The notes beneath the pieces were generated by a model. The model was not told the DNA's origin. It searched no databases and worked only from the letters and a program-made list of their open reading frames with translations. The position numbers and the translations under genes are program-made. A stretch of 64,000 nt of DNA from Aquabacterium sp. (GTDB lineage Bacteria > Pseudomonadota > Gammaproteobacteria > Burkholderiales > Burkholderiaceae_C), in NCBI RefSeq assembly GCF_016234775.1, contig NZ_JACRAH010000001.1:124001-188000 (forward strand), given 5' to 3'. Below, piece after piece: positions 1-64,000 of this stretch. Numbering within the stretch: the first letter of the stretch is position 1; the number at the start of each line of letters is the position of its first letter.

Positions 1-663
1 GGCAGCGCCAAGATGGGCCGCAACAAGGAAACCCAGGCGATTCTGCCCCTGCGCGGCAAGGTGCTCAATGCCTGGGAGGTCGAGCGCGACCTGCTGTTCA
101 AGAACAATGAAATCCACGACATCTCGGTGGCCATCGGCGTGGACCCCCACGGCCCCAACGATTCACCGGACCTGAGCGGCCTGCGCTACGGCAAGATCTG
201 CATCCTCTCCGATGCGGACGTGGACGGCTCGCACATCCAGGTGCTGCTGCTGACCCTGTTCTTCCGGCATTTCCCCAAGCTCATCGAGGCCGGCAACATC
301 TACATTGCCCGCCCGCCGCTGTTCCGTGTGGACGCGCCCGCGCGTGGCAAGAAGCCTGCGGCCAAGTTCTATGCGCTGGATGAAGGCGAACAGACCGCCA
401 TCCTCGACAAGCTGCGCAAGGAAGGCTGCCGTGAAGGGGCCTGGTCGATCAGCCGATTCAAGGGCCTGGGTGAGATGAATGCCGAACAGCTGTGGGATAC
501 CACGCTGAACCCGGACACCCGCCGCCTGCTGCCGGTAGCCTATGGCGAACCCGGCTTTGCCGATACCGAAGTCTCGTTCAACAAGCTGATGGGCAAGGGT
601 GAGGCCGCGTCACGCCGCGAACTGATGGAGCTTCATGGGGACGCGGTCGAGATCGACGTGTAA
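1..663 (+). CDS. parE: DNA topoisomerase IV subunit B, C-terminal part (5' end outside window)
   Basis: The frame is open from base 1, so only the last 220 residues of the ATPase/TOPRIM subunit of topoisomerase IV are present. The enzyme decatenates and relaxes DNA with ParC. Visible are the TOPRIM acidic motif DADVDGSH (near base 210) and the conserved SRFKGLGEMN segment near base 450, both typical of GyrB/ParE C-termini. It is ParE rather than GyrB because parC follows at 2597, and because the C-terminus lacks the long GyrB insertion known from proteobacteria. It ends in TAA. Two opposite-strand genes separate it from parC. Confidence 0.95.
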   Translation, partial: GSAKMGRNKETQAILPLRGKVLNAWEVERDLLFKNNEIHDISVAIGVDPHGPNDSPDLSGLRYGKICILSDADVDGSHIQVLLLTLFFRHFPKLIEAGNIYIARPPLFRVDAPARGKKPAAKFYALDEGEQTAILDKLRKEGCREGAWSISRFKGLGEMNAEQLWDTTLNPDTRRLLPVAYGEPGFADTEVSFNKLMGKGEAASRRELMELHGDAVEIDV

Positions 664-696
664 ATGAGGGGGCGTGGCAGATGAGGCGCCACGCGC

Positions 697-1446
697 TCAG
701 TGTGTCAGGGCCGCCTGGCGCTGTGCATCGCCATGTGTGCCTGGCTTGACACGATCACGCTGAAGCCAACCCACGGTGATCACACCTGTGAGGGGATGGG
801 TGTAGCGCACCTGCGTCCAGCCCGGCGCATGCCCCAGGATGACGACCTTATCACCCTCCACAATGTGTTTGCCCATGAGGCAGTTTGCATCAGGGGCGGT
901 GTGAAGCAGGCTCCTGCCTGGCTGGGCCACCACGCCGGGGCCTGATGGCTGGGCGCCGAGCTCGCGCAGAGGCGCCGCCTGGCATATCGCACTGGCCAGC
1001 GGTGCCGGGGGCTTGATACCGGCTGTTGGCGGGTGTGTTTCCAGCAGCTTGATCGCGTCAGCCATGACGGCTTCCGAACTGCGCTGCTGGCACGCCGTGT
1101 CTATCGTCATCTTCGGACCGATCACGATCCGCTCGGCGCGCTCCACATCCCACTTCGAACCTGTTTTGCGCAGGTGTACCCGTTTCATCTGAGCGCGGCC
1201 ATCCTGGATCAGCAGGTCGCCATCGGCGCGTCTGGCCAGCGCGCAGACTTTGGCTTGCGATCCGTCCACCCAGGCTCGGCTGAGCGTCAGGCGGGCATCG
1301 GCAGGCAGGCCGGATGCTGGCGTGTTGCGCGCAAGGTCTACCAGGGACGCTCGTACAGGATCCGACGCTTTCAGTTCACGGGCATACGTCAGGGAGGTGC
1401 CGGCCCACAGCAGGCCGGTCATCAAGGTGATGAGCAGACGAGACAT
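697..1446 (-). CDS. Exported SH3-domain hypothetical protein
   Basis: A protein of 249 residues if started at the ATG at 1446. That start gives a signal peptide (MSRLLITLMTGLLWAGTSL, cleavage expected near TYA-RE); a longer frame reaches 1533 but hides it. The middle (about residues 50-120) reads as a small alpha/beta domain of unknown family. The C-terminal ~65 residues look like a bacterial SH3 domain (GDKVVILGHAPGWTQVRY). Such exported SH3 proteins usually bind peptidoglycan or other envelope parts; function here is unknown. It lies between parE and a lipoprotein gene on the same strand. Confidence 0.6.
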   Translation of the reverse strand: MSRLLITLMTGLLWAGTSLTYARELKASDPVRASLVDLARNTPASGLPADARLTLSRAWVDGSQAKVCALARRADGDLLIQDGRAQMKRVHLRKTGSKWDVERAERIVIGPKMTIDTACQQRSSEAVMADAIKLLETHPPTAGIKPPAPLASAICQAAPLRELGAQPSGPGVVAQPGRSLLHTAPDANCLMGKHIVEGDKVVILGHAPGWTQVRYTHPLTGVITVGWLQRDRVKPGTHGDAQRQAALTH

Positions 1447-1575
1447 GCTTGTAGTACGGCGAAACGCGCCGCGAACAGAGTTCAGGAGACTGCAAGGTAA
1501 CCCGACACCTGACGACGTGATGGCAACAATCAAGGGCGCAACACCCCTCAGCTGCCGCGATCACAGGTGCGCTTT

Positions 1576-2376
1576 TCAGCGCAGCCAGACCTCGATGGTG
1601 CGCTGGCAGTCCACGCGCATACCGGGTTGGTCAGCGTGCTGGCATGGCGCGCCGGCTGGGCGCCGAGGGGGCTGGGCCAACATGCTGGATTGCCAATCAG
1701 CTTTGGCTGTGAGTTGATCGACGTCCAGGTGAAACAAGGTGGCGACAGGGCCTGCCTGGAATGCCGCGGTCGATTTGAGCGGTTCAGTGGTGAATTCCAG
1801 CCGGACGTCCAGGGCCATACCGGCCATCGCCTGCATGGAGGTCGTCAGGAACCGGCGTACACCTTCGTTGGCGTTGGCCGCCGCTGCGTCCCTGTCTTGT
1901 TTGGGTGAGTTGGCCTGATCAAACAGGCTGATCACGAACGGATCGTTGTTCACGATCAGCTTGACTGGTTGCCCTGCCTTGCGCACCAGTTCGAACCCAT
2001 ATTGCAGCCCCTGCGACTTCTGCCCTGGCTTGTTGTCAAGGGCGTAGTGCAGTTGGTGGAAGTTCGGGACCTGGAAGGTGATGGTGTGATCGACCTGGCC
2101 ATCGGCACCCGCCTGCGACTGCTCACTGACGGTGACCCCGGGCCCCAGGCTGCGCGCCCGCTCCTGAAGCGCCTGCAGTTTGGCCGCACTCATGGGCGGC
2201 AACTTGCCCCCGAATTGGCGCAGCAAGGGGTGGTAGGCCGGCCAGTGCATGGTTTCGGTGATGGTGCCGCTGCCGTCAGGCTGTACCTTGAAGACGACAT
2301 CCATGTGCAGGCATCCGCTCAGCAGCAAGCACAGCAGGCTCAGTGAGATGAGGCGCCAGAGTTGACCGAATGTCAT
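1576..2376 (-). CDS. Putative lipoprotein of unknown function
   Basis: A 266-residue protein with a classic lipoprotein signal: hydrophobic residues 6-19 followed by lipobox LSGC with Cys22. Mature residues 23-45 (MDVVFKVQPDGSGTITETM) resemble the start of the LppM-like family of surface lipoproteins, which begin with a beta-rich 'VxxDGSG' segment; this is a resemblance by eye only. It is co-directional with the SH3-domain gene downstream (129 bases between them), so they may be co-transcribed. Upstream, on the other strand, is parC, with 220 bases of shared regulatory space. Confidence 0.6.
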   Translation of the reverse strand: MTFGQLWRLISLSLLCLLLSGCLHMDVVFKVQPDGSGTITETMHWPAYHPLLRQFGGKLPPMSAAKLQALQERARSLGPGVTVSEQSQAGADGQVDHTITFQVPNFHQLHYALDNKPGQKSQGLQYGFELVRKAGQPVKLIVNNDPFVISLFDQANSPKQDRDAAAANANEGVRRFLTTSMQAMAGMALDVRLEFTTEPLKSTAAFQAGPVATLFHLDVDQLTAKADWQSSMLAQPPRRPAGAPCQHADQPGMRVDCQRTIEVWLR

Positions 2377-2537
2377 GTGATGTTCCGCTGTGAGAGTTGA
2401 GGTGGTGGGCAGGCGTCAGACAACCTGCTCCATAACGCGACTCCTTTGATATTAGCCGTTGGCGGACGTGACACATTCCAGAATTCCCTGACAGGCAGCC
2501 GTTGTGGGTTGCCGAGCAGGCAAAATAAGGTCCCGCT

Positions 2538-2551
2538 GCAGACTTGTCTGC
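2538..2551. repeat. Short perfect inverted repeat upstream of parC
   Basis: GCAGAC-TT-GTCTGC lies 46 bases before the parC start, in the divergent 2377-2596 region. It could be an operator or a small hairpin in the parC leader. No other clear motif is visible in that region, and no function is known. Confidence 0.3.
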
Positions 2552-2596
2552 GTCTAACGGGCCTCGTCGGTGTGGCGGGGCGTTTGCCTGATCAAG

Positions 2597-4924
<2,328 letters not shown>

Positions 4925-4945
4925 TGGCCTTGGCGCGTCGTTCGC

Positions 4946-5437
4946 TCAGTGAAAGATCACGGCCAGGGCTTTGAATTGATTCGACTGCTCTGGCCCGGTC
5001 ACGCTGATGAGCGTTTGGCTGGGTGAATCGATCTTGAAGCCGGCCTTTTGAAGGTCGGCCAGCATCGCCTGGGCGGACTGCCCTGCGAGCGGTGCAATGT
5101 CGCTGATCGGGGCGTTCAACACCGCCGTGGTGGCGCGGCGCCCGGGGTTGCCGCCCTTGCCATTTTCTTCTTCCTGGATGAAGGCGGATCCCAGCAGGAT
5201 CACCACAAAGCTACCAATGATGGCCAGCGCTGCCGGTTTGGCGAAGTAGCGTTTGAAGACGCTGAAGTTGGCCAGCGCATGGGCGACGACGCCAGCAACC
5301 ATGATCCACCCCAGCCATTCGTGTACCTCCTTATGGAGGCCCAGGTCGGCATGAAAGAACATCAGGATGCCGGTACAGGCCATCAGGATGAATGCACCGA
5401 TGGTGAGGGGCGTGGCCCATTCTCGTGAAATCTGCAT
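4946..5437 (-). CDS. DUF4405-type membrane protein (cytochrome-b-like fold)
   Basis: About 163 residues from the ATG at 5437 (MQISREWATPLTIGAF); the frame also allows a start at 5500 with a basic, unconserved 21-residue extension. Three membrane segments (about residues 8-28, 41-61 and 72-91) contain spaced histidines (H29, H35, H39 and HALANF), as in small cytochrome-b-like DUF4405 proteins. The C-terminal ~70 residues are soluble (PISDIAPLAGQSAQAMLADL) and match the extra domain often attached in Burkholderiales. Probably inner-membrane electron transfer, inferred from the fold only. Confidence 0.7.
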   Translation of the reverse strand: MQISREWATPLTIGAFILMACTGILMFFHADLGLHKEVHEWLGWIMVAGVVAHALANFSVFKRYFAKPAALAIIGSFVVILLGSAFIQEEENGKGGNPGRRATTAVLNAPISDIAPLAGQSAQAMLADLQKAGFKIDSPSQTLISVTGPEQSNQFKALAVIFH

Positions 5438-5715
5438 GGCCTTGTTCGCACTGAATGCGGAACCTCGTTGTTGATGACTTGTCGAGTGTGCGGGGGGCAT
5501 GTTTCTCGTTTGTTGCCCTGTGAGCGCAGGGATTGATCGACCTCAAACCTGCTGCTCATTTGTCGCGCTGGCCAAGGTGGTGTCATTGCTTGACGTAAGC
5601 GTCATCGAAGGGCATGGGGGTGTTGGCGCTGGCAAGCAGGAAAACGCCAGCACAGCCTCATGTGCAGCCTGGGTTAGGCTTCCTGACATCGTTGACGCGT
5701 CTTTCAGGAGCCCAC

Positions 5716-6537
5716 ATGACGTCCCTTGCCGGCAAAACACTGTTCATCACCGGTGCCAGTCGCGGCATTGGCAAGGCCATTGCACTGAGGGCTGCGCGTG
5801 ACGGGGCCAACATCGTCGTGGCGGCCAAGACGTCCGAGCCCGACCCGCGTCTGCCAGGCACCATTCACTCGGCCGCGGCCGAGATCGAAGCCGCTGGCGG
5901 GCGTGCCTTGCCGCTGGTGCTGGACGTGCGTGACGAAGACCAGGTGCGGGATGTGGTGGCCAAGGCGGCAGCGCACTTTGGCGGTATCGACATCCTCATC
6001 AACAACGCCAGCGCCATCAACCTGACGAAGACGCCCGAAGTCGCAGCCAAGCGCTACGACCTGATGATGGACATCAACGTGCGCGGCACCTTCATGTGCT
6101 CACAGGCGTGCCTGCCGTTTCTGGAGAAGGCAGCCAACCCGCACATCCTGGTGCTGTCTCCGCCCATCAATCTGCAGGAGAAGTGGTTCGAGTCGCACGC
6201 GGCCTACACCGTCTCCAAATACAGCATGAGCACGGTGGCTTTCGGGCTGGCGGCCGAGTTGCGCAGCAAGGGCATTGCCGTGAATGCCTTGTGGCCACGC
6301 ACACTGATTGCCACATCCGCCTTGAACGTGGCCGGCTCGCAGCTTGGTACCCTGGGCCGCACGCCGGACATCATGGCGGACGCAGCCTACCGGATCCTGA
6401 CGCGTGCCAGCCGCGACGTGACGGGGCAATTCTTCATCGACGAGCAGGTGCTGCGTGATGCAGGCGTGACCGATTTCGACCGCTACCTGGTAACGCCGGG
6501 CTCGACGCCCATGCTGGATCTCTACGTGGATGAGTGA
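5716..6537 (+). CDS. Short-chain dehydrogenase/reductase (HSDL2-like)
   Basis: A 273-residue classical SDR starting at the ATG at 5716, preceded by CAGGAG. It has the NAD(P)-binding TGASRGIGKA near the N-terminus, NNAS near residue 98 and the catalytic pair YTVSK. The KTSEPDPRLPGTIHSAA segment after beta-2 is characteristic of the hydroxysteroid-dehydrogenase-like 2 / citronellol-catabolism branch, so the substrate may be a hydrophobic alcohol or acyl intermediate; this is inference. It stands alone. The 278-base region upstream holds TGACG-taag-CGTCA (5591-5604) as the only possible operator I see. Confidence 0.85.
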   Translation: MTSLAGKTLFITGASRGIGKAIALRAARDGANIVVAAKTSEPDPRLPGTIHSAAAEIEAAGGRALPLVLDVRDEDQVRDVVAKAAAHFGGIDILINNASAINLTKTPEVAAKRYDLMMDINVRGTFMCSQACLPFLEKAANPHILVLSPPINLQEKWFESHAAYTVSKYSMSTVAFGLAAELRSKGIAVNALWPRTLIATSALNVAGSQLGTLGRTPDIMADAAYRILTRASRDVTGQFFIDEQVLRDAGVTDFDRYLVTPGSTPMLDLYVDE

Positions 6538-6547
6538 GCAGCGAGTT

Positions 6548-7168
6548 TCAGTCTACCAGCCCGTGTGACACCGCGAATCGCGTCAGGCTGGCCACGTCGT
6601 GCAGATCCAGCCGCTGGATCAGTTCGGCGCGGTGATACTCGACCGTCTTGATGCTCACGGCCAGATCGCGGGCAATTTCCTTGTTGGACTGCCCTTTGGC
6701 GATGCAGCGCAGAACATCCTTTTGCCGAGGGGTGAGCTTGTCGCTGGCATCCTTGTCTTTGACGGCAGACAAGGCGATGTCCGGGCTCAGGTAAACGCGA
6801 CCTTCGCGTACACAGTGCAAGGCCATGGCGAGTTCAGCCAGCACGAAATCCTTGGAGACAAAGCCCGATACCCCGAGGTCGATGGCACGTTTGGCCAGAT
6901 CGGCATCGGTGCTGCTGGTCAGAATGACGATCTTGATCTCTGGTTGCGTCTGGCGAATGGCGCGTGCCACGTCCAGGCCGTTAACGCTGGGCATGTTCAG
7001 ATCCAGCAGCAGGATATCCGGTGGGGTGCTGGCGCAGGCCTTCAGGCAGCGCGGTCCATCATCCACGGCGGCGATGCACTCGAAACCACCAAGATCTTCC
7101 AAAATAGCCACAATACCGGCTCGAACCAGTATCTGATCGTCAGCTACGATGACCCGCATTGCTTGCAT
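6548..7168 (-). CDS. NarL/FixJ-family response regulator
   Basis: A 206-residue two-domain regulator. The receiver domain (residues 4-120) has the acidic pair DD, phospho-acceptor Asp in DILLLDLNMP and Lys in GFVSKDF. A LuxR-type helix-turn-helix follows (LTPRQKDVLRCIAKGQSNKE, then IARDLAVSIKTVEYHR). It is divergent from the hybrid kinase gene, with only 44 bases between starts, so the two form a likely pair. Alternative start ATG at 7159. It sits next to the chemosensory operon, which has no cheY. Confidence 0.9.
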   Translation of the reverse strand: MQAMRVIVADDQILVRAGIVAILEDLGGFECIAAVDDGPRCLKACASTPPDILLLDLNMPSVNGLDVARAIRQTQPEIKIVILTSSTDADLAKRAIDLGVSGFVSKDFVLAELAMALHCVREGRVYLSPDIALSAVKDKDASDKLTPRQKDVLRCIAKGQSNKEIARDLAVSIKTVEYHRAELIQRLDLHDVASLTRFAVSHGLVD

Positions 7169-7212
7169 GATGCATTGTCGGCATCCTCACACCAAGCCTT
7201 CGGCAGGATTTC

Positions 7213-9291
7213 GTGACATTGTTCCGTCGAGTCCGATCCCATGCATCCAGCTCCAGCTCGGCACCGAGATGGCGGGACGCGGTTTGCGGGCGATTTGTAC
7301 TGGACGGACAAGTCCTTCATGTTGATCCCAATGGTCAACGCTATCTGGGCTTGTCCAGAGCTCAGGTGGCTGTGTCCGCCTGGTTGAAGCAGCTGCGTGC
7401 CGAGGATGCTGTGGCCATCGAGCAGGCATTGGCGCTCAGGTCGGGCATCGACCTTCAGGTCCAGATTGGGCATACGGCCATCCTGATGCGAGGGAAGTCC
7501 TCAGGCGCTCATCGTGTCGAAGGGCTGTTGCTGAAACTGCCTCCTCCACGCAAGGTGCCACCAGGCACGCCGATTCGCGCGCGAGACGAGTTTGTCGCAG
7601 CCATCAGTCACGAGTTGCGTACACCGCTCAATGCCATTCTGGGCTTTGCGCGACTGGCCAGAGCCGACGCACCTGAGGGTGCCGAGCGGCGTCATCTGGA
7701 CTACATCGATCAGGCCTCCCGGTTGATGCTGCGGGTGGTCAATGATCTGTTGGACCTGACCCGTCTGGAAGCCGGCAAGCTGGAGATCGATCCCGAACAA
7801 CCCCTGAACATGCATGCTGTGGTGTCGCGGGTTGGGGCCGTGGCTGCCAGCCTCAGGCAGGACAAACCTGTGCGCTTGTATGCGTCGGTCGATGCTGCGT
7901 GTCCCATGCGTTTGCGTGGCGATGTCGGTCGCATCGAGCAGATTTTGCTGAACCTGGTGGCCAATGCCCTCAAATTCACGGACAGGGGGCGCATCGTGGT
8001 CGATGTTCGGCAACGCAGCAGACAAACAGAAAGCGTCGTGCTTCGGATCTCCGTCTCTGACACCGGTGCTGGCATCGCGATGGACCAGATTGCCCGAATC
8101 GGGCTGCCGTTCGAGCAGGCCAACAACCCATCATTGCCTCAAACCGGCGGCACAGGGCTGGGCCTGGCCGTGGTCAACCGTCTGCTTGAGTTGCATGGCA
8201 CGAGTCTGAAAGTAGCCTCTGTGGCCGGTGGTGGTTCCATTTTCTGGTTCGACATCGAGTTCCCGTTCGACGACGCCATTGCAGACGTGCCGCTGAAACC
8301 CGACACCCTGGTCATCAGCGAAGATGAGCGCCTGATCCAGACGATTGCCACGCAATGGGCTGTGCATGGTGAAGCCTTGTGCCATGGGGAGGATGCACAG
8401 TCCGCCTCGCGCTGGGTGCTCGACCTGGCTTCTGACCGCGCGCACCACATGGCTGGGCAAGGTCTGGCCTGGGGGCGGCAAATCTTCTGGGTCAGCGCCG
8501 AGCCTGCTGTGAACACCTCAGAGGTCTGCCCCTTGCCCTTGCTGGCCCATGCCGTCTTCGGTGGGGGCAGTGACGAGCGGCTGGAGCTGGATCCGCAACT
8601 GCGGGGCCTCAAGGTCCTGGTGGTGGAGGACAACGCCCTCAATCAACATGTGCTGCGTGAATACCTCAGGCGGCTGGGGGTCGATGTCACCATCGTGGGG
8701 GAGGGACGGCCCGTGCCGGCCTTGCTGGGGCAGCGACACGTTGATCTGGTTCTGCTGGACATCCAGTTGCCCGACTGGAGTGGCTGGGATGTGGCGCGAG
8801 CCGTGCGGGCGCTGCCCAATGGCAGCGACATGCGCATTGTGTTCTTGAGCGCGCACGTTGACCCTTCCGATCAGATCGAGGCTGCACACCTGGGCGCATT
8901 GGCCTGCCTGAGCAAACCGTTTGATGCTCCCCAGTTGCACCAGATTTTGCGGGAAGTGGCGCAAGCGGCCCGCGTTACCGAGCGACGATTCGAGCAGGCT
9001 CAGGTTGAGGATGCGGCAAATCCTGTACCAACCGTGCGCCCCAAAGCCGCCTTGCTTGGGCTTTTTGCCGCTCAGTGGCCAAGTCTGCGCACCCAGATCA
9101 CAGGCGCGGAAGATGCGCAGGCCTTGCGCAGGGCTGTCCACGCGCTGAGGGGCTCCTTGGCGGTGATGGGCCAGGCCAAGCTGGTCGAGCGCGCGCGGCA
9201 GGTCGAAGAGGCCTTGCTGGCAGGGCGGGTGATCACCATGGATGAGCTGCAGGATTGGCTCGTCGCGGTTGATCGCCTCGTCGATTTTTGA
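7213..9291 (+). CDS. Soluble hybrid sensor histidine kinase (HisKA-HATPase-REC-Hpt)
   Basis: 692 residues from a GTG start with AGGA five bases upstream. No membrane segment or signal peptide is visible, so it should be cytoplasmic. The first ~115 residues may be a PAS-like sensor fold. Then come HisKA with His133 in SHELRTPLN, HATPase with N-box NLVANALKF and G-boxes, a degenerate receiver-like stretch (about 360-440), a full receiver with Asp516 in LLDIQLP, and a C-terminal Hpt domain with His643 in AVHALRG. This layout can phosphorelay to the divergent NarL-type regulator. The cheW1 leader begins 13 bases after its stop. Confidence 0.9.
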   Translation: MTLFRRVRSHASSSSSAPRWRDAVCGRFVLDGQVLHVDPNGQRYLGLSRAQVAVSAWLKQLRAEDAVAIEQALALRSGIDLQVQIGHTAILMRGKSSGAHRVEGLLLKLPPPRKVPPGTPIRARDEFVAAISHELRTPLNAILGFARLARADAPEGAERRHLDYIDQASRLMLRVVNDLLDLTRLEAGKLEIDPEQPLNMHAVVSRVGAVAASLRQDKPVRLYASVDAACPMRLRGDVGRIEQILLNLVANALKFTDRGRIVVDVRQRSRQTESVVLRISVSDTGAGIAMDQIARIGLPFEQANNPSLPQTGGTGLGLAVVNRLLELHGTSLKVASVAGGGSIFWFDIEFPFDDAIADVPLKPDTLVISEDERLIQTIATQWAVHGEALCHGEDAQSASRWVLDLASDRAHHMAGQGLAWGRQIFWVSAEPAVNTSEVCPLPLLAHAVFGGGSDERLELDPQLRGLKVLVVEDNALNQHVLREYLRRLGVDVTIVGEGRPVPALLGQRHVDLVLLDIQLPDWSGWDVARAVRALPNGSDMRIVFLSAHVDPSDQIEAAHLGALACLSKPFDAPQLHQILREVAQAARVTERRFEQAQVEDAANPVPTVRPKAALLGLFAAQWPSLRTQITGAEDAQALRRAVHALRGSLAVMGQAKLVERARQVEEALLAGRVITMDELQDWLVAVDRLVDF

Positions 9292-9303
9292 CCCGCAATC
9301 TCC

Positions 9304-9373
9304 CCCGGGTGAGGACCTGGGGCGCTTCCAAGGTGAGGGGCTGATGGGCTAAAGCCGGCCTTCTCCACACAAT
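9304..9373 (+). promoter_or_regulatory. cheW1 leader element, copy A
   Basis: A 70-base stretch that aligns without gaps to 17377-17446 upstream of cheW2. It starts with a hairpin-capable CCCGGGT-gagg-ACCTGGG, contains CTGATGGGC at the same offset (37 bases) and ends in CTCCACACAAT, close to CTCCACAAT in the other copy. It is either a conserved regulatory or RNA element, or a remnant of the duplication that made the two cheW genes. Confidence 0.55.
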
Positions 9374-9439
9374 GAGCACCAAGGGAACAGGACCGGTTCA
9401 TCGGCCAACCCTCTGGATGCAAGTGGATGGAGACGAAGC

Positions 9440-10012
9440 ATGGACATCACAACGACCTCAGAGGTTCGTGAAACGGCCAACAGAGCTGAAGCCGCCGCGG
9501 CGAACGTGATGATCCCACAGCGCGGCGGCAACCAATACCTGACGTTCACCGCAGCAGGAACCACCTATGCGATGAGCATCGTGTCGACCAAGGAAATCAT
9601 CGAGTACGGATCCGTCACCAGGATCCCCTTGATGCCTGCCTTCATACGTGGCGTGATCAATGTGCGTGGCCTGGTGTTGCCTGTGATCGATCTGGCCGCC
9701 CGTCTGGGTTTCCCTCCGGCGCGGCCCGGGCGCCGGTCCTGCATCGTGATCGTCGAAATGACGCATGAAGGTGAGACCTTTGACCTGGGCGTGGTGGTGG
9801 ATGGCGTCAATGAAGTGCTGGAGCTGGATCAGGATGATCTGGAGCCACCTCCGCGATTTGGCGCCAACATCCGAAGCGATTTCATCGAAGCCATGGCACA
9901 TGTCCATGGTCACTTCGTCATCGTGATGCACCTGGAGCAGGTGTTGTCCATTGAAGAGGTGTCGGACTTGGCGAGGGTGAGTGAGTCCAGGCAACTGCTC
10001 GTCCATCATTGA
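9440..10012 (+). CDS. cheW: Chemotaxis coupling protein CheW (copy 1)
   Basis: 190 residues, one CheW domain (about 30-175) after a short disordered N-terminus. CheW joins receptors to the kinase CheA. The hallmark PAFIRGVINVRGLVLPVIDL is intact, including both RG pairs that contact CheA and receptor. The ATG at 9440 has GGAGACG about ten bases upstream. It is first in a nine-gene operon. It is clearly paralogous to CheW at 17476, sharing e.g. YLTF near the N-terminus and MH-EQ-L near the C-terminus. Confidence 0.92.
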   Translation: MDITTTSEVRETANRAEAAAANVMIPQRGGNQYLTFTAAGTTYAMSIVSTKEIIEYGSVTRIPLMPAFIRGVINVRGLVLPVIDLAARLGFPPARPGRRSCIVIVEMTHEGETFDLGVVVDGVNEVLELDQDDLEPPPRFGANIRSDFIEAMAHVHGHFVIVMHLEQVLSIEEVSDLARVSESRQLLVHH

Positions 10013-10046
10013 TCGATTCAATCTGACCTGACACAGAGGTGTGGCC

Positions 10047-10391
10047 ATGATCGAATGCACTTTGAGCGAAGCGGCGCAGGCAAGGTGCCTGACCATTCGA
10101 GGGGAGCTCACCATCGCCAGCGTGACGGATGCCAAGGCCTGTCTGCGCGCCACCTTGGTCGATTTGATTCCAGGCTCGCTGGCCCTTGATCTGAGCAAGC
10201 TCACTGAGGTTGACGCTGCCGGCGTGCAACTGCTGTTGTGCATGACGCGCAGCCTGCATGCGGCTGGCATGGCGATGAACGTTCAAGCGTGCTCTGACAG
10301 CCTGATCAACACGGCATGGGAGCTGGATCTGGCCGATGAGCAAGGTTGTCTGGGCGTGCCATACCAGACCCTGGTGGAGGTGCCAGCATGA
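10047..10391 (+). CDS. STAS-domain protein (anti-sigma antagonist-like) in chemosensory operon
   Basis: A single STAS domain of 114 residues. The start at ATG 10047 is favoured because AGAGGT ends six bases upstream; the in-frame GTG at 10041 has no spacing. The position of the phosphorylatable Ser in SpoIIAA-type antagonists (DSSG/DTSG) reads DAAG here (TEVDAAGVQLLL), so classical switching by Ser phosphorylation is not possible. STAS proteins are common partners in chemosensory operons of betaproteobacteria, where their role is unclear. It overlaps cheA by four bases (ATGA), implying translational coupling. Confidence 0.8.
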   Translation: MIECTLSEAAQARCLTIRGELTIASVTDAKACLRATLVDLIPGSLALDLSKLTEVDAAGVQLLLCMTRSLHAAGMAMNVQACSDSLINTAWELDLADEQGCLGVPYQTLVEVPA

Positions 10392-12571
10392 ACGACCTGG
10401 ATCTCGACATCAGCGGGGCGGTCGCCACCTTTCTGGTTGAAGGGCGCGAGTTGGCGCAAGAGCTGGAACAAGGCTTGCTCAAGCTGGAGCAAGGCCACGA
10501 TCGCAGTGACAGCGAGCTCATCAACGCGATGTTCCGTGCAGCGCACACCATCAAGGGGTCTGCAGGCATTGTGGGCATCGACAGCCTGGGGCGATTCACG
10601 CACAGGGTCGAGTCGCTGCTGGATCGTGTTCGCGAGGGCGAGCCCTTGCTGGACGATGACATGATCACGCGCTTGTTGCGCTGTTGCGATCACATTCTGA
10701 AGCTGCTGGATCTGGCAGAGGCAGGTGACCTCGAAGGGCAGGCTGTGTGTGACAAGGAGGCGGAACTGCTGGAGGGCCTGGGGCAGGATACGAGGGTAAG
10801 GGAGTCGGCGGGAGCGCCAGGCACCTACCATGAGCTCCCTGGTGGCGACAACTGTGGATTCAGGCTGTGGGCAGTGTTTGGGCGGGACTGCTTCCGTGAT
10901 GGGCTCGATCCTGCATCGGCCTTGCACTTTCTCAGCAGTCGCTGTGATGTGCGCCAGCGTGTCGCGTTGATCCAATCCCTGCCGGAATTCGACCAACTGG
11001 ATCCCGAGACATGTTTTCTGGCCGTGGCCTTGCACGCATCCAACCGTCATTGCGGCCTGGCTTATGAGACGTTCGAGTTCTTTCGTGAGTCCTCGCTGAT
11101 TGTGTCCTGCAGTGATGGCACATCGGCGGCCGTGGTCAGAGATTTGTTGCAACCCCTTCGCGCCCAATTGGGTGACGCGGCTTTGCAGCCCTGGCGAGAC
11201 GCCGGCCTCATTGCGCAAGACGAGTGGCAGGAACCCGTTGGGCGAATGGCCCGGCCTGTTGCGGCCGTGGCGACGCAGGCTGAGCGTCAGGATAATGGCG
11301 AACCACCCTCAGGCACCCAGGCTTCTCCTCGAAAGGCGGCCGCCTCGCCGAGCGCCGGCGCAGCGGGTGGCGCATCCAATGCGACCCGATTCGTGCGCGT
11401 ACCGGCTCAGCGATTGGACTCGCTCATCTCCCAGGTGGGCGAGCTGGTGATCGCCGGGGCTGGTGTGGACGTACAGGCAAAACAGATCGGGCATGTCGCG
11501 CTGCAGGAGGCCGTTGGCACGCTGATGCAGTTGATTGACACCATCCAGTCCAGCACCTTGCAGATGCGCATGGTGCCCATCGGCGAGACCTTCAGTCGTT
11601 TTCAGCGTGTGGTGCGCGACGTGGCCCATGAACTGGGCAAGAACATCAAGCTGGACGTTGTGGGTGCGGAGACCGAGTTGGACAAGGCCATGGTTGAACG
11701 CATCGGTGATCCGCTGATGCACCTCGTGCGCAATGCGATGGACCATGGGCTGGAAACCCCTCAGGACCGCGCGGCATCCGGCAAGCCCGAGCAAGGAACC
11801 CTGAGGCTGCGCGCGTTTCATGATTCAGGCAATGTCGTGGTCGAGGTCAGCGACGACGGTCGAGGGCTGCGCCGAGACAAGATCATCGACAAGGCGCTGG
11901 CCAAGGGCCTGATCAGTACAGCCGAAGGGCTGTCCGATCATGAGGCCTATCAACTCATCTTCGAGCCGGGCTTTTCTACGGCAGAGCAAGTCACCAGCCT
12001 GTCCGGCCGCGGTGTGGGCATGGACGTGGTCAAGAAGAGCGTGGAAGCCCTGCGCGGCACCATCACCTTGAATTCCCGCGAGGGAGAGGGCACGCTGGTT
12101 CAGATGCGCCTGCCTTTGACGCTGGCGATCATCGATGGGTTCATGGTGGCGGCAGGCGATGCTCGCTTCATCGTGCCCCTTGACATGGTCGTCGAATGCA
12201 TCGAATTGCCTCCAGATGCCCTCTCGGCAGGCAGCCCGCAGTACATCAACCTGCGCGGTGAGGTTCTGCCATATGTCTGCTTGAGACAGGCTTTCGATAT
12301 CGATGGCCCTGCCGTGCGCCGCCCCAGCGTGGTTGTTGTCCGTTTCTCGGACATGAAGATCGGCTTGCTGGTGGATGGTCTGCTGGGTGAAATGCAGACG
12401 GTCATCAAGCCGATGAGCGGCATCTTCCGCCACCTGAGGTCAGTGTGCGGAACCAGCATTCTTGGAACGGGCGACATCGCCTTGATTCTGGATGTTCACC
12501 AGCTTGTGTCCAGTTCACTGGACAAGAGTACCAGGCAAGCAGTGTTGCTTGCCCCCACGCCAACAGTCTGA
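10388..12571 (+). CDS. cheA: Chemotaxis histidine kinase CheA
   Basis: 727 residues from the ATG at 10388, with GGAGG seven bases upstream. Order: Hpt (P1) with phospho-His53 in [10 protein letters not shown]; a linker domain of about 170 residues (130-300) unlike the usual CheY-binding P2; dimerisation (P3, about 340-400, [18 protein letters not shown]); ATPase (P4) with N-box [14 protein letters not shown] and GRGVGMDVV; and a CheW-like P5 (about 585-720). It autophosphorylates and passes phosphate to response regulators. There is no fused receiver, and the only receiver inside the operon is CheB. Confidence 0.95.
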
Positions 12572-12584
12572 CGAGGAGCGCATC

Positions 12585-14840
12585 ATGGGTGCAATGGATC
12601 TATTCTTGAGTCGGCATGACGATCGCCTGACTGCCTGGTCGACGCGTGCGCAGATGGCCATAGAGAGTGGACATCAGGCCGACGCCCTGGCGTTGACGGA
12701 TTTCACCGGCGCAACGCGCAATTACGCCGAAATGGCGCTGTCATGGATGCGCCTGGCGAGCCGCCAGCAGGAGGGGCTCATCGACCTGACAGCTCGGGCC
12801 GAGAAATTGACGGACGCGATGGCCCTTGCTCAATCTCGGGAGGCCATGCTACAGGCTGAGTTGCAGGCGATCGGCCGGTCTCAGGCCATCATCAGTTTCG
12901 ATACGCAGGGTCACATACTGGATGCCAATGACAATTTTCTTCAGACCCTCGGGTACAGCCTGGACGAAGTCAAGGGGCGTCATCACAGCATGTTCGTAGA
13001 CCCGGCGTACCGTGAATCGATCGAATACCGGCAGTTCTGGGAAAACCTGGCGCTCGGCCGCTACGATGCCGGGCAGTACAAGCGCATCGCCAAGGGCGGC
13101 AAGGAAGTCTGGATACAGGCAAGTTACAACCCGGTATTGGACAAGGATGGCCGGCCTTGCAAGGTGATCAAGGTCGCTGCTGACATCACCGCAGACAAGC
13201 TGCGCAATGCCGACTACCAGGGGCAACTGGCTGCGATTGGCAAGTCACAGGCCGTCATCGAATTTGATCTCAAAGGCAACATCCTGTTTGCCAATGACAA
13301 CTTCCTCAATGCCGTTGGCTACTCCCTGGACGAGGTCAAAGGTAGGCATCACAGCCTGTTTGTTGATCCCACCTACCGTGACAGCCCGGCCTATCGCCAG
13401 TTCTGGGAGCGCCTGGGGGCCGGCCAGTTTGATGCGGGGCAGTATCAACGCATTGGCAAGGGCGGGCGCGAGATCTGGATTCAGGCCAGCTACAACCCGA
13501 TTTGCGACATGAGCGGCCGCCCCTTCAAGGTGGTGAAGTATGCGGCCGACATCACCGAACAGGTGTTGTCAGCCCGCGCGTTCGAGCAAGAGCTGGAGTT
13601 CGTGGTGGGCAGCGCGTCCAAGGGGGATTTCGATCAGCGGTTCAACATGCAAGGCAAGCAGGGCATGCAAATGACGACAGCCAGGAGCGTCAACGCCTTG
13701 CTGGCGGCCAGTCAGGCAGGCTTGCGCGAGGTGCAGGAGATCACCAACAAGGCCATTCGGGGTGATTTTGCAGACCGCATCAAGCTGGATGGCAAGCAAG
13801 GCTTCTTCCTGGATCTGGGGGTCGGGACCAACGATCTGATGGATGTGGTGGAGCAGGGCTTGATGACGGTACAGACCGCGCTGCAGGCGATGGCGTCGGG
13901 TGACCTCAATCACGTCATTGACGACAATTTCGAAGGCATCTTTGACGAGCTCAAGCAGTCCTTCAACGCCACGATCGGCAAGCTCCGCCAGGTCATCGGT
14001 GACGTGAGGGCCAACTCCGACATGCTGGCGACGGCGGCCACTCAGATTGCGGGTACGGCTTCCAGCCTGTCGGAGTCGGCCAACAACCAGGCCACCAGCG
14101 TCGAGGAGACTTCGTCTGCCATCGAGCAGATGACCGCCTCCATCGGACAGAACGCCGACAACGCGAAGGTCACGGATGGCATGGCACGCAAGGCCGCTGG
14201 AGAGGCCCATGACGGCGGCGCAGCGGTGGGTGAAACCGTTGGCGCCATGAAGAGCATTGCCAACAAGATCGGCATCATCGATGACATCGCCTACCAGACC
14301 AATCTGTTGGCGCTGAACGCGGCCATCGAGGCGGCGCGGGCTGGAGAACATGGCAAGGGGTTTGCCGTGGTGGCAGCCGAAGTCAGGAAGCTGGCCGAGC
14401 GCAGTCAGGTCGCAGCGCAGGAAATCGGGCAACTGGCTGCTGGCAGTGTGCACACGGCAGAACGTGCGGGCGCCTTGCTTGGCGAAATCGTACCAGCCAT
14501 CAAGCGAACCAGTGATCTGGTGCAGGAGATCACCGCCGCCAGCGACGAGCAGTCCACCGGTGTCGGGCAGATCAACATGGCGATGAGCCAGTTGACCCAG
14601 CTGATTCAACAGAATGCGGCGGGCAGCGAGGAACTGGCGGCCACCGCCGAGGAGATGACGCTGCAGGCAGACAAGCTTCGCCAGATGATGGAGTTCTTTC
14701 AGATCGGCTATCGCGAGCCCTCACCATCTCACGTCGCAGCCAAGCCCGTGGTGACAAGGATGGCCCCCAGCAGGGTGTCCGATGCGGGTGGATCGGTAGA
14801 CGAGAGCAAGTTTCGCCGCATGGCCAGCGTTCGCCACTGA
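12585..14840 (+). CDS. Soluble methyl-accepting chemotaxis receptor with duplicated PAS domain
   Basis: 751 residues from the ATG at 12585 (GAGGAG seven bases upstream). No membrane segment is visible, so this is a cytoplasmic receptor. Order: helical region (1-92), two PAS domains (about 94-205 and 216-326) that are near-copies offset by 122 residues, a linker with HAMP-like repeats (330-480), and the signalling hairpin with tip [20 protein letters not shown] and methylation helices on either side. It ends in MASVRH with no NWETF-type CheR tether. PAS domains of this type often bind haem or flavin; the ligand cannot be read from sequence. Confidence 0.93.
12864..13595 (+). repeat. Tandem duplication of 366 bp inside the receptor gene (two PAS units)
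   Basis: Codons for [12 protein letters not shown] (residue 95 on) and [12 protein letters not shown] (residue 217 on) start two units 366 bases apart. Shared blocks include [21 protein letters not shown] and IQASYNP. The copies have drifted at the DNA level, so this is an older in-gene duplication. Confidence 0.85.
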
Positions 14841-14864
14841 CACGTTCAACACGGAGCCCGCATC

Positions 14865-15680
14865 ATGATTGGTGCTGAGATTTCTGATAAGGACTTCGAA
14901 CGCCTTCGGCGCTTCTTTGAGTCGGCTTCCGGCATCCATCTGGCTGACTGCAAGAAGGTGCTGGTGTGCGGCAGGCTCTCGCGTCGCTTGCGGCACTTCA
15001 AGCTGGACAGTTACCGCGAGTACATGGATCTGATCGAGTCTCCCAATCAGCGTGCCGAGCGCCAGATGGCAATTGACCTGTTGACGACGAACGAGACGCA
15101 CTTCTTCCGTGAGCCCAAACACTTCGAGCGGTTCCGTCGTGTGTTGAAGGAGTTGGCAGATCGGCCAGGCAGCCCGGCGATTCGCGTCTGGAGCGCAGCC
15201 TGCTCCACGGGCGAAGAGCCCTACAGCCTGGCCATGACCATGTCTGAGGTGCTGGGGGGGCGCAGCTGGAGCGTCCTGGCATCTGATTTGTCCATGAAGG
15301 TCCTGGAGGACGCGAGACTGGGCATCTACCAGAGCCAGCGTTTCTGCGAAATTCCCCGCGACCTGGCAGAAAAGTATGTGCTGGAGGGCTTCGACGAATA
15401 TGCCGGGCAGTACCGCATGGATGCCAGCCTTCGCCAGCGGGTGCACTTCGAGCAGATCAATCTGATGGAGCCCTTGCCGCGGGTCGGCCCCTTTGACGTG
15501 ATTTTCCTGCGCAATGTACTGATCTATTTTGATAAGGCTTCCAAGCGTCGGATCGTGGACGCCCTGGTCCAGAAACTGCGCCAGGGTGGCTTGCTGTTCA
15601 TCGGGCATTCCGAAACCCTGGGTGGGGTGACCGATTCTGTGGTGGCGATCGAACCCACGGTGTACCAGAGGCAGTCATGA
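14865..15680 (+). CDS. cheR: Chemotaxis protein methyltransferase CheR
   Basis: 271 residues; methylates receptor glutamates using S-adenosylmethionine. The N-terminal helical domain (about 1-75) is followed by the SAM-binding domain with VWSAACSTGEEPYSLAM (about residues 107-123), LASDLS and the conserved LRNVLIYFD. Active-site region TTNETHFFRE is intact. GGAG lies eight bases before the ATG. The stop overlaps the start of cheD1 by four bases (ATGA). Confidence 0.95.
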   Translation: MIGAEISDKDFERLRRFFESASGIHLADCKKVLVCGRLSRRLRHFKLDSYREYMDLIESPNQRAERQMAIDLLTTNETHFFREPKHFERFRRVLKELADRPGSPAIRVWSAACSTGEEPYSLAMTMSEVLGGRSWSVLASDLSMKVLEDARLGIYQSQRFCEIPRDLAEKYVLEGFDEYAGQYRMDASLRQRVHFEQINLMEPLPRVGPFDVIFLRNVLIYFDKASKRRIVDALVQKLRQGGLLFIGHSETLGGVTDSVVAIEPTVYQRQS

Positions 15681-16234
15681 GTGATGCCATCTTGTCACCG
15701 GCGGGGCTTGACAGGGCGTTGCCAGTGCTGGAGGGCAATGGGCAGATTGCTTGCAACGCCATCGGTGCCACGAGTGTGACCTTGCGGGAGGGGCAATGGT
15801 TCTTTGGCCGTGGTGATGTCCATGTGTCGGTTTTGGTGGGCGCCAGTGTGGCCTTGGTCCTGTGGTCGCCGCGGCAAGGTTGGGGCGGGGTCTGTTGCTT
15901 TGCTCATGCTGAACCCGCTTCAGGAGGTAGTCGGCAGGGGCTTGACATGCCGCGGCCAGCCCAGGAGTTGACGCGCCAGCTTGAGGATCGTCTGGCCCGT
16001 ACGGGCGGCCACTGGTCTGGCATTGAACTGTCTCTGGCTGGCGGCGCGCATCACCACGATAGCGATGTCGGGATGCTCAATGTGGCCTGGTCTCAGCAAT
16101 GGGCCGGCAGCAAGGGGCTCGTCCCTCGTCTGCAAGATGTGGGGGGGCGTGTTCTGCGTCGTCTCACTTTTCAGCTGATGGATGGCACTGTTCGCATTGC
16201 CCATGGCGGGCGCATGTGTTCTCAGGAGATGTGA
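15677..16234 (+). CDS. cheD: CheD-like protein 1 with altered catalytic residues
   Basis: 185 residues, placed in CheD by overall pattern: TLREGQ start, glycine-rich VLVGAS turn, GG-x3 strand, [11 protein letters not shown] and [10 protein letters not shown]. CheD is normally a receptor glutamine deamidase with Cys, His and Thr (C27, H44, T21 in Thermotoga, from memory). Here the Cys position is Ser57, the Thr position (-6) is Ser51, and the His position (+17) is Cys74, followed by His77. The usual enzyme chemistry is therefore doubtful. It lies between cheR and cheB, the normal place for cheD. The CheD at 18026 shows the same changes. Confidence 0.8.
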
Positions 16235-16235
16235 C

Positions 16236-17348
16236 ATGGGTCAGGGTCCGATTCGGGTGATGGTGGTCGATGACTCGGCCGTGGTGCGGCAGGTGCTTGG
16301 CGCGATGGTCAGCAGCGAGCCAGGGTTGGAGCTCATCGGCGCACATTCGGACCCGCTGTTTGCGCAGAAGGCCATGGCCCAGAACTGGCCGGATGTGTTG
16401 ATCCTGGATGTGGAGATGCCCCGCATGGATGGCGTCACGTTCCTGCGCCAGATCATGAGCACACGGCCCACGCCCGTGGTGATCTGTTCTACGCTGACCA
16501 CAGCCAACGCTTCAACCACGCTGGAGGCGATGCAGGCCGGGGCTTTCGAGATCATCGAAAAGCCCAATGCCAGCGTGCGAGATCAGCTTCAAGCGCAGAG
16601 GCAACGCCTGATCAGTGCGGTCAAGAGTGCCGCAAGGGCCAATGTGCATGCGTTGGCCCGCAAAGTTACGCCCACGAGCGTCGTTCCTTTGCCCATGGGG
16701 CTTGAAGCCGACAAGGCCAAGCCTGTACGTGCCATGTCCGAGACGACGGACCGCATCGTGGCGGTCGGGACCTCTACAGGCGGCACCCAGGCTCTGGAGT
16801 TTCTGCTCAGTCGTTTGCCGGTGACGGCGCCGGGCATGGTCATCGTGCAGCACATGCCTGAGGCCTATACCCTGGCCTTTGCCGAAAGGCTCAACCAGGT
16901 GTGTCAGGTTCGTGTGAAGCAGGCGCAGGATGGTGAGCGCATCATCAGCGGCCAGGCGCTGATCGCCCCCGGGGGGCGGCATCTTCAGGTGCGCAGGCAG
17001 GGCGCTTACTACTACGCAGTCGTCAAGGACGGACCGCCTGTTTCACGGCATCGCCCCAGCGTCAACGTCTTGTTTGCCTCTGTGGCTCACCATGCCGGTC
17101 CGAACGCCGTCGGGATCATCATGACGGGCATGGGGGATGATGGCGCCAGGGGCATGCTGGAGATGAAGCAGGCCGGGGCGACCACCTATGCGCAGGATGA
17201 AGCCAGTTGCGTCGTGTTCGGCATGCCGCGTGAGGCCATCAAATTGCATGCAGTGGACCAGATTCTGCCGCTCGATGAGTTGCACGATGCCTTGATGGGG
17301 CGCATCAGTGCCAAAGGCCGTCGCACCGCAGCTGCACAGCCGGCTTGA
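16236..17348 (+). CDS. cheB: Chemotaxis methylesterase/deamidase CheB
   Basis: 370 residues from the ATG at 16236 (CAGGAG seven bases upstream). N-terminal receiver with Asp58 in LILDVEMP and Lys in IIEKPN, then the methylesterase domain with the triad Ser180 (GTSTGG), His206 (VQHMPE) and Asp302 (MTGMGDDG), all intact. It removes methyl groups set by CheR and can deamidate receptor Gln, which may make up for the altered CheD proteins. It is the only classical CheA phosphate acceptor encoded inside this operon. Confidence 0.95.
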
Positions 17349-17376
17349 GATGGTTCAACGGGGTGACCAGTTTCTT

Positions 17377-17446
17377 CCCGGGTCAGGACCCGGGGCGGCC
17401 CCAAGGTATGGCGCTGATGGGCATTCGGGGCTTGCATCTCCACAAT
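17377..17446 (+). promoter_or_regulatory. cheW2 leader element, copy B
   Basis: Second copy of the 70-base leader found at 9304-9373, same length and no gaps. Its dyad is perfect: CCCGGGT-cagg-ACCCGGG. It lies 28 bases after the cheB stop and ends 29 bases before the cheW2 start. No T-tract follows the hairpin, so it is not an ordinary terminator. Confidence 0.55.
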
Positions 17447-17475
17447 TCATTCATGGATTACGCAGGAGAGCAAGC

Positions 17476-18045
17476 ATGATCGCATCGAGGGCTCGCAAGG
17501 GCAGATCAACCGCCATTCCGCCAGAGGTCACTACCGCGCCAATGGTGATCCATAGCGGCGGAACCCCTTATCTGACCTTCAGTGCAGGGCATTCCCATTA
17601 CGCGCTGTACATCGTCTCGACAACGGCCATCGTGGATGCGCCCAGCATTGCCGCTGACCCTCGCATGCCTGAGTTTGTCAAAGGCGCGGTCCAAGTGGAG
17701 GATCGTCTGATACCGGTTATCGACCTGGCCAGTCGCATGGGCCTTCCACCTGCGCGGGTAGCACGCCGTTGCTGTGTGGTGCTGGTGAATGCGCACTTGG
17801 GAGACAAGGTCATCGAAGTGGGTGTGGAGGTTGACCATGTCCAGGAGGTGCTGGATTTAGGGCGGCCCGAACCGGACCTCCCACCCCCTTGTGGTGCCAA
17901 CATCAATACGCACTTTGTTGAACTCATGGCCAAGCGACCAGGGCATTACGCGATGGTGATGCACGTGGAGCAGCTGTTGTTCACCGATGAGTTGTTGGCG
18001 TTGTCTGAACTGGAGGAGTTGGCAGATGACGTCGTTCATCACTGA
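17476..18045 (+). CDS. Divergent CheW paralogue (copy 2)
   Basis: 189 residues from the ATG at 17476 with AGGAGAG six bases upstream. One CheW domain, clearly related to CheW1 (PVIDLA, GANI, MVMHVEQLL). The conserved coupling motif is degraded: where CheW1 has IRGVINVRGLV, this has VKGAVQVEDRL, losing the second RG. It may bind CheA or receptor poorly, or have a new partner. It overlaps cheD2 by 20 bases, so the two are probably translated together. Confidence 0.82.
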   Translation: MIASRARKGRSTAIPPEVTTAPMVIHSGGTPYLTFSAGHSHYALYIVSTTAIVDAPSIAADPRMPEFVKGAVQVEDRLIPVIDLASRMGLPPARVARRCCVVLVNAHLGDKVIEVGVEVDHVQEVLDLGRPEPDLPPPCGANINTHFVELMAKRPGHYAMVMHVEQLLFTDELLALSELEELADDVVHH

Positions 18046-18640
18046 TTTGCTGCGGGCAAACACGCCTCATCGCCAACCTCAGCCGACATTGGCGCCTTGC
18101 CAGGATGCGGTGGGTGGCGACTTGCCTGGCTTCCTGGAGAGCAGTGGTTTGGTGAGCCGGCATTCGGCCGTTGAACGCAGTGTGTTGCTCAGGCCAGGGG
18201 ATTGGTTGTTTGGCCGTGGAAACCTGCGGGTGTCGGCCATGCTGGGCGCCAGCCTCGCCCTGGTGATGTGGGTGCCTCGGTACAGACTGGGCGCCGTGTG
18301 CTGCATTGCCCATCCTGTCCGACCTGCCGGCGTATATGGGTTGGAAGGGCCGTGTGGCCTCTACGGTGAAGATGCCGTTCGCTGGCTGGACGAACGTCTT
18401 CAAAGAACAGCCTGTGATTGGTCTGATGTGGCGTTGTCGTTGATTGGTGGTGCGCATCAGCAGGGGGGATGTGCGGGCCAGCGCAACGTCAGTTGGGTGC
18501 AGGCATGGTCTGCGACGCAGCATCTGGTGCCTGCGTTTCAGGATGTCGGGGGGAGTGTGTTGCGCAAGCTCAACTTCAATCTGACAGATGGCAGTGTGAC
18601 GGTGACCCACGGCGGAAGCCTTGGCAGCGTCGACGTCTGA
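18026..18640 (+). CDS. CheD-like protein 2 with altered catalytic residues
   Basis: 204 residues from the ATG at 18026, with GGAGGAG upstream inside the cheW2 coding region. Paralogue of the protein at 15677. The catalytic positions show the same substitutions: Ser76 for Cys (MLGAS), Ser70 for Thr, Cys93 for His, then His96 in VCCIAHP. The GGAHQQGG and DVGGSVLRKL segments match CheD. Last gene of the chemosensory operon. The shared CC-x-A-H motif suggests constraint on both copies rather than random decay. Confidence 0.78.
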   Translation: MTSFITDLLRANTPHRQPQPTLAPCQDAVGGDLPGFLESSGLVSRHSAVERSVLLRPGDWLFGRGNLRVSAMLGASLALVMWVPRYRLGAVCCIAHPVRPAGVYGLEGPCGLYGEDAVRWLDERLQRTACDWSDVALSLIGGAHQQGGCAGQRNVSWVQAWSATQHLVPAFQDVGGSVLRKLNFNLTDGSVTVTHGGSLGSVDV

Positions 18641-18671
18641 GGCCCCTTCCGACAGGGCTTCAACACGTGGC

Positions 18672-20084
18672 TCAGACCCTGACGACTGTCACGGAGCAGT
18701 CAGCCTCTGCCACCACCTGGGCGCTCACGCTTCCCAGGTAGCGCCGCAAGGCCGAGTTGCCGCGCGCACCCATCACGATGTGATCCACCTGGTTCTTGTT
18801 GGCAAACTCGACCAAGGCGTGGGCGGTATCCGGTGCTTCCAGCACGTGGAAGGTCAGGCGGTGCTCGTCGAGCTCCAGTTGCTGCTGAAGCGGCCGGGCC
18901 CAGTGCTTGATGGCCACCAGTTGCTGCACATGCAGGCTGTTGCCCTCGTCGTCTGTCAGCTTGTCCATGCCGACGCGGTTGATCTTCATGATGCTGACGC
19001 ATGCCAGACGCGCGCCCGGCTCGATCTGCAGGATGCGCCTGACGGTGGCCAGCAGCTTCTTGTCCAGTTCGGGTGTGCTGGCCTTGGTGGCGATCGCCAC
19101 CATGATGATCGGGCTGTGCTCGACGTGCTGGGTGGCATTGGCCTCGGCCTCGGGCTCCGCACCCATGGCCTTGAACCAACGGCGCAGGCTGCTGATGCCG
19201 CCGCGAGGCGCCATGTGCTCGGCGCGTTTGGTCAGCGGGATCTGATCGGGGTGTTGCAGGTCCAGTGCGAGCTGGGCGCCGGTCTGATAGCGTTTGGCCG
19301 GGTCTACCTCCAGACAGCGCAGGATCACCTCCTGCAGCCACGGCGGGGTATCGGCTCGGTGGGCGCGAGGCGGAATCGGGTCGGTATAAAGCCGCTTGCG
19401 CAGGCCTGACACCGTGCTGGGGCTGCCGAAGGGGCGCTCGCCCGTGGTCAGGTGATAGAGCATCACGCCCAGTGCGAAAAGGTCGCTGCGTGGATCGTTG
19501 CGGATGAACTGCACCTGCTCGGGCGACATGTAGGGCCCTGTGCCCATGGGCAGCGAGAACTCCTCTTCCAGCAGATCAGGCAGTTGCGCGTGCCGTGACA
19601 GACCGAAATCGATCAGCACAGCCTCTCCCGTGGGGCGGAACATGATGTTGCTGGGCTTGACATCCAGGTGTACCAGGTGCTGCTTGTGCAACTCGTGCAA
19701 GGCGAAGGCGACGCGCTGGCCAATCTCGGCGACCTCGTCAAACGGCAAGGGCGCCTTGTCCAGCCTGGGGCGCAAGGATTCGCCCTGGATGTGCTCCATC
19801 ACGATGTAGGGCTGCTTGATGAAGTCGCCCTTGGTGAGGAAGCGCGGCACGTGCGGCCCCTTGAGCATGGGCATCACCATTTGTTCGACCTCGAAGCCCA
19901 CGATGGTGGCCGGATCCTCGCCGCCTTTGATGCGCGGGATCTTCATGATCAATGCATGCCCGGTGTCGCCGTCCAGCGGCTCCACATCCCACAAGGTGGC
20001 CATGCCGCCTTGGTGCAGTTTCTCCTTGAGGCGAAACTGGTCAATCACATCGCCGGTTTGCAGTTTTCCTGGCGGAGTCATCAT
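18672..20084 (-). CDS. Serine/threonine protein kinase fused to a universal stress protein domain
   Basis: 470 residues. The N-terminal Hanks-type kinase (about 12-285) has GGMATLW loop, Lys in LIMKIPR, catalytic HLDVKPSN (HRD with Leu for Arg), DFG in LIDFGLSR and APE-like SPEQ. The C-terminal ~145 residues form a UspA domain ending in a nucleotide-binding motif (GARGNSALRRYLGS) and CSVTVVRV. No membrane anchor is seen. The Leu in the HRD motif is typical of kinases not controlled by activation-loop phosphorylation. Convergent with cheD2; the phosphoesterase gene lies 32 bases upstream on the same strand. Confidence 0.9.
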   Translation of the reverse strand: MMTPPGKLQTGDVIDQFRLKEKLHQGGMATLWDVEPLDGDTGHALIMKIPRIKGGEDPATIVGFEVEQMVMPMLKGPHVPRFLTKGDFIKQPYIVMEHIQGESLRPRLDKAPLPFDEVAEIGQRVAFALHELHKQHLVHLDVKPSNIMFRPTGEAVLIDFGLSRHAQLPDLLEEEFSLPMGTGPYMSPEQVQFIRNDPRSDLFALGVMLYHLTTGERPFGSPSTVSGLRKRLYTDPIPPRAHRADTPPWLQEVILRCLEVDPAKRYQTGAQLALDLQHPDQIPLTKRAEHMAPRGGISSLRRWFKAMGAEPEAEANATQHVEHSPIIMVAIATKASTPELDKKLLATVRRILQIEPGARLACVSIMKINRVGMDKLTDDEGNSLHVQQLVAIKHWARPLQQQLELDEHRLTFHVLEAPDTAHALVEFANKNQVDHIVMGARGNSALRRYLGSVSAQVVAEADCSVTVVRV

Positions 20085-20116
20085 GCGCAGTTCCTGTTGC
20101 TGGCGTCTGGGCGCGG

Positions 20117-20860
20117 TTAGCGGCCGTCGCGCAGGCGATCGGCCAGGTGGCGAGGCAGGCCCGCATCGATGATGCGTTGTGCGGCTGCTTCATGGTCGTA
20201 GGGCACTCGGTGAAACGTGATGTTGTGGCTGACGGTATCGAAAATCAGGTAGCAAGCCGCCGGGTTGCCGTCGCGGGGTTGCCCGACAGATCCTGGAATC
20301 GCCAGCCAGCGGCGCATGGGCGACAAGGTGATCGGTGTGCCATCAACGGGCGAGAAGTCGCCTGACTTTCCGGCGCTGGAGAGGTGATACAGGCAGGGTT
20401 GATGCATGTGCCCGCAAAACACAAAGGGGTGCTGGCTGACCTGCATGCTGCGCACGGCTTCCATGCGGCCATCCAGGTAACCCCACTGAGAAGGCGCATG
20501 CAGATTGGCATGGGCAAACTGGCAATCCTCCAGTTCGGCCACCAGAGGCAGCGATTCGATGAACGCCACATGGGAGGCGCTCAATTGCTGGCGGGTCCAG
20601 GCCAGGGACTCCTGAACATGCCCTGCCATGTTATGTGCCCCCTCATGCCGCACCGCATCGTCGTGATTGCCCTTGATGGCAATCGCGCCTTCCTTGACGC
20701 GTGCCTGCACGAAATCCAGGACCCAGACCGGGTCGGCACCGTAGTCGACATAGTCACCCAGCAGCACGGTCTGATCACAGGCCTGTTGCCTGGCGTGCTC
20801 CCAGACGGCTTCGGTGGCCTGGCGGTTGGCGTGCAGATCGGAGAGAACGGCGAGTTTCAT
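20117..20860 (-). CDS. Calcineurin-like metallophosphoesterase
   Basis: 247 residues with the full metal-binding set: SDLHANRQA, LGDYVDYGADP, KGNHDD and CGHMHQP, spaced as in the YfcE/ApaH-like superfamily. Cytoplasmic (no signal). The substrate is not readable; relatives act on cyclic nucleotides, diadenosine tetraphosphate or phosphoproteins. Followed by the kinase-Usp gene on the same strand 32 bases on, so a kinase/phosphatase pairing is possible but is inference. Confidence 0.87.
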   Translation of the reverse strand: MKLAVLSDLHANRQATEAVWEHARQQACDQTVLLGDYVDYGADPVWVLDFVQARVKEGAIAIKGNHDDAVRHEGAHNMAGHVQESLAWTRQQLSASHVAFIESLPLVAELEDCQFAHANLHAPSQWGYLDGRMEAVRSMQVSQHPFVFCGHMHQPCLYHLSSAGKSGDFSPVDGTPITLSPMRRWLAIPGSVGQPRDGNPAACYLIFDTVSHNITFHRVPYDHEAAAQRIIDAGLPRHLADRLRDGR

Positions 20861-21056
20861 GACGGGACAGCTTCAGGAATGGGCCAGTTTAGGCTCAGGC
20901 CTGCCAGACGCTCAACCCGGGGTATCAGGACTTGTGCATTTTCAAATCTTTTGCGGATTTATCGAAAACGTGGCGTAACACGAGACCCCCGGGGGTTTGA
21001 TACCATTGCGCGCAACGGCATGCCCGGGTTCCTGGGTTCGAGACCGAAGAGACACC

Positions 21057-21338
21057 ATGAGATCTGCAGAACAAGAAGCCGTGCTGCGCTCGGTGCGCAA
21101 GCTTGTCGCATTCTGGCAAATCACCGCCGATGAACTTTCCGGTATTCCCGAGCCTGTCAAGGTGGTGGAAGAGGCTCGGCCGCCTGCCGGGCCCAAATAC
21201 CGCCACCCCCGTAGCGGAGAAACCTGGGACGGTGAAGGGCTCCAACCGGCGTGGCTGCGAGAAGCCTTGACCCGGCAGGGCTACACCGTGGAGGAACTGC
21301 GTCTGCCACGGGCAGAGGATCGGCCCGAGCACGGCTGA
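21057..21338 (+). CDS. Small H-NS-family nucleoid protein
   Basis: 93 residues from the ATG at 21057. The C-terminal ~35 residues (PKYRHPRSGETWDGEGLQPAW) match the H-NS DNA-binding motif (KYR-P-G-TW-G-G-PAW). The N-terminal part is only ~45 residues, short for an H-NS oligomerisation domain. Likely a DNA-binding silencer or modulator. The 196-base upstream region includes a palindrome ACCCCCGGGGGT (20985-20996) and an AT-rich patch near 20940-20960 that could hold the promoter. Confidence 0.8.
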   Translation: MRSAEQEAVLRSVRKLVAFWQITADELSGIPEPVKVVEEARPPAGPKYRHPRSGETWDGEGLQPAWLREALTRQGYTVEELRLPRAEDRPEHG

Positions 21339-21343
21339 TCTGC

Positions 21344-22573
21344 TTAGGCTGCGGCGGTCAGCACCGCGTTGTCGGGTGGCGGCTGGTTGGCGGGCTGCTC
21401 GGTTGCGGGTGCCCTGTACGGCATCACGCGGCCACGACCGGATTGTTTGGCCACGTAAAGTGCGGCGTCGGCTTGTTTGACCAGGTCGTCGGCGAGATCT
21501 TCCTGCCCAGGCATGTGCGCCGATACACCAATGCTGCAACTCAGCAGCACCGAATGGCCATCCTGGCTGATGAAGGTTTGCTTGATCTTGTCGAGCATGG
21601 CCTGTGCCACCAGGAGCGCGCCAGCCTCATCGGTATTGGGCAGCAGCACCACGAACTCTTCGCCGCCGAAGCGGGCCACCATGTCGACGGGCCGGCGCAG
21701 AACGGACGAGAGCCCTTTGGCTGCAGCCTGCAGGCAAACATCGCCAAACGGGTGGCCGTGGTTGTCGTTGATGTGCTTGAAATAGTCCAGATCGACCATG
21801 GCAATGGCCAGGGATTCACGGCGGCGTCGGGCATCTCGCCAGGCCACGTGGAGCGATTCCTGGAATTTGAGCCGGTTGGGAATCTGCGTGAGCGCGTCTG
21901 TGCGGCTGAGGACTTCGAGCTCGCTGGCACGCTGCTCCAGCAGCGCCTGCGACCGTTGGCGAGCCCAGTATTCGCGACCGACCAGCCTGGAAATGCTCAG
22001 CGAGTAGGCGAAAAACACGCCGATCAAGGCCGCCAGCGCCAGGTTGACCGAGCCGCCCTGAGGCAGCACGGCCAGTACCGTAGGGCCCAAGGTGCAGATG
22101 GGGTACAGCAGCGGGAGGATGGCATCGATGGCAACGATGACGGTGCCGCCTGCGGTGATGCCGACGGTACTCATCAGGATCAGCCAGCGCAGGTTCTCTG
22201 CATCGGGCGCCACCAGCACGAGGCCACACAGGACGCCCCAGTAGGCGTTGTAGGCCAGGGACTGCGCCCGAAAGACCAGCAGGGTGCGCCGGAAGTTGCG
22301 CTCCAGCCGCTCTTTGAGACCCCGGTTGTAGGCCAGGCGCAGCGCGGCACAGACCAGCAGAGCCAGTCCGTTGAGCAGGGCGAAGTAGGGGTGGCGTGCG
22401 ACGTACTGGTCTGCCTGCATCAGCACGGCCCAGATGGCCGAGTAGAGCAGCACGCCCTTGCGCATGCGCTGGGCGGCGTCCAGGACGCACTGCTTCTGAA
22501 GTGACAGCGGCACGTCTGTGCCGTCTTGCAACGCCTCAGCGTCGTCGGATGTGTGTGTGGTGTGGGCAACCAT
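21344..22573 (-). CDS. Membrane-bound diguanylate cyclase (GGDEF)
   Basis: 409 residues from the ATG at 22573 (MVAHTTHTSDD); the frame runs further upstream through the structured region at 22594-22640. About five to six membrane segments (residues 45-240) form the sensor, then a GGDEF domain with GGEEF active site (ARFGGEEFVVL). An inhibitory RxxD site (RPVD) lies five residues before it, so c-di-GMP synthesis with product feedback is predicted. Divergent from the TPR-CHAT gene. Confidence 0.9.
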   Translation of the reverse strand: MVAHTTHTSDDAEALQDGTDVPLSLQKQCVLDAAQRMRKGVLLYSAIWAVLMQADQYVARHPYFALLNGLALLVCAALRLAYNRGLKERLERNFRRTLLVFRAQSLAYNAYWGVLCGLVLVAPDAENLRWLILMSTVGITAGGTVIVAIDAILPLLYPICTLGPTVLAVLPQGGSVNLALAALIGVFFAYSLSISRLVGREYWARQRSQALLEQRASELEVLSRTDALTQIPNRLKFQESLHVAWRDARRRRESLAIAMVDLDYFKHINDNHGHPFGDVCLQAAAKGLSSVLRRPVDMVARFGGEEFVVLLPNTDEAGALLVAQAMLDKIKQTFISQDGHSVLLSCSIGVSAHMPGQEDLADDLVKQADAALYVAKQSGRGRVMPYRAPATEQPANQPPPDNAVLTAAA

Positions 22574-22593
22574 ATTGACCTTGACTCGAAAAG

Positions 22594-22704
22594 CGTCAGG
22601 CCACATCCGAAAGGCCTGACGTCCAAGCCGTTTTCGGATGAGGGTGTCCGAACTTGAGGTTCGTCTTGGGAGCAACAGCGGTCTTCTTGTTTGCCCAACC
22701 GCTG
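22594..22704. promoter_or_regulatory. Interleaved inverted repeats (possible pseudoknot leader) between cyclase and CHAT genes
   Basis: On the + strand: CGTCAGGCC (22594-22602), one base, CATCCGAAA (22604-22612), then directly GGCCTGACG (22613-22621), ten bases, TTTCGGATG (22632-22640). Each 9-base pair is perfectly complementary, and the arms interleave as in an H-type pseudoknot. Two further stems follow: CGAAC/GTTCG (22649-22663) and CAGCGGT/ACCGCTG (22676-22704). The block lies 124 bases before the CHAT start and immediately 5' of the cyclase start. Confidence 0.5.
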
Positions 22705-22763
22705 CCCTACACTGCGCTGCCGCATTGATGTGGCCTGCTTCATCCTCCGAAAAACGATCTGTC

Positions 22764-25538
22764 ATGCTGCTTCGCCTGCAACTGCGCTATCTGATGGTTT
22801 GTCTGCTCCTGTGGTGCGGGCATGGTGTTGCGTTGGCAGCTGACTGCCTTGACCAGGAAACGTGGGCGGCCATCCAGCATGCGCAATGGGATCATGCTCG
22901 TGTGCGGTTGCAGGCCATGGTTGATCAGTCGGTGGTTGTAAGGGGCAACCTGGAGCGGTGGATCTGCCTGCGTCGGATGCTGGGCAATGCGCAGGCGCAA
23001 TTGATGCAACTTGAGGCCGCTACGGATAATCTGCAATTGGCTTACAACGAAGCCCTGCTTCAGCTTGGCCCAGAGCACCCTGAGACCATGAATGCGGCGA
23101 TGGGGCTGGCGATTGTTCACGGCAAGAGAGGTGAGCACGACAAGGCTCTGCCTGTGCTGCGGGCGCTCTTGCCGCCAACAGAGCGGCGCTATGGTGCGAA
23201 CGCCATGCAGGTGCTCACCTTGCTGAAAAGCACGGCCACCAGCCTGGCCTGGATCGGCAACTATGCCGATGCCTTGCCCCTGGATGAGCGTGTTTTGCGG
23301 ATTGCAGAGCAACTCAAACCAGACGGAGATGTGGGCGGCTGCCAGAGCGTGGCTCTCTGTGAGCGGATCAAAGGCAATGCGGCCAAGAATCTCGCGTTGA
23401 CGTTGACCAGGCTGGGCAGGGCCCCTCAGGGGCTCCCGCTGGCTGAGCGCGGTGTTGCCTTGCAAATGGCACATCTGGGCCCTTCACATCCGAACGTCCT
23501 GGATGCGCAGTTGGTGCTGGCGTCTGCATTGATTGGTGTGGGGCAAATCCAGGAGGCGCACGAGCTTCAGGAAAAGGTGCGAAATCAGGCGCAGGCGGCA
23601 TTGGGGTCCACTCACCCCATCACGCTCAAGGCGGAAGGCGACCTGGCTGCGTCATCGACTGGTCGAGAGGCCTTGGTTCAGAGCAAGTCACCGCAACAGG
23701 CTCGCCTGCAAGTGCTGAGAGAGACTTTGGGGCCGAGTCACCCGGACGTGCTTCTGGCCAGCGTCAATCTGGTGGACACCTTGACGAAACTTGGGGAGTT
23801 TGCGCCCGCATTGGAAGCTGCAGAGGCCGCTGTACAGGGGCTTTTGCAGCGCACGGATACCTTGATGTTTGACGACCGTAGTCAGCGCGCCTGGTTGAAT
23901 CAGCAATACAAGCTGGAATGGCTTTATCTGGGTTTGTTGGTGCGCAATGGCCGTGTACCTGATGCCTTCCTGGCTTCGGAGACGCTGAAGCATCATCGCT
24001 ATGCACTGCAATTGGGTGCATCCGGCGAGACGGCACTGGGCAGTGCCCGCGCGCAGACATCCAAGGAGGCGCTGCGCCAGCTGACGCTGCTTGATCAGCG
24101 TATTGCTCTGGCGCGCAGTCTCAACCAGAGTGTGTCGGTATTGTTGGCGGATCGATCCGCAGCATTTGATCGCTGGAATGCATCTCGTGCCAGCACCCCC
24201 TTCACGCTGCCCAACGTCAAGGCCGTGCCGGCGTGGGCCCAGACCGTGGTCAAGCATGGTGACGCGGTGATCAGCTATCGTGTGATCGGGGGCTCGTTGT
24301 GCGCTTTTGTGCTGGAGGGGGACAAAGTATCTTTTGTTCGACTGGCCGATGCTGATCGTGTCATGCCCACGATCGAGGCATATCGGTTGACCATGCGTCA
24401 GATCGCCATGAGTGGCAAGCCGTATGACAAAGATGTATTGTTGCCCTTGTGGCGGTTGCCAAATGGCTCATTTCGTTACGCTTCTCAGCAGCCTCCAGGT
24501 GTGGCCACCAGAGCCGGCGGCCTTAATGAGGTGCTTCAATCGCTTTCCGAGTGGTTGATACAACCCTTGTTGCCCAAGCTGGGCACGCACAGTGGCAGGT
24601 TGCTGGTCAGCGTGGATGGCAGCCTGGGGCATGTTCCGTTCGAATCCTTGCCGATGGAGTCGGGGCAAGGCGAACCGAAGATCCTGGGTGAGCGCTTTGC
24701 CGTCTCGCTTTTGCCATCGTTTGTCATGTTCGACACGCTGCAGGCGCGGCAGCGAGCCTATGCTGATCTGGATCGCCGGCCCCTGATGGCCGTGGGCGGG
24801 GCTCACTATGCGAAGGTGGAAAGGCATGGCTTCATCTCTATCCAGCGAGAGAGAAATGTTCGCGCCATGCAGCCGATGGACTTGAAACAGATGTGGCAAA
24901 GTGCCAAACATGATAGGTCTTTGTTGCCGCTGGCATATCTGAACTGGTCGCAGGGCTTCTCGGATCTGCCTGGTTCGGCCGAAGAGGTAGATGAACTGGC
25001 GGGTTTGTTTGGCGAGCAGCCTTCACGGCGTTCCTTGGTCCTCAAGGGCGCGAGCGCCAGCGAGGCCACCATCAACCGCCTGGATCAGAGCGGCGATCTT
25101 GCCGACTACCGGATCCTGCATTTCAGCACGCACGGTTTTTTGAGTGATGACGAACCTGCGCTGAGTGCGGTCGTGCTCAAACAGGTCAACCGTGAGCCGG
25201 GCACCGACGGCTACTTGACGGCAGCGGAGTTGTCCACGTTGGCGCTGCGCAGCGACCTGGTGGTCGTTTCTGCATGCGATTCAGGCGCCAGTCATGTGAC
25301 GGTTGGGGATGGGGCTACGGGGCTGTCCATGGCACTGTTTCAGGCGGGCACCGTCTCGTCCATCTTGTCTCTGTGGCCAATAGAAGACGAGGCCTCTCGT
25401 CGTTTCATGGTCCATTTTTACCAGTTGATGGCAAATGGCCTGGACGCAGGGCAGTCCTTGCGTCAAACCAGACTTTGGGCGAGAGATCGAGGCTTGTCTC
25501 GACACGTCTCTGAGGGGCTGGTCCGATGGGGCCTGTAA
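22764..25538 (+). CDS. Exported TPR-CHAT domain protein
   Basis: 924 residues from the ATG at 22764. The start gives a signal peptide (MLLRLQLRYLMVCLLLWCGH, cleavage near ALA-AD). Tetratricopeptide repeats of the kinesin-light-chain type fill about residues 40-330 (LGPEHPETMNAAMGLA, LGPSHPNVLDAQLVLA). The last ~330 residues form a CHAT domain, a caspase-like protease fold, with the expected dyad His in HFSTHGF and Cys in VSACDSG. Both residues are present, so it may be an active periplasmic protease. No CRISPR effector is nearby. Target unknown. Confidence 0.88.
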   Translation: MLLRLQLRYLMVCLLLWCGHGVALAADCLDQETWAAIQHAQWDHARVRLQAMVDQSVVVRGNLERWICLRRMLGNAQAQLMQLEAATDNLQLAYNEALLQLGPEHPETMNAAMGLAIVHGKRGEHDKALPVLRALLPPTERRYGANAMQVLTLLKSTATSLAWIGNYADALPLDERVLRIAEQLKPDGDVGGCQSVALCERIKGNAAKNLALTLTRLGRAPQGLPLAERGVALQMAHLGPSHPNVLDAQLVLASALIGVGQIQEAHELQEKVRNQAQAALGSTHPITLKAEGDLAASSTGREALVQSKSPQQARLQVLRETLGPSHPDVLLASVNLVDTLTKLGEFAPALEAAEAAVQGLLQRTDTLMFDDRSQRAWLNQQYKLEWLYLGLLVRNGRVPDAFLASETLKHHRYALQLGASGETALGSARAQTSKEALRQLTLLDQRIALARSLNQSVSVLLADRSAAFDRWNASRASTPFTLPNVKAVPAWAQTVVKHGDAVISYRVIGGSLCAFVLEGDKVSFVRLADADRVMPTIEAYRLTMRQIAMSGKPYDKDVLLPLWRLPNGSFRYASQQPPGVATRAGGLNEVLQSLSEWLIQPLLPKLGTHSGRLLVSVDGSLGHVPFESLPMESGQGEPKILGERFAVSLLPSFVMFDTLQARQRAYADLDRRPLMAVGGAHYAKVERHGFISIQRERNVRAMQPMDLKQMWQSAKHDRSLLPLAYLNWSQGFSDLPGSAEEVDELAGLFGEQPSRRSLVLKGASASEATINRLDQSGDLADYRILHFSTHGFLSDDEPALSAVVLKQVNREPGTDGYLTAAELSTLALRSDLVVVSACDSGASHVTVGDGATGLSMALFQAGTVSSILSLWPIEDEASRRFMVHFYQLMANGLDAGQSLRQTRLWARDRGLSRHVSEGLVRWGL

Positions 25539-25574
25539 TCACGCAGTCACGCCACGAACGGGCGTGATGCAGGT

Positions 25575-25649
25575 TGGTCCCCCCGACAGGAATCGAACCT
25601 GTATTTGCCGCTTAGGAGGCGGCCGTTCTATCCATTGAACTACGGGGAG
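25575..25649 (-). tRNA. tRNA-Arg (anticodon CCT)
   Basis: Read on the minus strand, a full cloverleaf is visible: acceptor arms CTCCCCG/CGGGGGG (one G-T pair), D arm GTTC-AATGGATA-GAAC, anticodon arm with loop centred on CCT between GCCGC and GCGGC, and T arm ACAGG-TTCGATT-CCTGT. Discriminator A and an encoded CCA (25575-25577) follow. It decodes AGG. No second copy or integrase is seen next to it. Confidence 0.95.
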
Positions 25650-25667
25650 ATCAAGGCGAAGGCAGCA

Positions 25668-26312
25668 TTATGCCTTGAGCATGCCCTTGGTTTCGATGAA
25701 GCCGATGACGTCGGCCAGGCCCTGTTGCGTCTTGAGGTTGGTCATGACGAAGGGGCGGGTGGGGCGCATGCGCTTCGTGTCGGCTTCCATGATCTCCAGA
25801 TTGGCGCCGACATAAGGGGCCAGATCCGTCTTGTTGATGACGAACAGGTCACTCTTGGTGATGCCGGGGCCGCCTTTGCGCGGGATCTTTTCACCCGCGG
25901 CCACGTCGATCACGTAGATCGTGAGGTCGCTGAGTTCAGGGCTGAACGTGGCCGCCAGGTTGTCGCCGCCGGATTCGATGAAGACGATGTCCGCATTGGG
26001 GTACTTCGTCAGCATGCGGTCCACGGCTTCCAGGTTGATGGAGGCGTCTTCGCGGATGGCGGTGTGCGGGCAACCGCCGGTCTCCACGCCCATGATGCGG
26101 TCCGGATCCAGGGCGCCGGCGACGGTCAGCAGGCGCTGGTCTTCCTTGGTGTAGATGTCATTGGTGATGACGACCAGGTCGTACTGCTCGCGCATGGTCT
26201 TGCACAGCATTTCCAGCAAGGTGGTCTTGCCGGAGCCCACGGGGCCACCGACGCCCACGCGCAGGGGAGGAAGCTTCTTGGTGCGGCCGGGGATGTTGTG
26301 CAGATTGCTCAT
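25668..26312 (-). CDS. ureG: Urease accessory GTPase UreG
   Basis: 214 residues. GTPase that drives nickel delivery to urease. The P-loop is [10 protein letters not shown], with the metal-binding CPH signature in [13 protein letters not shown], the ESGGDN motif and the NKTDLAP guanine-specificity motif. All are intact and the length is typical (about 205-215). It overlaps ureF by four bases (ATGA). Last gene of the urease operon. The preceding tRNA is on the same strand downstream. Confidence 0.97.
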
Positions 26313-27064
26313 GATCGGAACAGTCGTGAGTATTGGGTTTCATGCTGGGCGCTGAGGATGGCCAGCATGGGGGTGAAGGCCTGGCGCTGCGTGTCGGGCA
26401 GGGTCAAGGCGTGGTCGATGGCGGCCGGGATCTGGTCGATCAGGCTTTGCAGAATGCGTTGGCCGGCACTTTGGCCCAGGGGCACCACCTTGATGGCAGC
26501 CTGGGCCATGTTCTCGGCCCAACCAAAGGCGAAGCTCAGCAAGGCTTCACGGATGGCTTCGGCGTTGCCGCGCGGGCCGGGTGCGGGCAGGCAGTGCGCC
26601 ACGGCCAGGGCGAAGGCAATGGGCCAGGTGGGTGTGGGCGTGAGGGCGGCGCATTGGGCCAATCTCTCGTCGCTCACTTGCAAGGTGGCAGTACCCGTGC
26701 GGTTACGCAGCCATTCCACCAGCGAGCGGCCCATCTGCTCGGTCTGCAGGCGCAGTTCGCTGGTCTCACGCGTTTGCGTGACCCAGTTGTTGAGCTCGTT
26801 GAGGCGAGTCAAATCGCCACGTTGCCAGGCGGGGATGGCGCGGGCTACCACGGCCAGATCGGCGCGGGCCACGCTCAGATGGAGCTGGTCAACCAGCCAC
26901 GCGGCGGCGTGATGCTCGTTGGTGACGCGGCCTGATTCGACGGCAGCTTCCAGCCCTTCCGAGTAGCTGAAGCCGCCCACCGGCAAGGCGGGCGAGGCCA
27001 GCCACATCAGTTGCAGCCGGGCTGCTGGGCTCAAAGGCTCACTGCGGGGGACAACGCGGGGCAT
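26309..27064 (-). CDS. ureF: Urease accessory protein UreF
   Basis: 251 residues, all-helical accessory protein that bridges UreG to the urease-UreD complex. The diagnostic [19 protein letters not shown] lies at residues 19-37. The C-terminal SRLFRS matches the usual end of UreF, which docks UreG. Eight bases separate it from ureE. No ureD is seen in the window, although UreF normally needs it. Confidence 0.95.
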
Positions 27065-27072
27065 GTGTCAGG

Positions 27073-27783
27073 TCAGTGGTGGTGACCGTGGTCGTCGTCA
27101 TGATCATGGTTGCACCCAGGACCGTGAACGTGAGGCGCAGCCGGTGCCGACTTGATGGCAATGCCGATGGGCTTGCCGCGCACGGGCGCTTGAGTCTGAG
27201 TCGCCGGCGTGGCATGGGCCACATGCGCGTGACCGTGGCTGCAGCCTGGGCCGTGCACGTGGCCAGGTTCGCCATGGGCGGGGTTTGGATGGCTGTGATC
27301 GTGGTCATGGCTGTGGTGCGCATGCCCACCAGCCGAATAGGCGCCGCCCTCAGGCTCGAACGCGGCTGTGGCTTCCTTCACCGTCAGGTGCATGGCGCGC
27401 AGCATGTCGGCCAGCACATGATCAGGTTCAATCTTCAGATGATCCGGCTGCAGCTCAATCTGCACATGGCGGTTGCCGAGGTGGTAGGCAGCGCGAACCA
27501 GATCGAAGGGCGTGCCGTGTTCGGCGCACGGCGTGATCACGAGCACGGGCTGCGGCGCCGCCTGCACGCGGATCATCGAGCCATCCTCGGCCACGAGCAC
27601 GTCGCCACCACGGACCACGGTGCCACGTGGCAGGAACACGCCCAAGGTACGGCCCGCGCTGTCAGTGGCATCGAAACGGCTTTTCTGGCGCACGTCCCAG
27701 TCGAGCTCGACAGACGAGGCGCGCTTGAGCAGCACGGTGGCCAGACCCTGGCCTTGGGGAAGGAGCTTGTTGACAGTCAGCAT
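27073..27783 (-). CDS. ureE: Urease nickel metallochaperone UreE with long His-rich tail
   Basis: 236 residues, longer than the usual ~150-200. The N-terminal peptide-binding domain and metal-binding domain end near residue 140 (ITPCAEHGTPFDLVRAAYHL carries the conserved region). The tail (about 150-236) is unusually rich in His, with two copies of HVHGPGC-H followed by His/Asp runs, and ends in DDDHGHHH. Such tails bind several nickel ions and act as a store. Start ATG at 27783 (MLTVNKLL). Confidence 0.95.
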   Translation of the reverse strand: MLTVNKLLPQGQGLATVLLKRASSVELDWDVRQKSRFDATDSAGRTLGVFLPRGTVVRGGDVLVAEDGSMIRVQAAPQPVLVITPCAEHGTPFDLVRAAYHLGNRHVQIELQPDHLKIEPDHVLADMLRAMHLTVKEATAAFEPEGGAYSAGGHAHHSHDHDHSHPNPAHGEPGHVHGPGCSHGHAHVAHATPATQTQAPVRGKPIGIAIKSAPAAPHVHGPGCNHDHDDDHGHHH

Positions 27784-27819
27784 GGGCAGAGTGTTTCCTG
27801 TTGAGGTCGCCAGTGTCCG

Positions 27820-29547
27820 TCAAAACAGGAAGTAGCGCTGCGCCATGGGCAGCGAGGTGGCGGGCTCGCAGGTCAGCAACTGGCCGTCCGCTCGCACCTG
27901 GTAGGTCTGGGCATCGATCTCCATCACGGGCATGTAGGCGTTGTGCACCATGTCTGTTTTCTTGACCGTGCGGCAGCCCTTCACACCCACCACCTGCTTT
28001 TTCAACCCGTATTGCTGGGGCAGCTCGGCGCTGATGGCCGCCTGGCTCATGAAGGTCAGTGAACTGCGGCTCAGGGCCCCGCCAAAGGCGCCAAACATGG
28101 GGCGGTAGTGCACCGGCTGCGGTGTGGGAATGGAGGCATTGGGATCACCCATGGCCGCTGCAGCAATGAAGCCGCCTTTGAGGATCAGGCTGGGCTTGAC
28201 GCCAAAGAAGCCGGGTTTCCACAGCACGAGGTCTGCCCACTTGCCTTCTTCGATGCTGCCCACTTCATGCGCCACACCATGGGCCAGCGCCGGGTTGATG
28301 GTGTACTTGGCCACATAGCGCTTGACACGGGCGTTGTCGTGGCGATCGGTGTCGCCAGGCAGCTTGCCCCGCTGCGACTTCATCTTGTGGGCCGTCTGCC
28401 AGGTGCGCATGATGACCTCGCCCACGCGGCCCATGGCCTGCGAGTCGGAGCTGAACATGCTGATGGCGCCCAGGTCATGCAGGATGTCTTCGGCGGCGAT
28501 GGTTTCGCGGCGGATGCGGCTTTCCGCAAAGGCCAGGTCTTCGGCGATGGAGGCGTCCAGGTGGTGGCACACCATGAGCATGTCGAGGTGCTCGTCAATG
28601 GTGTTGACCGTGAAAGGCCGCGTCGGGTTGGTGGAGGAGGGCAGCACATTGAGCTCGCCCACCACCTTCATGATGTCCGGCGCGTGCCCGCCGCCCGCGC
28701 CTTCGGTGTGGAAGCTGTGGATGGTGCGGCCCTTGAAGGCGGCCACCGTGTCTTCCACGAAGCCGGATTCATTGAGCGTGTCCGAGTGGATGGCCACCTG
28801 GATGTCAGCTTCTTCCGCCACGCTCAGGCAGGTGTCGATGGCCGCGGGTGTGGTGCCCCAGTCTTCGTGCAGCTTCAGGCCGATCACGCCGGCTTCGACT
28901 TGCTGACGCAGCGCCTCGGGGCGGCTGGCGTTGCCCTTGCCCAGGAAGCCCAGGTTCATCGGGAAGGCCTCGGCGGCCTTGAGCATCATGGCGATGTTGT
29001 CCGGGCCGGGCGTGCAGGTGGTGGCGAAGGTGCCCGTGGCCGGGCCGGTGCCGCCGCCGATCATGGTGGTCACGCCGCTGTTCAGCGCTTCTTCGATCTG
29101 CTGCGGGCAGATGAAGTGGATGTGGGTGTCCAGGCCGCCAGCGGTCACGATCATGCCTTCAGCGGCAATGATTTCGGTGCCTGGGCCAATGACGATGTCC
29201 ACGCCGGGTTGCACATCGGGGTTGCCGGCCTTGCCGATCTTGACAATGCGGCCCGCCTTGATGCCGATGTCGGCCTTGATGATGCCCCAGTGATCCAGGA
29301 TCAAGGCATTGGTCAGTACACAGTCGAAGGCTTCCATGGCACCAGGGCCGTTGCAAACCTGGCTTTGGCCCATGCCATCACGGATGGTCTTGCCACCGCC
29401 AAACTTGACTTCTTCGCCATAGCCACCAGCGCGCAAGGTCAGATCCTGCTCGACCTCGATGACCAGATTGGTGTCCGCCAGGCGCAGTCGGTCGCCCACG
29501 GTGGGGCCGAACATCTCGGCATAGGCGCGTCGGGGAATGCTTGCCAT
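27820..29547 (-). CDS. ureC: Urease alpha subunit
   Basis: 575 residues; catalytic subunit hydrolysing urea to ammonia and carbamate at a di-nickel centre. Visible are HIHFICPQQ (metal His pair), the carbamylated Lys in [19 protein letters not shown], the [12 protein letters not shown] metal-binding segment and the flap region MVCHHLD with the active-site His. Length and start ([16 protein letters not shown]) fit the family. ureB lies 33 bases upstream, ureE 36 bases downstream. Confidence 0.98.
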
Positions 29548-29580
29548 CTTGCTTTGTCCTTCTTGTTCGGGATGGGCGCT

Positions 29581-29886
29581 TCAGAGCTTGCCCTGGATCA
29601 GGCCACGAAAGCCATACACCACACGGTCGCCCGCGTAGTCGACCAGTTCGATGGTGCGCTGCTGGCCGGGCTCGAAGCGCACGGCCGTGCCTGACGCGAT
29701 GTTCAACCGCATGCCGCGCGCGGCCTCACGGTCAAATCGCAAGGCGCCGTTGGTCTCTGCAAAGTGGTAGTGCGAGCCCACCTGAATGGGTCGATTGCCC
29801 GCGTTCTCGACCACCATGGTCAAGGTGCGGCGGCCCGGATTGATGCTCAGGTCAGGGCCATCGGTGAGAAGTTCGCCTGGAGTCAT
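29581..29886 (-). CDS. ureB: Urease beta subunit
   Basis: 101 residues, full length for the separate bacterial beta subunit. Conserved SHYHFAETN and FDRE segments are present, as are [10 protein letters not shown] and the VYGFRGL C-terminal region. It packs with UreA and UreC in the (ABC)3 trimer. Its start codon overlaps the stop of the small membrane protein gene (ATGA at 29883-29886), so these two are coupled. Confidence 0.96.
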
Positions 29887-30071
29887 TTGCGGCCCTTCAT
29901 CCAGATGGCCCCGGCGATCACCAGCGCAACCGCCACGAAACCCAGGACGTCGGTGCTGTGCCAGTGACTGACGCCAGGCATGTCATGGCCTTCGTGTGCC
30001 AGCGCAGGCGCGTGGGCGACGGCGGCGCCCAAGATCAGTGCCAAGTTTTGGACGAGTTTGGTGCGTGTCAT
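29883..30071 (-). CDS. Small exported His-rich single-span membrane protein in the urease operon
   Basis: 62 residues: signal peptide ([20 protein letters not shown], cleavage near ALA-HE), then [13 protein letters not shown] with five His and a Met, one membrane helix ([17 protein letters not shown]) and a basic end KGRK. The HxGH motif at the mature N-terminus recalls HupE/UreJ nickel transporters, but the rest of such a protein is missing. It could bind nickel in the periplasm; this is inference. Lies between ureA and ureB, coupled to ureB. Confidence 0.7.
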
Positions 30072-30180
30072 GGAGTGGGGCCTTCGGGTTTGCGGGGGTG
30101 GTAGTTGAACGCTGTTTCTGCGGCGCTCAATGAACTCGATCGAATCAAGGTGTGCACTTTATTGGTGCTTTTGCTTGCGG

Positions 30181-30483
30181 TCATGCAATTGGTTGGTGCA
30201 CTGTCACCAACTTGGTGCCATCCGGGAAGGTGGCCTCGACCTGAATGTCGGGGATCATGTCCGGCACGCCTTCCATGACCTGTTCGCGTGTGAGCACCGT
30301 TTTGCCTTCGCTCATGAGCGCAGCGACGCTCTTGCCGTCACGGGCGCCTTCCATGATGAAGGCGGTGATCAGGGCAACCGCTTCCGGGTAGTTGAGCTTG
30401 AGCCCTCGCGCCATGCGGCGTTCGGCCAGCAGGGCGGCCGTGAAAATCAGAAGCTTGTCTTTTTCGCGTGGCGTCAGTTCCAT
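30181..30483 (-). CDS. ureA: Urease gamma subunit
   Basis: 100 residues from the ATG at 30483 ([20 protein letters not shown]), the standard start and length. The [16 protein letters not shown] segment and the [12 protein letters not shown] end are diagnostic. First gene of the urease operon here. Upstream on the other strand is the permease-kinase gene, with 108 bases between starts. ureD, usually directly upstream of ureA in this group, is absent. Confidence 0.97.
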
Positions 30484-30549
30484 CGTGTGTCTCGGTGTGG
30501 ACCGGGGCCTTTGGGTATGTGGGGCAGCGGCTTGGGCTGGCAGCGCCTT

Positions 30550-30565
30550 CGGCATCGAAATTGCG
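30550..30565 (+). promoter_or_regulatory. Sigma-54-like -24/-12 match before the permease-kinase gene
   Basis: CGGCATCGAAATTGCG has GGCA and TTGC with the exact 12-base spacing of GG to GC. It would start transcription about 16 bases before the ATG at 30592, leaving a very short leader and cutting into the only SD-like sequence, so it may be chance. Confidence 0.25.
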
Positions 30566-30591
30566 ATGACAAGGGCAGACGAATCCACACT

Positions 30592-33500
30592 ATGCAAGAG
30601 CCAGACCAAAATCGTCCAGAGCTGATAAGCCGTTCGACGTATGCGCATGACGAACCCGCAGGGGAAGCACTGCAGCGGGTGGTCAAAGTGCGTCGTGACT
30701 ACAACACCTGGGTGGCCTCCGAGACCCTGGAAGACTACGCCTTGCGTTTCACGCCGCGCTCAGCCAGGCGCTGGAGTGACTGGCGCGTGGCCAACACGGC
30801 TTTCGGGGCTGCGGCGTTTCTGGTGCTGGAAGCAGTGGGGGCCACCTTGCTGGTGGATTACGGTTTCATCAATGCGTTCTGGGCCATCCTGGCGACCGGT
30901 CTGATCATCCTGCTGGCCGGTTGGCCCATCAGCGTGTATGCCGCCCGCCATGGCCTGGACATGGACCTGCTCACACGCGGGGCTGGATTCGGCTACATCG
31001 GCTCGACCATCACCTCACTGATCTACGCGACCTTCACTTTCATCTTCTTTGCGCTGGAGGCCGCCATCATGGCCTACGCGCTGGAGCTGGCGTTCGACAT
31101 CCCGCCAGCATGGGGCTACCTGATCTGCGCCTTGGTGGTCGTGCCGCTGGTGACGCATGGTGTGACCATCATCAGCCGTCTGCAGTTGATCTCGCAGCCC
31201 CTGTGGCTGGTGATGCTGGTGCTGCCCTTCATCTATGTGTTCAAGGAGCATCCTGGCATCCTGCATGAGCTGGCGGCCTACCCTGGCGAATCCGGCGAAC
31301 ACCGAGGATTTGACCTGCTCTCCTTTGGTTCGGCCATGACCGTGGGGATCGCGCTGATCACGCAGATGGGCGAGCAGGCCGATTACCTGCGCTTCATGCC
31401 GGAGCACCGTGCCGGGCACAAGGCCCGTTGGTTGACGGCCGTGTTCGTGGGGGGGCCGGGCTGGGTGATCCTGGGTGTGTTGAAGATGCTGGGCGGGGCC
31501 TTGCTGGCCTACCTGGCCATCAGCTTTTCGGTGCCGGTGGACCGGGCTCTGGATCCCAACCAGATGTACCTGGTGGCCTGGGAAAAGATCTTCCCCCATC
31601 AGTCCTGGGCCATTGCCGCCGTGGCCTTGTTCGTGGTGATCTCGCAGCTCAAGATCAACGTCACCAACGCCTACGCCGGCTCGCTCGCCTGGTCGAACTT
31701 CTTTGCGCGGGTCACGCACAGCCACCCCGGGCGTGTGGTCTGGGTGGTGTTCAACGCCGTGATCGCCTTGTTGCTGATGGAGCTCAATCTGTTCCAGGCG
31801 CTGGGCAAGGTGCTGGGGCTCTACTCCAACATCGCGATCGCCTGGATCATGGCCGTGGTGGCCGACCTCGTGATCAGCAAGCCGATGGGTTGGTCGCCCA
31901 AGGGGATCGAGTTCAAGCGCGCCTACCTGTATGACGTGAACCCGGTTGGTGTGGGGGCGATGGGCCTGGCCTCGCTGATCTCCGTGCTGGCCTATGTGGG
32001 CTGGCTGGGTGAGTTGGCGCAGGCGTTTTCTGCCGTGATCGCCATGATCGTGGCCTTCGTGACGGCGCCCTTGATTGCTTGGGCGACCAAGGGGCACTAC
32101 TACCTGGCGCGTTCGCCCTTGAAACAGCCGCACGTGGGGCGCCCACCCTTCGTGCACGATGCGCCGGCTGAAGAGGCGGGCATCCCCTTGAGCAAGGTGA
32201 TCCGCTTGCGGGCTTTGCACCGGTGCACGGTGTGCGAGCGCGAGTACGAGGCCGATGATGTGGCTCATTGCCCGGCCTACCAGGGCTTCATCTGCTCCTT
32301 GTGTTGCTCGCTCGATGCCCGTTGCCAAGACCTCTGCAAGCCTGAAGCGCGCTGGGCGGAGCAGTGGCGTGGCCTGGGCCGCAAGCTGATGCCGGCGTTC
32401 ATCTGGCGTCGCATGGACACGGAGTTGGGGCAGTTCATGCTGATCATGCTGGTGCTGGCGCCCCTGCTGGCGGGCGTGTTCGGCCTGGTGTATCAGCAGC
32501 AGTTGCGGGATCTGGATGTGCTGGATCTCACCAACACCGGCGCGGCTGCAGACATGCTGCAGGGGGCCTTCATCAAGGTGTTTGCGGCCTTGTTGCTGGT
32601 GGCCGGCGTGGTGGCGTGGTGGGTGGTGCTCACGCACAAGAGCCGCCAGGTCGCGCAGGAAGAATCCAATCGCCAGACCCATCTGCTGGTGCGTGAAATC
32701 GAGTCCCACCGCATCACCGACGAGAAGCTGCAGCAGGCCAAGCAGACCGCCGAGCAGGCCAACCAGGCCAAGAGCCGCTACATCACCACCATCAGCCACG
32801 AGTTGCGCACGCCCTTGAACGGCATTCTGGGCTATGCGCAATTGCTCGATGAAGATCAACAGCTGCCCGAGCACGTCAAGCACGGGGTGGGGGTGATCAA
32901 GCGCGGCGGCGATCACCTGTTGTCGCTGATCGAAGGCACGCTGGACATCGCCCGCATTGAAAGTGGCAAGCTGACGTTGGACGTCAAGCCTGTTCGCCTG
33001 GGCGACTTGTTGCAGCAGATCACGGGCCTGATTGAAAACGAGGCACGCGCCAAGCACCTGCGTTTCGAGGCCGACATTGACCCTGCGCTACCAGAGGCCG
33101 TGCGTGCCGACGAGCGACGCGTGCGCCAGATCCTCATCAACGTGCTGGGCAATGCCGTGAAGTTCACCAGCACAGGGCAGGTGACCTTCAAGGTTCGCTA
33201 CGCCCGTGAGATCGCCCAGATCGACATCACGGACACGGGGCCAGGCATTGCACAGGCCGAACTGGACAAGATCTTCGAGCCGTTTGCGCGAGGCTCTTCG
33301 GCAGCAGGCAACTCCGCTGCGGGCACTGGCCTGGGTCTGACCATCAGCAAGATGCTTACTGACCTGATGGGCGGTGAAATGAGCGTGCAGAGCAAGCTGG
33401 GCCTGGGCACCACCTTCCGCATTCGCTTGTTCCTGCCGCAGGTGCGCGCCGCCGACGTGCAACGCGCCAGACCCAGCGGACAACGCACCGGCTATGTGGG

Positions 33501-34179
33501 CGAGCGCCGCCGCATCTGGGTGGTCGACAACGAGGAGGCCGATCGTGGCTTGCTGCTGCGCATCCTGGAGCCGCTGGGCTTCGAGGTGACGGCGCTGGCC
33601 TCCGGGGTCGAGTGCGTGGCGCACTTGCGCGCCTGCCCACCCCAGTTGATGCCCCACGCTTTGTTCATGGACCTGGCCATGCCGGGCATGGATGGGTGGG
33701 CTACCTTGCGCGCCATCCGGGTGTCTGAGCTCAGCGATGCACCAGCGGCCATCGTGTCAGCCAATGCCTTTGACAAGGCGCTGGACAACGATGTGGGCAT
33801 CACCCCGGACGATTTCATCGTCAAGCCGGTGCGCGTGGCCGAGTTGCTGGACTGGTTGGGACGCAAGCTGCAGCTGCAGTGGATCGAGGTGGAGCGGGCG
33901 CAGGCCAACAGTGCGCCCGTGCCCCATGCCAGCCAGCAGGCGGGGCAGGAAGGGCAGGACAGCCCGCTGCCCTCGCTGACTGCGCTGCGCAGCCTGGAGG
34001 ATCAGATCCACGCCGGCTACATCCGCGGCGTGCACAAGGCGCTGGATCAGATTGCGGCCGCCGAACCGCAGTGCGAGGTTTTCGTCCAGAAACTGCGTAC
34101 CATGGCGCGGCAGTTCCAGCTGGATGCCATGGCCAGCCTGCTGAAAGAATCCCTGGCCCAGGCGCAATCTGGTGCCTGA
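30592..34179 (+). CDS. NCS1-permease / Cys-rich / hybrid histidine kinase fusion
   Basis: 1195 residues from the ATG at 30592. The N-terminal ~500 residues are a multi-span NCS1-type (purine-cytosine permease-like) transporter domain ([18 protein letters not shown]). Then comes a Cys-rich stretch at 545-582 with CxxC, HC and CxxCC patterns, likely metal-binding, and a two-helix membrane hairpin (about 605-680). HisKA follows with His736, then HATPase, a receiver with Asp1027 ([11 protein letters not shown]) and a helical tail. It should sense a nucleobase, allantoin or urea-like solute through the transporter fold. Divergent from ureA; the regulator gene follows. Confidence 0.9.
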
Positions 34180-34209
34180 GACACTCTGAATTCGATTGTT
34201 ATACCCACC

Positions 34210-35169
34210 ATGTTCGAGAGACTCGACCGCAGCCGTACCGACGTCGTGCTCATCGTGGACGATGTGCCGGATAACCTGTCGCTGCTGCATGACGCCCTGG
34301 ATGACGAAGGCTACACCGTGCTGGTGGCCACGCATGGCGAAGCGGCCTTGCAGCGCGCCAGCCAGGCCGTGCCCGACATCATCTTGCTGGACGCGATCAT
34401 GCCAGGCATGGATGGGTTCGAGGTGGCGCGCCGTCTGAAGGCGCAACCTGAGACCAGCCACATCCCCATCATCTTCATGACGGGCTTGAGCGAGACCGAG
34501 CACGTGGTGGCTGCTTTTGCCGCAGGTAGTGTGGATTACGTGGTCAAGCCCATTCGGCCACGCGAGGTGATGGCCCGCATCGCCGCGCACATGCAAAGTG
34601 CCCGACAGGCCAGGCAGGCGCGCAATGCGCTGGATGCGTTTGGCCACGCCTCGATCACCGTGCGTGTCAGCGACGGTCGGGTTCTGTGGCAGACGCCGCT
34701 GGCGCGCAAGCTCCTGCAGGCCTACTTCGATACACCCGAGGCGGTGGCGCCATTGGAACTGGCTGCATGGCTGGCACATGCGGTGCCTGCCCTGGCAAAG
34801 GGCATGGCGGAAGGCCGGGCGCCGGTGAGCGCACCCGTCTGGGCGGTGAACCAGGCTGGGAGTCGCTTGAGCTTCACACTGCACCAGCCCACTGGTGAAG
34901 ACGAATGGCTGCTGGTCATGCAGGAAAGCTCCGATCAGGCTGCCATGGACGCCCTGAGTCAGGAGTTCAAGCTCACGGCCCGAGAGGGCGAGGTGCTCTA
35001 TTGGGTGGTGAAGGGCAAGACCAACCGCGACATCGGCGACATCCTGGGCAGCAGCCCCGCCACGGTCAAGAAGCAGCTGGAGCACATCTTCGCCAAGCTG
35101 GGCGTGGAGACGCGCACGGCTGCCGCCGGGTTGGCCATGAGCCGGGTGTCGCAGTTGAAGGTGCGTTGA
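34210..35169 (+). CDS. Response regulator, receiver plus LuxR-type HTH, partner of the permease-kinase
   Basis: 319 residues. Receiver at 12-130 with acidic pair DD, Asp in IILLDAIMPGMDG and Lys in VVKPIRP; a middle region (about 135-240) with a PAS-like look; and a C-terminal LuxR HTH (LTAREGEVLYWVVKGKTNRD, then IGDILGSSPATVKKQLEH). It begins 30 bases after the kinase stop, so same operon. Likely regulates urea or purine nitrogen genes such as the divergent urease operon; that target is inference. Ends convergent with the LytTR gene. Confidence 0.9.
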   Translation: MFERLDRSRTDVVLIVDDVPDNLSLLHDALDDEGYTVLVATHGEAALQRASQAVPDIILLDAIMPGMDGFEVARRLKAQPETSHIPIIFMTGLSETEHVVAAFAAGSVDYVVKPIRPREVMARIAAHMQSARQARQARNALDAFGHASITVRVSDGRVLWQTPLARKLLQAYFDTPEAVAPLELAAWLAHAVPALAKGMAEGRAPVSAPVWAVNQAGSRLSFTLHQPTGEDEWLLVMQESSDQAAMDALSQEFKLTAREGEVLYWVVKGKTNRDIGDILGSSPATVKKQLEHIFAKLGVETRTAAAGLAMSRVSQLKVR

Positions 35170-35179
35170 ACTCTGCCGA

Positions 35180-35977
35180 TCACATCGGCTTGAACAGGTG
35201 GGCGTAACTGCGGCTCACCGACAAGCGTTCATCTCGGCCGCGCAGGTGGAGGAAGATGCGGCCCGTGTCTTCCCGAATCACCCGGTCGATCAGGGTCGTG
35301 CGTACCACCGTGCCTCGGTGAATCTGCGTGAATGTCTGGGCATCCAGTCTGGGCATGAGGTCGCGCAGAGGTGTGCGAATCAGCAAGGTGCGATCCTGGG
35401 TCACCACGCGGACATACTTGTCGTCGGCCTCGAAATAGTGGATGTCCGTCACGGGCACCATGTGGACGGTCGAGCCCAGTCCTGCCTGGATGATGTTCAG
35501 CGGTGGCAGACCAGTCTGGGGCCCCGTGGACGCACTGCGCAGGACCTGCCATGGCGTCATGGCGTGCGTTTCATCGCCATGCCGCTCTTTCAGTCGAGCT
35601 GACAATCGTTCGCATGTTTTCTCCAGGCGTTGCCCCTCTACCGGTTTGAGCACGTAGTCCACCGCAGCGCGTTCGAACGCATCGACGGCAAAGCGGTCAA
35701 ATGCGGTGACGAACACGATCAGCGGTAGCGCGGCGTCCATCGGCCAGTTGTCCACGATGCGCTCGGCCGCTTCCAGGCCATTGAGCACAGGCATCTGGAT
35801 GTCCAGGAAGATGATGTCTGGCCGATGCTGTTTGGCTGTGATGGCGGCCTCTTCGCCATCGTGAACGATGGCCGTGATCTGCAGGGTTGGCCAGAGCTTG
35901 CCTAGCATCTTGGCCAGGCCTTTGGCCAGAACGGGCTCGTCTTCGGCGATGAGCGCCGTGGCGGTCGGCTGGTTCAT
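35180..35977 (-). CDS. LytTR-family response regulator (AlgR/LytR-like)
   Basis: 265 residues. Receiver (about 8-130) with acidic residues EDE, Asp in IIFLDIQMP and Lys in VLKPVEG. The C-terminal LytTR DNA-binding domain (about 165-262) has VTDIHYFEADDKYVRVV and IHRGTVVR. The start overlaps the stop of the sensor gene by four bases (ATGA), so the pair is coupled. Regulators of this type often control surface polysaccharide, pili or virulence genes in betaproteobacteria; the target here is unknown. Confidence 0.92.
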   Translation of the reverse strand: MNQPTATALIAEDEPVLAKGLAKMLGKLWPTLQITAIVHDGEEAAITAKQHRPDIIFLDIQMPVLNGLEAAERIVDNWPMDAALPLIVFVTAFDRFAVDAFERAAVDYVLKPVEGQRLEKTCERLSARLKERHGDETHAMTPWQVLRSASTGPQTGLPPLNIIQAGLGSTVHMVPVTDIHYFEADDKYVRVVTQDRTLLIRTPLRDLMPRLDAQTFTQIHRGTVVRTTLIDRVIREDTGRIFLHLRGRDERLSVSRSYAHLFKPM

Positions 35978-37167
35978 GAGGTGCGGCCCTCTACGTACAG
36001 TGGCAGGCGCAGCGTGACCTCGGTGGTGTCATGGCGTTGGTCGTGTCGCATGTTGAAGTGGCTGTCGTCGCCGTACAGCGTGCGCAAGCGGTCACGAATA
36101 TAGTGCAAGCCAAATCCTGTCCCGCTTGGTGGTTCGTGCTCATCGGTCGCGCCACCGTCCGAGGAGTTCACACCGGAGTTGAGTACGCGCAGCACGAGTT
36201 GGCCATCCTGCTCGCTCGCGCCCACCGTCAGCGTGCCCCCTTGCTTTCTGCGCTCCAGCCCGTGCCGGATGGCATTTTCGATCAGCGGCTGCAGCAGCAT
36301 GGCAGGGACCTGCGCGCCGCCCAATTCATCGGGCAGGGCAAGTGTGCTGTGCAGGCGATCACCCATGCGGATCTTCATGATGGACAGGTAGTCAGCCGCG
36401 AGCTTGAACTCCTCGGCCAGAGCGTGCTCGCTGGCGCGGCTGCCGGTGAGGGTGGTGCGCAAGAAGCCGATCAGGTGCAGCAGCATCTGGCGGGCCTGCT
36501 GTGGGCTGTCGTCAATCAACTCATACAGATTGGACAGCGTGTTGAACAGCATGTGGGGATCCAGTTGCGAGCGCAGCAGGTTGAGCTGCGCCTGTGCCGT
36601 GAGCTTTTGAGCCATGCGTTCTCTGGCCTCACTGAGTGCGGCCCTGTCTTGAAAGTACTCGAATACATAGACGGACAAGGTGCCATAGCTGGCATTGAAG
36701 AAGGTCATTTTGTAGACCGGATAGGTCTGCGGCAGCCAGGCCTGTCCCCAGTCGGACGCCTGAATGGCGATGAAGGTTTGTTGGGCCAACCAGGAGCCCA
36801 GTAGCAGGCACAGAACGGTGGTGAACAGCAGTTGCCACTTCACGCGGGTCGGCAGCCCCCGGTACAGCCCCTCTCGTTCATAGCACGCCTGCGCATCCGG
36901 CATCTGCCGCCAGCCGTGGCGCGCCACCAGCAGCATGGCATTGGCCGTGATCAATAGGCCGAACAGGCCGATGCACTGCAGCCAGGCGAGGTAATACAGC
37001 AGCCCCTGAGTCTGTGGGTGTTGGGGTGACAACACTTCCGTGGCATGCAGTGACAGGGCGCCCACCAGCAGCAGGACCTGATTGAGGATGAACAACCTGG
37101 GCATGACACGTCGCCAGGTCAGATTGGGTGGGTAAGGGGCCGGTGACGTGGCCTGGGTAGAAGGCAT
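35974..37167 (-). CDS. LytS/AlgZ-like sensor histidine kinase
   Basis: 397 residues from the ATG at 37167 (MPSTQATSPAP); a longer frame adds an unlikely 62 residues. Four membrane segments (about 25-45, 57-78, 108-128 and 148-165), then a His_kinase domain with phospho-His in LRSQLDPHMLFNTLSNL and an ATPase domain with LLQPLIENAIRHGL and GTGFGLHYI. No large extracellular domain is seen, so it probably senses in the membrane. Works with the overlapping LytTR regulator. Confidence 0.92.
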   Translation of the reverse strand: MPSTQATSPAPYPPNLTWRRVMPRLFILNQVLLLVGALSLHATEVLSPQHPQTQGLLYYLAWLQCIGLFGLLITANAMLLVARHGWRQMPDAQACYEREGLYRGLPTRVKWQLLFTTVLCLLLGSWLAQQTFIAIQASDWGQAWLPQTYPVYKMTFFNASYGTLSVYVFEYFQDRAALSEARERMAQKLTAQAQLNLLRSQLDPHMLFNTLSNLYELIDDSPQQARQMLLHLIGFLRTTLTGSRASEHALAEEFKLAADYLSIMKIRMGDRLHSTLALPDELGGAQVPAMLLQPLIENAIRHGLERRKQGGTLTVGASEQDGQLVLRVLNSGVNSSDGGATDEHEPPSGTGFGLHYIRDRLRTLYGDDSHFNMRHDQRHDTTEVTLRLPLYVEGRTS

Positions 37168-37218
37168 GGCCGCTAGCGTACTGCATGGGCGGGGAAGGCG
37201 AGGCTGCGAGGGGTGGGT

Positions 37219-37258
37219 GGCAGCTGTGCGGCGCGAATGGCAGATGTGCGGTGCCAAT
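37219..37258. repeat. 20-bp tandem direct repeat upstream of the LytS-like gene
   Basis: GGCAGCTGTGCGGCGCGAAT is followed directly by GGCAGATGTGCGGTGCCAAT (17 of 20 identical). It lies 52-91 bases before the kinase start. The two-helical-turn period fits LytTR operators, which are direct repeats about 21 bases apart. An AlgR-box-like CCGTTCACG is at 37301-37309. The rest of this 272-base gap shows nothing clear. Confidence 0.4.
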
Positions 37259-37439
37259 GGCATGGCGGCAGCGAGGTGGCGCCTGCGCAAGCTCCAGACG
37301 CCGTTCACGTTATCGATCTGCTGTTGGCCTGCTGAAGTGGCTGTCCATCGCATCTGTCTGGTCGTCGTGAAGGCTCCTGCCTAGATTGTTTTCCTGATGA
37401 CATTCGGGCCTCATCAGCTCAGACAAGAGGAGCAAGATA

Positions 37440-39050
37440 ATGAAACAAGCATGCATCAGGCAGCAGGTATTGGCATGGACCTTGGGTGCCTTGAGCGTCG
37501 GCTTTGCGCAGGCTCAGACTGGCCCGGCCGTACGTCTGGCAGTGGGGGATCTGGTGGGTGTGACTCAGGATGGGGTCGATCAGTTCAGGGGGGTCCCCTA
37601 TGCGCAGCCGCCTGTAGGGGCTTTGCGTTGGGCTGCGCCGCAGCCAGCCCCATCATGGGTGGGTTCGAAAGATGCAAGTCAGTTCGGTGCAGCCTGTCCG
37701 CAGGCGCTCGAGCCCTTTGGGGATAACGTTCGCAACAGCGAAGACTGTCTTTTCCTCAATGTCTTTGTGCCGCCATCTGCCAAGGTCGGACAACGACCTG
37801 TCATTGTCTGGATCCCAGGCAGCGGTCAGGTTCTGGGATCTGCGCGCCAGTACGACGCCAGCAAGCTGGCCCAAGCCACGCAGGCCGTGGTGGTGACGAT
37901 GAATTACCGCCTGGGTGCCCTGGGATGGTTGTGGACATCGGGCATGGCAGCCGAGCGCAAAGGCCACAACTTCGCCTTGCAGGATCAGCAAGAGGCCATG
38001 CGTTGGGTCAAGCGCCACATCGGCAACTTTGGCGGAGATCCTGATCGCATCACGATGGCGGGCGAGTCTGTCGGCTCGATATCGGCATCCTTGCACCTGG
38101 TGTCGCCTACCGCTGCCGGGCTTTTCCATCGGGCCATTCTGGCCAGCGGCATCGAGCCACCGGGCTTGCTGACATCGGTCAAGGCAGCCGAGCTGGGTGA
38201 TGCGTTTGCGGCCAAGCTGGGCTGTGCTGCGGGGGCTGATCAGCTGGCGTGCCTGCGCAGCAAGTCACCACAGGAGTTGCTGAAGGTCTCCCCCACCTAC
38301 GCAGACATCGGCAAGTATGGCTTGGGCTGGAAGCACTTCGTCGATGGCGAGATGATCACCGGCGACGTTTTTGCGGCCTTGTCCAAGGGTAACTTCAACA
38401 AGGTGCCTTTGATGGTGGGCTCGACCAAGGACGAGGGCCGGGGCTTCATCCCGCTGTCGTTCGAGTTGGATGGCACGCCGATGACGCAGGATGAGTACGT
38501 CACCGCCACCAACAAGTTCATTGGCAGCTTCATGCAACCCGTGCTGACCGGCTTGATGTACCCCAGCAGCAAACTGGGCAGCCCGGCGCAGGCCTATTCG
38601 CAACTGGTGACGGATGGCTGGTTTGCCTGTCAGGCCAATGAGGTGGCCAACCGCGCGAGCACCCAGGTGCCCACATATGCCTATGAGTTTGCTGACCGCA
38701 CGGCGCCGGAATACGTGAGGGATCCGTTCATGGCGTCTGGTGCCTTCCATGCGTCGGATGTCTTGTACTGGTTCCAGTCGCCCATTGGTGGGGCCCCCCT
38801 GACCTTGAATGCGGCCCAGAAGCGTTTGTCCGACCAGATGCAGGCCTACTGGAAGCAGTTCGCCGAAATGGGCAACCCCAACGGCGCAGCTGGTGCTGCG
38901 AACTGGCCGAAGTTCAACAAGCTGACCACGCCGTATCTGACGCTGGCGCCTGATGACATTTCCGTTCAAGACTGGGGGGCATTCCAGCGCGCGCACCAGT
39001 GCACGGCCTGGTCGCTGCTCTACAGCATGCGCTCGCTGGGCGCGGTCTGA
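37440..39050 (+). CDS. Exported type-B carboxylesterase with altered oxyanion motif
   Basis: 536 residues with a signal peptide (cleavage near AQA-QT). AAGAGGAG precedes the start. Alpha/beta hydrolase of the para-nitrobenzyl esterase family: early FRGVPYAQPPVG and SEDCLFLNV are diagnostic, nucleophile Ser is in AGESVGS, acid Glu in STKDEGRG and His in GAFHASDVLY. The family's oxyanion HGGG(F) reads PGSG(Q) here, so the His and two Gly environment is changed and activity may differ. Periplasmic or secreted. No obvious partner genes. Confidence 0.9.
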   Translation: MKQACIRQQVLAWTLGALSVGFAQAQTGPAVRLAVGDLVGVTQDGVDQFRGVPYAQPPVGALRWAAPQPAPSWVGSKDASQFGAACPQALEPFGDNVRNSEDCLFLNVFVPPSAKVGQRPVIVWIPGSGQVLGSARQYDASKLAQATQAVVVTMNYRLGALGWLWTSGMAAERKGHNFALQDQQEAMRWVKRHIGNFGGDPDRITMAGESVGSISASLHLVSPTAAGLFHRAILASGIEPPGLLTSVKAAELGDAFAAKLGCAAGADQLACLRSKSPQELLKVSPTYADIGKYGLGWKHFVDGEMITGDVFAALSKGNFNKVPLMVGSTKDEGRGFIPLSFELDGTPMTQDEYVTATNKFIGSFMQPVLTGLMYPSSKLGSPAQAYSQLVTDGWFACQANEVANRASTQVPTYAYEFADRTAPEYVRDPFMASGAFHASDVLYWFQSPIGGAPLTLNAAQKRLSDQMQAYWKQFAEMGNPNGAAGAANWPKFNKLTTPYLTLAPDDISVQDWGAFQRAHQCTAWSLLYSMRSLGAV

Positions 39051-39064
39051 TCGAGGCGCTTGTT

Positions 39065-39583
39065 TCAGAGCTTGGGCAGGTCCATCGCTTCGGGCGTATG
39101 GCCCTGCCTGATCAACCAGTCACGCAAAGCCAGGCCGGTGGCTGCGGGCCAGTAGCGCGCCTTGGCAGGCTCGATGCGCTTGTAGTCCACCAGTTCTTCA
39201 TTCAGCACGATCTCGCCAGTGGCGGGCACGTGGTACGCGATGATGATCTGGTTGTGGCGTGGGAATACGTAGTGGCCGATGAAGTTGGCGGCCTGGGCCT
39301 GGAGGTTCAGCTCTTCCTGCACTTCTCGCATGACGGCTTCTTCCGGGCTCGGGTCGGTCTTTTCCAGAAAGCCGGTGATCAGCGCATAGAAGGGCACGGG
39401 CCAGGCCCGGTTGCGCGCCAGGATGATGTGGCCTTCATGTTCCACCACGGCGGCGACCACCGGAGTCGGGTTGTCCCAGTGGACGTAGCCGCAGGCCTCG
39501 TCCGGGCAGGCGTTGCGGCTGATGCCCTCATCGATTCTGGATTGAAGCGGTTTGGCGCATTGCGGGCAAAAGTTGAATGCCAT
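39065..39583 (-). CDS. Nudix hydrolase with N-terminal zinc ribbon
   Basis: 172 residues from the ATG at 39583 (MAFNFCPQC). A zinc-ribbon-like Cys pair set (CPQC near the start and CPDEAC) precedes the Nudix domain, as in NudC-type pyrophosphohydrolases, but the protein is shorter than NudC. The Nudix box reads GFLEKTDPSPEEAV then MREVQEEL, with one extra residue before REVQEE; catalytic Glu residues are kept. Substrate probably a nucleoside-diphosphate compound. The spermidine-synthase-like gene is 71 bases upstream on the same strand. Confidence 0.85.
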   Translation of the reverse strand: MAFNFCPQCAKPLQSRIDEGISRNACPDEACGYVHWDNPTPVVAAVVEHEGHIILARNRAWPVPFYALITGFLEKTDPSPEEAVMREVQEELNLQAQAANFIGHYVFPRHNQIIIAYHVPATGEIVLNEELVDYKRIEPAKARYWPAATGLALRDWLIRQGHTPEAMDLPKL

Positions 39584-39654
39584 CTGACGGTCTCTCCTTG
39601 ATTGATGTCGTCCAGCGTGGCCTTGCTGCCCTTGCGTGCAAAACGGGCGTGGGC

Positions 39655-40419
39655 TCAAGCCGCAGGCGGTGCTGACAGCCTAACCGACTTGAGCAGGGCT
39701 CGCTGGAATCGGCTGGAGCTCACGGCCAGGATTTCCTGGTGGATTGGCGGCAATGCGGCCCAGTTGGTCTCGAATTGCGAGAGGCCTTGGGCCAGGCCCT
39801 CCAGCGAGCCGGCGATGGCGATGTCATTGCCGCCTTCGTCTGATTCAGCTGAAATCACGCCGCCGGAAAACGCCTTGCTCAGGCGGCGCATCACTTCGCG
39901 CGTCTGCTCGGTGTCTGCCTGCACATTGGCCACGAGCCAACCGTTCGGCGCAAGCGCAGCGCGGCAATGTTGGTAGAAGCTGCGTGAGCAGAGCGCCTCT
40001 GGCAAGCCCTGGCCCGTGAATCCGTCCACGAGGATCACGTCATACGCCTGCGGCGGTTGGCGCACAAATCGTGCGCCGTCATCGCACACGATGCGAAGCC
40101 GTTCACTGTCTGGTGGAATGAGAAATTCATGCCGCATGTCGATGACGTCCTGGCTGATTTCCACGACGGTCAGATCGGTGTCGGGCAGGTGCTTGTGCAG
40201 GTACTTCAACATCGAGCCACCACCCAGACCAATCATCAGGATCGAGCGGGGCGCCGAGTTGAAGAGCAGAAAGCCCATCATCGCCCGGGTGTAGTCCAGC
40301 ACGAGTTCGTCGGGCGCATCCAGGCGCATGCAACTCTGGATCAGCGAAGACTCGAAACTCAGCGAGACGGTCTGGCTGTTGGTATGGAGGCGGGGCCTCT
40401 CGATGGGGGTGTCATTCAC
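39655..40419 (-). CDS. Spermidine-synthase-like methyltransferase-fold protein
   Basis: 254 residues with the Rossmann motif ILMIGLGGGSMLKYL (about residues 60-74), the acidic VVEIS at the next strand, and the DDGARFV/YDVILVDGF segments of polyamine aminopropyltransferases. The N-terminal beta domain of true SpeE is short here, and substrate-gating residues cannot be confirmed, so it may transfer another group. Divergent from the GntR regulator with 73 bases between starts. Confidence 0.8.
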   Translation of the reverse strand: MNDTPIERPRLHTNSQTVSLSFESSLIQSCMRLDAPDELVLDYTRAMMGFLLFNSAPRSILMIGLGGGSMLKYLHKHLPDTDLTVVEISQDVIDMRHEFLIPPDSERLRIVCDDGARFVRQPPQAYDVILVDGFTGQGLPEALCSRSFYQHCRAALAPNGWLVANVQADTEQTREVMRRLSKAFSGGVISAESDEGGNDIAIAGSLEGLAQGLSQFETNWAALPPIHQEILAVSSSRFQRALLKSVRLSAPPAA

Positions 40420-40463
40420 GATGGGGCCCGAGTGTAGGTCATCTCGGGTTTGCCCTTTTTAAA

Positions 40464-40484
40464 CTTATCAACTGGTATGATAAG
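40464..40484. promoter_or_regulatory. Candidate GntR operator
   Basis: CTTATCA-actggta-TGATAAG is a perfect 7-base inverted repeat ending eight bases before the regulator start. It contains the FadR-like half-site AACTGGT. Its position suggests autorepression, and possibly control of the divergent spermidine-synthase-like gene. Confidence 0.55.
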
Positions 40485-40492
40485 CTGGCCTG

Positions 40493-41215
40493 ATGGAAAA
40501 GTTGTTGGACCCCATCCTCAGGCAGCCTTTGTCGGACGCGCTTTACGTGCAACTCAAGGGCAAGATCATCGACGGTGAGTTGAAGCCCGGCGACCGTCTG
40601 CCTTCCGAGCGTGTGCTCAGCGAGGAGTCCGGCGTCAACCGGGGTGCCGTGCGGGAGGCGATCAAGCGCCTTCAGCAGGCAGGCCTGGTGGTCGTGAAGC
40701 AGGGCGGCAAGCACGAGGTGCTGGATTACCGCCAGCAAGGCAGCCTGGAGTTGTTGCCCAGCCTGCTGATCAACAGCAAGGGCATGGTCGATCCCAAGGT
40801 GGTGCGCAACATCATGGGCATGCGCTCGGCGCTGGCGCCTGAGATCGCGGCGGAGGCGGCGCGCCTGGGCGGGCCTGCGCTGGCTGACAAGCTCGATCCG
40901 GTCTTGTGCGTGATGGAAGGCAGCTTGCACGATCTGGCCGCCTTGCAGGTTGGCGCCATGCACTTCTGGCAGACCCTGGCCATTGCCAGCGACAACATCG
41001 CTTATCAACTGGCTTTCAACTCGATGCGCCGCACTTATCACAAAGCCTGGGACAAGTTGACGTACGTGATGGCGCGCGAGTTCCAGGATCTGGACAATCT
41101 CAGGGCCATCGCGGCGGCAGTTGGGCGTTCGGATCCCGACGCGGCGCGCGTGGCTGCCCGTGCGCACGTGGAGTTGGGTCGTCAGGCCCTGGATGCCGTG
41201 TTTTCGGCAGTTTGA
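40493..41215 (+). CDS. GntR/FadR-family transcriptional regulator (FCD domain)
   Basis: 240 residues. N-terminal winged helix with the GntR signature (DGELKPGDRLPSERVLSEES, then GVNRGAVREAIKRLQQAGLV), and a C-terminal helical FCD ligand-binding domain (about 95-230). Effectors of this group are organic acids or acyl-CoA; with the fatty-acid-hydroxylase-like gene 17 bases downstream, a lipid-type effector is plausible but unproven. A palindrome just upstream (40464-40484) fits autoregulation. Confidence 0.92.
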   Translation: MEKLLDPILRQPLSDALYVQLKGKIIDGELKPGDRLPSERVLSEESGVNRGAVREAIKRLQQAGLVVVKQGGKHEVLDYRQQGSLELLPSLLINSKGMVDPKVVRNIMGMRSALAPEIAAEAARLGGPALADKLDPVLCVMEGSLHDLAALQVGAMHFWQTLAIASDNIAYQLAFNSMRRTYHKAWDKLTYVMAREFQDLDNLRAIAAAVGRSDPDAARVAARAHVELGRQALDAVFSAV

Positions 41216-41232
41216 TTGATCAGGAGTTCTCC

Positions 41233-41949
41233 ATGTCTGCATTGCGCGCAACCGACACGGTCATGCCCACGGCTGAGGACACGGTCCATCACAACCCGAT
41301 GCGGCCCCCAGCAGATTCGCCGCGAACGGTGAGTGAGGCGGTGTGGGTGTTTCTTCGGCACCCCAGTCCGCTCATCCTGCTGGTGACGCTGCTTGCCCTG
41401 GGGGTGATGCGCTGGCAGGCCGGTGATCTCGCCTGGCAGGATGCCGCCATTGCCTTGGGGATCTGGGCGTACTTCCCGTTCAACGAGTGGCTGATCCACA
41501 AGTTCATCCTGCATTACCGCCCGCGGCAGATTCTGGGGCGGACGGTGGACTTCTACCTGCCCAAGACCCATCGGCGTCACCACTCGGACCCTTGGAACCT
41601 CACCTGGGTGTTCGTGCCGCGGCATGTGCATGCCCTGGTGCTGGGGCTGCTGTCTCTCGTCTATCTGGTGGCGGGATCCTGGCGCCCCGAGTTGCTCACC
41701 TTCGCCTTCGTGTACCTCCTGTTCGGCCTGCACTACGAGTGGGTGCATTACCTGACGCACATCACCTGGTGCCCGCCGCTGGCGTATTACGAACGCCGCG
41801 TGCTGGAGCACCGTTGGCACCATTTCCGCAACGAGAACTACTGGTGGGGCGTCTCTTTCGGTGCGGGAGACCGCGTGCTGGGCACGGCGCCAGACGCCAA
41901 GGACATCGCCCGCTCGGGCACCAACCGGGACCTGGGTCTGAAGCGCTGA
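41233..41949 (+). CDS. Fatty acid hydroxylase / sterol desaturase superfamily membrane protein
   Basis: 238 residues from the ATG at 41233 with AGGAG six bases upstream. About four membrane segments and His clusters for a di-iron centre: HKFILHY, HRRHH, HYEWVHYLTH and HRWHH, spaced as in the superfamily. Probably hydroxylates or desaturates a lipid in the inner membrane. It lies 17 bases after the GntR gene, so likely co-transcribed with and controlled by it. Confidence 0.88.
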   Translation: MSALRATDTVMPTAEDTVHHNPMRPPADSPRTVSEAVWVFLRHPSPLILLVTLLALGVMRWQAGDLAWQDAAIALGIWAYFPFNEWLIHKFILHYRPRQILGRTVDFYLPKTHRRHHSDPWNLTWVFVPRHVHALVLGLLSLVYLVAGSWRPELLTFAFVYLLFGLHYEWVHYLTHITWCPPLAYYERRVLEHRWHHFRNENYWWGVSFGAGDRVLGTAPDAKDIARSGTNRDLGLKR

Positions 41950-41963
41950 TCGCAGCGTTTTTC

Positions 41964-42000
41964 TACGCCACCTTACGCCACTCATACGCCAGGTGGCGTA
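41964..42000 (+). promoter_or_regulatory. Cluster of TACGCCA half-sites upstream of urtA
   Basis: TACGCCA occurs at 41964, 41974 and 41985 (10 and 11 bases apart, so on one helix face), and the last copy forms a perfect palindrome TACGCCAGGTGGCGTA (41985-42000). It ends 21 bases before the -24 element of the predicted sigma-54 promoter. Binding protein unknown. Confidence 0.55.
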
Positions 42001-42020
42001 TTTCGCACTTTGAAGCCTCT

Positions 42021-42036
42021 GGGCACACTGAATGCA
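42021..42036 (+). promoter_or_regulatory. Sigma-54 (-24/-12) promoter of urtA
   Basis: GGGCACACTGAATGCA matches TGGCACRNNNNTTGCA except at two T positions, with GG (42022-42023) and GC (42034-42035) exactly 12 apart. Transcription should start near 42047, giving a leader of about 82 bases. A nitrogen-regulated urea transporter under RpoN is biologically sensible. Confidence 0.6.
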
Positions 42037-42128
42037 TCGGATCTGAAAACGGCCATCCAAGCTGATCAGAGACGTGACAAGCAAGAGTCAAGCGTTCAAA
42101 ACCCCACCGCTTCAAAGGAGCGAAATCC

Positions 42129-43406
42129 ATGAGCATTTCTCGTCGCAGCGCCGTTCAAACCCTGTCCGCCGTCGCCCTGGGCGTCGCCGGTCTGGCCTTC
42201 AGCTCCATGGCCCAAGCCGCCGACACCATCAAGGTTGGCGTGCTTCACTCGTTGTCGGGCACCATGGCCATCTCCGAGACCGTTCTGAAGGACACCGTCC
42301 TGATGGCGATCGACGAGATCAATGCCAAGGGTGGTCTGCTGGGCAAGAAGCTGGAGCCTGTGGTGGTCGACCCCGCCTCCAACTGGCCTCTGTTTGCCGA
42401 AAAGGCCAAGCAGTTGCTGACACAAGACAAGGTGGCCGTGACCTTCGGTTGCTGGACTTCCGTGTCGCGCAAGTCGGTGCTGCCTGTTTACAAGGAAAAC
42501 AACGGCCTGCTGTTCTACCCCGTGCAGTACGAAGGTGAAGAGCTCGAAAAGAACGTGTTCTACACGGGCGCCGCACCTAACCAGCAAGCCATTCCTGCCG
42601 TCGAATACCTGATGAGCAAGGACGGTGGCGGCGCCAAGCGCTTCGTGCTGCTGGGCACCGACTACGTCTACCCACGCACCACGAACAAGATCCTGCGTGC
42701 CTTCCTGAAGTCCAAGGGTGTTGCTGAAGCCGACATCATGGAGGAGTACACCCCCTTCGGTCACTCCGACTATCAGACCATCATCGCCAAGATCAAGAAG
42801 TTCGCTTCTGAAGGCAAGAAGACCGCTGTGGTCTCCACCATCAACGGTGACTCCAACGTGCCTTTCTACAAGGAACTGGGCAACCAGGGTCTGAAGGCCA
42901 AGGACGTGCCCGTGGTCGCCTTCTCGGTGGGTGAAGAAGAGCTGCGCGGTGTGGACACCAAGCCTCTGGTTGGTCACCTGGCTGCCTGGAACTACTTCAT
43001 GTCGGTCAAGAATCCGACCAACGATGACTTCATCAAGAAGTGGTCGGCTTACGCCAAGGCCAAGGGTATCGCCGGTCACAAGGACAAGCCTCTGACCAAT
43101 GACCCGATGGAAGCCACCTACATCGGCATCAACATGTGGGCTCAGGCGGTGAAGAAGGCCGGCTCCACCGATACCGACAAGGTGATCGCTGCCATGGCTG
43201 GCCAGACCTTCAAGGCACCTGGCGGTTTCATGTCTACGATGGATCCCAAGAACCACCACTTGCACAAGCCCGTGTTCATCGGCGAAGTCAAGGCCGATGG
43301 TCAGTTCAAGGTTGTGTGGAAGACCCCAGGTCCTGTCAAGGCTCAACCTTGGAGCCCCTTCATCGAAGGCAACGACAAGAAGAAGGACGCGCCTGAAGTC
43401 AAGTGA
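42129..43406 (+). CDS. urtA: Urea ABC transporter substrate-binding protein
   Basis: 425 residues. The signal peptide begins MSISRRSAVQTLS with a twin-arginine pair, so Tat export is possible; cleavage is expected at AQA-AD. The mature protein has the branched-chain amino-acid/amide binding fold with IKVGVLHSLSGTMAISE at the start and GDSNVPFYKEL and DPMEATYIGI further on, which fit UrtA. Periplasmic capture of urea for UrtBCDE. AAAGGAG lies eight bases upstream of the start. A strong terminator follows, which would make UrtA more abundant than the membrane parts. Confidence 0.96.
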   Translation: MSISRRSAVQTLSAVALGVAGLAFSSMAQAADTIKVGVLHSLSGTMAISETVLKDTVLMAIDEINAKGGLLGKKLEPVVVDPASNWPLFAEKAKQLLTQDKVAVTFGCWTSVSRKSVLPVYKENNGLLFYPVQYEGEELEKNVFYTGAAPNQQAIPAVEYLMSKDGGGAKRFVLLGTDYVYPRTTNKILRAFLKSKGVAEADIMEEYTPFGHSDYQTIIAKIKKFASEGKKTAVVSTINGDSNVPFYKELGNQGLKAKDVPVVAFSVGEEELRGVDTKPLVGHLAAWNYFMSVKNPTNDDFIKKWSAYAKAKGIAGHKDKPLTNDPMEATYIGINMWAQAVKKAGSTDTDKVIAAMAGQTFKAPGGFMSTMDPKNHHLHKPVFIGEVKADGQFKVVWKTPGPVKAQPWSPFIEGNDKKKDAPEVK

Positions 43407-43469
43407 TCGTTTGATCACGCGAGTGCCCGTCCTCGCTAACTGACGGGATGAACCATGAGCAGAGCGGTT

Positions 43470-43502
43470 CGCCCCGTTGGGGTCACCAACGGGGCGTTTT
43501 TT
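43470..43502 (+). terminator. Intrinsic terminator between urtA and urtB
   Basis: CGCCCCGTTGG-ggtca-CCAACGGGGCG is a perfect 11-base stem followed by six T. It sits 63 bases after the urtA stop and before urtB. Partial readthrough would lower expression of the downstream transporter genes. Confidence 0.9.
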
Positions 43503-43529
43503 ATTCCTGCTGACATCCTGAGACAGGAC

Positions 43530-45194
43530 ATGCCTGTGAAGACACACCACGCTGAGCAAAGCCCGCACGGCAAGACGACGATCAAGTCGCGCCTGAGCAG
43601 GGCCATGTCGGCCACCTTGCTGACCCTGACCATGGGCGCCACCTTGGGGCTGACCATCGGGCAACAAGAAGCCCTCGCACTGACCGCCGAAGAAGCCTAT
43701 TCCATTGCCGGCGGCGACAACGATGCACGTATCGCTGCCCTGCAAAAGCTGGTTGCCAAGGGTGATCCAGCCTTGCCCGCATTCCTGGAGGCCCTGGCCG
43801 CTGACACCGTGAAGGTGGCTGGCAACAAGGCCTATATTGTCTACGGCGACGATGTGAAAGACGCCGCGACCGGCGCACCCGCCAAGCTGCCCGAGGGCGC
43901 CGAAGACGTGGTCAACAACAACCGCATGAGCAGCGAGATCGATGCGGCACTGGCTGCAGGCAAGCTGGCCTCGCCGGATGTGGCCGCGCGCGCCGAGGCG
44001 ATCGACGCTTTGTCCAATGCGGCCGATGAGTCCAAACTGCCTGTGATCGAAAAAGCCTTGGCTGCGGAGACCGACGCCAAGCTCAAGTCCTTGCTCAAGG
44101 CCGTGCGGGCCAAGGCCATGCTGACATCGTCAGACGCTGGCACCCGCATTGAAGCGACCAAGGCGCTGGCAGAAGACGCCACGCCTGAGGCCCGCGCCCT
44201 GTTGATGGAGCGCATGGCTGGCACAGACGAGACCGATCCTGCCGTCAAGGGGGCCTTGCAGCTCGCGCTCGACAAGGTCAACCGCAAGCTGGCTTGGGGG
44301 GAATACGCTGGCGTGCTGTTTACCGGCATCAGCCTGGGTTCGATCCTGCTGTTGGCCGCGCTCGGTCTGGCCATCACCTATGGGCTGATGGGCGTGATCA
44401 ACATGGCCCATGGCGAGTTGATGATGATTGGCGCCTATGCCACCTTTGCCGTGCAGAACGTGTTCCGCACCCACTTCCCGGGCGCTTTCGACTGGTACAT
44501 CGTGCTGGCTGTGCCGGCCTCCTTCATGGCCGCAGCCCTGGTGGGCGCGGTGCTGGAGCGCGGGGTGTTCCGCTTCCTCTACGGGCGCCCGCTGGAAACC
44601 CTGCTGGCCTCCTGGGGCGTGAGCCTGATGCTGATGCAAGGCGTGCGCAGCCTGTTTGGCGCGCAGAACGTGCAGGTGGAAAACCCCTCGTGGATGTCTG
44701 GTGGCTTTGACATCCTGAGCAACCTCACGCTGCCTTACAACCGCCTGGTCATCATCGCCTTCGCGGCCCTGGTGCTGGTGGGCATGACCTTGCTGATCGC
44801 CCGGACGCGCCTGGGCCTGTTCGTGCGCAGTGTGACCCAGAACCGCCCAATGGCGTCCTGCATGGGTGTGAACACCGCGCGTGTGGACACCATGGCGTTT
44901 TCGCTGGGTGCCGGTATCGCAGGCCTGGCTGGTTGCGCGCTCTCACAGATCGGCAACGTGGGCCCTGACCTCGGCCAGAACTACATCGTGGACTCGTTCA
45001 TGGTGGTGGTGCTGGGTGGCGTCGGTCAGATTGCCGGTACCGTGTACGCCGCCTTGGGCCTGGGCCTGATCAACAAGTTCCTGGAAGGGTGGGCAGGTGC
45101 CGTGCTGGCCAAGATCATGGTGCTGGTCATCGTGGTGATCTTCATCCAGAAACGTCCGCAGGGCATTTTCGCATTGAAAGGACGAGAGGCCTAG
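43530..45194 (+). CDS. urtB: Urea ABC transporter permease UrtB
   Basis: About 554 residues. The frame extends to 43455 but that start lies inside the terminator. ATG 43530 is used here, though GTG 43536 has better spacing from AGGA (43525-43528). The first ~280 residues are an exported helical region (signal-like MSATLLTLTMGATL, then Ala-rich HEAT-like helices), which is normal for UrtB. The C-terminal ~280 residues are the LivH-type permease (GLAITYGLMGVINMAHGELM). Part of urtABCDE. Confidence 0.93.
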   Translation: MPVKTHHAEQSPHGKTTIKSRLSRAMSATLLTLTMGATLGLTIGQQEALALTAEEAYSIAGGDNDARIAALQKLVAKGDPALPAFLEALAADTVKVAGNKAYIVYGDDVKDAATGAPAKLPEGAEDVVNNNRMSSEIDAALAAGKLASPDVAARAEAIDALSNAADESKLPVIEKALAAETDAKLKSLLKAVRAKAMLTSSDAGTRIEATKALAEDATPEARALLMERMAGTDETDPAVKGALQLALDKVNRKLAWGEYAGVLFTGISLGSILLLAALGLAITYGLMGVINMAHGELMMIGAYATFAVQNVFRTHFPGAFDWYIVLAVPASFMAAALVGAVLERGVFRFLYGRPLETLLASWGVSLMLMQGVRSLFGAQNVQVENPSWMSGGFDILSNLTLPYNRLVIIAFAALVLVGMTLLIARTRLGLFVRSVTQNRPMASCMGVNTARVDTMAFSLGAGIAGLAGCALSQIGNVGPDLGQNYIVDSFMVVVLGGVGQIAGTVYAALGLGLINKFLEGWAGAVLAKIMVLVIVVIFIQKRPQGIFALKGREA

Positions 45195-45217
45195 CCTCTC
45201 CTCCTTTCACCCCCCTA

Positions 45218-45268
45218 CACGCTTCGCGTGCCCCCCAGGGGGCGCGGCCTAAGGCCCGGCAAAGCCGG
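45218..45268. repeat. Multi-hairpin intergenic repeat between urtB and urtC
   Basis: Four adjacent palindromes: CACGCTTCGCGTG (45218-45230), CCCCCAGGGGG (45232-45242), GGCCTAAGGCC (45246-45256) and CCGGCAAAGCCGG (45256-45268). Similar hairpin strings are, from memory, dispersed in Comamonadaceae genomes. It splits the operon by 138 bases. Confidence 0.7.
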
Positions 45269-45332
45269 ATCCTTGGCTCGCAGCTGGATCGTGAGGGTGG
45301 GGGCCGCCAAGAGTTGTTCTAGATATTCAACG

Positions 45333-46466
45333 ATGAGCCATATGACGAGTTCTTCAATTCTTCCAAAGCCCAAAGGCGGGCTGATGCTCGGAGCAGGGGG
45401 CTGGGGTGCCGTGGTGACGGCCTTGGCAGTGGTGGTCGTTCTGGCGCCCATGCTCAATCTGCTGGTGCCGGCCGGTTCTGCCCTGCATCTATCCGACTAT
45501 GCGGTGGCCCTGATCGGCAAGATCATGTGCTATGCCATCTGTGCCCTGGCCATGGACCTGATATGGGGCTACACCGGCATCCTGTCGCTGGGGCACGGGC
45601 TGTTCTTTGCTCTGGGTGGCTACGGCATGGGCATGTACCTGATGCGTCAGATCGGTCGTGACGGCAGCTACCACTCGGATCTGCCAGACTTCATGGTCTT
45701 CCTGGACTGGAAGACCGTGCCCTGGCACTGGACCTTCAGCGAATCCTTCATCGCCCAGATGATCCTGGTGGTGCTGGTGCCCGGCCTGCTGGCCTTCGTG
45801 TTCGGCTTCTTTGCCTTCCGATCGCGCATCAAGGGTGTGTATTTCTCGATCATCACCCAGGCGATGACGTTCGCGGCCATGCTGCTGTTCTTCCGCAATG
45901 AAACCGGCTTTGGTGGCAACAACGGTTTCACCGATTTCAAGCGCATCCTGGGTATCCCTATCGCGCAGCCTTCCACCCGGATGGTGCTGTTCGTGCTCAC
46001 CGGCATGACGCTGATCGGCTTCTACCTGATGGCCCGCTGGCTGGTGAACACCAAGTTCGGTCGCGTGCTGCAAGCCATCCGTGATGCGGAGAATCGTGTC
46101 ATGTTCTGCGGCTACAACCCGCTGGCCTACAAGCTCGCTATCTGGACGCTGTCGGCCGTGATGTGCGCCATTGCCGGTGCGCTGTACGTGCCACAGGTCG
46201 GCATCATCAACCCCAGCGAGATGTCGGCGGCGTCCGGTATCGAGATCGCCATCTGGGCGGCGGTCGGTGGGCGCGCCAGCCTGATCGGCCCCATCATCGG
46301 TGCCTTCTTCGTCAACGGGGCCAAGAGCTGGTTCACGCAGGCCTTCCCCGAGTTCTGGCTGTACTTCCTGGGTGCCCTCTTCATTCTGGTGACCCTGTAC
46401 TTGCCACACGGCATCGTCGGTGGTGTCAAGAAGCTGCTCAACAAGAACGCCGAGGTGAAAGCATGA
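45333..46466 (+). CDS. urtC: Urea ABC transporter permease UrtC
   Basis: 377 residues from the ATG at 45333; another ATG at 45342 is equally possible and neither has a clear ribosome site. LivM-type permease with about eight to ten membrane segments. ALAMDLIWGYTGILSLGHGL, FRNETGFGGNNGFTDFK and the ABC-docking loop GRVLQAIRDAENRVMFCGYN identify it. The stop overlaps the urtD start (ATGA). Separated from urtB by a 138-base region with a hairpin-rich repeat. Confidence 0.94.
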   Translation: MSHMTSSSILPKPKGGLMLGAGGWGAVVTALAVVVVLAPMLNLLVPAGSALHLSDYAVALIGKIMCYAICALAMDLIWGYTGILSLGHGLFFALGGYGMGMYLMRQIGRDGSYHSDLPDFMVFLDWKTVPWHWTFSESFIAQMILVVLVPGLLAFVFGFFAFRSRIKGVYFSIITQAMTFAAMLLFFRNETGFGGNNGFTDFKRILGIPIAQPSTRMVLFVLTGMTLIGFYLMARWLVNTKFGRVLQAIRDAENRVMFCGYNPLAYKLAIWTLSAVMCAIAGALYVPQVGIINPSEMSAASGIEIAIWAAVGGRASLIGPIIGAFFVNGAKSWFTQAFPEFWLYFLGALFILVTLYLPHGIVGGVKKLLNKNAEVKA

Positions 46467-47359
46467 CCCCAGACCTGATGGAAGCGGGCACCGAAGCCCT
46501 GAACAAGGCCAAGGGCCTGCCCAGCAATGCCGGTGAGTCCGGCGGCCGCGAGGCGGCTTACGGACGCGTGGTGGAACCCGATCAACTGGATGTGCGCCAT
46601 GGCTCCATCCTGTACCTGGATGACATCTCGGTGAGCTTCGATGGCTTCAAGGCCTTGAACAAGCTGAGCCTGGACATCGCCGTGGGTGAGATGCGCTGCA
46701 TCATCGGCCCCAACGGCGCAGGCAAGACCACGATGATGGACGTCATCACAGGCAAGACCCGGCCTGATTCCGGCTCGGCCTTCTTCGGCTCGACCATTGA
46801 TCTGCTGGCTCGCCGTGAAAACGAGATCGCCCAGATCGGCATTGGGCGCAAATTCCAGAAGCCCACCGTGTTCGAACAACTCAGCGTGTTCGAAAACCTG
46901 GAGCTGGCCTTGAAGGCCGATCGCCGCGCCCGTGCCTCGGTGTTCTTCAAGCTCAACAGCGAACAACTCGATCGCATCGGCGACATGCTCAAGCTGATCC
47001 ACCTGAAGGACCAGGCGCAGCGCACGGCGGGCTTGTTGTCGCACGGTCAGAAGCAATGGCTGGAGATCGGCATGCTCCTGATGCAGGATCCCAAGCTCCT
47101 GTTGTTGGACGAGCCGGTGGCCGGCATGACCGACGAAGAGACCGAACGCACGGCCGAGCTGTTCCTGTCGCTGGAAGGCGCGCACTCCCTGGTGGTGGTG
47201 GAGCACGACATGAAGTTCATTGGCGAGCTGACCACGCAAGGCGTCAATGCCGCGAAGAAGAAGGTCACGGTGTTGCACGAAGGCTCGGTGCTGGCAGAAG
47301 GCACCCTCGCTGATGTGCAGGCCAACGAGAAGGTCGTTGAGGTTTACCTCGGTCGTTGA
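46463..47359 (+). CDS. urtD: Urea ABC transporter ATP-binding protein UrtD
   Basis: 298 residues from the ATG at 46463. LivG-type ATPase with Walker A GPNGAGKTT, Q-loop RKFQKPTVFE, Walker B LLLLDEPVAGM and switch His in VVEHDM. The ABC signature is LSHGQKQW rather than LSGGQ, which is normal for UrtD. An N-terminal extension of about 45 residues (GTEALNKAKGLPSNAG) is longer than usual. Coupled to urtC by a four-base overlap; urtE starts 26 bases later. Confidence 0.95.
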   Translation: MTPDLMEAGTEALNKAKGLPSNAGESGGREAAYGRVVEPDQLDVRHGSILYLDDISVSFDGFKALNKLSLDIAVGEMRCIIGPNGAGKTTMMDVITGKTRPDSGSAFFGSTIDLLARRENEIAQIGIGRKFQKPTVFEQLSVFENLELALKADRRARASVFFKLNSEQLDRIGDMLKLIHLKDQAQRTAGLLSHGQKQWLEIGMLLMQDPKLLLLDEPVAGMTDEETERTAELFLSLEGAHSLVVVEHDMKFIGELTTQGVNAAKKKVTVLHEGSVLAEGTLADVQANEKVVEVYLGR

Positions 47360-47385
47360 TCGGCTTTGATTCAAGGAACAAGAAG

Positions 47386-48090
47386 ATGCTGAACGTAGAA
47401 GCCGTCAACCAGTATTACGGTGGCTCGCACATCCTGCGTGGTCTGGATTTCGAGGCCAAGGTGGGCGAGGTCACGGTGGTGCTGGGCCGCAATGGCGTGG
47501 GCAAGACCACGCTGCTCAAGAGCCTGATGGGGCTGGTGCCGATCAAGTCTGGCGCGATCAAGCTGGGCGGCGAGGTCATCGACAAGCTCAAGCCCTATGA
47601 GCGAGTGCGCCTGGGCGTGGGCTATGTCCCGCAAGGGCGCGAGATTTTTGGCCGTCTGACCGTGGCCGAGAACCTGCAGATGGGCCTGGCCAGCAAGCCG
47701 GGTAGTGCCAAGGTGCCCGAGCAGCTGTTCGAGTTGTTTCCCGTGCTCAAGCAGATGATGAACCGCCGTGGTGGTGACTTGTCTGGTGGTCAGCAACAGC
47801 AACTGGCCATCGCGCGCGCGCTGGCTGCCGGCCCGAAGATCCTGATCCTGGATGAGCCGACGGAAGGCATTCAGCCCAGCATCATCAAGGACATCGGGCG
47901 CGCCATCCGCAAGCTGGCTGATGAAGGCTTGAACGGCCAGAAGATGGCCGTCGTGCTGGTCGAACAGTTCTATGACTTCGCAGCCGAACTGGCTGATCAA
48001 TACCTTGTCATGGAACGAGGCGAGATCATCAAGCGCGGCCGCGGCTCAGACATGGAAGCCGACGGCGTGCGCCAGCTCATGTCCATCTGA
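47386..48090 (+). CDS. urtE: Urea ABC transporter ATP-binding protein UrtE
   Basis: 234 residues from the ATG at 47386 (AAGGAA upstream). LivF-type ATPase: the N-terminus MLNVEAVNQYYGGSHILRG is diagnostic for UrtE. Walker A GRNGVGKTT, signature LSGGQQQQLAIARAL, Walker B ILILDEPTEG and switch His position VVLVEQ are seen. Last gene of urtABCDE; no ureD follows, unlike in many proteobacterial clusters. Confidence 0.96.
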   Translation: MLNVEAVNQYYGGSHILRGLDFEAKVGEVTVVLGRNGVGKTTLLKSLMGLVPIKSGAIKLGGEVIDKLKPYERVRLGVGYVPQGREIFGRLTVAENLQMGLASKPGSAKVPEQLFELFPVLKQMMNRRGGDLSGGQQQQLAIARALAAGPKILILDEPTEGIQPSIIKDIGRAIRKLADEGLNGQKMAVVLVEQFYDFAAELADQYLVMERGEIIKRGRGSDMEADGVRQLMSI

Positions 48091-48094
48091 GCGC

Positions 48095-48292
48095 TCACGA
48101 CAAGGTGGTGCTGCCTGATGCTGCCTGTTGACGGGCCTGCCAGGCATGCAAGGCCCGGCGGTATTCGTCCATGGCCATGTCGTGGCGATCAAATATGCAG
48201 GGGTCACAACCATTGCCGCAGCAGTCGTTGATGTCGGGCTGCTCAGGCGGGTGAGGCATGGGGTCGGATGGCGTATCGGGCTCGGCGTTCAT
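48095..48292 (-). CDS. Small oxidoreductase-like-domain protein
   Basis: About 65 residues from the ATG at 48292 (MNAEPDTPSDP); a start at 48310 is also open. Pro-rich N-terminus followed by DCCGNGCDPCIFDRHDMAMD, the Cys motif of the oxidoreductase-like family, found alone as short proteins in betaproteobacteria. The four Cys may bind a metal or be redox active. Convergent with urtE. Confidence 0.75.
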   Translation of the reverse strand: MNAEPDTPSDPMPHPPEQPDINDCCGNGCDPCIFDRHDMAMDEYRRALHAWQARQQAASGSTTLS

Positions 48293-48437
48293 GCCACCAT
48301 TTTCGCGCACCTTGAAGGGTATTGCCTACCCTGCAGGCTGCTTCCGCTGCTGGTCGCGGTTAGACTCTGTCCTCTTTTTATTTCCCGGATGGTGCCTTTT
48401 CATGATGTGCCGTCCCTCACTCGCGAAAGGACCCGCC

Positions 48438-48791
48438 ATGCCCGTCGTTACCACCACTTCCGGTCTCCAGTACGAAGACACCGTTGAAGGCTCTGGCGAG
48501 GTCGCCAAGGCTGGTGCCTATGTGACCGTTCACTACACCGGCTGGTTGTATGAAGGTGGCGTCAAGGGCGCCAAGTTCGATTCCAGCAAGGACCGCAACG
48601 ATCCTTTCGAGTTCCCTCTGGGTGCAGGTCACGTGATCCGTGGCTGGGACGAAGGCGTTCAAGGCATGAAGATTGGCGGCACGCGCATTCTCGTGATTCC
48701 TCCTCAACTGGGTTACGGTGCACGTGGCGCTGGTGGCGTGATCCCGCCCAATGCCACGCTGATGTTTGAAGTCGAACTGCTGGGCGTCTGA
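48438..48791 (+). CDS. FKBP-type peptidyl-prolyl cis-trans isomerase
   Basis: 117 residues from the ATG at 48438, with GAAAGGA seven bases upstream. Single FKBP domain without signal peptide, so cytoplasmic. The active-site residues VHYTGWL, FEFPLGAGHVIRGWDEG, IPPQLGYG and ATLMFEVELL are all present. Speeds proline isomerisation in folding proteins. The DUF1841 gene follows after six bases. Confidence 0.95.
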   Translation: MPVVTTTSGLQYEDTVEGSGEVAKAGAYVTVHYTGWLYEGGVKGAKFDSSKDRNDPFEFPLGAGHVIRGWDEGVQGMKIGGTRILVIPPQLGYGARGAGGVIPPNATLMFEVELLGV

Positions 48792-48797
48792 TCCATC

Positions 48798-49229
48798 ATG
48801 TTTGCCCCCAGCCAGGAGCAGGTGCGCCAGTTTTTCTGCGAGGCCTGGTCCAAGCACCAGGCTGGTCAACCCTTGACGCCATTGGAGGCGCAGGCGGCGG
48901 ACTGGATCGTCGAGCATCCCGAGTACCACCCGGACCTGGCTGATGTCGAGGCGGCCATTGCCCGCCAGTACACGGTGGAGGAAGGGCGCACTAACCCCTT
49001 CCTGCACCTGTCCATGCATTTGTCGATCACCGAGCAGGTGAGCATCGACCAGCCGCGCGGCGTCAAGCAGGCGGTGCAGTTGCTGGCCCACAAGCTCAAC
49101 TCCGTGCACGAGGCTCATCATGTGGCCATGGAGGCCCTGGGCGAGATGGTGTGGGAGGCCCAACGCGCCGGCACGCCGTTTGACGGCCATGCCTACATCG
49201 ACAGGCTTCAGATGCGCGCGACGCGTTGA
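48798..49229 (+). CDS. DUF1841 family protein
   Basis: 143 residues, full length for the family. The NPFLHLSMHLSITEQVSIDQ core and the C-terminal DGHAYIDRLQ are its hallmarks, with several conserved His. Function unknown; common in beta- and gammaproteobacteria, often next to cytochrome or isomerase genes. No signal or membrane segment. Probably co-transcribed with the FKBP gene. Confidence 0.85.
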   Translation: MFAPSQEQVRQFFCEAWSKHQAGQPLTPLEAQAADWIVEHPEYHPDLADVEAAIARQYTVEEGRTNPFLHLSMHLSITEQVSIDQPRGVKQAVQLLAHKLNSVHEAHHVAMEALGEMVWEAQRAGTPFDGHAYIDRLQMRATR

Positions 49230-49257
49230 ACGTTCGGGCATCTGTCAATCCGTGAAA

Positions 49258-49291
49258 TCCGTCACGAATCACATGGTTCAAGTGTGACGGA
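49258..49291. repeat. Inverted repeat upstream of the first adhesin
   Basis: TCCGTCAC (49258-49265) and GTGACGGA (49284-49291), 18 bases apart, perfectly complementary. It lies 90 bases before the adhesin start and 28 bases after the DUF1841 stop. It may be a regulator site or a weak terminator without a T-tract. Confidence 0.4.
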
Positions 49292-49381
49292 CTCCTCTGA
49301 AACCGGGGGAGACCGAGGGCGTTAGCGCAACGGTGCTGGCTATACACTCCAGGTGTCAAATTCCGCCTGAAAGAGTGCCAC

Positions 49382-52300
49382 ATGCCCGTTCTTGCCATGT
49401 CTGCCGGTAAGGTCACTGCCATCTGGGGTAGTGCCTATGTCCGTTCGCCTGACGGCACCATGCGTGCGCTGCAGGTGGGTGACAAAGTGGCCGGTGGCGA
49501 GCGCATCATCACCGACGATAACGGCCTGGTTCAGATCTCGCCGATCAAGGGCCCTGCGTTACTGGTCAAGGCCGCGCCGGTGGCCGTCGACAAAGCCATT
49601 GCCGGCATCGAGTCACAAGATCCTGATCAGGCGCCTGCTGCTGGTTTGGCCGGTGGTGCCGATGGTGGCATGCAACCCGGTTTGCGTGTGGACCGCGTGG
49701 TCGAAACAGTTGGCCAGCTTTCATTTGATTTTGGTGCGGCAGACCGTGTGGTGGCCGTGCCGTTGGCATCCAGCAACGTGAAGAACGGTGTGGTGTTGCC
49801 GCCGCAGGTTGCGCCACAAATCAGCATCAACAACGTGACCGTCAATGAAGGCTCGCCAACGGCTGTTTTCACGGTCACGCTGGACAAGCCATCGAGCAAT
49901 GTGGTGACGGTGTCGTTCGCCACGGAAGACGGCTCTGCCAGGGCGACGAGTGACTTCACGGCGATCACAGGCACGGTGACGTTTCAGCCAGGCGAGACTT
50001 CGCAGACGATTGCCGTCCCATTGATCAACGACGCCATCTACGAGGGGCGCGAGCAGTTCACGGTCAAGCTTTCAAGCGCCACCAACGCCTCGATTTTGAC
50101 TGACACGGGCACCGGCGCGATCCTGGACGACGGGCAGGGCTCGAAGCCCGCTGACGTGACAGCCGATGATGATCGTCCTCGCGTGTTGAGCGTGAGTGAT
50201 GCCAGCGTCATTGAAGGCCCTGAGCGGAATCTGGAGTTTGTGGTCAAGCTCAGTCATGCCAGCATGACGGACACCATTGTCCGGCTGGATCTGAGCGGTG
50301 GTGACGCGCATCCCGCAGCCCCGGGTGTCGATACCGGCGACATGGCGGTGTACCTGGGCAATGGCCCTTTGCCTCTGACGATTCAGCACGACGATCAAGG
50401 GCACGCCTATGTGGTCGTACGAGCCTTGACGCCCGTGGATGGCGGCATTGTCGTGCGGGTACCAATCGTGGATGACGCGCTGCCAGAGTACACGGAGTCC
50501 CTCAAGTTGCAGGCCGCGGTGGCGCCCGATACCAGTGGTGCACCAGTCGGTGATGTGCACACCGGCCAGGCCACTGTGATCGATAACGACCAGCCCTACA
50601 TGCTGGTGCAAAGCGGCGAGTCAACGGTGGAGGGCGGCTTTGTTGTCTTTGATGTCACGCTGACCCATGCCGCAGCAGGACCGGTAACCGTGAGCTTGGC
50701 GCTGGCTTCGGGGGCGGACGACGCGTCCACGCCGGAAAATGAGTCTGCTACCTTGGGCCAGGATACCGGCACACAGTTGGAGGTGCTCACGGCCGATGGC
50801 CAGTGGGTGCCCTTGAATACTGACGGACAGGTCACGTTTGAACAAGGCCAGACCTTGATCCAGGTGCGCGTCGCAACCGTTGATGACCAGGCCCCGGAAG
50901 ACATCGAGTTCATCAAGTTGCAGGCGGCCGTGATCAGCGGCGAGACCTTGAATCAGACGCATGCCAACCAGACGGCGATCACCGATAACGATCAGCCCTA
51001 CATGCTGGTGCAAAGCGGTGAACCAGCAGTGGAGGGGGCGCCCGTTGTTTTTGACGTGACCTTGACCCATGCCGCGGCCGGTCCGGTGACGGTGAAGCTG
51101 GACCTGGCATCGGGCGTGGATGACATCACCACGCCCGAAAATGAATCGGCTACGTTGGGTCTGGACACGGGTACCACGCTGGAAGTGCTCAACGCCAACG
51201 GGCAGTGGGATCCGGTCGGCGCTGACGGCCTGGTGAACTTCGAACAAGGCCAGACTTTGATCCAGGTGCGCGTGGCCACGGTCGACGACAAGATCGCCGA
51301 AGACATCGAGTTCATCAAGCTGCAAGCCACGGTCGTCAGCGGCGACACGCTGAACCAGACCCACGCCAACCAGACCGCCATCACGGACAACGATGTGATT
51401 CCTGGTGTGTTGGAGCCCATCCATGCTCAAGTGTCGGCGATGGATACCAACTTGATGATCGTGCTGGACACCTCCGGCAGCATGGACTCTGCCAGTGGCA
51501 TCAGTGGCTTGACGCGCCTGCAGGCCGCCATCCAGGCCATTGACAATCTGATCGACCGCTATGACCAGTATGGGGATGTTGCGGTGCGCCTTGTCGCCTT
51601 CGCATCTGAGGCGCATGCCCAGGGCGATGCCTGGCTGAGCGCTCAGCAGGCCAAAGATGTGCTGTCGTCCTTGCAGGTGGGGGGCTCCACCAATTTCGAC
51701 TATGCACTGGCCGCAGCGCAACAGGCCTTTCACACCAGTGCGGGCAAGCTGGCCAACGCACAGAACGTGGCTTACCTGTTGTCCGACGCCAATCCGACCT
51801 TGTCCTCGGCCAATCCCACACCCGGCGTCAATGGGCAAAGCGGCAATCTGACAGAGCCCAGAAAGGGCGATGGCATCGATGCGGCAGAAGAGGCCAGCTG
51901 GGTTCAGTTCCTCAACGCCAACCAGATCAAGAGCTATGCCATTGGCATGGGTACCCAGGTCAGCAAGACGTATCTGGATCCCATAGCCTATGACGGGCAT
52001 GCCAGTAGCAACACGGATGGCGTGGTGGTGAGCCATTTCAGCCAGCTGGAAGGCGTGCTGGCCGGTACCACGCATGATTTTGTCGAAGGCAACCTGTCCG
52101 CACACGGCTCGATCGGTCTGCCTGGCGGTGACTTCCAGCACGTGGCCAGTATCACGGTGGACGGGGTGCTACATGACTACAACCCCGCGCAAACGGTGCT
52201 GACTTTGACCACTGCATTGGGTGGCGAGTTGACCATGGACATGCAGACCGGCCATTACAGCTACGCGGCGCCAACCGTGCTTGTGAGTGGTCTGGCGCTG

Positions 52301-52993
52301 GAGTCGTTCGCTTTCAGCTTGCTGACCACGCAAGGTGAGTTGGCATCGTCCACGCTGGACGTGCACATCGATCACACGCAGGTGCAGGTGGGCTCCGACG
52401 CTGCTGCTGATGCCTTGACGGGTGGTGCGACCGCGGATCTGATCATGGGCCGCGATGGCGCCGACGTGGTGTCGGCCGATGGCGGCAACGACCTGATCTA
52501 CGGCAACGGTGGCAACGACGAGTTGCACGGCGGTGCTGGTGACGATCATCTGATCGGTGGGCAAGGCAGTGATGTGATGTTTGGTGATGCCGGCTCTGAC
52601 GTTTTTGTCTGGCGTTTCAGCGACCATGGCCTGTCCGCTTCTGATGCCGATCGGGCTGTCGACATCGTCAAGGACTTTGACGTGACGCCAGCTGCGGATC
52701 AGGGCGACGTGCTTGACCTGAGGGACCTGCTGCAAGGAGAGAACACCCTGGGTGGAACGGGCAATCTGGATCATTACCTGAGCATCGACACGGGCGGTGC
52801 TGACACGGTCATCCACGTTGCGCCAACGGGGGACTTCGCAGGTGGCCATCCTGCCAGTGGCACGGAAACGCAAAGCATCGTGCTGGAGGGCGTCAACCTT
52901 CGCACGGACATGGGGCTGGATGCAGCGGCAACCAGTCAGCAGGTCATCGCCAGGATGCTGGAGCAGGGCAAGTTGCTCGTCGATCACGCCTGA
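49382..52993 (+). CDS. LapA-like RTX adhesin with retention module, Calx-beta, VWA and Ca-binding repeats
   Basis: 1203 residues. The N-terminal ~110 residues match the LapA retention module (MPVLAMSAGKVTAIWGSAYV), with PAAG at 85-88, the pattern cut by LapG-type proteases. Then come Calx-beta-like modules (about 145-550) including a 134-residue tandem repeat, a VWA domain (about 680-880, MIDAS DTSGSM), glycine-rich RTX nonapeptides (GGNDLIYGNGGNDELHGGAG) and a C-terminal type I secretion signal. It should be exported by a LapBCE-type system not seen here and held at the outer membrane for attachment. Confidence 0.88.
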   Translation: MPVLAMSAGKVTAIWGSAYVRSPDGTMRALQVGDKVAGGERIITDDNGLVQISPIKGPALLVKAAPVAVDKAIAGIESQDPDQAPAAGLAGGADGGMQPGLRVDRVVETVGQLSFDFGAADRVVAVPLASSNVKNGVVLPPQVAPQISINNVTVNEGSPTAVFTVTLDKPSSNVVTVSFATEDGSARATSDFTAITGTVTFQPGETSQTIAVPLINDAIYEGREQFTVKLSSATNASILTDTGTGAILDDGQGSKPADVTADDDRPRVLSVSDASVIEGPERNLEFVVKLSHASMTDTIVRLDLSGGDAHPAAPGVDTGDMAVYLGNGPLPLTIQHDDQGHAYVVVRALTPVDGGIVVRVPIVDDALPEYTESLKLQAAVAPDTSGAPVGDVHTGQATVIDNDQPYMLVQSGESTVEGGFVVFDVTLTHAAAGPVTVSLALASGADDASTPENESATLGQDTGTQLEVLTADGQWVPLNTDGQVTFEQGQTLIQVRVATVDDQAPEDIEFIKLQAAVISGETLNQTHANQTAITDNDQPYMLVQSGEPAVEGAPVVFDVTLTHAAAGPVTVKLDLASGVDDITTPENESATLGLDTGTTLEVLNANGQWDPVGADGLVNFEQGQTLIQVRVATVDDKIAEDIEFIKLQATVVSGDTLNQTHANQTAITDNDVIPGVLEPIHAQVSAMDTNLMIVLDTSGSMDSASGISGLTRLQAAIQAIDNLIDRYDQYGDVAVRLVAFASEAHAQGDAWLSAQQAKDVLSSLQVGGSTNFDYALAAAQQAFHTSAGKLANAQNVAYLLSDANPTLSSANPTPGVNGQSGNLTEPRKGDGIDAAEEASWVQFLNANQIKSYAIGMGTQVSKTYLDPIAYDGHASSNTDGVVVSHFSQLEGVLAGTTHDFVEGNLSAHGSIGLPGGDFQHVASITVDGVLHDYNPAQTVLTLTTALGGELTMDMQTGHYSYAAPTVLVSGLALESFAFSLLTTQGELASSTLDVHIDHTQVQVGSDAAADALTGGATADLIMGRDGADVVSADGGNDLIYGNGGNDELHGGAGDDHLIGGQGSDVMFGDAGSDVFVWRFSDHGLSASDADRAVDIVKDFDVTPAADQGDVLDLRDLLQGENTLGGTGNLDHYLSIDTGGADTVIHVAPTGDFAGGHPASGTETQSIVLEGVNLRTDMGLDAAATSQQVIARMLEQGKLLVDHA
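50591..51394 (+). repeat. 402-bp tandem repeat in the first adhesin
   Basis: Two units start at 50591 and 50993 with codons for QPYMLVQSGE and end in AITDND. They encode 134-residue Calx-beta-like modules with blocks such as TLTHAAAGPVTV and TLIQVRVATVDD nearly unchanged. Confidence 0.88.
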
Positions 52994-53125
52994 TCTGGCG
53001 TCCCATACGTAATTATGGGTTGCATGATCGTATTTGCGTTTGCGTCCTAAATTCCAGATGAACCCCCTTTGAACGAGGGGGGTATGTGGGGCGTTATGCG
53101 TCTCACTGTCGGCCGTTAAAAGACC

Positions 53126-53159
53126 CCCACTTGTTAAGCTACAAGTAATTACAAGTGGG
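53126..53159 (+). promoter_or_regulatory. Hairpin over the ribosome-binding region of the second adhesin
   Basis: CCCACTTG (53126-53133) and CAAGTGGG (53152-53159) pair perfectly and would cover the only SD-like sequence, seven bases before the ATG at 53167. A competing pair exists: ACTTGT (53129-53134) with ACAAGT at 53141-53146, a direct copy of the ACAAGT at 53151-53156. Confidence 0.45.
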
Positions 53160-53166
53160 TGAAAAA

Positions 53167-56100
53167 ATGCCGATTCTCGCGATTTCTTCTGGGACTGTGA
53201 CAGCTGTTTGGGGTAGCGCTTTTCTGCGCAAGCCCAATGGTTCTCTCAAGCCTTTGAACGTGGGGGACAAGGTCGGCCACGGTGCGCAAATCCTCACCAC
53301 GATGGATGGCATCGTTCAGATTTCACCCGCCAAGGGGGCGCCCATTCTGGTGAGGGTGCCTGCGGATGCGGACAAGGTCATCGCCGGCATTGAAGCGCGT
53401 GACGCAGAACTGGTGCCTGGAGCGGGGCTGACAGGCGGCCCCGATGGCGGGCTGCAACCGGGATTGCGCGTTGATCGCGTGAAGGAGTCGGTCGGACAAC
53501 TCGAGTTCGAGTTTGGTACGGAGCGTGTGCCACCTGCGACGCCCATTCCGTTCTCGTCGCCCAAACAGGTTTACTTTCTGGCGACGAAGATCACAGTGGA
53601 CGACGGACCTTTGGTCGACAGCGTGAGCAGCCCGACCATTGCCGAGGGGGGTAATCTGGATTTCCAGATCAAGTTGACGCGTCCGGTTGAAAGCGAGACA
53701 CCGATTGCGCTCAAGTTGGGGAATGGGACCGCTTCATCAGGTGTCGATACCGGCAAGCCTTTGGTGTCGTTCGATGGCGGCAAGAGCTTTACGGCCATTG
53801 CCGTCAGCGCTGATGGCTCTGCCACGGTCACGGTCCCCGCAGGGACCTCTGCGGACCAGATCGTGGTGCGCGTGCCGACTCTGCCGGACAGCCTTTCCGA
53901 GCTTGACGAGACGTTCAAGGTCCAGGTCTCCACGCCGGGGCAGGGTGCGCCTGCTGTAGGTACCGGAACCATCATCGACGCAACAGGCCAGGCGACCTTG
54001 AGCATCAGTGGGCCTGCCAACGTCAATGAGGCAGCGGGGACGGTGACCTATACCGTGACGTTGAGCAACCCGGTTGCGAGCCCCGTTACTGTCAACTTCT
54101 CTACCAGCGATGGTTTGGCGCTGGCTGGCAAAGACTACGATGCCACCAGTGGCGTATTGACGTTCGAGCCTAACCAGACGACCAAGACCATTGTCATACC
54201 CTTGCGAAATGACTCGACCTACGAGGGGGCTGAGTCGTTTGGTGTGACCATCAGCAAGGCTGTTGGCGCGGTGATCACGGTGGATCGGGTCACCACGACC
54301 ATTCACGACGACGGCACCGGCAGCGTGCCCAATGGCGGTACCCCTGATGACGACCGCCCCGGCGTGGGCAGCGTGAGTAGCCCGACGATTGCCGAAGGCG
54401 GCAACCTGGACTTCCAGGTCACGCTGACACATCCGAGCACGACGCCCACGCCGATTACGCTCAAGCTGGGCAATGGCGCCACGCCAGGCACTGCCACGCC
54501 CGGCAGCGACACCGGTAGCCCACAAGTCTCGTTCGATGGCGGCAAGACCTTCAACCCGATCACGGTGGATGCCGAAGGCAACGCCACCATCACGGTGCCT
54601 GCCAACACACCGGCCGACCAGATCGTGGTGCGCGTGCCCACGCTGCCAGACAACCTCTCTGAGGTGGCCGAGACCTTCAAGGTTACGGCCAGCACACCGA
54701 TCAACAGCGTGCCTGTTGAAGGCACGGGCACGATCATCGACGCAACCGGCTTGCCTACACTGAGCATCAGCGGCCCAGCCGATGTCAATGAAGCCGCTGG
54801 CACCATCACCTACACAGTGACGCTGAGCAACCCGAGCAGCAGCCCGGTCACGGTCAACTACGGCACGGTAGATGGCTCGGCGCAGTTGGGCAAGGACTTC
54901 GCAGCCACGGCTGGCACCTTGACCTTTGCGCCCAACGAGGTCAGCAAAACCATCACGGTGGCGATCACCAACGACGGCACCTACGAAGGCACTGAATCGT
55001 TCAAGGTGCAACTGAGCAACCCGGTGGGCGCGGCGATCACCGCCGACCAGGTCACCACAACCATCCACGACGACGGCACAGGTAGTCTGCCCAACGGCGG
55101 CACTCCCGATGACGACCGCCCCGGCGTGGGCAGCGTCAGCAGCCCGACGGTCGGTGAAGGCGGCAACCTGGACTTCCAGGTGACGCTGACGCACCCGAGC
55201 ACGACGCCCACGCCGATTACGCTCAAGCTGGGCAATGGCACCACGCCAGGCACAGCCACGCCCGGTACCGACACCGGCGCCCCGCAAGTCTCGTTCGACG
55301 GTGGCAAGACCTTCAACCCGATCACGGTGGACGCCCAAGGCAACGCCACCATCACGGTGCCGGCGAACACGCCGGCTGACCAGATCGTGGTGCGCGTGCC
55401 CACGCTGCCGGACAACATCTCTGAACTGGCCGAGACCTTCAAGGTCACGGCCAGCACACCGATCAACAGTGCGCCTGTTGAAGGCACGGGCACGATCACC
55501 GACGCAACCGGCTTGCCCACACTGAGCATCAGCGGCCCATCCGATGTGAATGAAGCCGCCGGTACGATCACCTACACGGTGACGCTGAGCAACCCGAGCA
55601 GCAGCCCGGTCACGGTCAACTACGGCACCATCAACGGCACAGCCGAGCTGGGCAAGGACTTCGCAGCCACGGCTGGCACCTTGACCTTCGCACCCAACGA
55701 GGTCAGCAAGACCATCACGGTGGCGATCACCAACGACGGCACCTACGAAGGCGCCGAATCGTTCACGGTGCAACTGAGCAACGAAGTTGGTGCCGCGATC
55801 ACCACGGCATCCCAGACCACGACGATCCACGACGACGGCACCGGCAGCTTGCCCAATGGCGGTACGCCCGATGACGACCGCCCCGTGATCGTCGTCAGTA
55901 ACGCCAGCACCACGGAAGGCACCGCTGCCGTCTTCACCGTGAACCTGGGCCATCCAAGCAGCGCCATCCAGCCTTTGCAATTGACACTGCAGAACGGCAC
56001 GGCCGAACTGGGCAGCGATTACACGTCTGCCATGGAGGTGTCGTTTGACAACGGGCAGACCTGGCAGTCGGCCGCTTCTGGCACAGCCAACGTGCCCGTG

Positions 56101-59100
56101 GGCAAAGACAGTTTGCTGGTACGCGTTCCCACGGTCGATGACGCCACGGCAGAGCCATCGGAAGCGTTCACCCTGAACGTCAGCAGCGCCGTCGCGGCCA
56201 ATGGCAATGGCACAGGTATGGCCACCATCACGGATAACGACGCGCCTCCGACGCTCGACCTGGACGGCAACAACTCGTCCGGCGCTTCGGATCCCGGCTT
56301 CAAAGCGGTCTACGTTGAAAACGGTACAGGCGTTCGCGCGGTCGACGGTGACGTCGTGATCACGGATGTCGACAGCGCGCAACTCACTGGTGCCACGATC
56401 AAGCTCTCCAACCCGCAAGCCGGTGACGTGCTGGCGTTGGCTGAAAACCTGCCAGCAGGCATCACGGCCACTGTCAACGGCGCGGCCATCGTGCTGGCGG
56501 GTGTGGCCAGCCTGGCCGATTACCAGACAGCGCTGCACGCCATCGCCTTCAGTTCGACCTCGGACAATCCATCGACATTGGCCCGTACGGTCGACATCAC
56601 CGTTACCGACGGCACAAGCAACAGCAATGTGGCCACCAGTGTGATCACGGTTCAGGCGGTCAACGATGCGCCGGCCGTTAGTTCGGCAACCGTGAGCCTG
56701 TCTGAAGAAGGTCTGGCAGGCGGTGTCAAGGACCTCATCGGCAACCCCGACACAACAGACGCCACGACGGTCAGCGGCAAGATCGTCATCACGGATCCGG
56801 ACTCCAGCAACTTCTCGGTCAGCCTGGGTGCGCCCACCGCACCTGTCTTCACCGCCAACGGCACGCAGATCAACTGGGTCAGCGACGGGCTGGGTGGCCT
56901 CATTGGCAAGGCCGGTACGGCGGCCAATGCCGCGAACGTGGTGACAGCCACCATCGACAACACGGGGCAGTACAAGGTCACACTTTTGTCTTCGCTCAAG
57001 CACGCGGTACAGGGCGAAGACAGCCTGGGCATGAACTTTACGGTGAAGGTCAGTGACGGTGTGGCAACCACCAATTCGACCTTGACGGTCAACCTGGAAG
57101 ATGACGCACCCAGTGCACCAGCGAACCAGAGCAACACGCTCAGTGTCCAGGACAGCAACCTCCTGTTCGTGCTCGACATCTCTGGCAGCATGAACGATCC
57201 GAGTGGCATCGGCACCCTGACGCGCTTGCAGGCAGCCGTGCAATCCATGCAGAAGTTGCTGGACAAGTACGACGACCTGGGTACCGTGGCGGTGCGCCTG
57301 GTCACGTTCTCCAATACCGCTCAGACTGTCGGTAGTTCGTGGTTGACGGTGGCCGATGCGAAGGCTAGTCTGGCCACCATCACGGCCACGGGTGGCACCA
57401 ACTACGACATCGCCCTGAGCACGGCACAAACAGCCTTTGCCACTGCCGCCGGCAAGATCACGGGCGCACAGAACGTGGCCTATTTCTTCTCGGACGGTAA
57501 CCCGACGCTCTCCAGTGCCAACCCGACGGCCAACGTCAACGGGCAAGACGGCAGCGCCACACAACCCAATCTGGGCGATGGCATTGACGCCACCGAAGAA
57601 AGCAGCTGGAGCACCTTCCTCAACAACAACCAGATCAACGCTTTTGCCATCGGCCTGGGCAGCGGTGTGGCCCAGACCTACCTCAACCCGATTGCCTACA
57701 ACGGCCAGTTCGCGCTGAATCAGGACGGTATCGTCGTGAGCAATCTGAACCAGCTTGACAGCACGCTGTCGGGCACGGTGACAGGTTCGGTCAGTGGCCA
57801 GATCTTTGCATCTGGAAATGTGGGCGGCGCAGCATTGGGTGCAGATGGTGGGCACCTGGCATCGATCACCCTGGGCGGCACGGTCTACACCTATGACGCG
57901 GCTCATCCGACCTTGTCGGTGACCACACCGTTGGGCAGCCCCTTCACCCTGGACTGGCTGACAGGCAACTACACCTACAAGGCCCCCGATAACCTGATCA
58001 ACAGCCAGAGCGAGACCATTGGCTACAGCATGGTGGACGGCGACGGAGACATCGTCGGCGCCTCACTGCAACTTAACCTGGTGCTGAACGCACCGGTGGC
58101 TGGTGCGCCCACGCTGACCGCGACCAAGGCACATGTGTCGGAAGAAGGTCTGGTGGCGGGCAACAAGGACACCACAGGCGTCAAACCTGATGCCGACACA
58201 ACGGACAGCACCTTGGGCACCGGCCAGATCACCGTGACCACTACCGGTGGTGCCACCGTGTCCGGCCTGGTGTTGACTGCGCCAAGCGCCAGCATCGTCA
58301 CCGCATCGGGCAAGACGGTGGTCTGGAGCAGTGACAACGCGGGTGGCCTCATCGGCAAGGACGGTACTGGCGCGAGTGCGGCAACTGTCGCGACCATCTC
58401 TGTGACCAAATCCGGCGACTACACCTTCACGCTGCTGCAAGCCCTGGCTCATTCGGAGGCGGGCGAAGACGTCAGGGACATCAGCTTTGGTGTCAAGGTA
58501 CTGGACTCCACCGGCAAGGTGGGCCTGGGCCAACTCGTTGTCAGCGTGGAAGATGACGCTCCGGTGAGCGGCCCGACCATTGTCGAGAGCCTCAATACCC
58601 TCGATACCAACCTGATGATCGTACTGGACAACTCGGCCAGCATGAGCAATGCCAGTGGTATTCCTGGCCTGACTCGACTCGACGCTGCGGTTCAATCCAT
58701 CCAGAAGCTGCTCGACAAATACGACGACCTGGGTGGCGTGTCCGTGCGCCTGGTAACCTTCAACACCAACGCTCAGACCCAGGGTGCGAACTGGTTGAGC
58801 GTGGCGCAAGCCAAGGCCTTGCTGGCCACGATCACAGCAGATGGCGGCACCAACTACGACTACGCGCTGACCCAGGCACAGGCGGCCTTCAATTCAGGTA
58901 CAGGCAAGATTGCGGGTGCACAGAATGTGTCCTACTTCTTCTCTGACGGTGACCCGACCTTGTCGAGCACCAATCCGACACCTGGTCTTCTCCAGAACGG
59001 TAGCCTGGCCCAGCCCAATCTGGGGGATGGCATCGACACCACGGAAGAGGGCGCCTGGCAGACATTCCTCAACAACAACCAGATCAAGAGCTATGCGATT

Positions 59101-60174
59101 GGCCTGGGAACGGGTGTGACGGCACCGTACCTCCATCCTGTTGCTTATGACGGGCAAGCCAGTGAGAACCTCAATGGCACGGTGGTCACGAGCCTGGATC
59201 AGCTCGACACGGCCTTGTCGAGCACCTATGGCGAGACCATCTCCGGCAACCTGGTGACCAGTGGCAAGGCCACTGCGCCGATGGGTGCAGATGGCTTTGG
59301 TCATGTCGATAGCGTCACCGTCGATGGGGTGACCTATCGCTACAACGCAGCCAATCCTTCGCTTGCGGTGCACACAGTCCTGGGGGGAGAGCTCAAGGTC
59401 GACATGAGCACGGGCGCTTACACCTATGGCGCACCAGGTCAGTTGTCTGGCCCGGTCACTGAGAACGTGACCTTTGCTTTGACAGACAAGGACGGTGACA
59501 CAGCTTCCTCGACCTTGACGATCAACCTTGATCACACCCTGGTTCTGGTAGGCACGGCACAGGCGGACACCCACGGTGCTTCACAACTGACGGAGTTCAT
59601 GATGGGGCGTGATGGCAACGATGCCCTGACGGGCAGCGATGCATCCGATCGTTTGTATGGCAACGGGGGCAACGATGTGCTCAACGGCAGCAAGGGCGAT
59701 GACGTGATCAACGGAGGTGACGGCAACGACACGCTCTCTGGTGGCGACGGCGCTGACGCGCTTGCTGGCGGCCCAGGCAGTGATGTCCTGACGGGTGGCG
59801 CTGGCGCAGACGTCTTCGTCTGGCACTTTGCCGATCCTGGTACCTCGGCGGCTTCCCGTGCGGTGGACACCATCAAGGACTTCAGCCTGGCCGATGGTGA
59901 CAAGCTGGATCTGCGTGACCTGCTGCAAGGTGAGCATACAGGCAACTTGCAGAACTACCTGGAGTTCGACACCTCGACCGCAAACACCATCATCAAGGTC
60001 AGCCCAGCCGGTGCTTTCTTGTTAGGTTTTGCCACGAATGCAGCGGAGACCGAGCGCATCGTGCTGGAAAACGTCAACGTGCGCACAGGCTTTGGGTTGA
60101 GCAACCTGGCCAGCGATCAGGATGTCATCAACAAGATGCTGACCCAGGGCAAGCTGCTGGTCGATCAGGTATGA
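53167..60174 (+). CDS. Giant LapA-like RTX adhesin with three long tandem repeats and two VWA domains
   Basis: 2335 residues from the ATG at 53167; an in-frame GTG at 53155 is possible. The retention module (MPILAISSGTVTAVWGSAFL) resembles that of the upstream adhesin, but the cleavage motif position reads PGAG (84-87), not AA. Residues ~150-900 are three ~254-residue units, each of two Calx-beta modules. Cadherin-like modules follow (LDLDGNNSSG, VQAVNDAPAV), then VWA1 (DISGSMND), another module, VWA2 (DNSASMSN), RTX nonapeptides (GNGGNDVLNGSKGDD) and the C-terminal secretion signal. Confidence 0.88.
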   Translation: MPILAISSGTVTAVWGSAFLRKPNGSLKPLNVGDKVGHGAQILTTMDGIVQISPAKGAPILVRVPADADKVIAGIEARDAELVPGAGLTGGPDGGLQPGLRVDRVKESVGQLEFEFGTERVPPATPIPFSSPKQVYFLATKITVDDGPLVDSVSSPTIAEGGNLDFQIKLTRPVESETPIALKLGNGTASSGVDTGKPLVSFDGGKSFTAIAVSADGSATVTVPAGTSADQIVVRVPTLPDSLSELDETFKVQVSTPGQGAPAVGTGTIIDATGQATLSISGPANVNEAAGTVTYTVTLSNPVASPVTVNFSTSDGLALAGKDYDATSGVLTFEPNQTTKTIVIPLRNDSTYEGAESFGVTISKAVGAVITVDRVTTTIHDDGTGSVPNGGTPDDDRPGVGSVSSPTIAEGGNLDFQVTLTHPSTTPTPITLKLGNGATPGTATPGSDTGSPQVSFDGGKTFNPITVDAEGNATITVPANTPADQIVVRVPTLPDNLSEVAETFKVTASTPINSVPVEGTGTIIDATGLPTLSISGPADVNEAAGTITYTVTLSNPSSSPVTVNYGTVDGSAQLGKDFAATAGTLTFAPNEVSKTITVAITNDGTYEGTESFKVQLSNPVGAAITADQVTTTIHDDGTGSLPNGGTPDDDRPGVGSVSSPTVGEGGNLDFQVTLTHPSTTPTPITLKLGNGTTPGTATPGTDTGAPQVSFDGGKTFNPITVDAQGNATITVPANTPADQIVVRVPTLPDNISELAETFKVTASTPINSAPVEGTGTITDATGLPTLSISGPSDVNEAAGTITYTVTLSNPSSSPVTVNYGTINGTAELGKDFAATAGTLTFAPNEVSKTITVAITNDGTYEGAESFTVQLSNEVGAAITTASQTTTIHDDGTGSLPNGGTPDDDRPVIVVSNASTTEGTAAVFTVNLGHPSSAIQPLQLTLQNGTAELGSDYTSAMEVSFDNGQTWQSAASGTANVPVGKDSLLVRVPTVDDATAEPSEAFTLNVSSAVAANGNGTGMATITDNDAPPTLDLDGNNSSGASDPGFKAVYVENGTGVRAVDGDVVITDVDSAQLTGATIKLSNPQAGDVLALAENLPAGITATVNGAAIVLAGVASLADYQTALHAIAFSSTSDNPSTLARTVDITVTDGTSNSNVATSVITVQAVNDAPAVSSATVSLSEEGLAGGVKDLIGNPDTTDATTVSGKIVITDPDSSNFSVSLGAPTAPVFTANGTQINWVSDGLGGLIGKAGTAANAANVVTATIDNTGQYKVTLLSSLKHAVQGEDSLGMNFTVKVSDGVATTNSTLTVNLEDDAPSAPANQSNTLSVQDSNLLFVLDISGSMNDPSGIGTLTRLQAAVQSMQKLLDKYDDLGTVAVRLVTFSNTAQTVGSSWLTVADAKASLATITATGGTNYDIALSTAQTAFATAAGKITGAQNVAYFFSDGNPTLSSANPTANVNGQDGSATQPNLGDGIDATEESSWSTFLNNNQINAFAIGLGSGVAQTYLNPIAYNGQFALNQDGIVVSNLNQLDSTLSGTVTGSVSGQIFASGNVGGAALGADGGHLASITLGGTVYTYDAAHPTLSVTTPLGSPFTLDWLTGNYTYKAPDNLINSQSETIGYSMVDGDGDIVGASLQLNLVLNAPVAGAPTLTATKAHVSEEGLVAGNKDTTGVKPDADTTDSTLGTGQITVTTTGGATVSGLVLTAPSASIVTASGKTVVWSSDNAGGLIGKDGTGASAATVATISVTKSGDYTFTLLQALAHSEAGEDVRDISFGVKVLDSTGKVGLGQLVVSVEDDAPVSGPTIVESLNTLDTNLMIVLDNSASMSNASGIPGLTRLDAAVQSIQKLLDKYDDLGGVSVRLVTFNTNAQTQGANWLSVAQAKALLATITADGGTNYDYALTQAQAAFNSGTGKIAGAQNVSYFFSDGDPTLSSTNPTPGLLQNGSLAQPNLGDGIDTTEEGAWQTFLNNNQIKSYAIGLGTGVTAPYLHPVAYDGQASENLNGTVVTSLDQLDTALSSTYGETISGNLVTSGKATAPMGADGFGHVDSVTVDGVTYRYNAANPSLAVHTVLGGELKVDMSTGAYTYGAPGQLSGPVTENVTFALTDKDGDTASSTLTINLDHTLVLVGTAQADTHGASQLTEFMMGRDGNDALTGSDASDRLYGNGGNDVLNGSKGDDVINGGDGNDTLSGGDGADALAGGPGSDVLTGGAGADVFVWHFADPGTSAASRAVDTIKDFSLADGDKLDLRDLLQGEHTGNLQNYLEFDTSTANTIIKVSPAGAFLLGFATNAAETERIVLENVNVRTGFGLSNLASDQDVINKMLTQGKLLVDQV
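53611..55884 (+). repeat. Three tandem repeats of 750, 762 and 762 bp in the second adhesin
   Basis: Units run 53611-54360, 54361-55122 and 55123-55884. The first lacks 12 bases (four residues after LGNG) and is the most diverged. The second and third are very similar at DNA level, including synonymous positions, which points to recent duplication or gene conversion. Confidence 0.88.
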
Positions 60175-60191
60175 GTTTGATCCGTCAAGGC

Positions 60192-60223
60192 AAAAGGCCC
60201 GCGTGTTGAGCGCGGGCCTTTTT
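60192..60223. terminator. Bidirectional terminator after the second adhesin
   Basis: AAAA-GGCCCGCG-tgttgag-CGCGGGCC-TTTTT: a perfect 8-base stem with T-tract on one side and A-tract on the other, between the convergent adhesin and cytochrome genes, so it can serve both strands. Confidence 0.88.
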
Positions 60224-60257
60224 ACTGCGGACGACGCACAGCAGACTTCAGACAGCC

Positions 60258-60938
60258 TTACTTCTTGAACTTCGGTTGGGGAACCGTTTTGAGATCAGAG
60301 GGCAGGGTGCTGATGTAGTTGGACAGCAACTTGAGCTCTGCCAGTGTGAACAGCTTGGCCTGGGGGCTCATGATCTGGTTGTCTCGACCAATGGTTGAAT
60401 TGCCCGTGGTCTGGTAGGCCTTGAGCGAGACGTACAAGTAGTCCGCATGCTGACCTGCCAGTTTCGGCATTGTGGGCGAAGACGGCTTGTTCAGCCCTTC
60501 GCCGTGGCAGGACGCGCAGTTGCCCTTGCTCAGCAAGGCTTGGACCTCGGCGCTGGGGGCGCCACCTTTGCCGGGGCGTTGTGGTGTGTCCTTGCCATTG
60601 GCTTCGTAGAAGGCCGCGATGTCTGCAATGTCCTGATCGGACAATGGCGCCGCAATGCCCTTCATCGTGGGGTGCTTGCGCTCCCCCTTGCGATAGGCAT
60701 TCAGCGCCGCGACGAGGTAGGCTGCATTCTGCCCGGATATCATGGGTACCTTGTGCACCTCCGGGAAGCTGGCTTGGTAGCCAATGATGCCGTGGCACCC
60801 GATGCACATGGCCACCTTGGACTTGGCCGCTGCCGCATCGCCGGGTTTGGTGTCTTGGGCCATGGCCCCGGAAGCGATGAGACCTGCGAAAGTGAGCAGG
60901 CCAAGATGCTGAATGATTTTGTTGGGCTGTGTTTTCAT
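60258..60938 (-). CDS. Di-haem cytochrome c (cytochrome c4 family)
   Basis: 226 residues with a Sec signal (cleavage near AMA-QD). Two haem c sites, CIGCH (about residue 45) and CASCH (about residue 142), each followed by a Met ligand region (VPMISGQNAAYL and MPKLAGQHADYL). The repeat of two similar ~95-residue halves is the c4 layout. Periplasmic electron carrier to terminal oxidases. Convergent with the second adhesin across a shared terminator. Confidence 0.93.
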   Translation of the reverse strand: MKTQPNKIIQHLGLLTFAGLIASGAMAQDTKPGDAAAAKSKVAMCIGCHGIIGYQASFPEVHKVPMISGQNAAYLVAALNAYRKGERKHPTMKGIAAPLSDQDIADIAAFYEANGKDTPQRPGKGGAPSAEVQALLSKGNCASCHGEGLNKPSSPTMPKLAGQHADYLYVSLKAYQTTGNSTIGRDNQIMSPQAKLFTLAELKLLSNYISTLPSDLKTVPQPKFKK

Positions 60939-61046
60939 GTGTCAGGCGGGGGAAAATAACCGGCAAGTGGAAAAACACGAGACTGCACCCCATTATTAAG
61001 GGGGCGCCTATACTGGAACACAGTAACAACCCGGTTGAGTTAGCGC

Positions 61047-61889
61047 ATGAAATTCCAAGGTACTGATCAATATGTCGCCACAGATGACCTGAAACTGGCC
61101 GTCAATGCAGCTTTGAAGCTACAGCGCCCCTTGCTTGTCAAGGGTGAACCGGGTACAGGCAAGACGATGTTGGCCGAACAGGTGTCGGAAGCGCTGGGCA
61201 TGCCGCTGCTGCAATGGCACATCAAATCGACCACCAAGGCGCAGCAGGGGTTGTATGAGTACGACGCTGTCAGCCGACTGCGTGACAGTCAACTGGGTGA
61301 CGAAAAAGTGCGCGACATCCACAACTACATCGTCAAGGGTGTGTTGTGGCAGGCCTTCGATGCTGATCAGCCTGTTGCCTTGCTGATCGACGAAATCGAC
61401 AAGGCTGATATCGAGTTCCCCAACGACCTCCTGCGCGAAATCGACCGCATGGAGTTCTACGTCTATGAGACTCGCCAGCTCATCAAGGCCAAGAATCGCC
61501 CGCTGGTCATCATCACGTCCAACAATGAAAAGGACCTGCCGGACGCCTTCCTGCGCCGCTGTTTCTTCCATTACATCCGCTTCCCGGATGCGGCCGTGAT
61601 GAAGCAGATTGTGGAAGTGCACTTCCCTCATATCAAGCAGGATCTGCTGGCAGCAGCCATGCGGCACTTCTACGAGGTGCGCAACCTGCCGGGCCTGAAG
61701 AAGAAGCCCAGCACCTCCGAGCTGATCGACTGGCTCAAGCTGTTGGTGGCGGAGGACATTCCGGTGGAAGCGTTGCAAAGCAAGGACGACAAGGTCAGCG
61801 TGCCGCCTCTGGTGGGTGCCTTGCTCAAGAACGAGCAGGACCTCAGCCTGTTCGAAAAACTGGTCTACATGGCCCGCAACAACCGCTGA
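61047..61889 (+). CDS. MoxR-family AAA+ ATPase
   Basis: 280 residues with Walker A GEPGTGKTM, Walker B ALLIDEIDKAD and sensor ITSNNEKDLPDAFLRRC. MoxR ATPases act as chaperones with VWA-domain partners to mature or insert cofactors in target complexes. The expected partner, a CoxE-like VWA protein, starts at 63214 on the same strand, separated here by an opposite-strand cyclase gene. A -10-like TATACT lies at 61009-61014. Confidence 0.93.
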   Translation: MKFQGTDQYVATDDLKLAVNAALKLQRPLLVKGEPGTGKTMLAEQVSEALGMPLLQWHIKSTTKAQQGLYEYDAVSRLRDSQLGDEKVRDIHNYIVKGVLWQAFDADQPVALLIDEIDKADIEFPNDLLREIDRMEFYVYETRQLIKAKNRPLVIITSNNEKDLPDAFLRRCFFHYIRFPDAAVMKQIVEVHFPHIKQDLLAAAMRHFYEVRNLPGLKKKPSTSELIDWLKLLVAEDIPVEALQSKDDKVSVPPLVGALLKNEQDLSLFEKLVYMARNNR

Positions 61890-61904
61890 TTTCAACGTCT
61901 GGCA

Positions 61905-63095
61905 TCAAGCCTGGCGGCTGCGGTTCACGCGATCGGCCGCCAGCACAACCCGGTTGCGGCCCTCGGCCTTGGCCTGGTAGAGCGCCTCGTCGGCGCGTTT
62001 GAGCAAGGCCTGCAAGGTCTCGCCTGGTTCGGCTGCGCAGGCCAGGCCGGTGCTGATGCTCACGGCGATGTGCTCGTCGCCCCAAGGGATGTTGATCTGG
62101 CAGACCGCTTCGCGCAGGCGTTCGGCCGCTTGCACGGCGCCGTCATGCAGGGTGTGGGGTAGCAGGATGCAGAATTCTTCGCCGCCGTACCGCGCCACGC
62201 GGTCTACCTCGCGGGCCTTGGCTTGCAGCGTACGAGACACCGCGCACAACACGGCGTCGCCTGCTGCGTGGCCCAGGCGGTCATTGATGCGCTTGAAATG
62301 GTCTATATCGACCAGCAGAACCGTATAAGGATCACCAAAGCGTTGCAGACGCTGGTCTTCACGGTCGAGCAGGTATTCGATGGCGCGGCGGTTGAGCAGT
62401 CCGGTCAGGGCGTCGTGGTGCGACAAGTGCTCCAGCCGACGAACCAGGCGCATCACCACGATGTAGCCCAATACGAAACTCGCCAGGATCGACATGGACA
62501 CGCTGGCGAACACGAAGATGAACTCCGACACGGCGCTCGACCAGTCCAGCCACGGCCAATGGATGGAGGGCGTCATGCCGGTGAGGGCCACCATGGCAAA
62601 TGCCGTCACCGCCACAGTCAGCATGCCCGAGTGCATCCAGGCGGTGACCACATTGAATTCGGTGCGCAGCGGCTTGAACGTTTCCCTGGCCGTCCGGCCC
62701 AGCACCAGGCACAGGGCCAGACTGCTGATCACCACACCAGCCGTGTGCCATCCCAGGCGCAGACACACCGTGACGTTGATGACCGCGATACCGACGGCCA
62801 CGACGGTGTGCATCACATCGGTCAGGCGCAGTTTCAGGAAGAATTGCAGGCCACGTCGCAGCGAGGTGGCCCCCAGCACCACCAGGGATCCAGCCAGGGC
62901 GATGCGAATCGTTTCGCTGCCGAACTCCGGCAACAGCGGCAAGGCCAGCGCCACGCCATTGGCCAGACTGGCCAGCAACCAGTGGCGCGCCGCCTTGCGT
63001 GACAGCCCCAGCCACGAGCCCGCCACCCACCACATTGTCGTCGTCAGACAATGCGTGAGCAGGATAAAGGCCAACAACAAATGGCGGGCTTCCAT
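61905..63095 (-). CDS. Membrane-bound diguanylate cyclase (GGDEF)
   Basis: 396 residues. Six or more membrane segments in the first ~215 residues form an integral sensor, then a GGDEF domain with active site GGEEF (ARYGGEEFCILL) and inhibitory RxxD (REVD) five residues before it. Synthesises c-di-GMP from two GTP, with feedback control. Distinct from the cyclase at 21344 in its sensor part. It interrupts the MoxR-VWA pair and is divergent from the VWA gene (118 bases between starts). Confidence 0.92.
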   Translation of the reverse strand: MEARHLLLAFILLTHCLTTTMWWVAGSWLGLSRKAARHWLLASLANGVALALPLLPEFGSETIRIALAGSLVVLGATSLRRGLQFFLKLRLTDVMHTVVAVGIAVINVTVCLRLGWHTAGVVISSLALCLVLGRTARETFKPLRTEFNVVTAWMHSGMLTVAVTAFAMVALTGMTPSIHWPWLDWSSAVSEFIFVFASVSMSILASFVLGYIVVMRLVRRLEHLSHHDALTGLLNRRAIEYLLDREDQRLQRFGDPYTVLLVDIDHFKRINDRLGHAAGDAVLCAVSRTLQAKAREVDRVARYGGEEFCILLPHTLHDGAVQAAERLREAVCQINIPWGDEHIAVSISTGLACAAEPGETLQALLKRADEALYQAKAEGRNRVVLAADRVNRSRQA

Positions 63096-63213
63096 GTTTA
63101 CTGCGTGCTCGTGTACCAGTTACAAAACAAAAGTCCTGCAAGGAAACAGACCCTGATCTGACGTTTTCGGCCGCCAGGGGCCAAAATACAGTTTGATTCG
63201 CAGGACCACCTCT

Positions 63214-64000
63214 ATGCTCATCGATTTCTTCTTCGCTTTGCGCTCTGCTCGGCTGCCGGTAACCATTCCGGAGTACCTCAGCTTGCTGGATGCCATCAAG
63301 AATGACGTGATTGGGCCGTCTGTGGATGAGTTTTATCACCTAGCCAAGATGACATTGGTGAAGAATGAAGCGCATTTCGATAAATTTGACCGGGCGTTTT
63401 CCGCCTATTTCAGGGGGGTAAGCGAGACCATCGACTTCTCCAAGGACATCCCTCTGGAGTGGCTGCGCAAGCATTTCGAGCGCGAATTGACGCCGGAAGA
63501 GAAGGCCAAGATCGAAGCCATGGGTTGGGACAAGCTCATGGACCGCTTCAAGGAATTGATGGAAGAGCAGAAGGAACGACACGAAGGCGGCAACAAGTGG
63601 ATCGGGACCGGCGGGACATCACCTTTCGGTGCCTATGGGTATAACCCTGAGGGTTACCGCGTGGGCCAGGATCGCTCCCGTAACCGCAGTGCAGTCAAGG
63701 TCTGGGACAAGCGCGAATTCAAGGACTACGACGATACGGTGGAGCTTGGCACCCGCAATATCAAGGTGGCGCTGAGGCGTTTACGTAAATTTGCGCGCCA
63801 GGGGGCAGCCGAGGAGCTGGACCTGGATAACACCATACATGCAACGGCAGCCAATGCCGGCATGCTGGATATCAAGATGATCCCCGAACGGCACAACGCG
63901 GTGAAGGTGTTGTTGCTCATGGACGTGGGCGGCACCATGGATGACCACATTCACCGCGTGGAGGAGATGTTCTCGGCGGCCAAAACCGAGTTCAAGCATC
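63214..64000 (+). CDS. CoxE/VWA-domain protein, N-terminal part (3' end outside window)
   Basis: 262 codons are visible from the ATG at 63214 (AGGA at 63202-63205). The N-terminus MLIDFFFALRSARLPVTIPE and the KDIPLEWLRKHFERELTPEE region are typical of the CoxE-like VWA proteins paired with MoxR ATPases. The start of the VWA domain is near residue 230, with LLLMDVGGTMDDH as metal site (DxGGT instead of DxSGS). The frame is open at the window edge. Confidence 0.9.
   Translation, partial: MLIDFFFALRSARLPVTIPEYLSLLDAIKNDVIGPSVDEFYHLAKMTLVKNEAHFDKFDRAFSAYFRGVSETIDFSKDIPLEWLRKHFERELTPEEKAKIEAMGWDKLMDRFKELMEEQKERHEGGNKWIGTGGTSPFGAYGYNPEGYRVGQDRSRNRSAVKVWDKREFKDYDDTVELGTRNIKVALRRLRKFARQGAAEELDLDNTIHATAANAGMLDIKMIPERHNAVKVLLLMDVGGTMDDHIHRVEEMFSAAKTEFKH

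Follow-up and report, generated by a model that had tools for sequence, protein, structure and literature searches.

How can a CheD protein act in chemosensory signalling once the Thr, Cys and His residues of its catalytic triad have been replaced? The question is posed by a 64,000-nucleotide stretch of the genome of Aquabacterium sp. (assembly GCF_016234775.1, contig NZ_JACRAH010000001.1, positions 124,001-188,000, forward strand), here called the window, which encodes two such proteins, CheD1 and CheD2, among the following features (with the basis of each assignment in brackets).

6548..7168, minus strand: response regulator of the LuxR/NarL type, divergent from the kinase (named by eye from the sequence)
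7213..9291, plus strand: hybrid histidine kinase, HisKA-HATPase-REC-Hpt (Pfam)
9304..9349, plus strand: leader repeat/hairpin upstream of cheW1 (repeat; hairpin; pattern)
9440..10012, plus strand: CheW1, canonical coupling protein with NVRG (Pfam; alignment)
10041..10391, plus strand: STAS-domain protein (Pfam)
10388..12571, plus strand: CheA kinase (Pfam)
12585..14840, plus strand: MCP carrying HAMP and two PAS domains, candidate CheD1 target (Pfam)
14865..15680, plus strand: CheR methyltransferase (Pfam)
15677..16234, plus strand: CheD1, triad-less CheD of 185 aa between cheR and cheB (ORF call; Pfam CheD; AF2; Foldseek)
15830..15847, plus strand: CheD1 segment from V52, in the Thr column, to S57, in the Cys column (alignments and profile)
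15893..15907, plus strand: CheD1 C73 C74 F A H77, C74 in the catalytic His column (alignments and profile)
16236..17348, plus strand: CheB methylesterase (Pfam; STGG, QHM and MGDDG motifs present)
17377..17422, plus strand: leader repeat/hairpin upstream of cheW2 (83% copy of 9304-9349; hairpin; pattern)
17476..18045, plus strand: CheW2, divergent CheW (Pfam CheW; alignment; tree)
18026..18640, plus strand: CheD2, triad-less CheD of 204 aa (ORF call; Pfam CheD; AF2; Foldseek)
18236..18253, plus strand: CheD2 segment from A71, in the Thr column, to S76, in the Cys column (alignments and profile)
18299..18313, plus strand: CheD2 C92 C93 I A H96, C93 in the catalytic His column (alignments and profile)

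The catalytic columns and the fold of CheD1 and CheD2

Both genes are tightly packed with their neighbours, the ATG of cheD1 overlapping the stop of cheR and the start of cheD2 overlapping the 3' end of cheW2 by 20 bases. The residues of interest read S51, V52, S57, C73, C74, A76 and H77 in CheD1 and, counted from the ATG at 18026, S70, A71, S76, C92, C93, A95 and H96 in CheD2. A profile of 193 canonical CheDs, the kind of alignment proposed in a first-pass annotation of this DNA, aligns with CheD1, CheD2 and the CheD2 orthologue from a metagenome-assembled genome (MAG) without a gap across the motif. It places Ser57/Ser76 in the catalytic Cys column, Cys74/Cys93 in the His column and Val52/Ala71 in the Thr column, and rules out a canonical Cys elsewhere in either protein. 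The first-pass annotation had thus correctly recognised Ser at the Cys position and Cys at the His position, but its Thr equivalents (Ser51/Ser70) lie in the wrong column: the Thr of proteobacterial CheDs stands one residue later, in 83/83 canonical rows (among the matches listed), and matches the Thr of the Thermotoga maritima chain through a one-residue insertion, while position -6 itself is variable among the homologues surveyed. A weak pairwise match of CheD1 with T. maritima CheD (E 0.028) does set S51 opposite the Thr and, via a three-residue gap, His77 opposite the catalytic His, and two automatic alignments also gap CheD1 within CC. We place our trust in the gap-free deep profile over this register; either would leave the catalytic Cys as Ser.

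The CC-x-A-H motif, previously described as new, is so only in its second Cys, since the first is the ancestral residue that precedes the catalytic His (MCH) in most homologues surveyed. The +3 His occurs in 7/192 other CheDs (among the matches listed), there adjoining an intact catalytic His. Sequencing error is very unlikely, because Ser and CC are encoded by different codons in the two copies (AGT/AGC and TGT TGC/TGC TGC, respectively) and the orthologue in a second genome agrees in its Ala-Ser and CC-x-A-H residues.

Both proteins match the Pfam CheD model (PF03975) above its cut-off of 25 bits, CheD1 with 28.5 and CheD2 with 35.1 bits. This score is blind to the triad, because the match starts downstream of the catalytic residues, at residue 114 in a canonical CheD (locus L001) whose Cys and His are residues 95 and 112. 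The best NCBIfam equivalog scores, 49.7 and 49.9 bits, stay far under the cut-off of 236. AF2 models, structure prediction having likewise been proposed earlier, reached a pLDDT of 89.3 for CheD1 and 86.5 for CheD2, and for both T. maritima CheD was the sole Foldseek match at E of 0.001 or less (2f9z_C; E 8.3e-10 and 2.1e-10, respectively; TM to target 0.79 in both cases). Both copies are thus predicted to keep the CheD fold. CheD1, CheD2 and the MAG orthologue all retain 12 of the 22 columns that are more than 90% conserved in canonical CheDs (among the matches listed), and eight of the ten altered in at least one of the three fall within two active-site segments. The two proteins accordingly resemble the known CheD deamidases (PF03975; T. 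maritima 2f9z, Bacillus subtilis) in predicted fold, Pfam score, structural glycines and the Asn and Arg columns, and CheD1 also in its cheR and cheB neighbours. They depart from them in the replacement of the equivalents of Thr21, Cys27 and His44, in a shortened loop after GGA, in the equivalog scores, and in that no CheC was found in the genome. The suggestion of a non-catalytic CheD lineage is borne out as far as profile and predicted fold can speak to it.

Distribution and history of the triad loss

The rarity of this condition was gauged from 198 CheD domains. Of these, 87 rows come from a homologue survey of loci among the matches listed (7 duplicate and 2 spurious rows removed), which is a non-random sample because its loci were drawn from best-hit lists. 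The other 111 are the distinct rows of a phylum sample of 115 loci (35 given and 80 fetched, among the matches listed). Residue counts were taken from these two alignments, to the exclusion of the automatic ones that gap CC in CheD1; one further locus, L130, was inspected by motif only and is canonical. The triad is intact in 193/198 domains and lost in all three residues in three: the two window proteins and the orthologue of CheD2 encoded by Aquabacterium MAG FW301_bin.9 (among the matches listed). These three sequences come from two genomes, both assemblies being fragmented. The restriction of complete loss to one clade (3/198, among the matches listed) appears to be beyond chance. Partial loss also occurs outside it, as L226 of the phylum sample has Asn at the His and Ser at the Thr position. 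No triad-less CheD was found in the available text of the literature searched.

In the phylogenetic tree the three triad-less proteins form a clade supported at 100/97. They are joined at 99/89 by the CheD of G011, in which only the Cys is lost (replaced by Gly), and next by the canonical G402 and G434, all six at 100/99. When the motif columns are left out, the SH-aLRT values are 92 for the triad-less three, 67 for the four Cys-less proteins and 100 for the six. Because the triad-less CheDs make up one clade whose sister lacks the Cys only, the triad was probably lost stepwise and before the duplication, apparently the Cys first and then Thr and His. Convergent loss in CheD1 and CheD2 is rejected by the same single clade, and the 'MCHIVHA' subgroup, which also has the +3 His, is rejected as their home, being a separate clade at 100/100. 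Nor do the two proteins constitute a separate CheD-like family, as had been surmised; theirs is a shallow clade nested in proteobacterial CheDs, and its sisters include both canonical and Cys-less proteins. The G011 protein (L006/L063) shares their clade, gene order and the equivalents of Trp132 and Trp157, but keeps Thr and His and has no second CheW-CheD pair in the 13 kb covered; its contig ends after CheB, and a pair may lie farther on.

As for the idea that both copies are under the same constraint, their likeness is better described as one change that predates the duplication and has been retained since. Such retention is compatible with, and does not prove, a role for the Cys and His residues. 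CheD2 is under purifying selection: between the window and the MAG, dN/dS is 0.15 for CheD2 and 0.20 for CheW2, ratios that are rough because dS (1.4-1.7 in the pairwise comparisons of CheD2, CheW2 and the kinase) is near saturation. Of the two CheDs the estimate covers CheD2, CheD1 having no orthologue.

Two further changes occur within the clade of six. Trp132, absent from all 192 other CheDs, and Trp157, present in 7/191 others (among the matches listed), occur in all four Cys-less proteins and are missing from the two canonical clade members; with Trp161, located on the same helix as Trp157 in the predicted model, they form a possible new binding face. The loop that by our own mapping lies at the M101-F102 contact of B. 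subtilis CheD is shortened in five of the six members, including the canonical G402 and G434 (that of G011 is long), so receptor binding of the known type may be altered.

CheW2 and its surroundings

The partner gene of cheD2 encodes a CheW that matches nearly the whole Pfam model (PF01584; 66.1 bits, cut-off 23.5) and clusters with CheW1 in the tree (SH-aLRT 89); a 46-bp leader is common to both cheW genes. In CheW2 the Arg of the NLRG motif is replaced by Glu and the conserved Glu of the EI motif by Ala. The Arg column holds Arg in 84/84 other CheW rows, with Glu in the window and Asp in the MAG CheW2; the Glu column holds Glu in 82/82 rows, with Ala in both CheW2 proteins (the rows compared are likewise those among the matches listed). 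From the NLRG and EI motifs we take these columns to be R62 and E38 of Escherichia coli CheW. These two residues form a salt bridge according to the available text of PMC3828127, and CheW2, by its sequence, is a duplicate of CheW1 with neither partner. In 107,527 bases searched, the gathering score was reached only by a ureB sRNA and a tRNA, and no known RNA family was found in the leader. A scan for consensus promoters and terminators gave no informative result.

In MAG FW301_bin.9 the block from CheW1 to CheB is missing at this locus and CheW2-CheD2 is kept, directly adjoined by the hybrid histidine kinase. An ORF similar to the response regulator at 6548..7168 is also present in L065. Plasmid spread was considered and rejected, the one match being distant (Aeromonas, 25% identity).

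Possible roles of the triad-less CheDs

Taken as a whole, the evidence makes it reasonably probable that CheD1 and CheD2 are pseudoenzymes acting by binding, CheD2 with CheW2. The lineage probably uses CheD for binding and not catalysis, because the catalytic residues are gone yet the copies are intact and one is paired with an altered CheW. CheD1 shares its operon with CheR, the MCP and a CheB that looks intact; by binding to this MCP it would modulate CheA in the manner of B. subtilis CheD. Deamidation, if any, would be left to CheB or to the two canonical CheDs encoded elsewhere in the same genome; the MCP has Glu/Gln pairs at residues 507-508, 514-515, 655-656 and 682-683 (relaxed motif). 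CheD2 would partner CheW2, whose lost salt bridge presumably aligned the receptor and kinase sites, and the pair may represent a non-coupling adaptor that serves chemosensory arrays, or else the adjacent histidine kinase, and is able to outlive the core cluster.

Each half of this proposal has a partial precedent. In B. subtilis, binding by CheD outweighs its deamidase activity, although that protein remains catalytically competent and acts together with CheC (available text of PMC3513319). FrzB of Myxococcus xanthus is a divergent CheW and, like CheW2, stands as a second CheW beside a core one; it has lost a standard interaction and, as is proposed for CheW2, taken up a different role. The CheA-binding region is missing from FrzB, whereas CheW2 loses the Arg-Glu pair, and the FrzB abstract names no CheD partner (PMC6952110).

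It is conceivable, if doubtful, that CheW2-CheD2 is a new two-protein module, arisen through duplication of the cheD and cheW of the cluster (the latter together with its leader hairpin), which has left the array and now serves the neighbouring hybrid histidine kinase and the response regulator, its sole company in the MAG. Decay, with the cluster breaking up and the CheDs drifting after loss of function, is unlikely. The Cys-less sister G011, the canonical CheD of G434 beside a mere C-terminal piece of CheB, and the block missing from the MAG locus would suit it, but the three triad-less proteins have intact frames with gene overlaps kept, the low dN/dS of CheD2 and CheW2 speaks against drift, structural columns are retained while active-site columns change, the Cys-less proteins have their Trp residues in common, and the leader hairpin is kept.

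We give little credence to a rebuilt Cys-His-His site (C93/C74, H96/H77 and H144/H125, with S76/S57) for other catalysis, metal binding or redox sensing, and the moved Cys/His pair suggested earlier gains no positive support. C93, H96 and H144 are indeed identical in the three triad-less proteins and missing from the other three clade members, the weak pairwise alignment puts His77 at the catalytic His, and folds of the YfiH type, whose members bind metal via Cys and His, are among the weak Foldseek matches. However, the +3 His is also found in canonical CheDs (the 7/192 above), a His occupies the H144 column in 5/191 (among the matches listed), and the identity is no greater than in slow columns, four of the ten altered conserved columns being identical across the three. 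Regulation of a CheC phosphatase, the CheC-type binding considered earlier, is very improbable: B. subtilis CheD does act with CheC (PMC3513319, available text), but PF04509 has no match in this genome (assembly about 95% complete) and matches in 4/14 control genomes. That the proteins are still deamidases with Ser76/Ser57 as nucleophile is hardly credible, for although all three triad-less proteins have Ser at the Cys column and His77 could replace the catalytic His if the weak pairwise register were right, the profile gives Cys at the base His and Val/Ala at the Thr, and Cys and His are strictly conserved in CNF1/YfiH-like cysteine hydrolases, CheD included (available text of PMC7022378).

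Pfam annotation will name such proteins CheD, because the catalytic residues lie outside the model. If CheD1 and CheD2 indeed act by binding, they would bear on a wider question: in B. subtilis the roles of CheD in receptor modification and in binding are difficult to tell apart, and a duplicated lineage without the chemistry would make binding testable. The MAG that keeps CheW2-CheD2 alone at this locus may likewise serve as a natural experiment on chemosensory parts persisting without CheA and an MCP alongside.

Catalytic positions of the two CheD proteins

The locus resides in a 4.27-Mb draft genome and has a syntenic counterpart in another member of the genus, the MAG Aquabacterium sp. FW301_bin.9 (G409). 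The features relevant here are as follows.

6548-7168, minus strand: response regulator (named by eye)
7213-9291: hybrid histidine kinase
9304-9349 and 17377-17422: 83% identical copies of a 46-bp repeat, CCCGGGTNANGACCYGGG, upstream of cheW1 and cheW2, respectively
9440-10012, plus strand: CheW1
15677-16234, plus strand: CheD1
17476-18045, plus strand: CheW2
18026-18640, plus strand: CheD2
18672-20084, minus strand: gene 3' of CheD2 (kinase- and UspA-like by eye)

The order after the kinase is CheW1, STAS, CheA, MCP (PAS-PAS-HAMP), CheR, CheD1, CheB, CheW2 and CheD2. CheD1, whose start falls within the cheR stop, occupies the ancestral slot between cheR and cheB, the same as in G402 and G011, two genomes with CheDs of the same clade; the start of CheD2 overlaps the end of cheW2 by 20 bases. 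In the MCP gene (12867-13557), two stretches within the region coding for the two PAS domains share 72-73% DNA identity, representing an internal duplication. Further along the window, at 29088-29386, there is an Rfam match to 5_ureB_sRNA (RF02514, 116 bits).

The CheD triad is given in PMC7022378 as Cys27, His44 and Thr21. In an alignment with 83 canonical CheDs, i.e. those keeping all three residues (from genus, family and order searches, among the matches listed), Thr, Cys and His are each present in 83/83 rows, and these columns are occupied by Val52, Ser57 and Cys74 in CheD1, by Ala71, Ser76 and Cys93 in CheD2, and by Ala, Ser and Cys in the CheD2 orthologue of the MAG. The first-pass annotation was thus right that all three positions are replaced in both copies, with Ser57/Ser76 standing for Cys and Cys74/Cys93 for His, but its placement of Thr at Ser51/Ser70 was off by one: in canonical rows (TLLGSC type) the Thr precedes the Cys by five positions, corresponding to Val52/Ala71. 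A profile alignment of 193 canonical rows with CheD1, CheD2 and the MAG protein left the motif gap-free and in the same columns, and in an 87-row profile the Thr of canonical rows pairs with that of the Thermotoga maritima chain via one insertion. Contrary to this, a weak pairwise alignment (E 0.028) between CheD1 and the T. maritima chain pairs Ser51 with the Thr and, across a 3-residue gap, His77 with the catalytic His; here, too, the Cys is matched by Ser.

A phylum-wide sample added 111 CheD rows, again among the matches listed, with Cys kept in all 111, and His and Thr in 110 each. The sole exception, L226 (from G1108, of the same class as the window's genome), carries Asn in the His column and Ser in the Thr column. 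Added to the 87 rows of the first alignment, this leaves the triad intact in 193/198 rows from the matches listed, and loss of all three residues occurs in one clade only.

Fold, conservation and selection

The CheD fold is predicted to be retained in both proteins. AlphaFold models from 87-row alignments have a mean pLDDT of 86.5 (CheD2) and 89.3 (CheD1), and the top Foldseek match of both is 2f9z_C (E 2.1e-10 and 8.3e-10, respectively), with no other match at E up to 0.001; NTAN1 and YfiH-type proteins come next as weak matches. Both proteins pass the Pfam cut-off and score far below those of the NCBIfam deamidase models. Pfam cannot see the triad loss, since its match in a canonical CheD, L001, begins only at residue 114, past Cys95 and His112.

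Twelve of the 22 columns conserved at >90% in canonical rows (seven Gly plus Leu, Pro, Cys, Asn and Arg) are unchanged in CheD1, CheD2 and the MAG CheD2. The other ten are changed in at least one of the three, eight of them within two active-site segments (CheD2 residues 71-77 and 91-93). Four of the ten (A75, S76, V91 and C93) are the same in all three triad-less proteins, and identity at these sites alone therefore does not prove a new catalytic function. The CheD of G011, which has Gly for Cys and keeps Thr and His, shares with these three Trp132 (0/192 other rows) and Trp157 (7/191), both missing from the CheDs of G402 and G434; Trp161 is common to all six clade members (7/191 others). Residues 157 and 161 lie on helix 150-164 of the CheD2 model.

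Between the window and the MAG, dN/dS (Nei-Gojobori, own script) is 0.15 for CheD2, 0.20 for CheW2 and 0.21 for the kinase, all with dS of 1.4-1.7, i.e. near saturation; for comparison, a canonical CheD pair gives 0.07 and the protein of the minus-strand gene 3' of CheD2 gives 0.02. Judged from sequence, CheD1 and CheD2 have lost the triad and CheD2 is under selection. The minus-strand protein is 97% identical to that of the MAG as against 62-66% for the adjacent kinase, CheW2 and CheD2, neighbouring genes here having sharply different rates or histories.

Origin of the triad-less clade

The six-row clade of the CheD tree groups the canonical CheDs of G434 and G402 as sister to the Cys-less four, in which G011 branches first, followed by CheD1 and then by CheD2 together with its MAG orthologue. 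The six rows are supported at 100/99, the Cys-less four at 99/89 and the triad-less three at 100/97; dropping the motif columns recovers these groups again, with SH-aLRT of 100, 67 and 92 for the six, the four and the three, respectively. The simplest history would be that Cys was lost first, then Thr and His, with duplication last, although the value of 67 leaves room for two separate Cys losses. The clade is rare: strong matches occur in 4/42 genomes of the genus and 1/21 of a second genus; matches at this level are confined to the window's own genome and G011 in a family sample (399 genomes) and to the own genome in an order sample (399 genomes). One named locus was obtained from GTDB 220 using two narrow peptide patterns, a scan that may leave out the window's own record. 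In G434 (L061, 9313-10205), CheB is represented beside the canonical CheD by a C-terminal fragment alone, and 20 kb contain no matches to CheA, MCP or CheR.

The MAG contig (11,980 bases) carries parC-like and SDR-like genes (both named by eye), the response regulator, kinase, CheW2, CheD2 and the downstream minus-strand gene; the CheW1-to-CheB block is missing from it. The best CheA matches in the MAG are 44-46% identical, compared with 66% in G402 and 64% in G011, and the cluster's CheA has therefore probably been lost there, although the MAG is split into ~630 contigs. The junction bears the cheW2-type leader, and the two leader repeats hint at, without proving, loss of the block by recombination. 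CheW2 and CheD2 persist there as open frames, with identities of 62% and 66%, respectively, to the window proteins, and CheD2 thus seems to need no cluster CheA, MCP, CheR or CheB beside it.

Pairing with CheW2 and possible role

The leader repeat is able to form a hairpin. Allowing one mismatch, its pattern occurs in the own genome at the two listed sites only and in the MAG once, upstream of cheW2 (no control matches in either). It is also found upstream of cheW in G402 (one further site) and G011 (several more, two control matches), and nowhere in G434 (one control match). The hairpin repeat may be a shared regulatory element of cheW1 and cheW2.

In the CheW tree, CheW2 groups with the window's CheW1 (SH-aLRT 89) and with the CheWs from the clusters of G402 and G011 (99). 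Of 86 CheW rows from the matches listed, 84 have the NLRG Arg; it is replaced by Glu in the window's CheW2 and by Asp in that of the MAG. The EI-motif Glu, found in 82/82 other rows with a letter there, is Ala in both CheW2s. A CheW Arg62-Glu38 salt bridge is described as aligning receptor and kinase sites (PMC3828127), and by our motif-based mapping the altered columns would be its equivalents.

Among the open-licence papers listed in literature searches, none was seen to describe a CheD lacking its catalytic residues. Related CheDs, the fold and CheD binding roles are already known; new, as far as could be seen, are the natural occurrence of a triad-less CheD lineage and its partnership with a CheW that lacks the salt bridge. 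CheD1 and CheD2 would function via binding. The precedent comes from Bacillus subtilis, in which a CheD mutant with poor binding and normal deamidation is described as being as bad as the null for proline taxis; CheD there works through CheC (PMC3513319), whereas no CheC was detected in the window's genome. Deamidation by CheD1 and CheD2 need not be missed, since the CheB motifs (STGG, QHM and MGDDG) are intact and two canonical CheDs are encoded elsewhere in the genome. A putative complex of CheD2 with CheW2 is favoured, because the genes overlap, were both duplicated within the cluster and have been kept together; it may serve either other arrays or the adjacent kinase.
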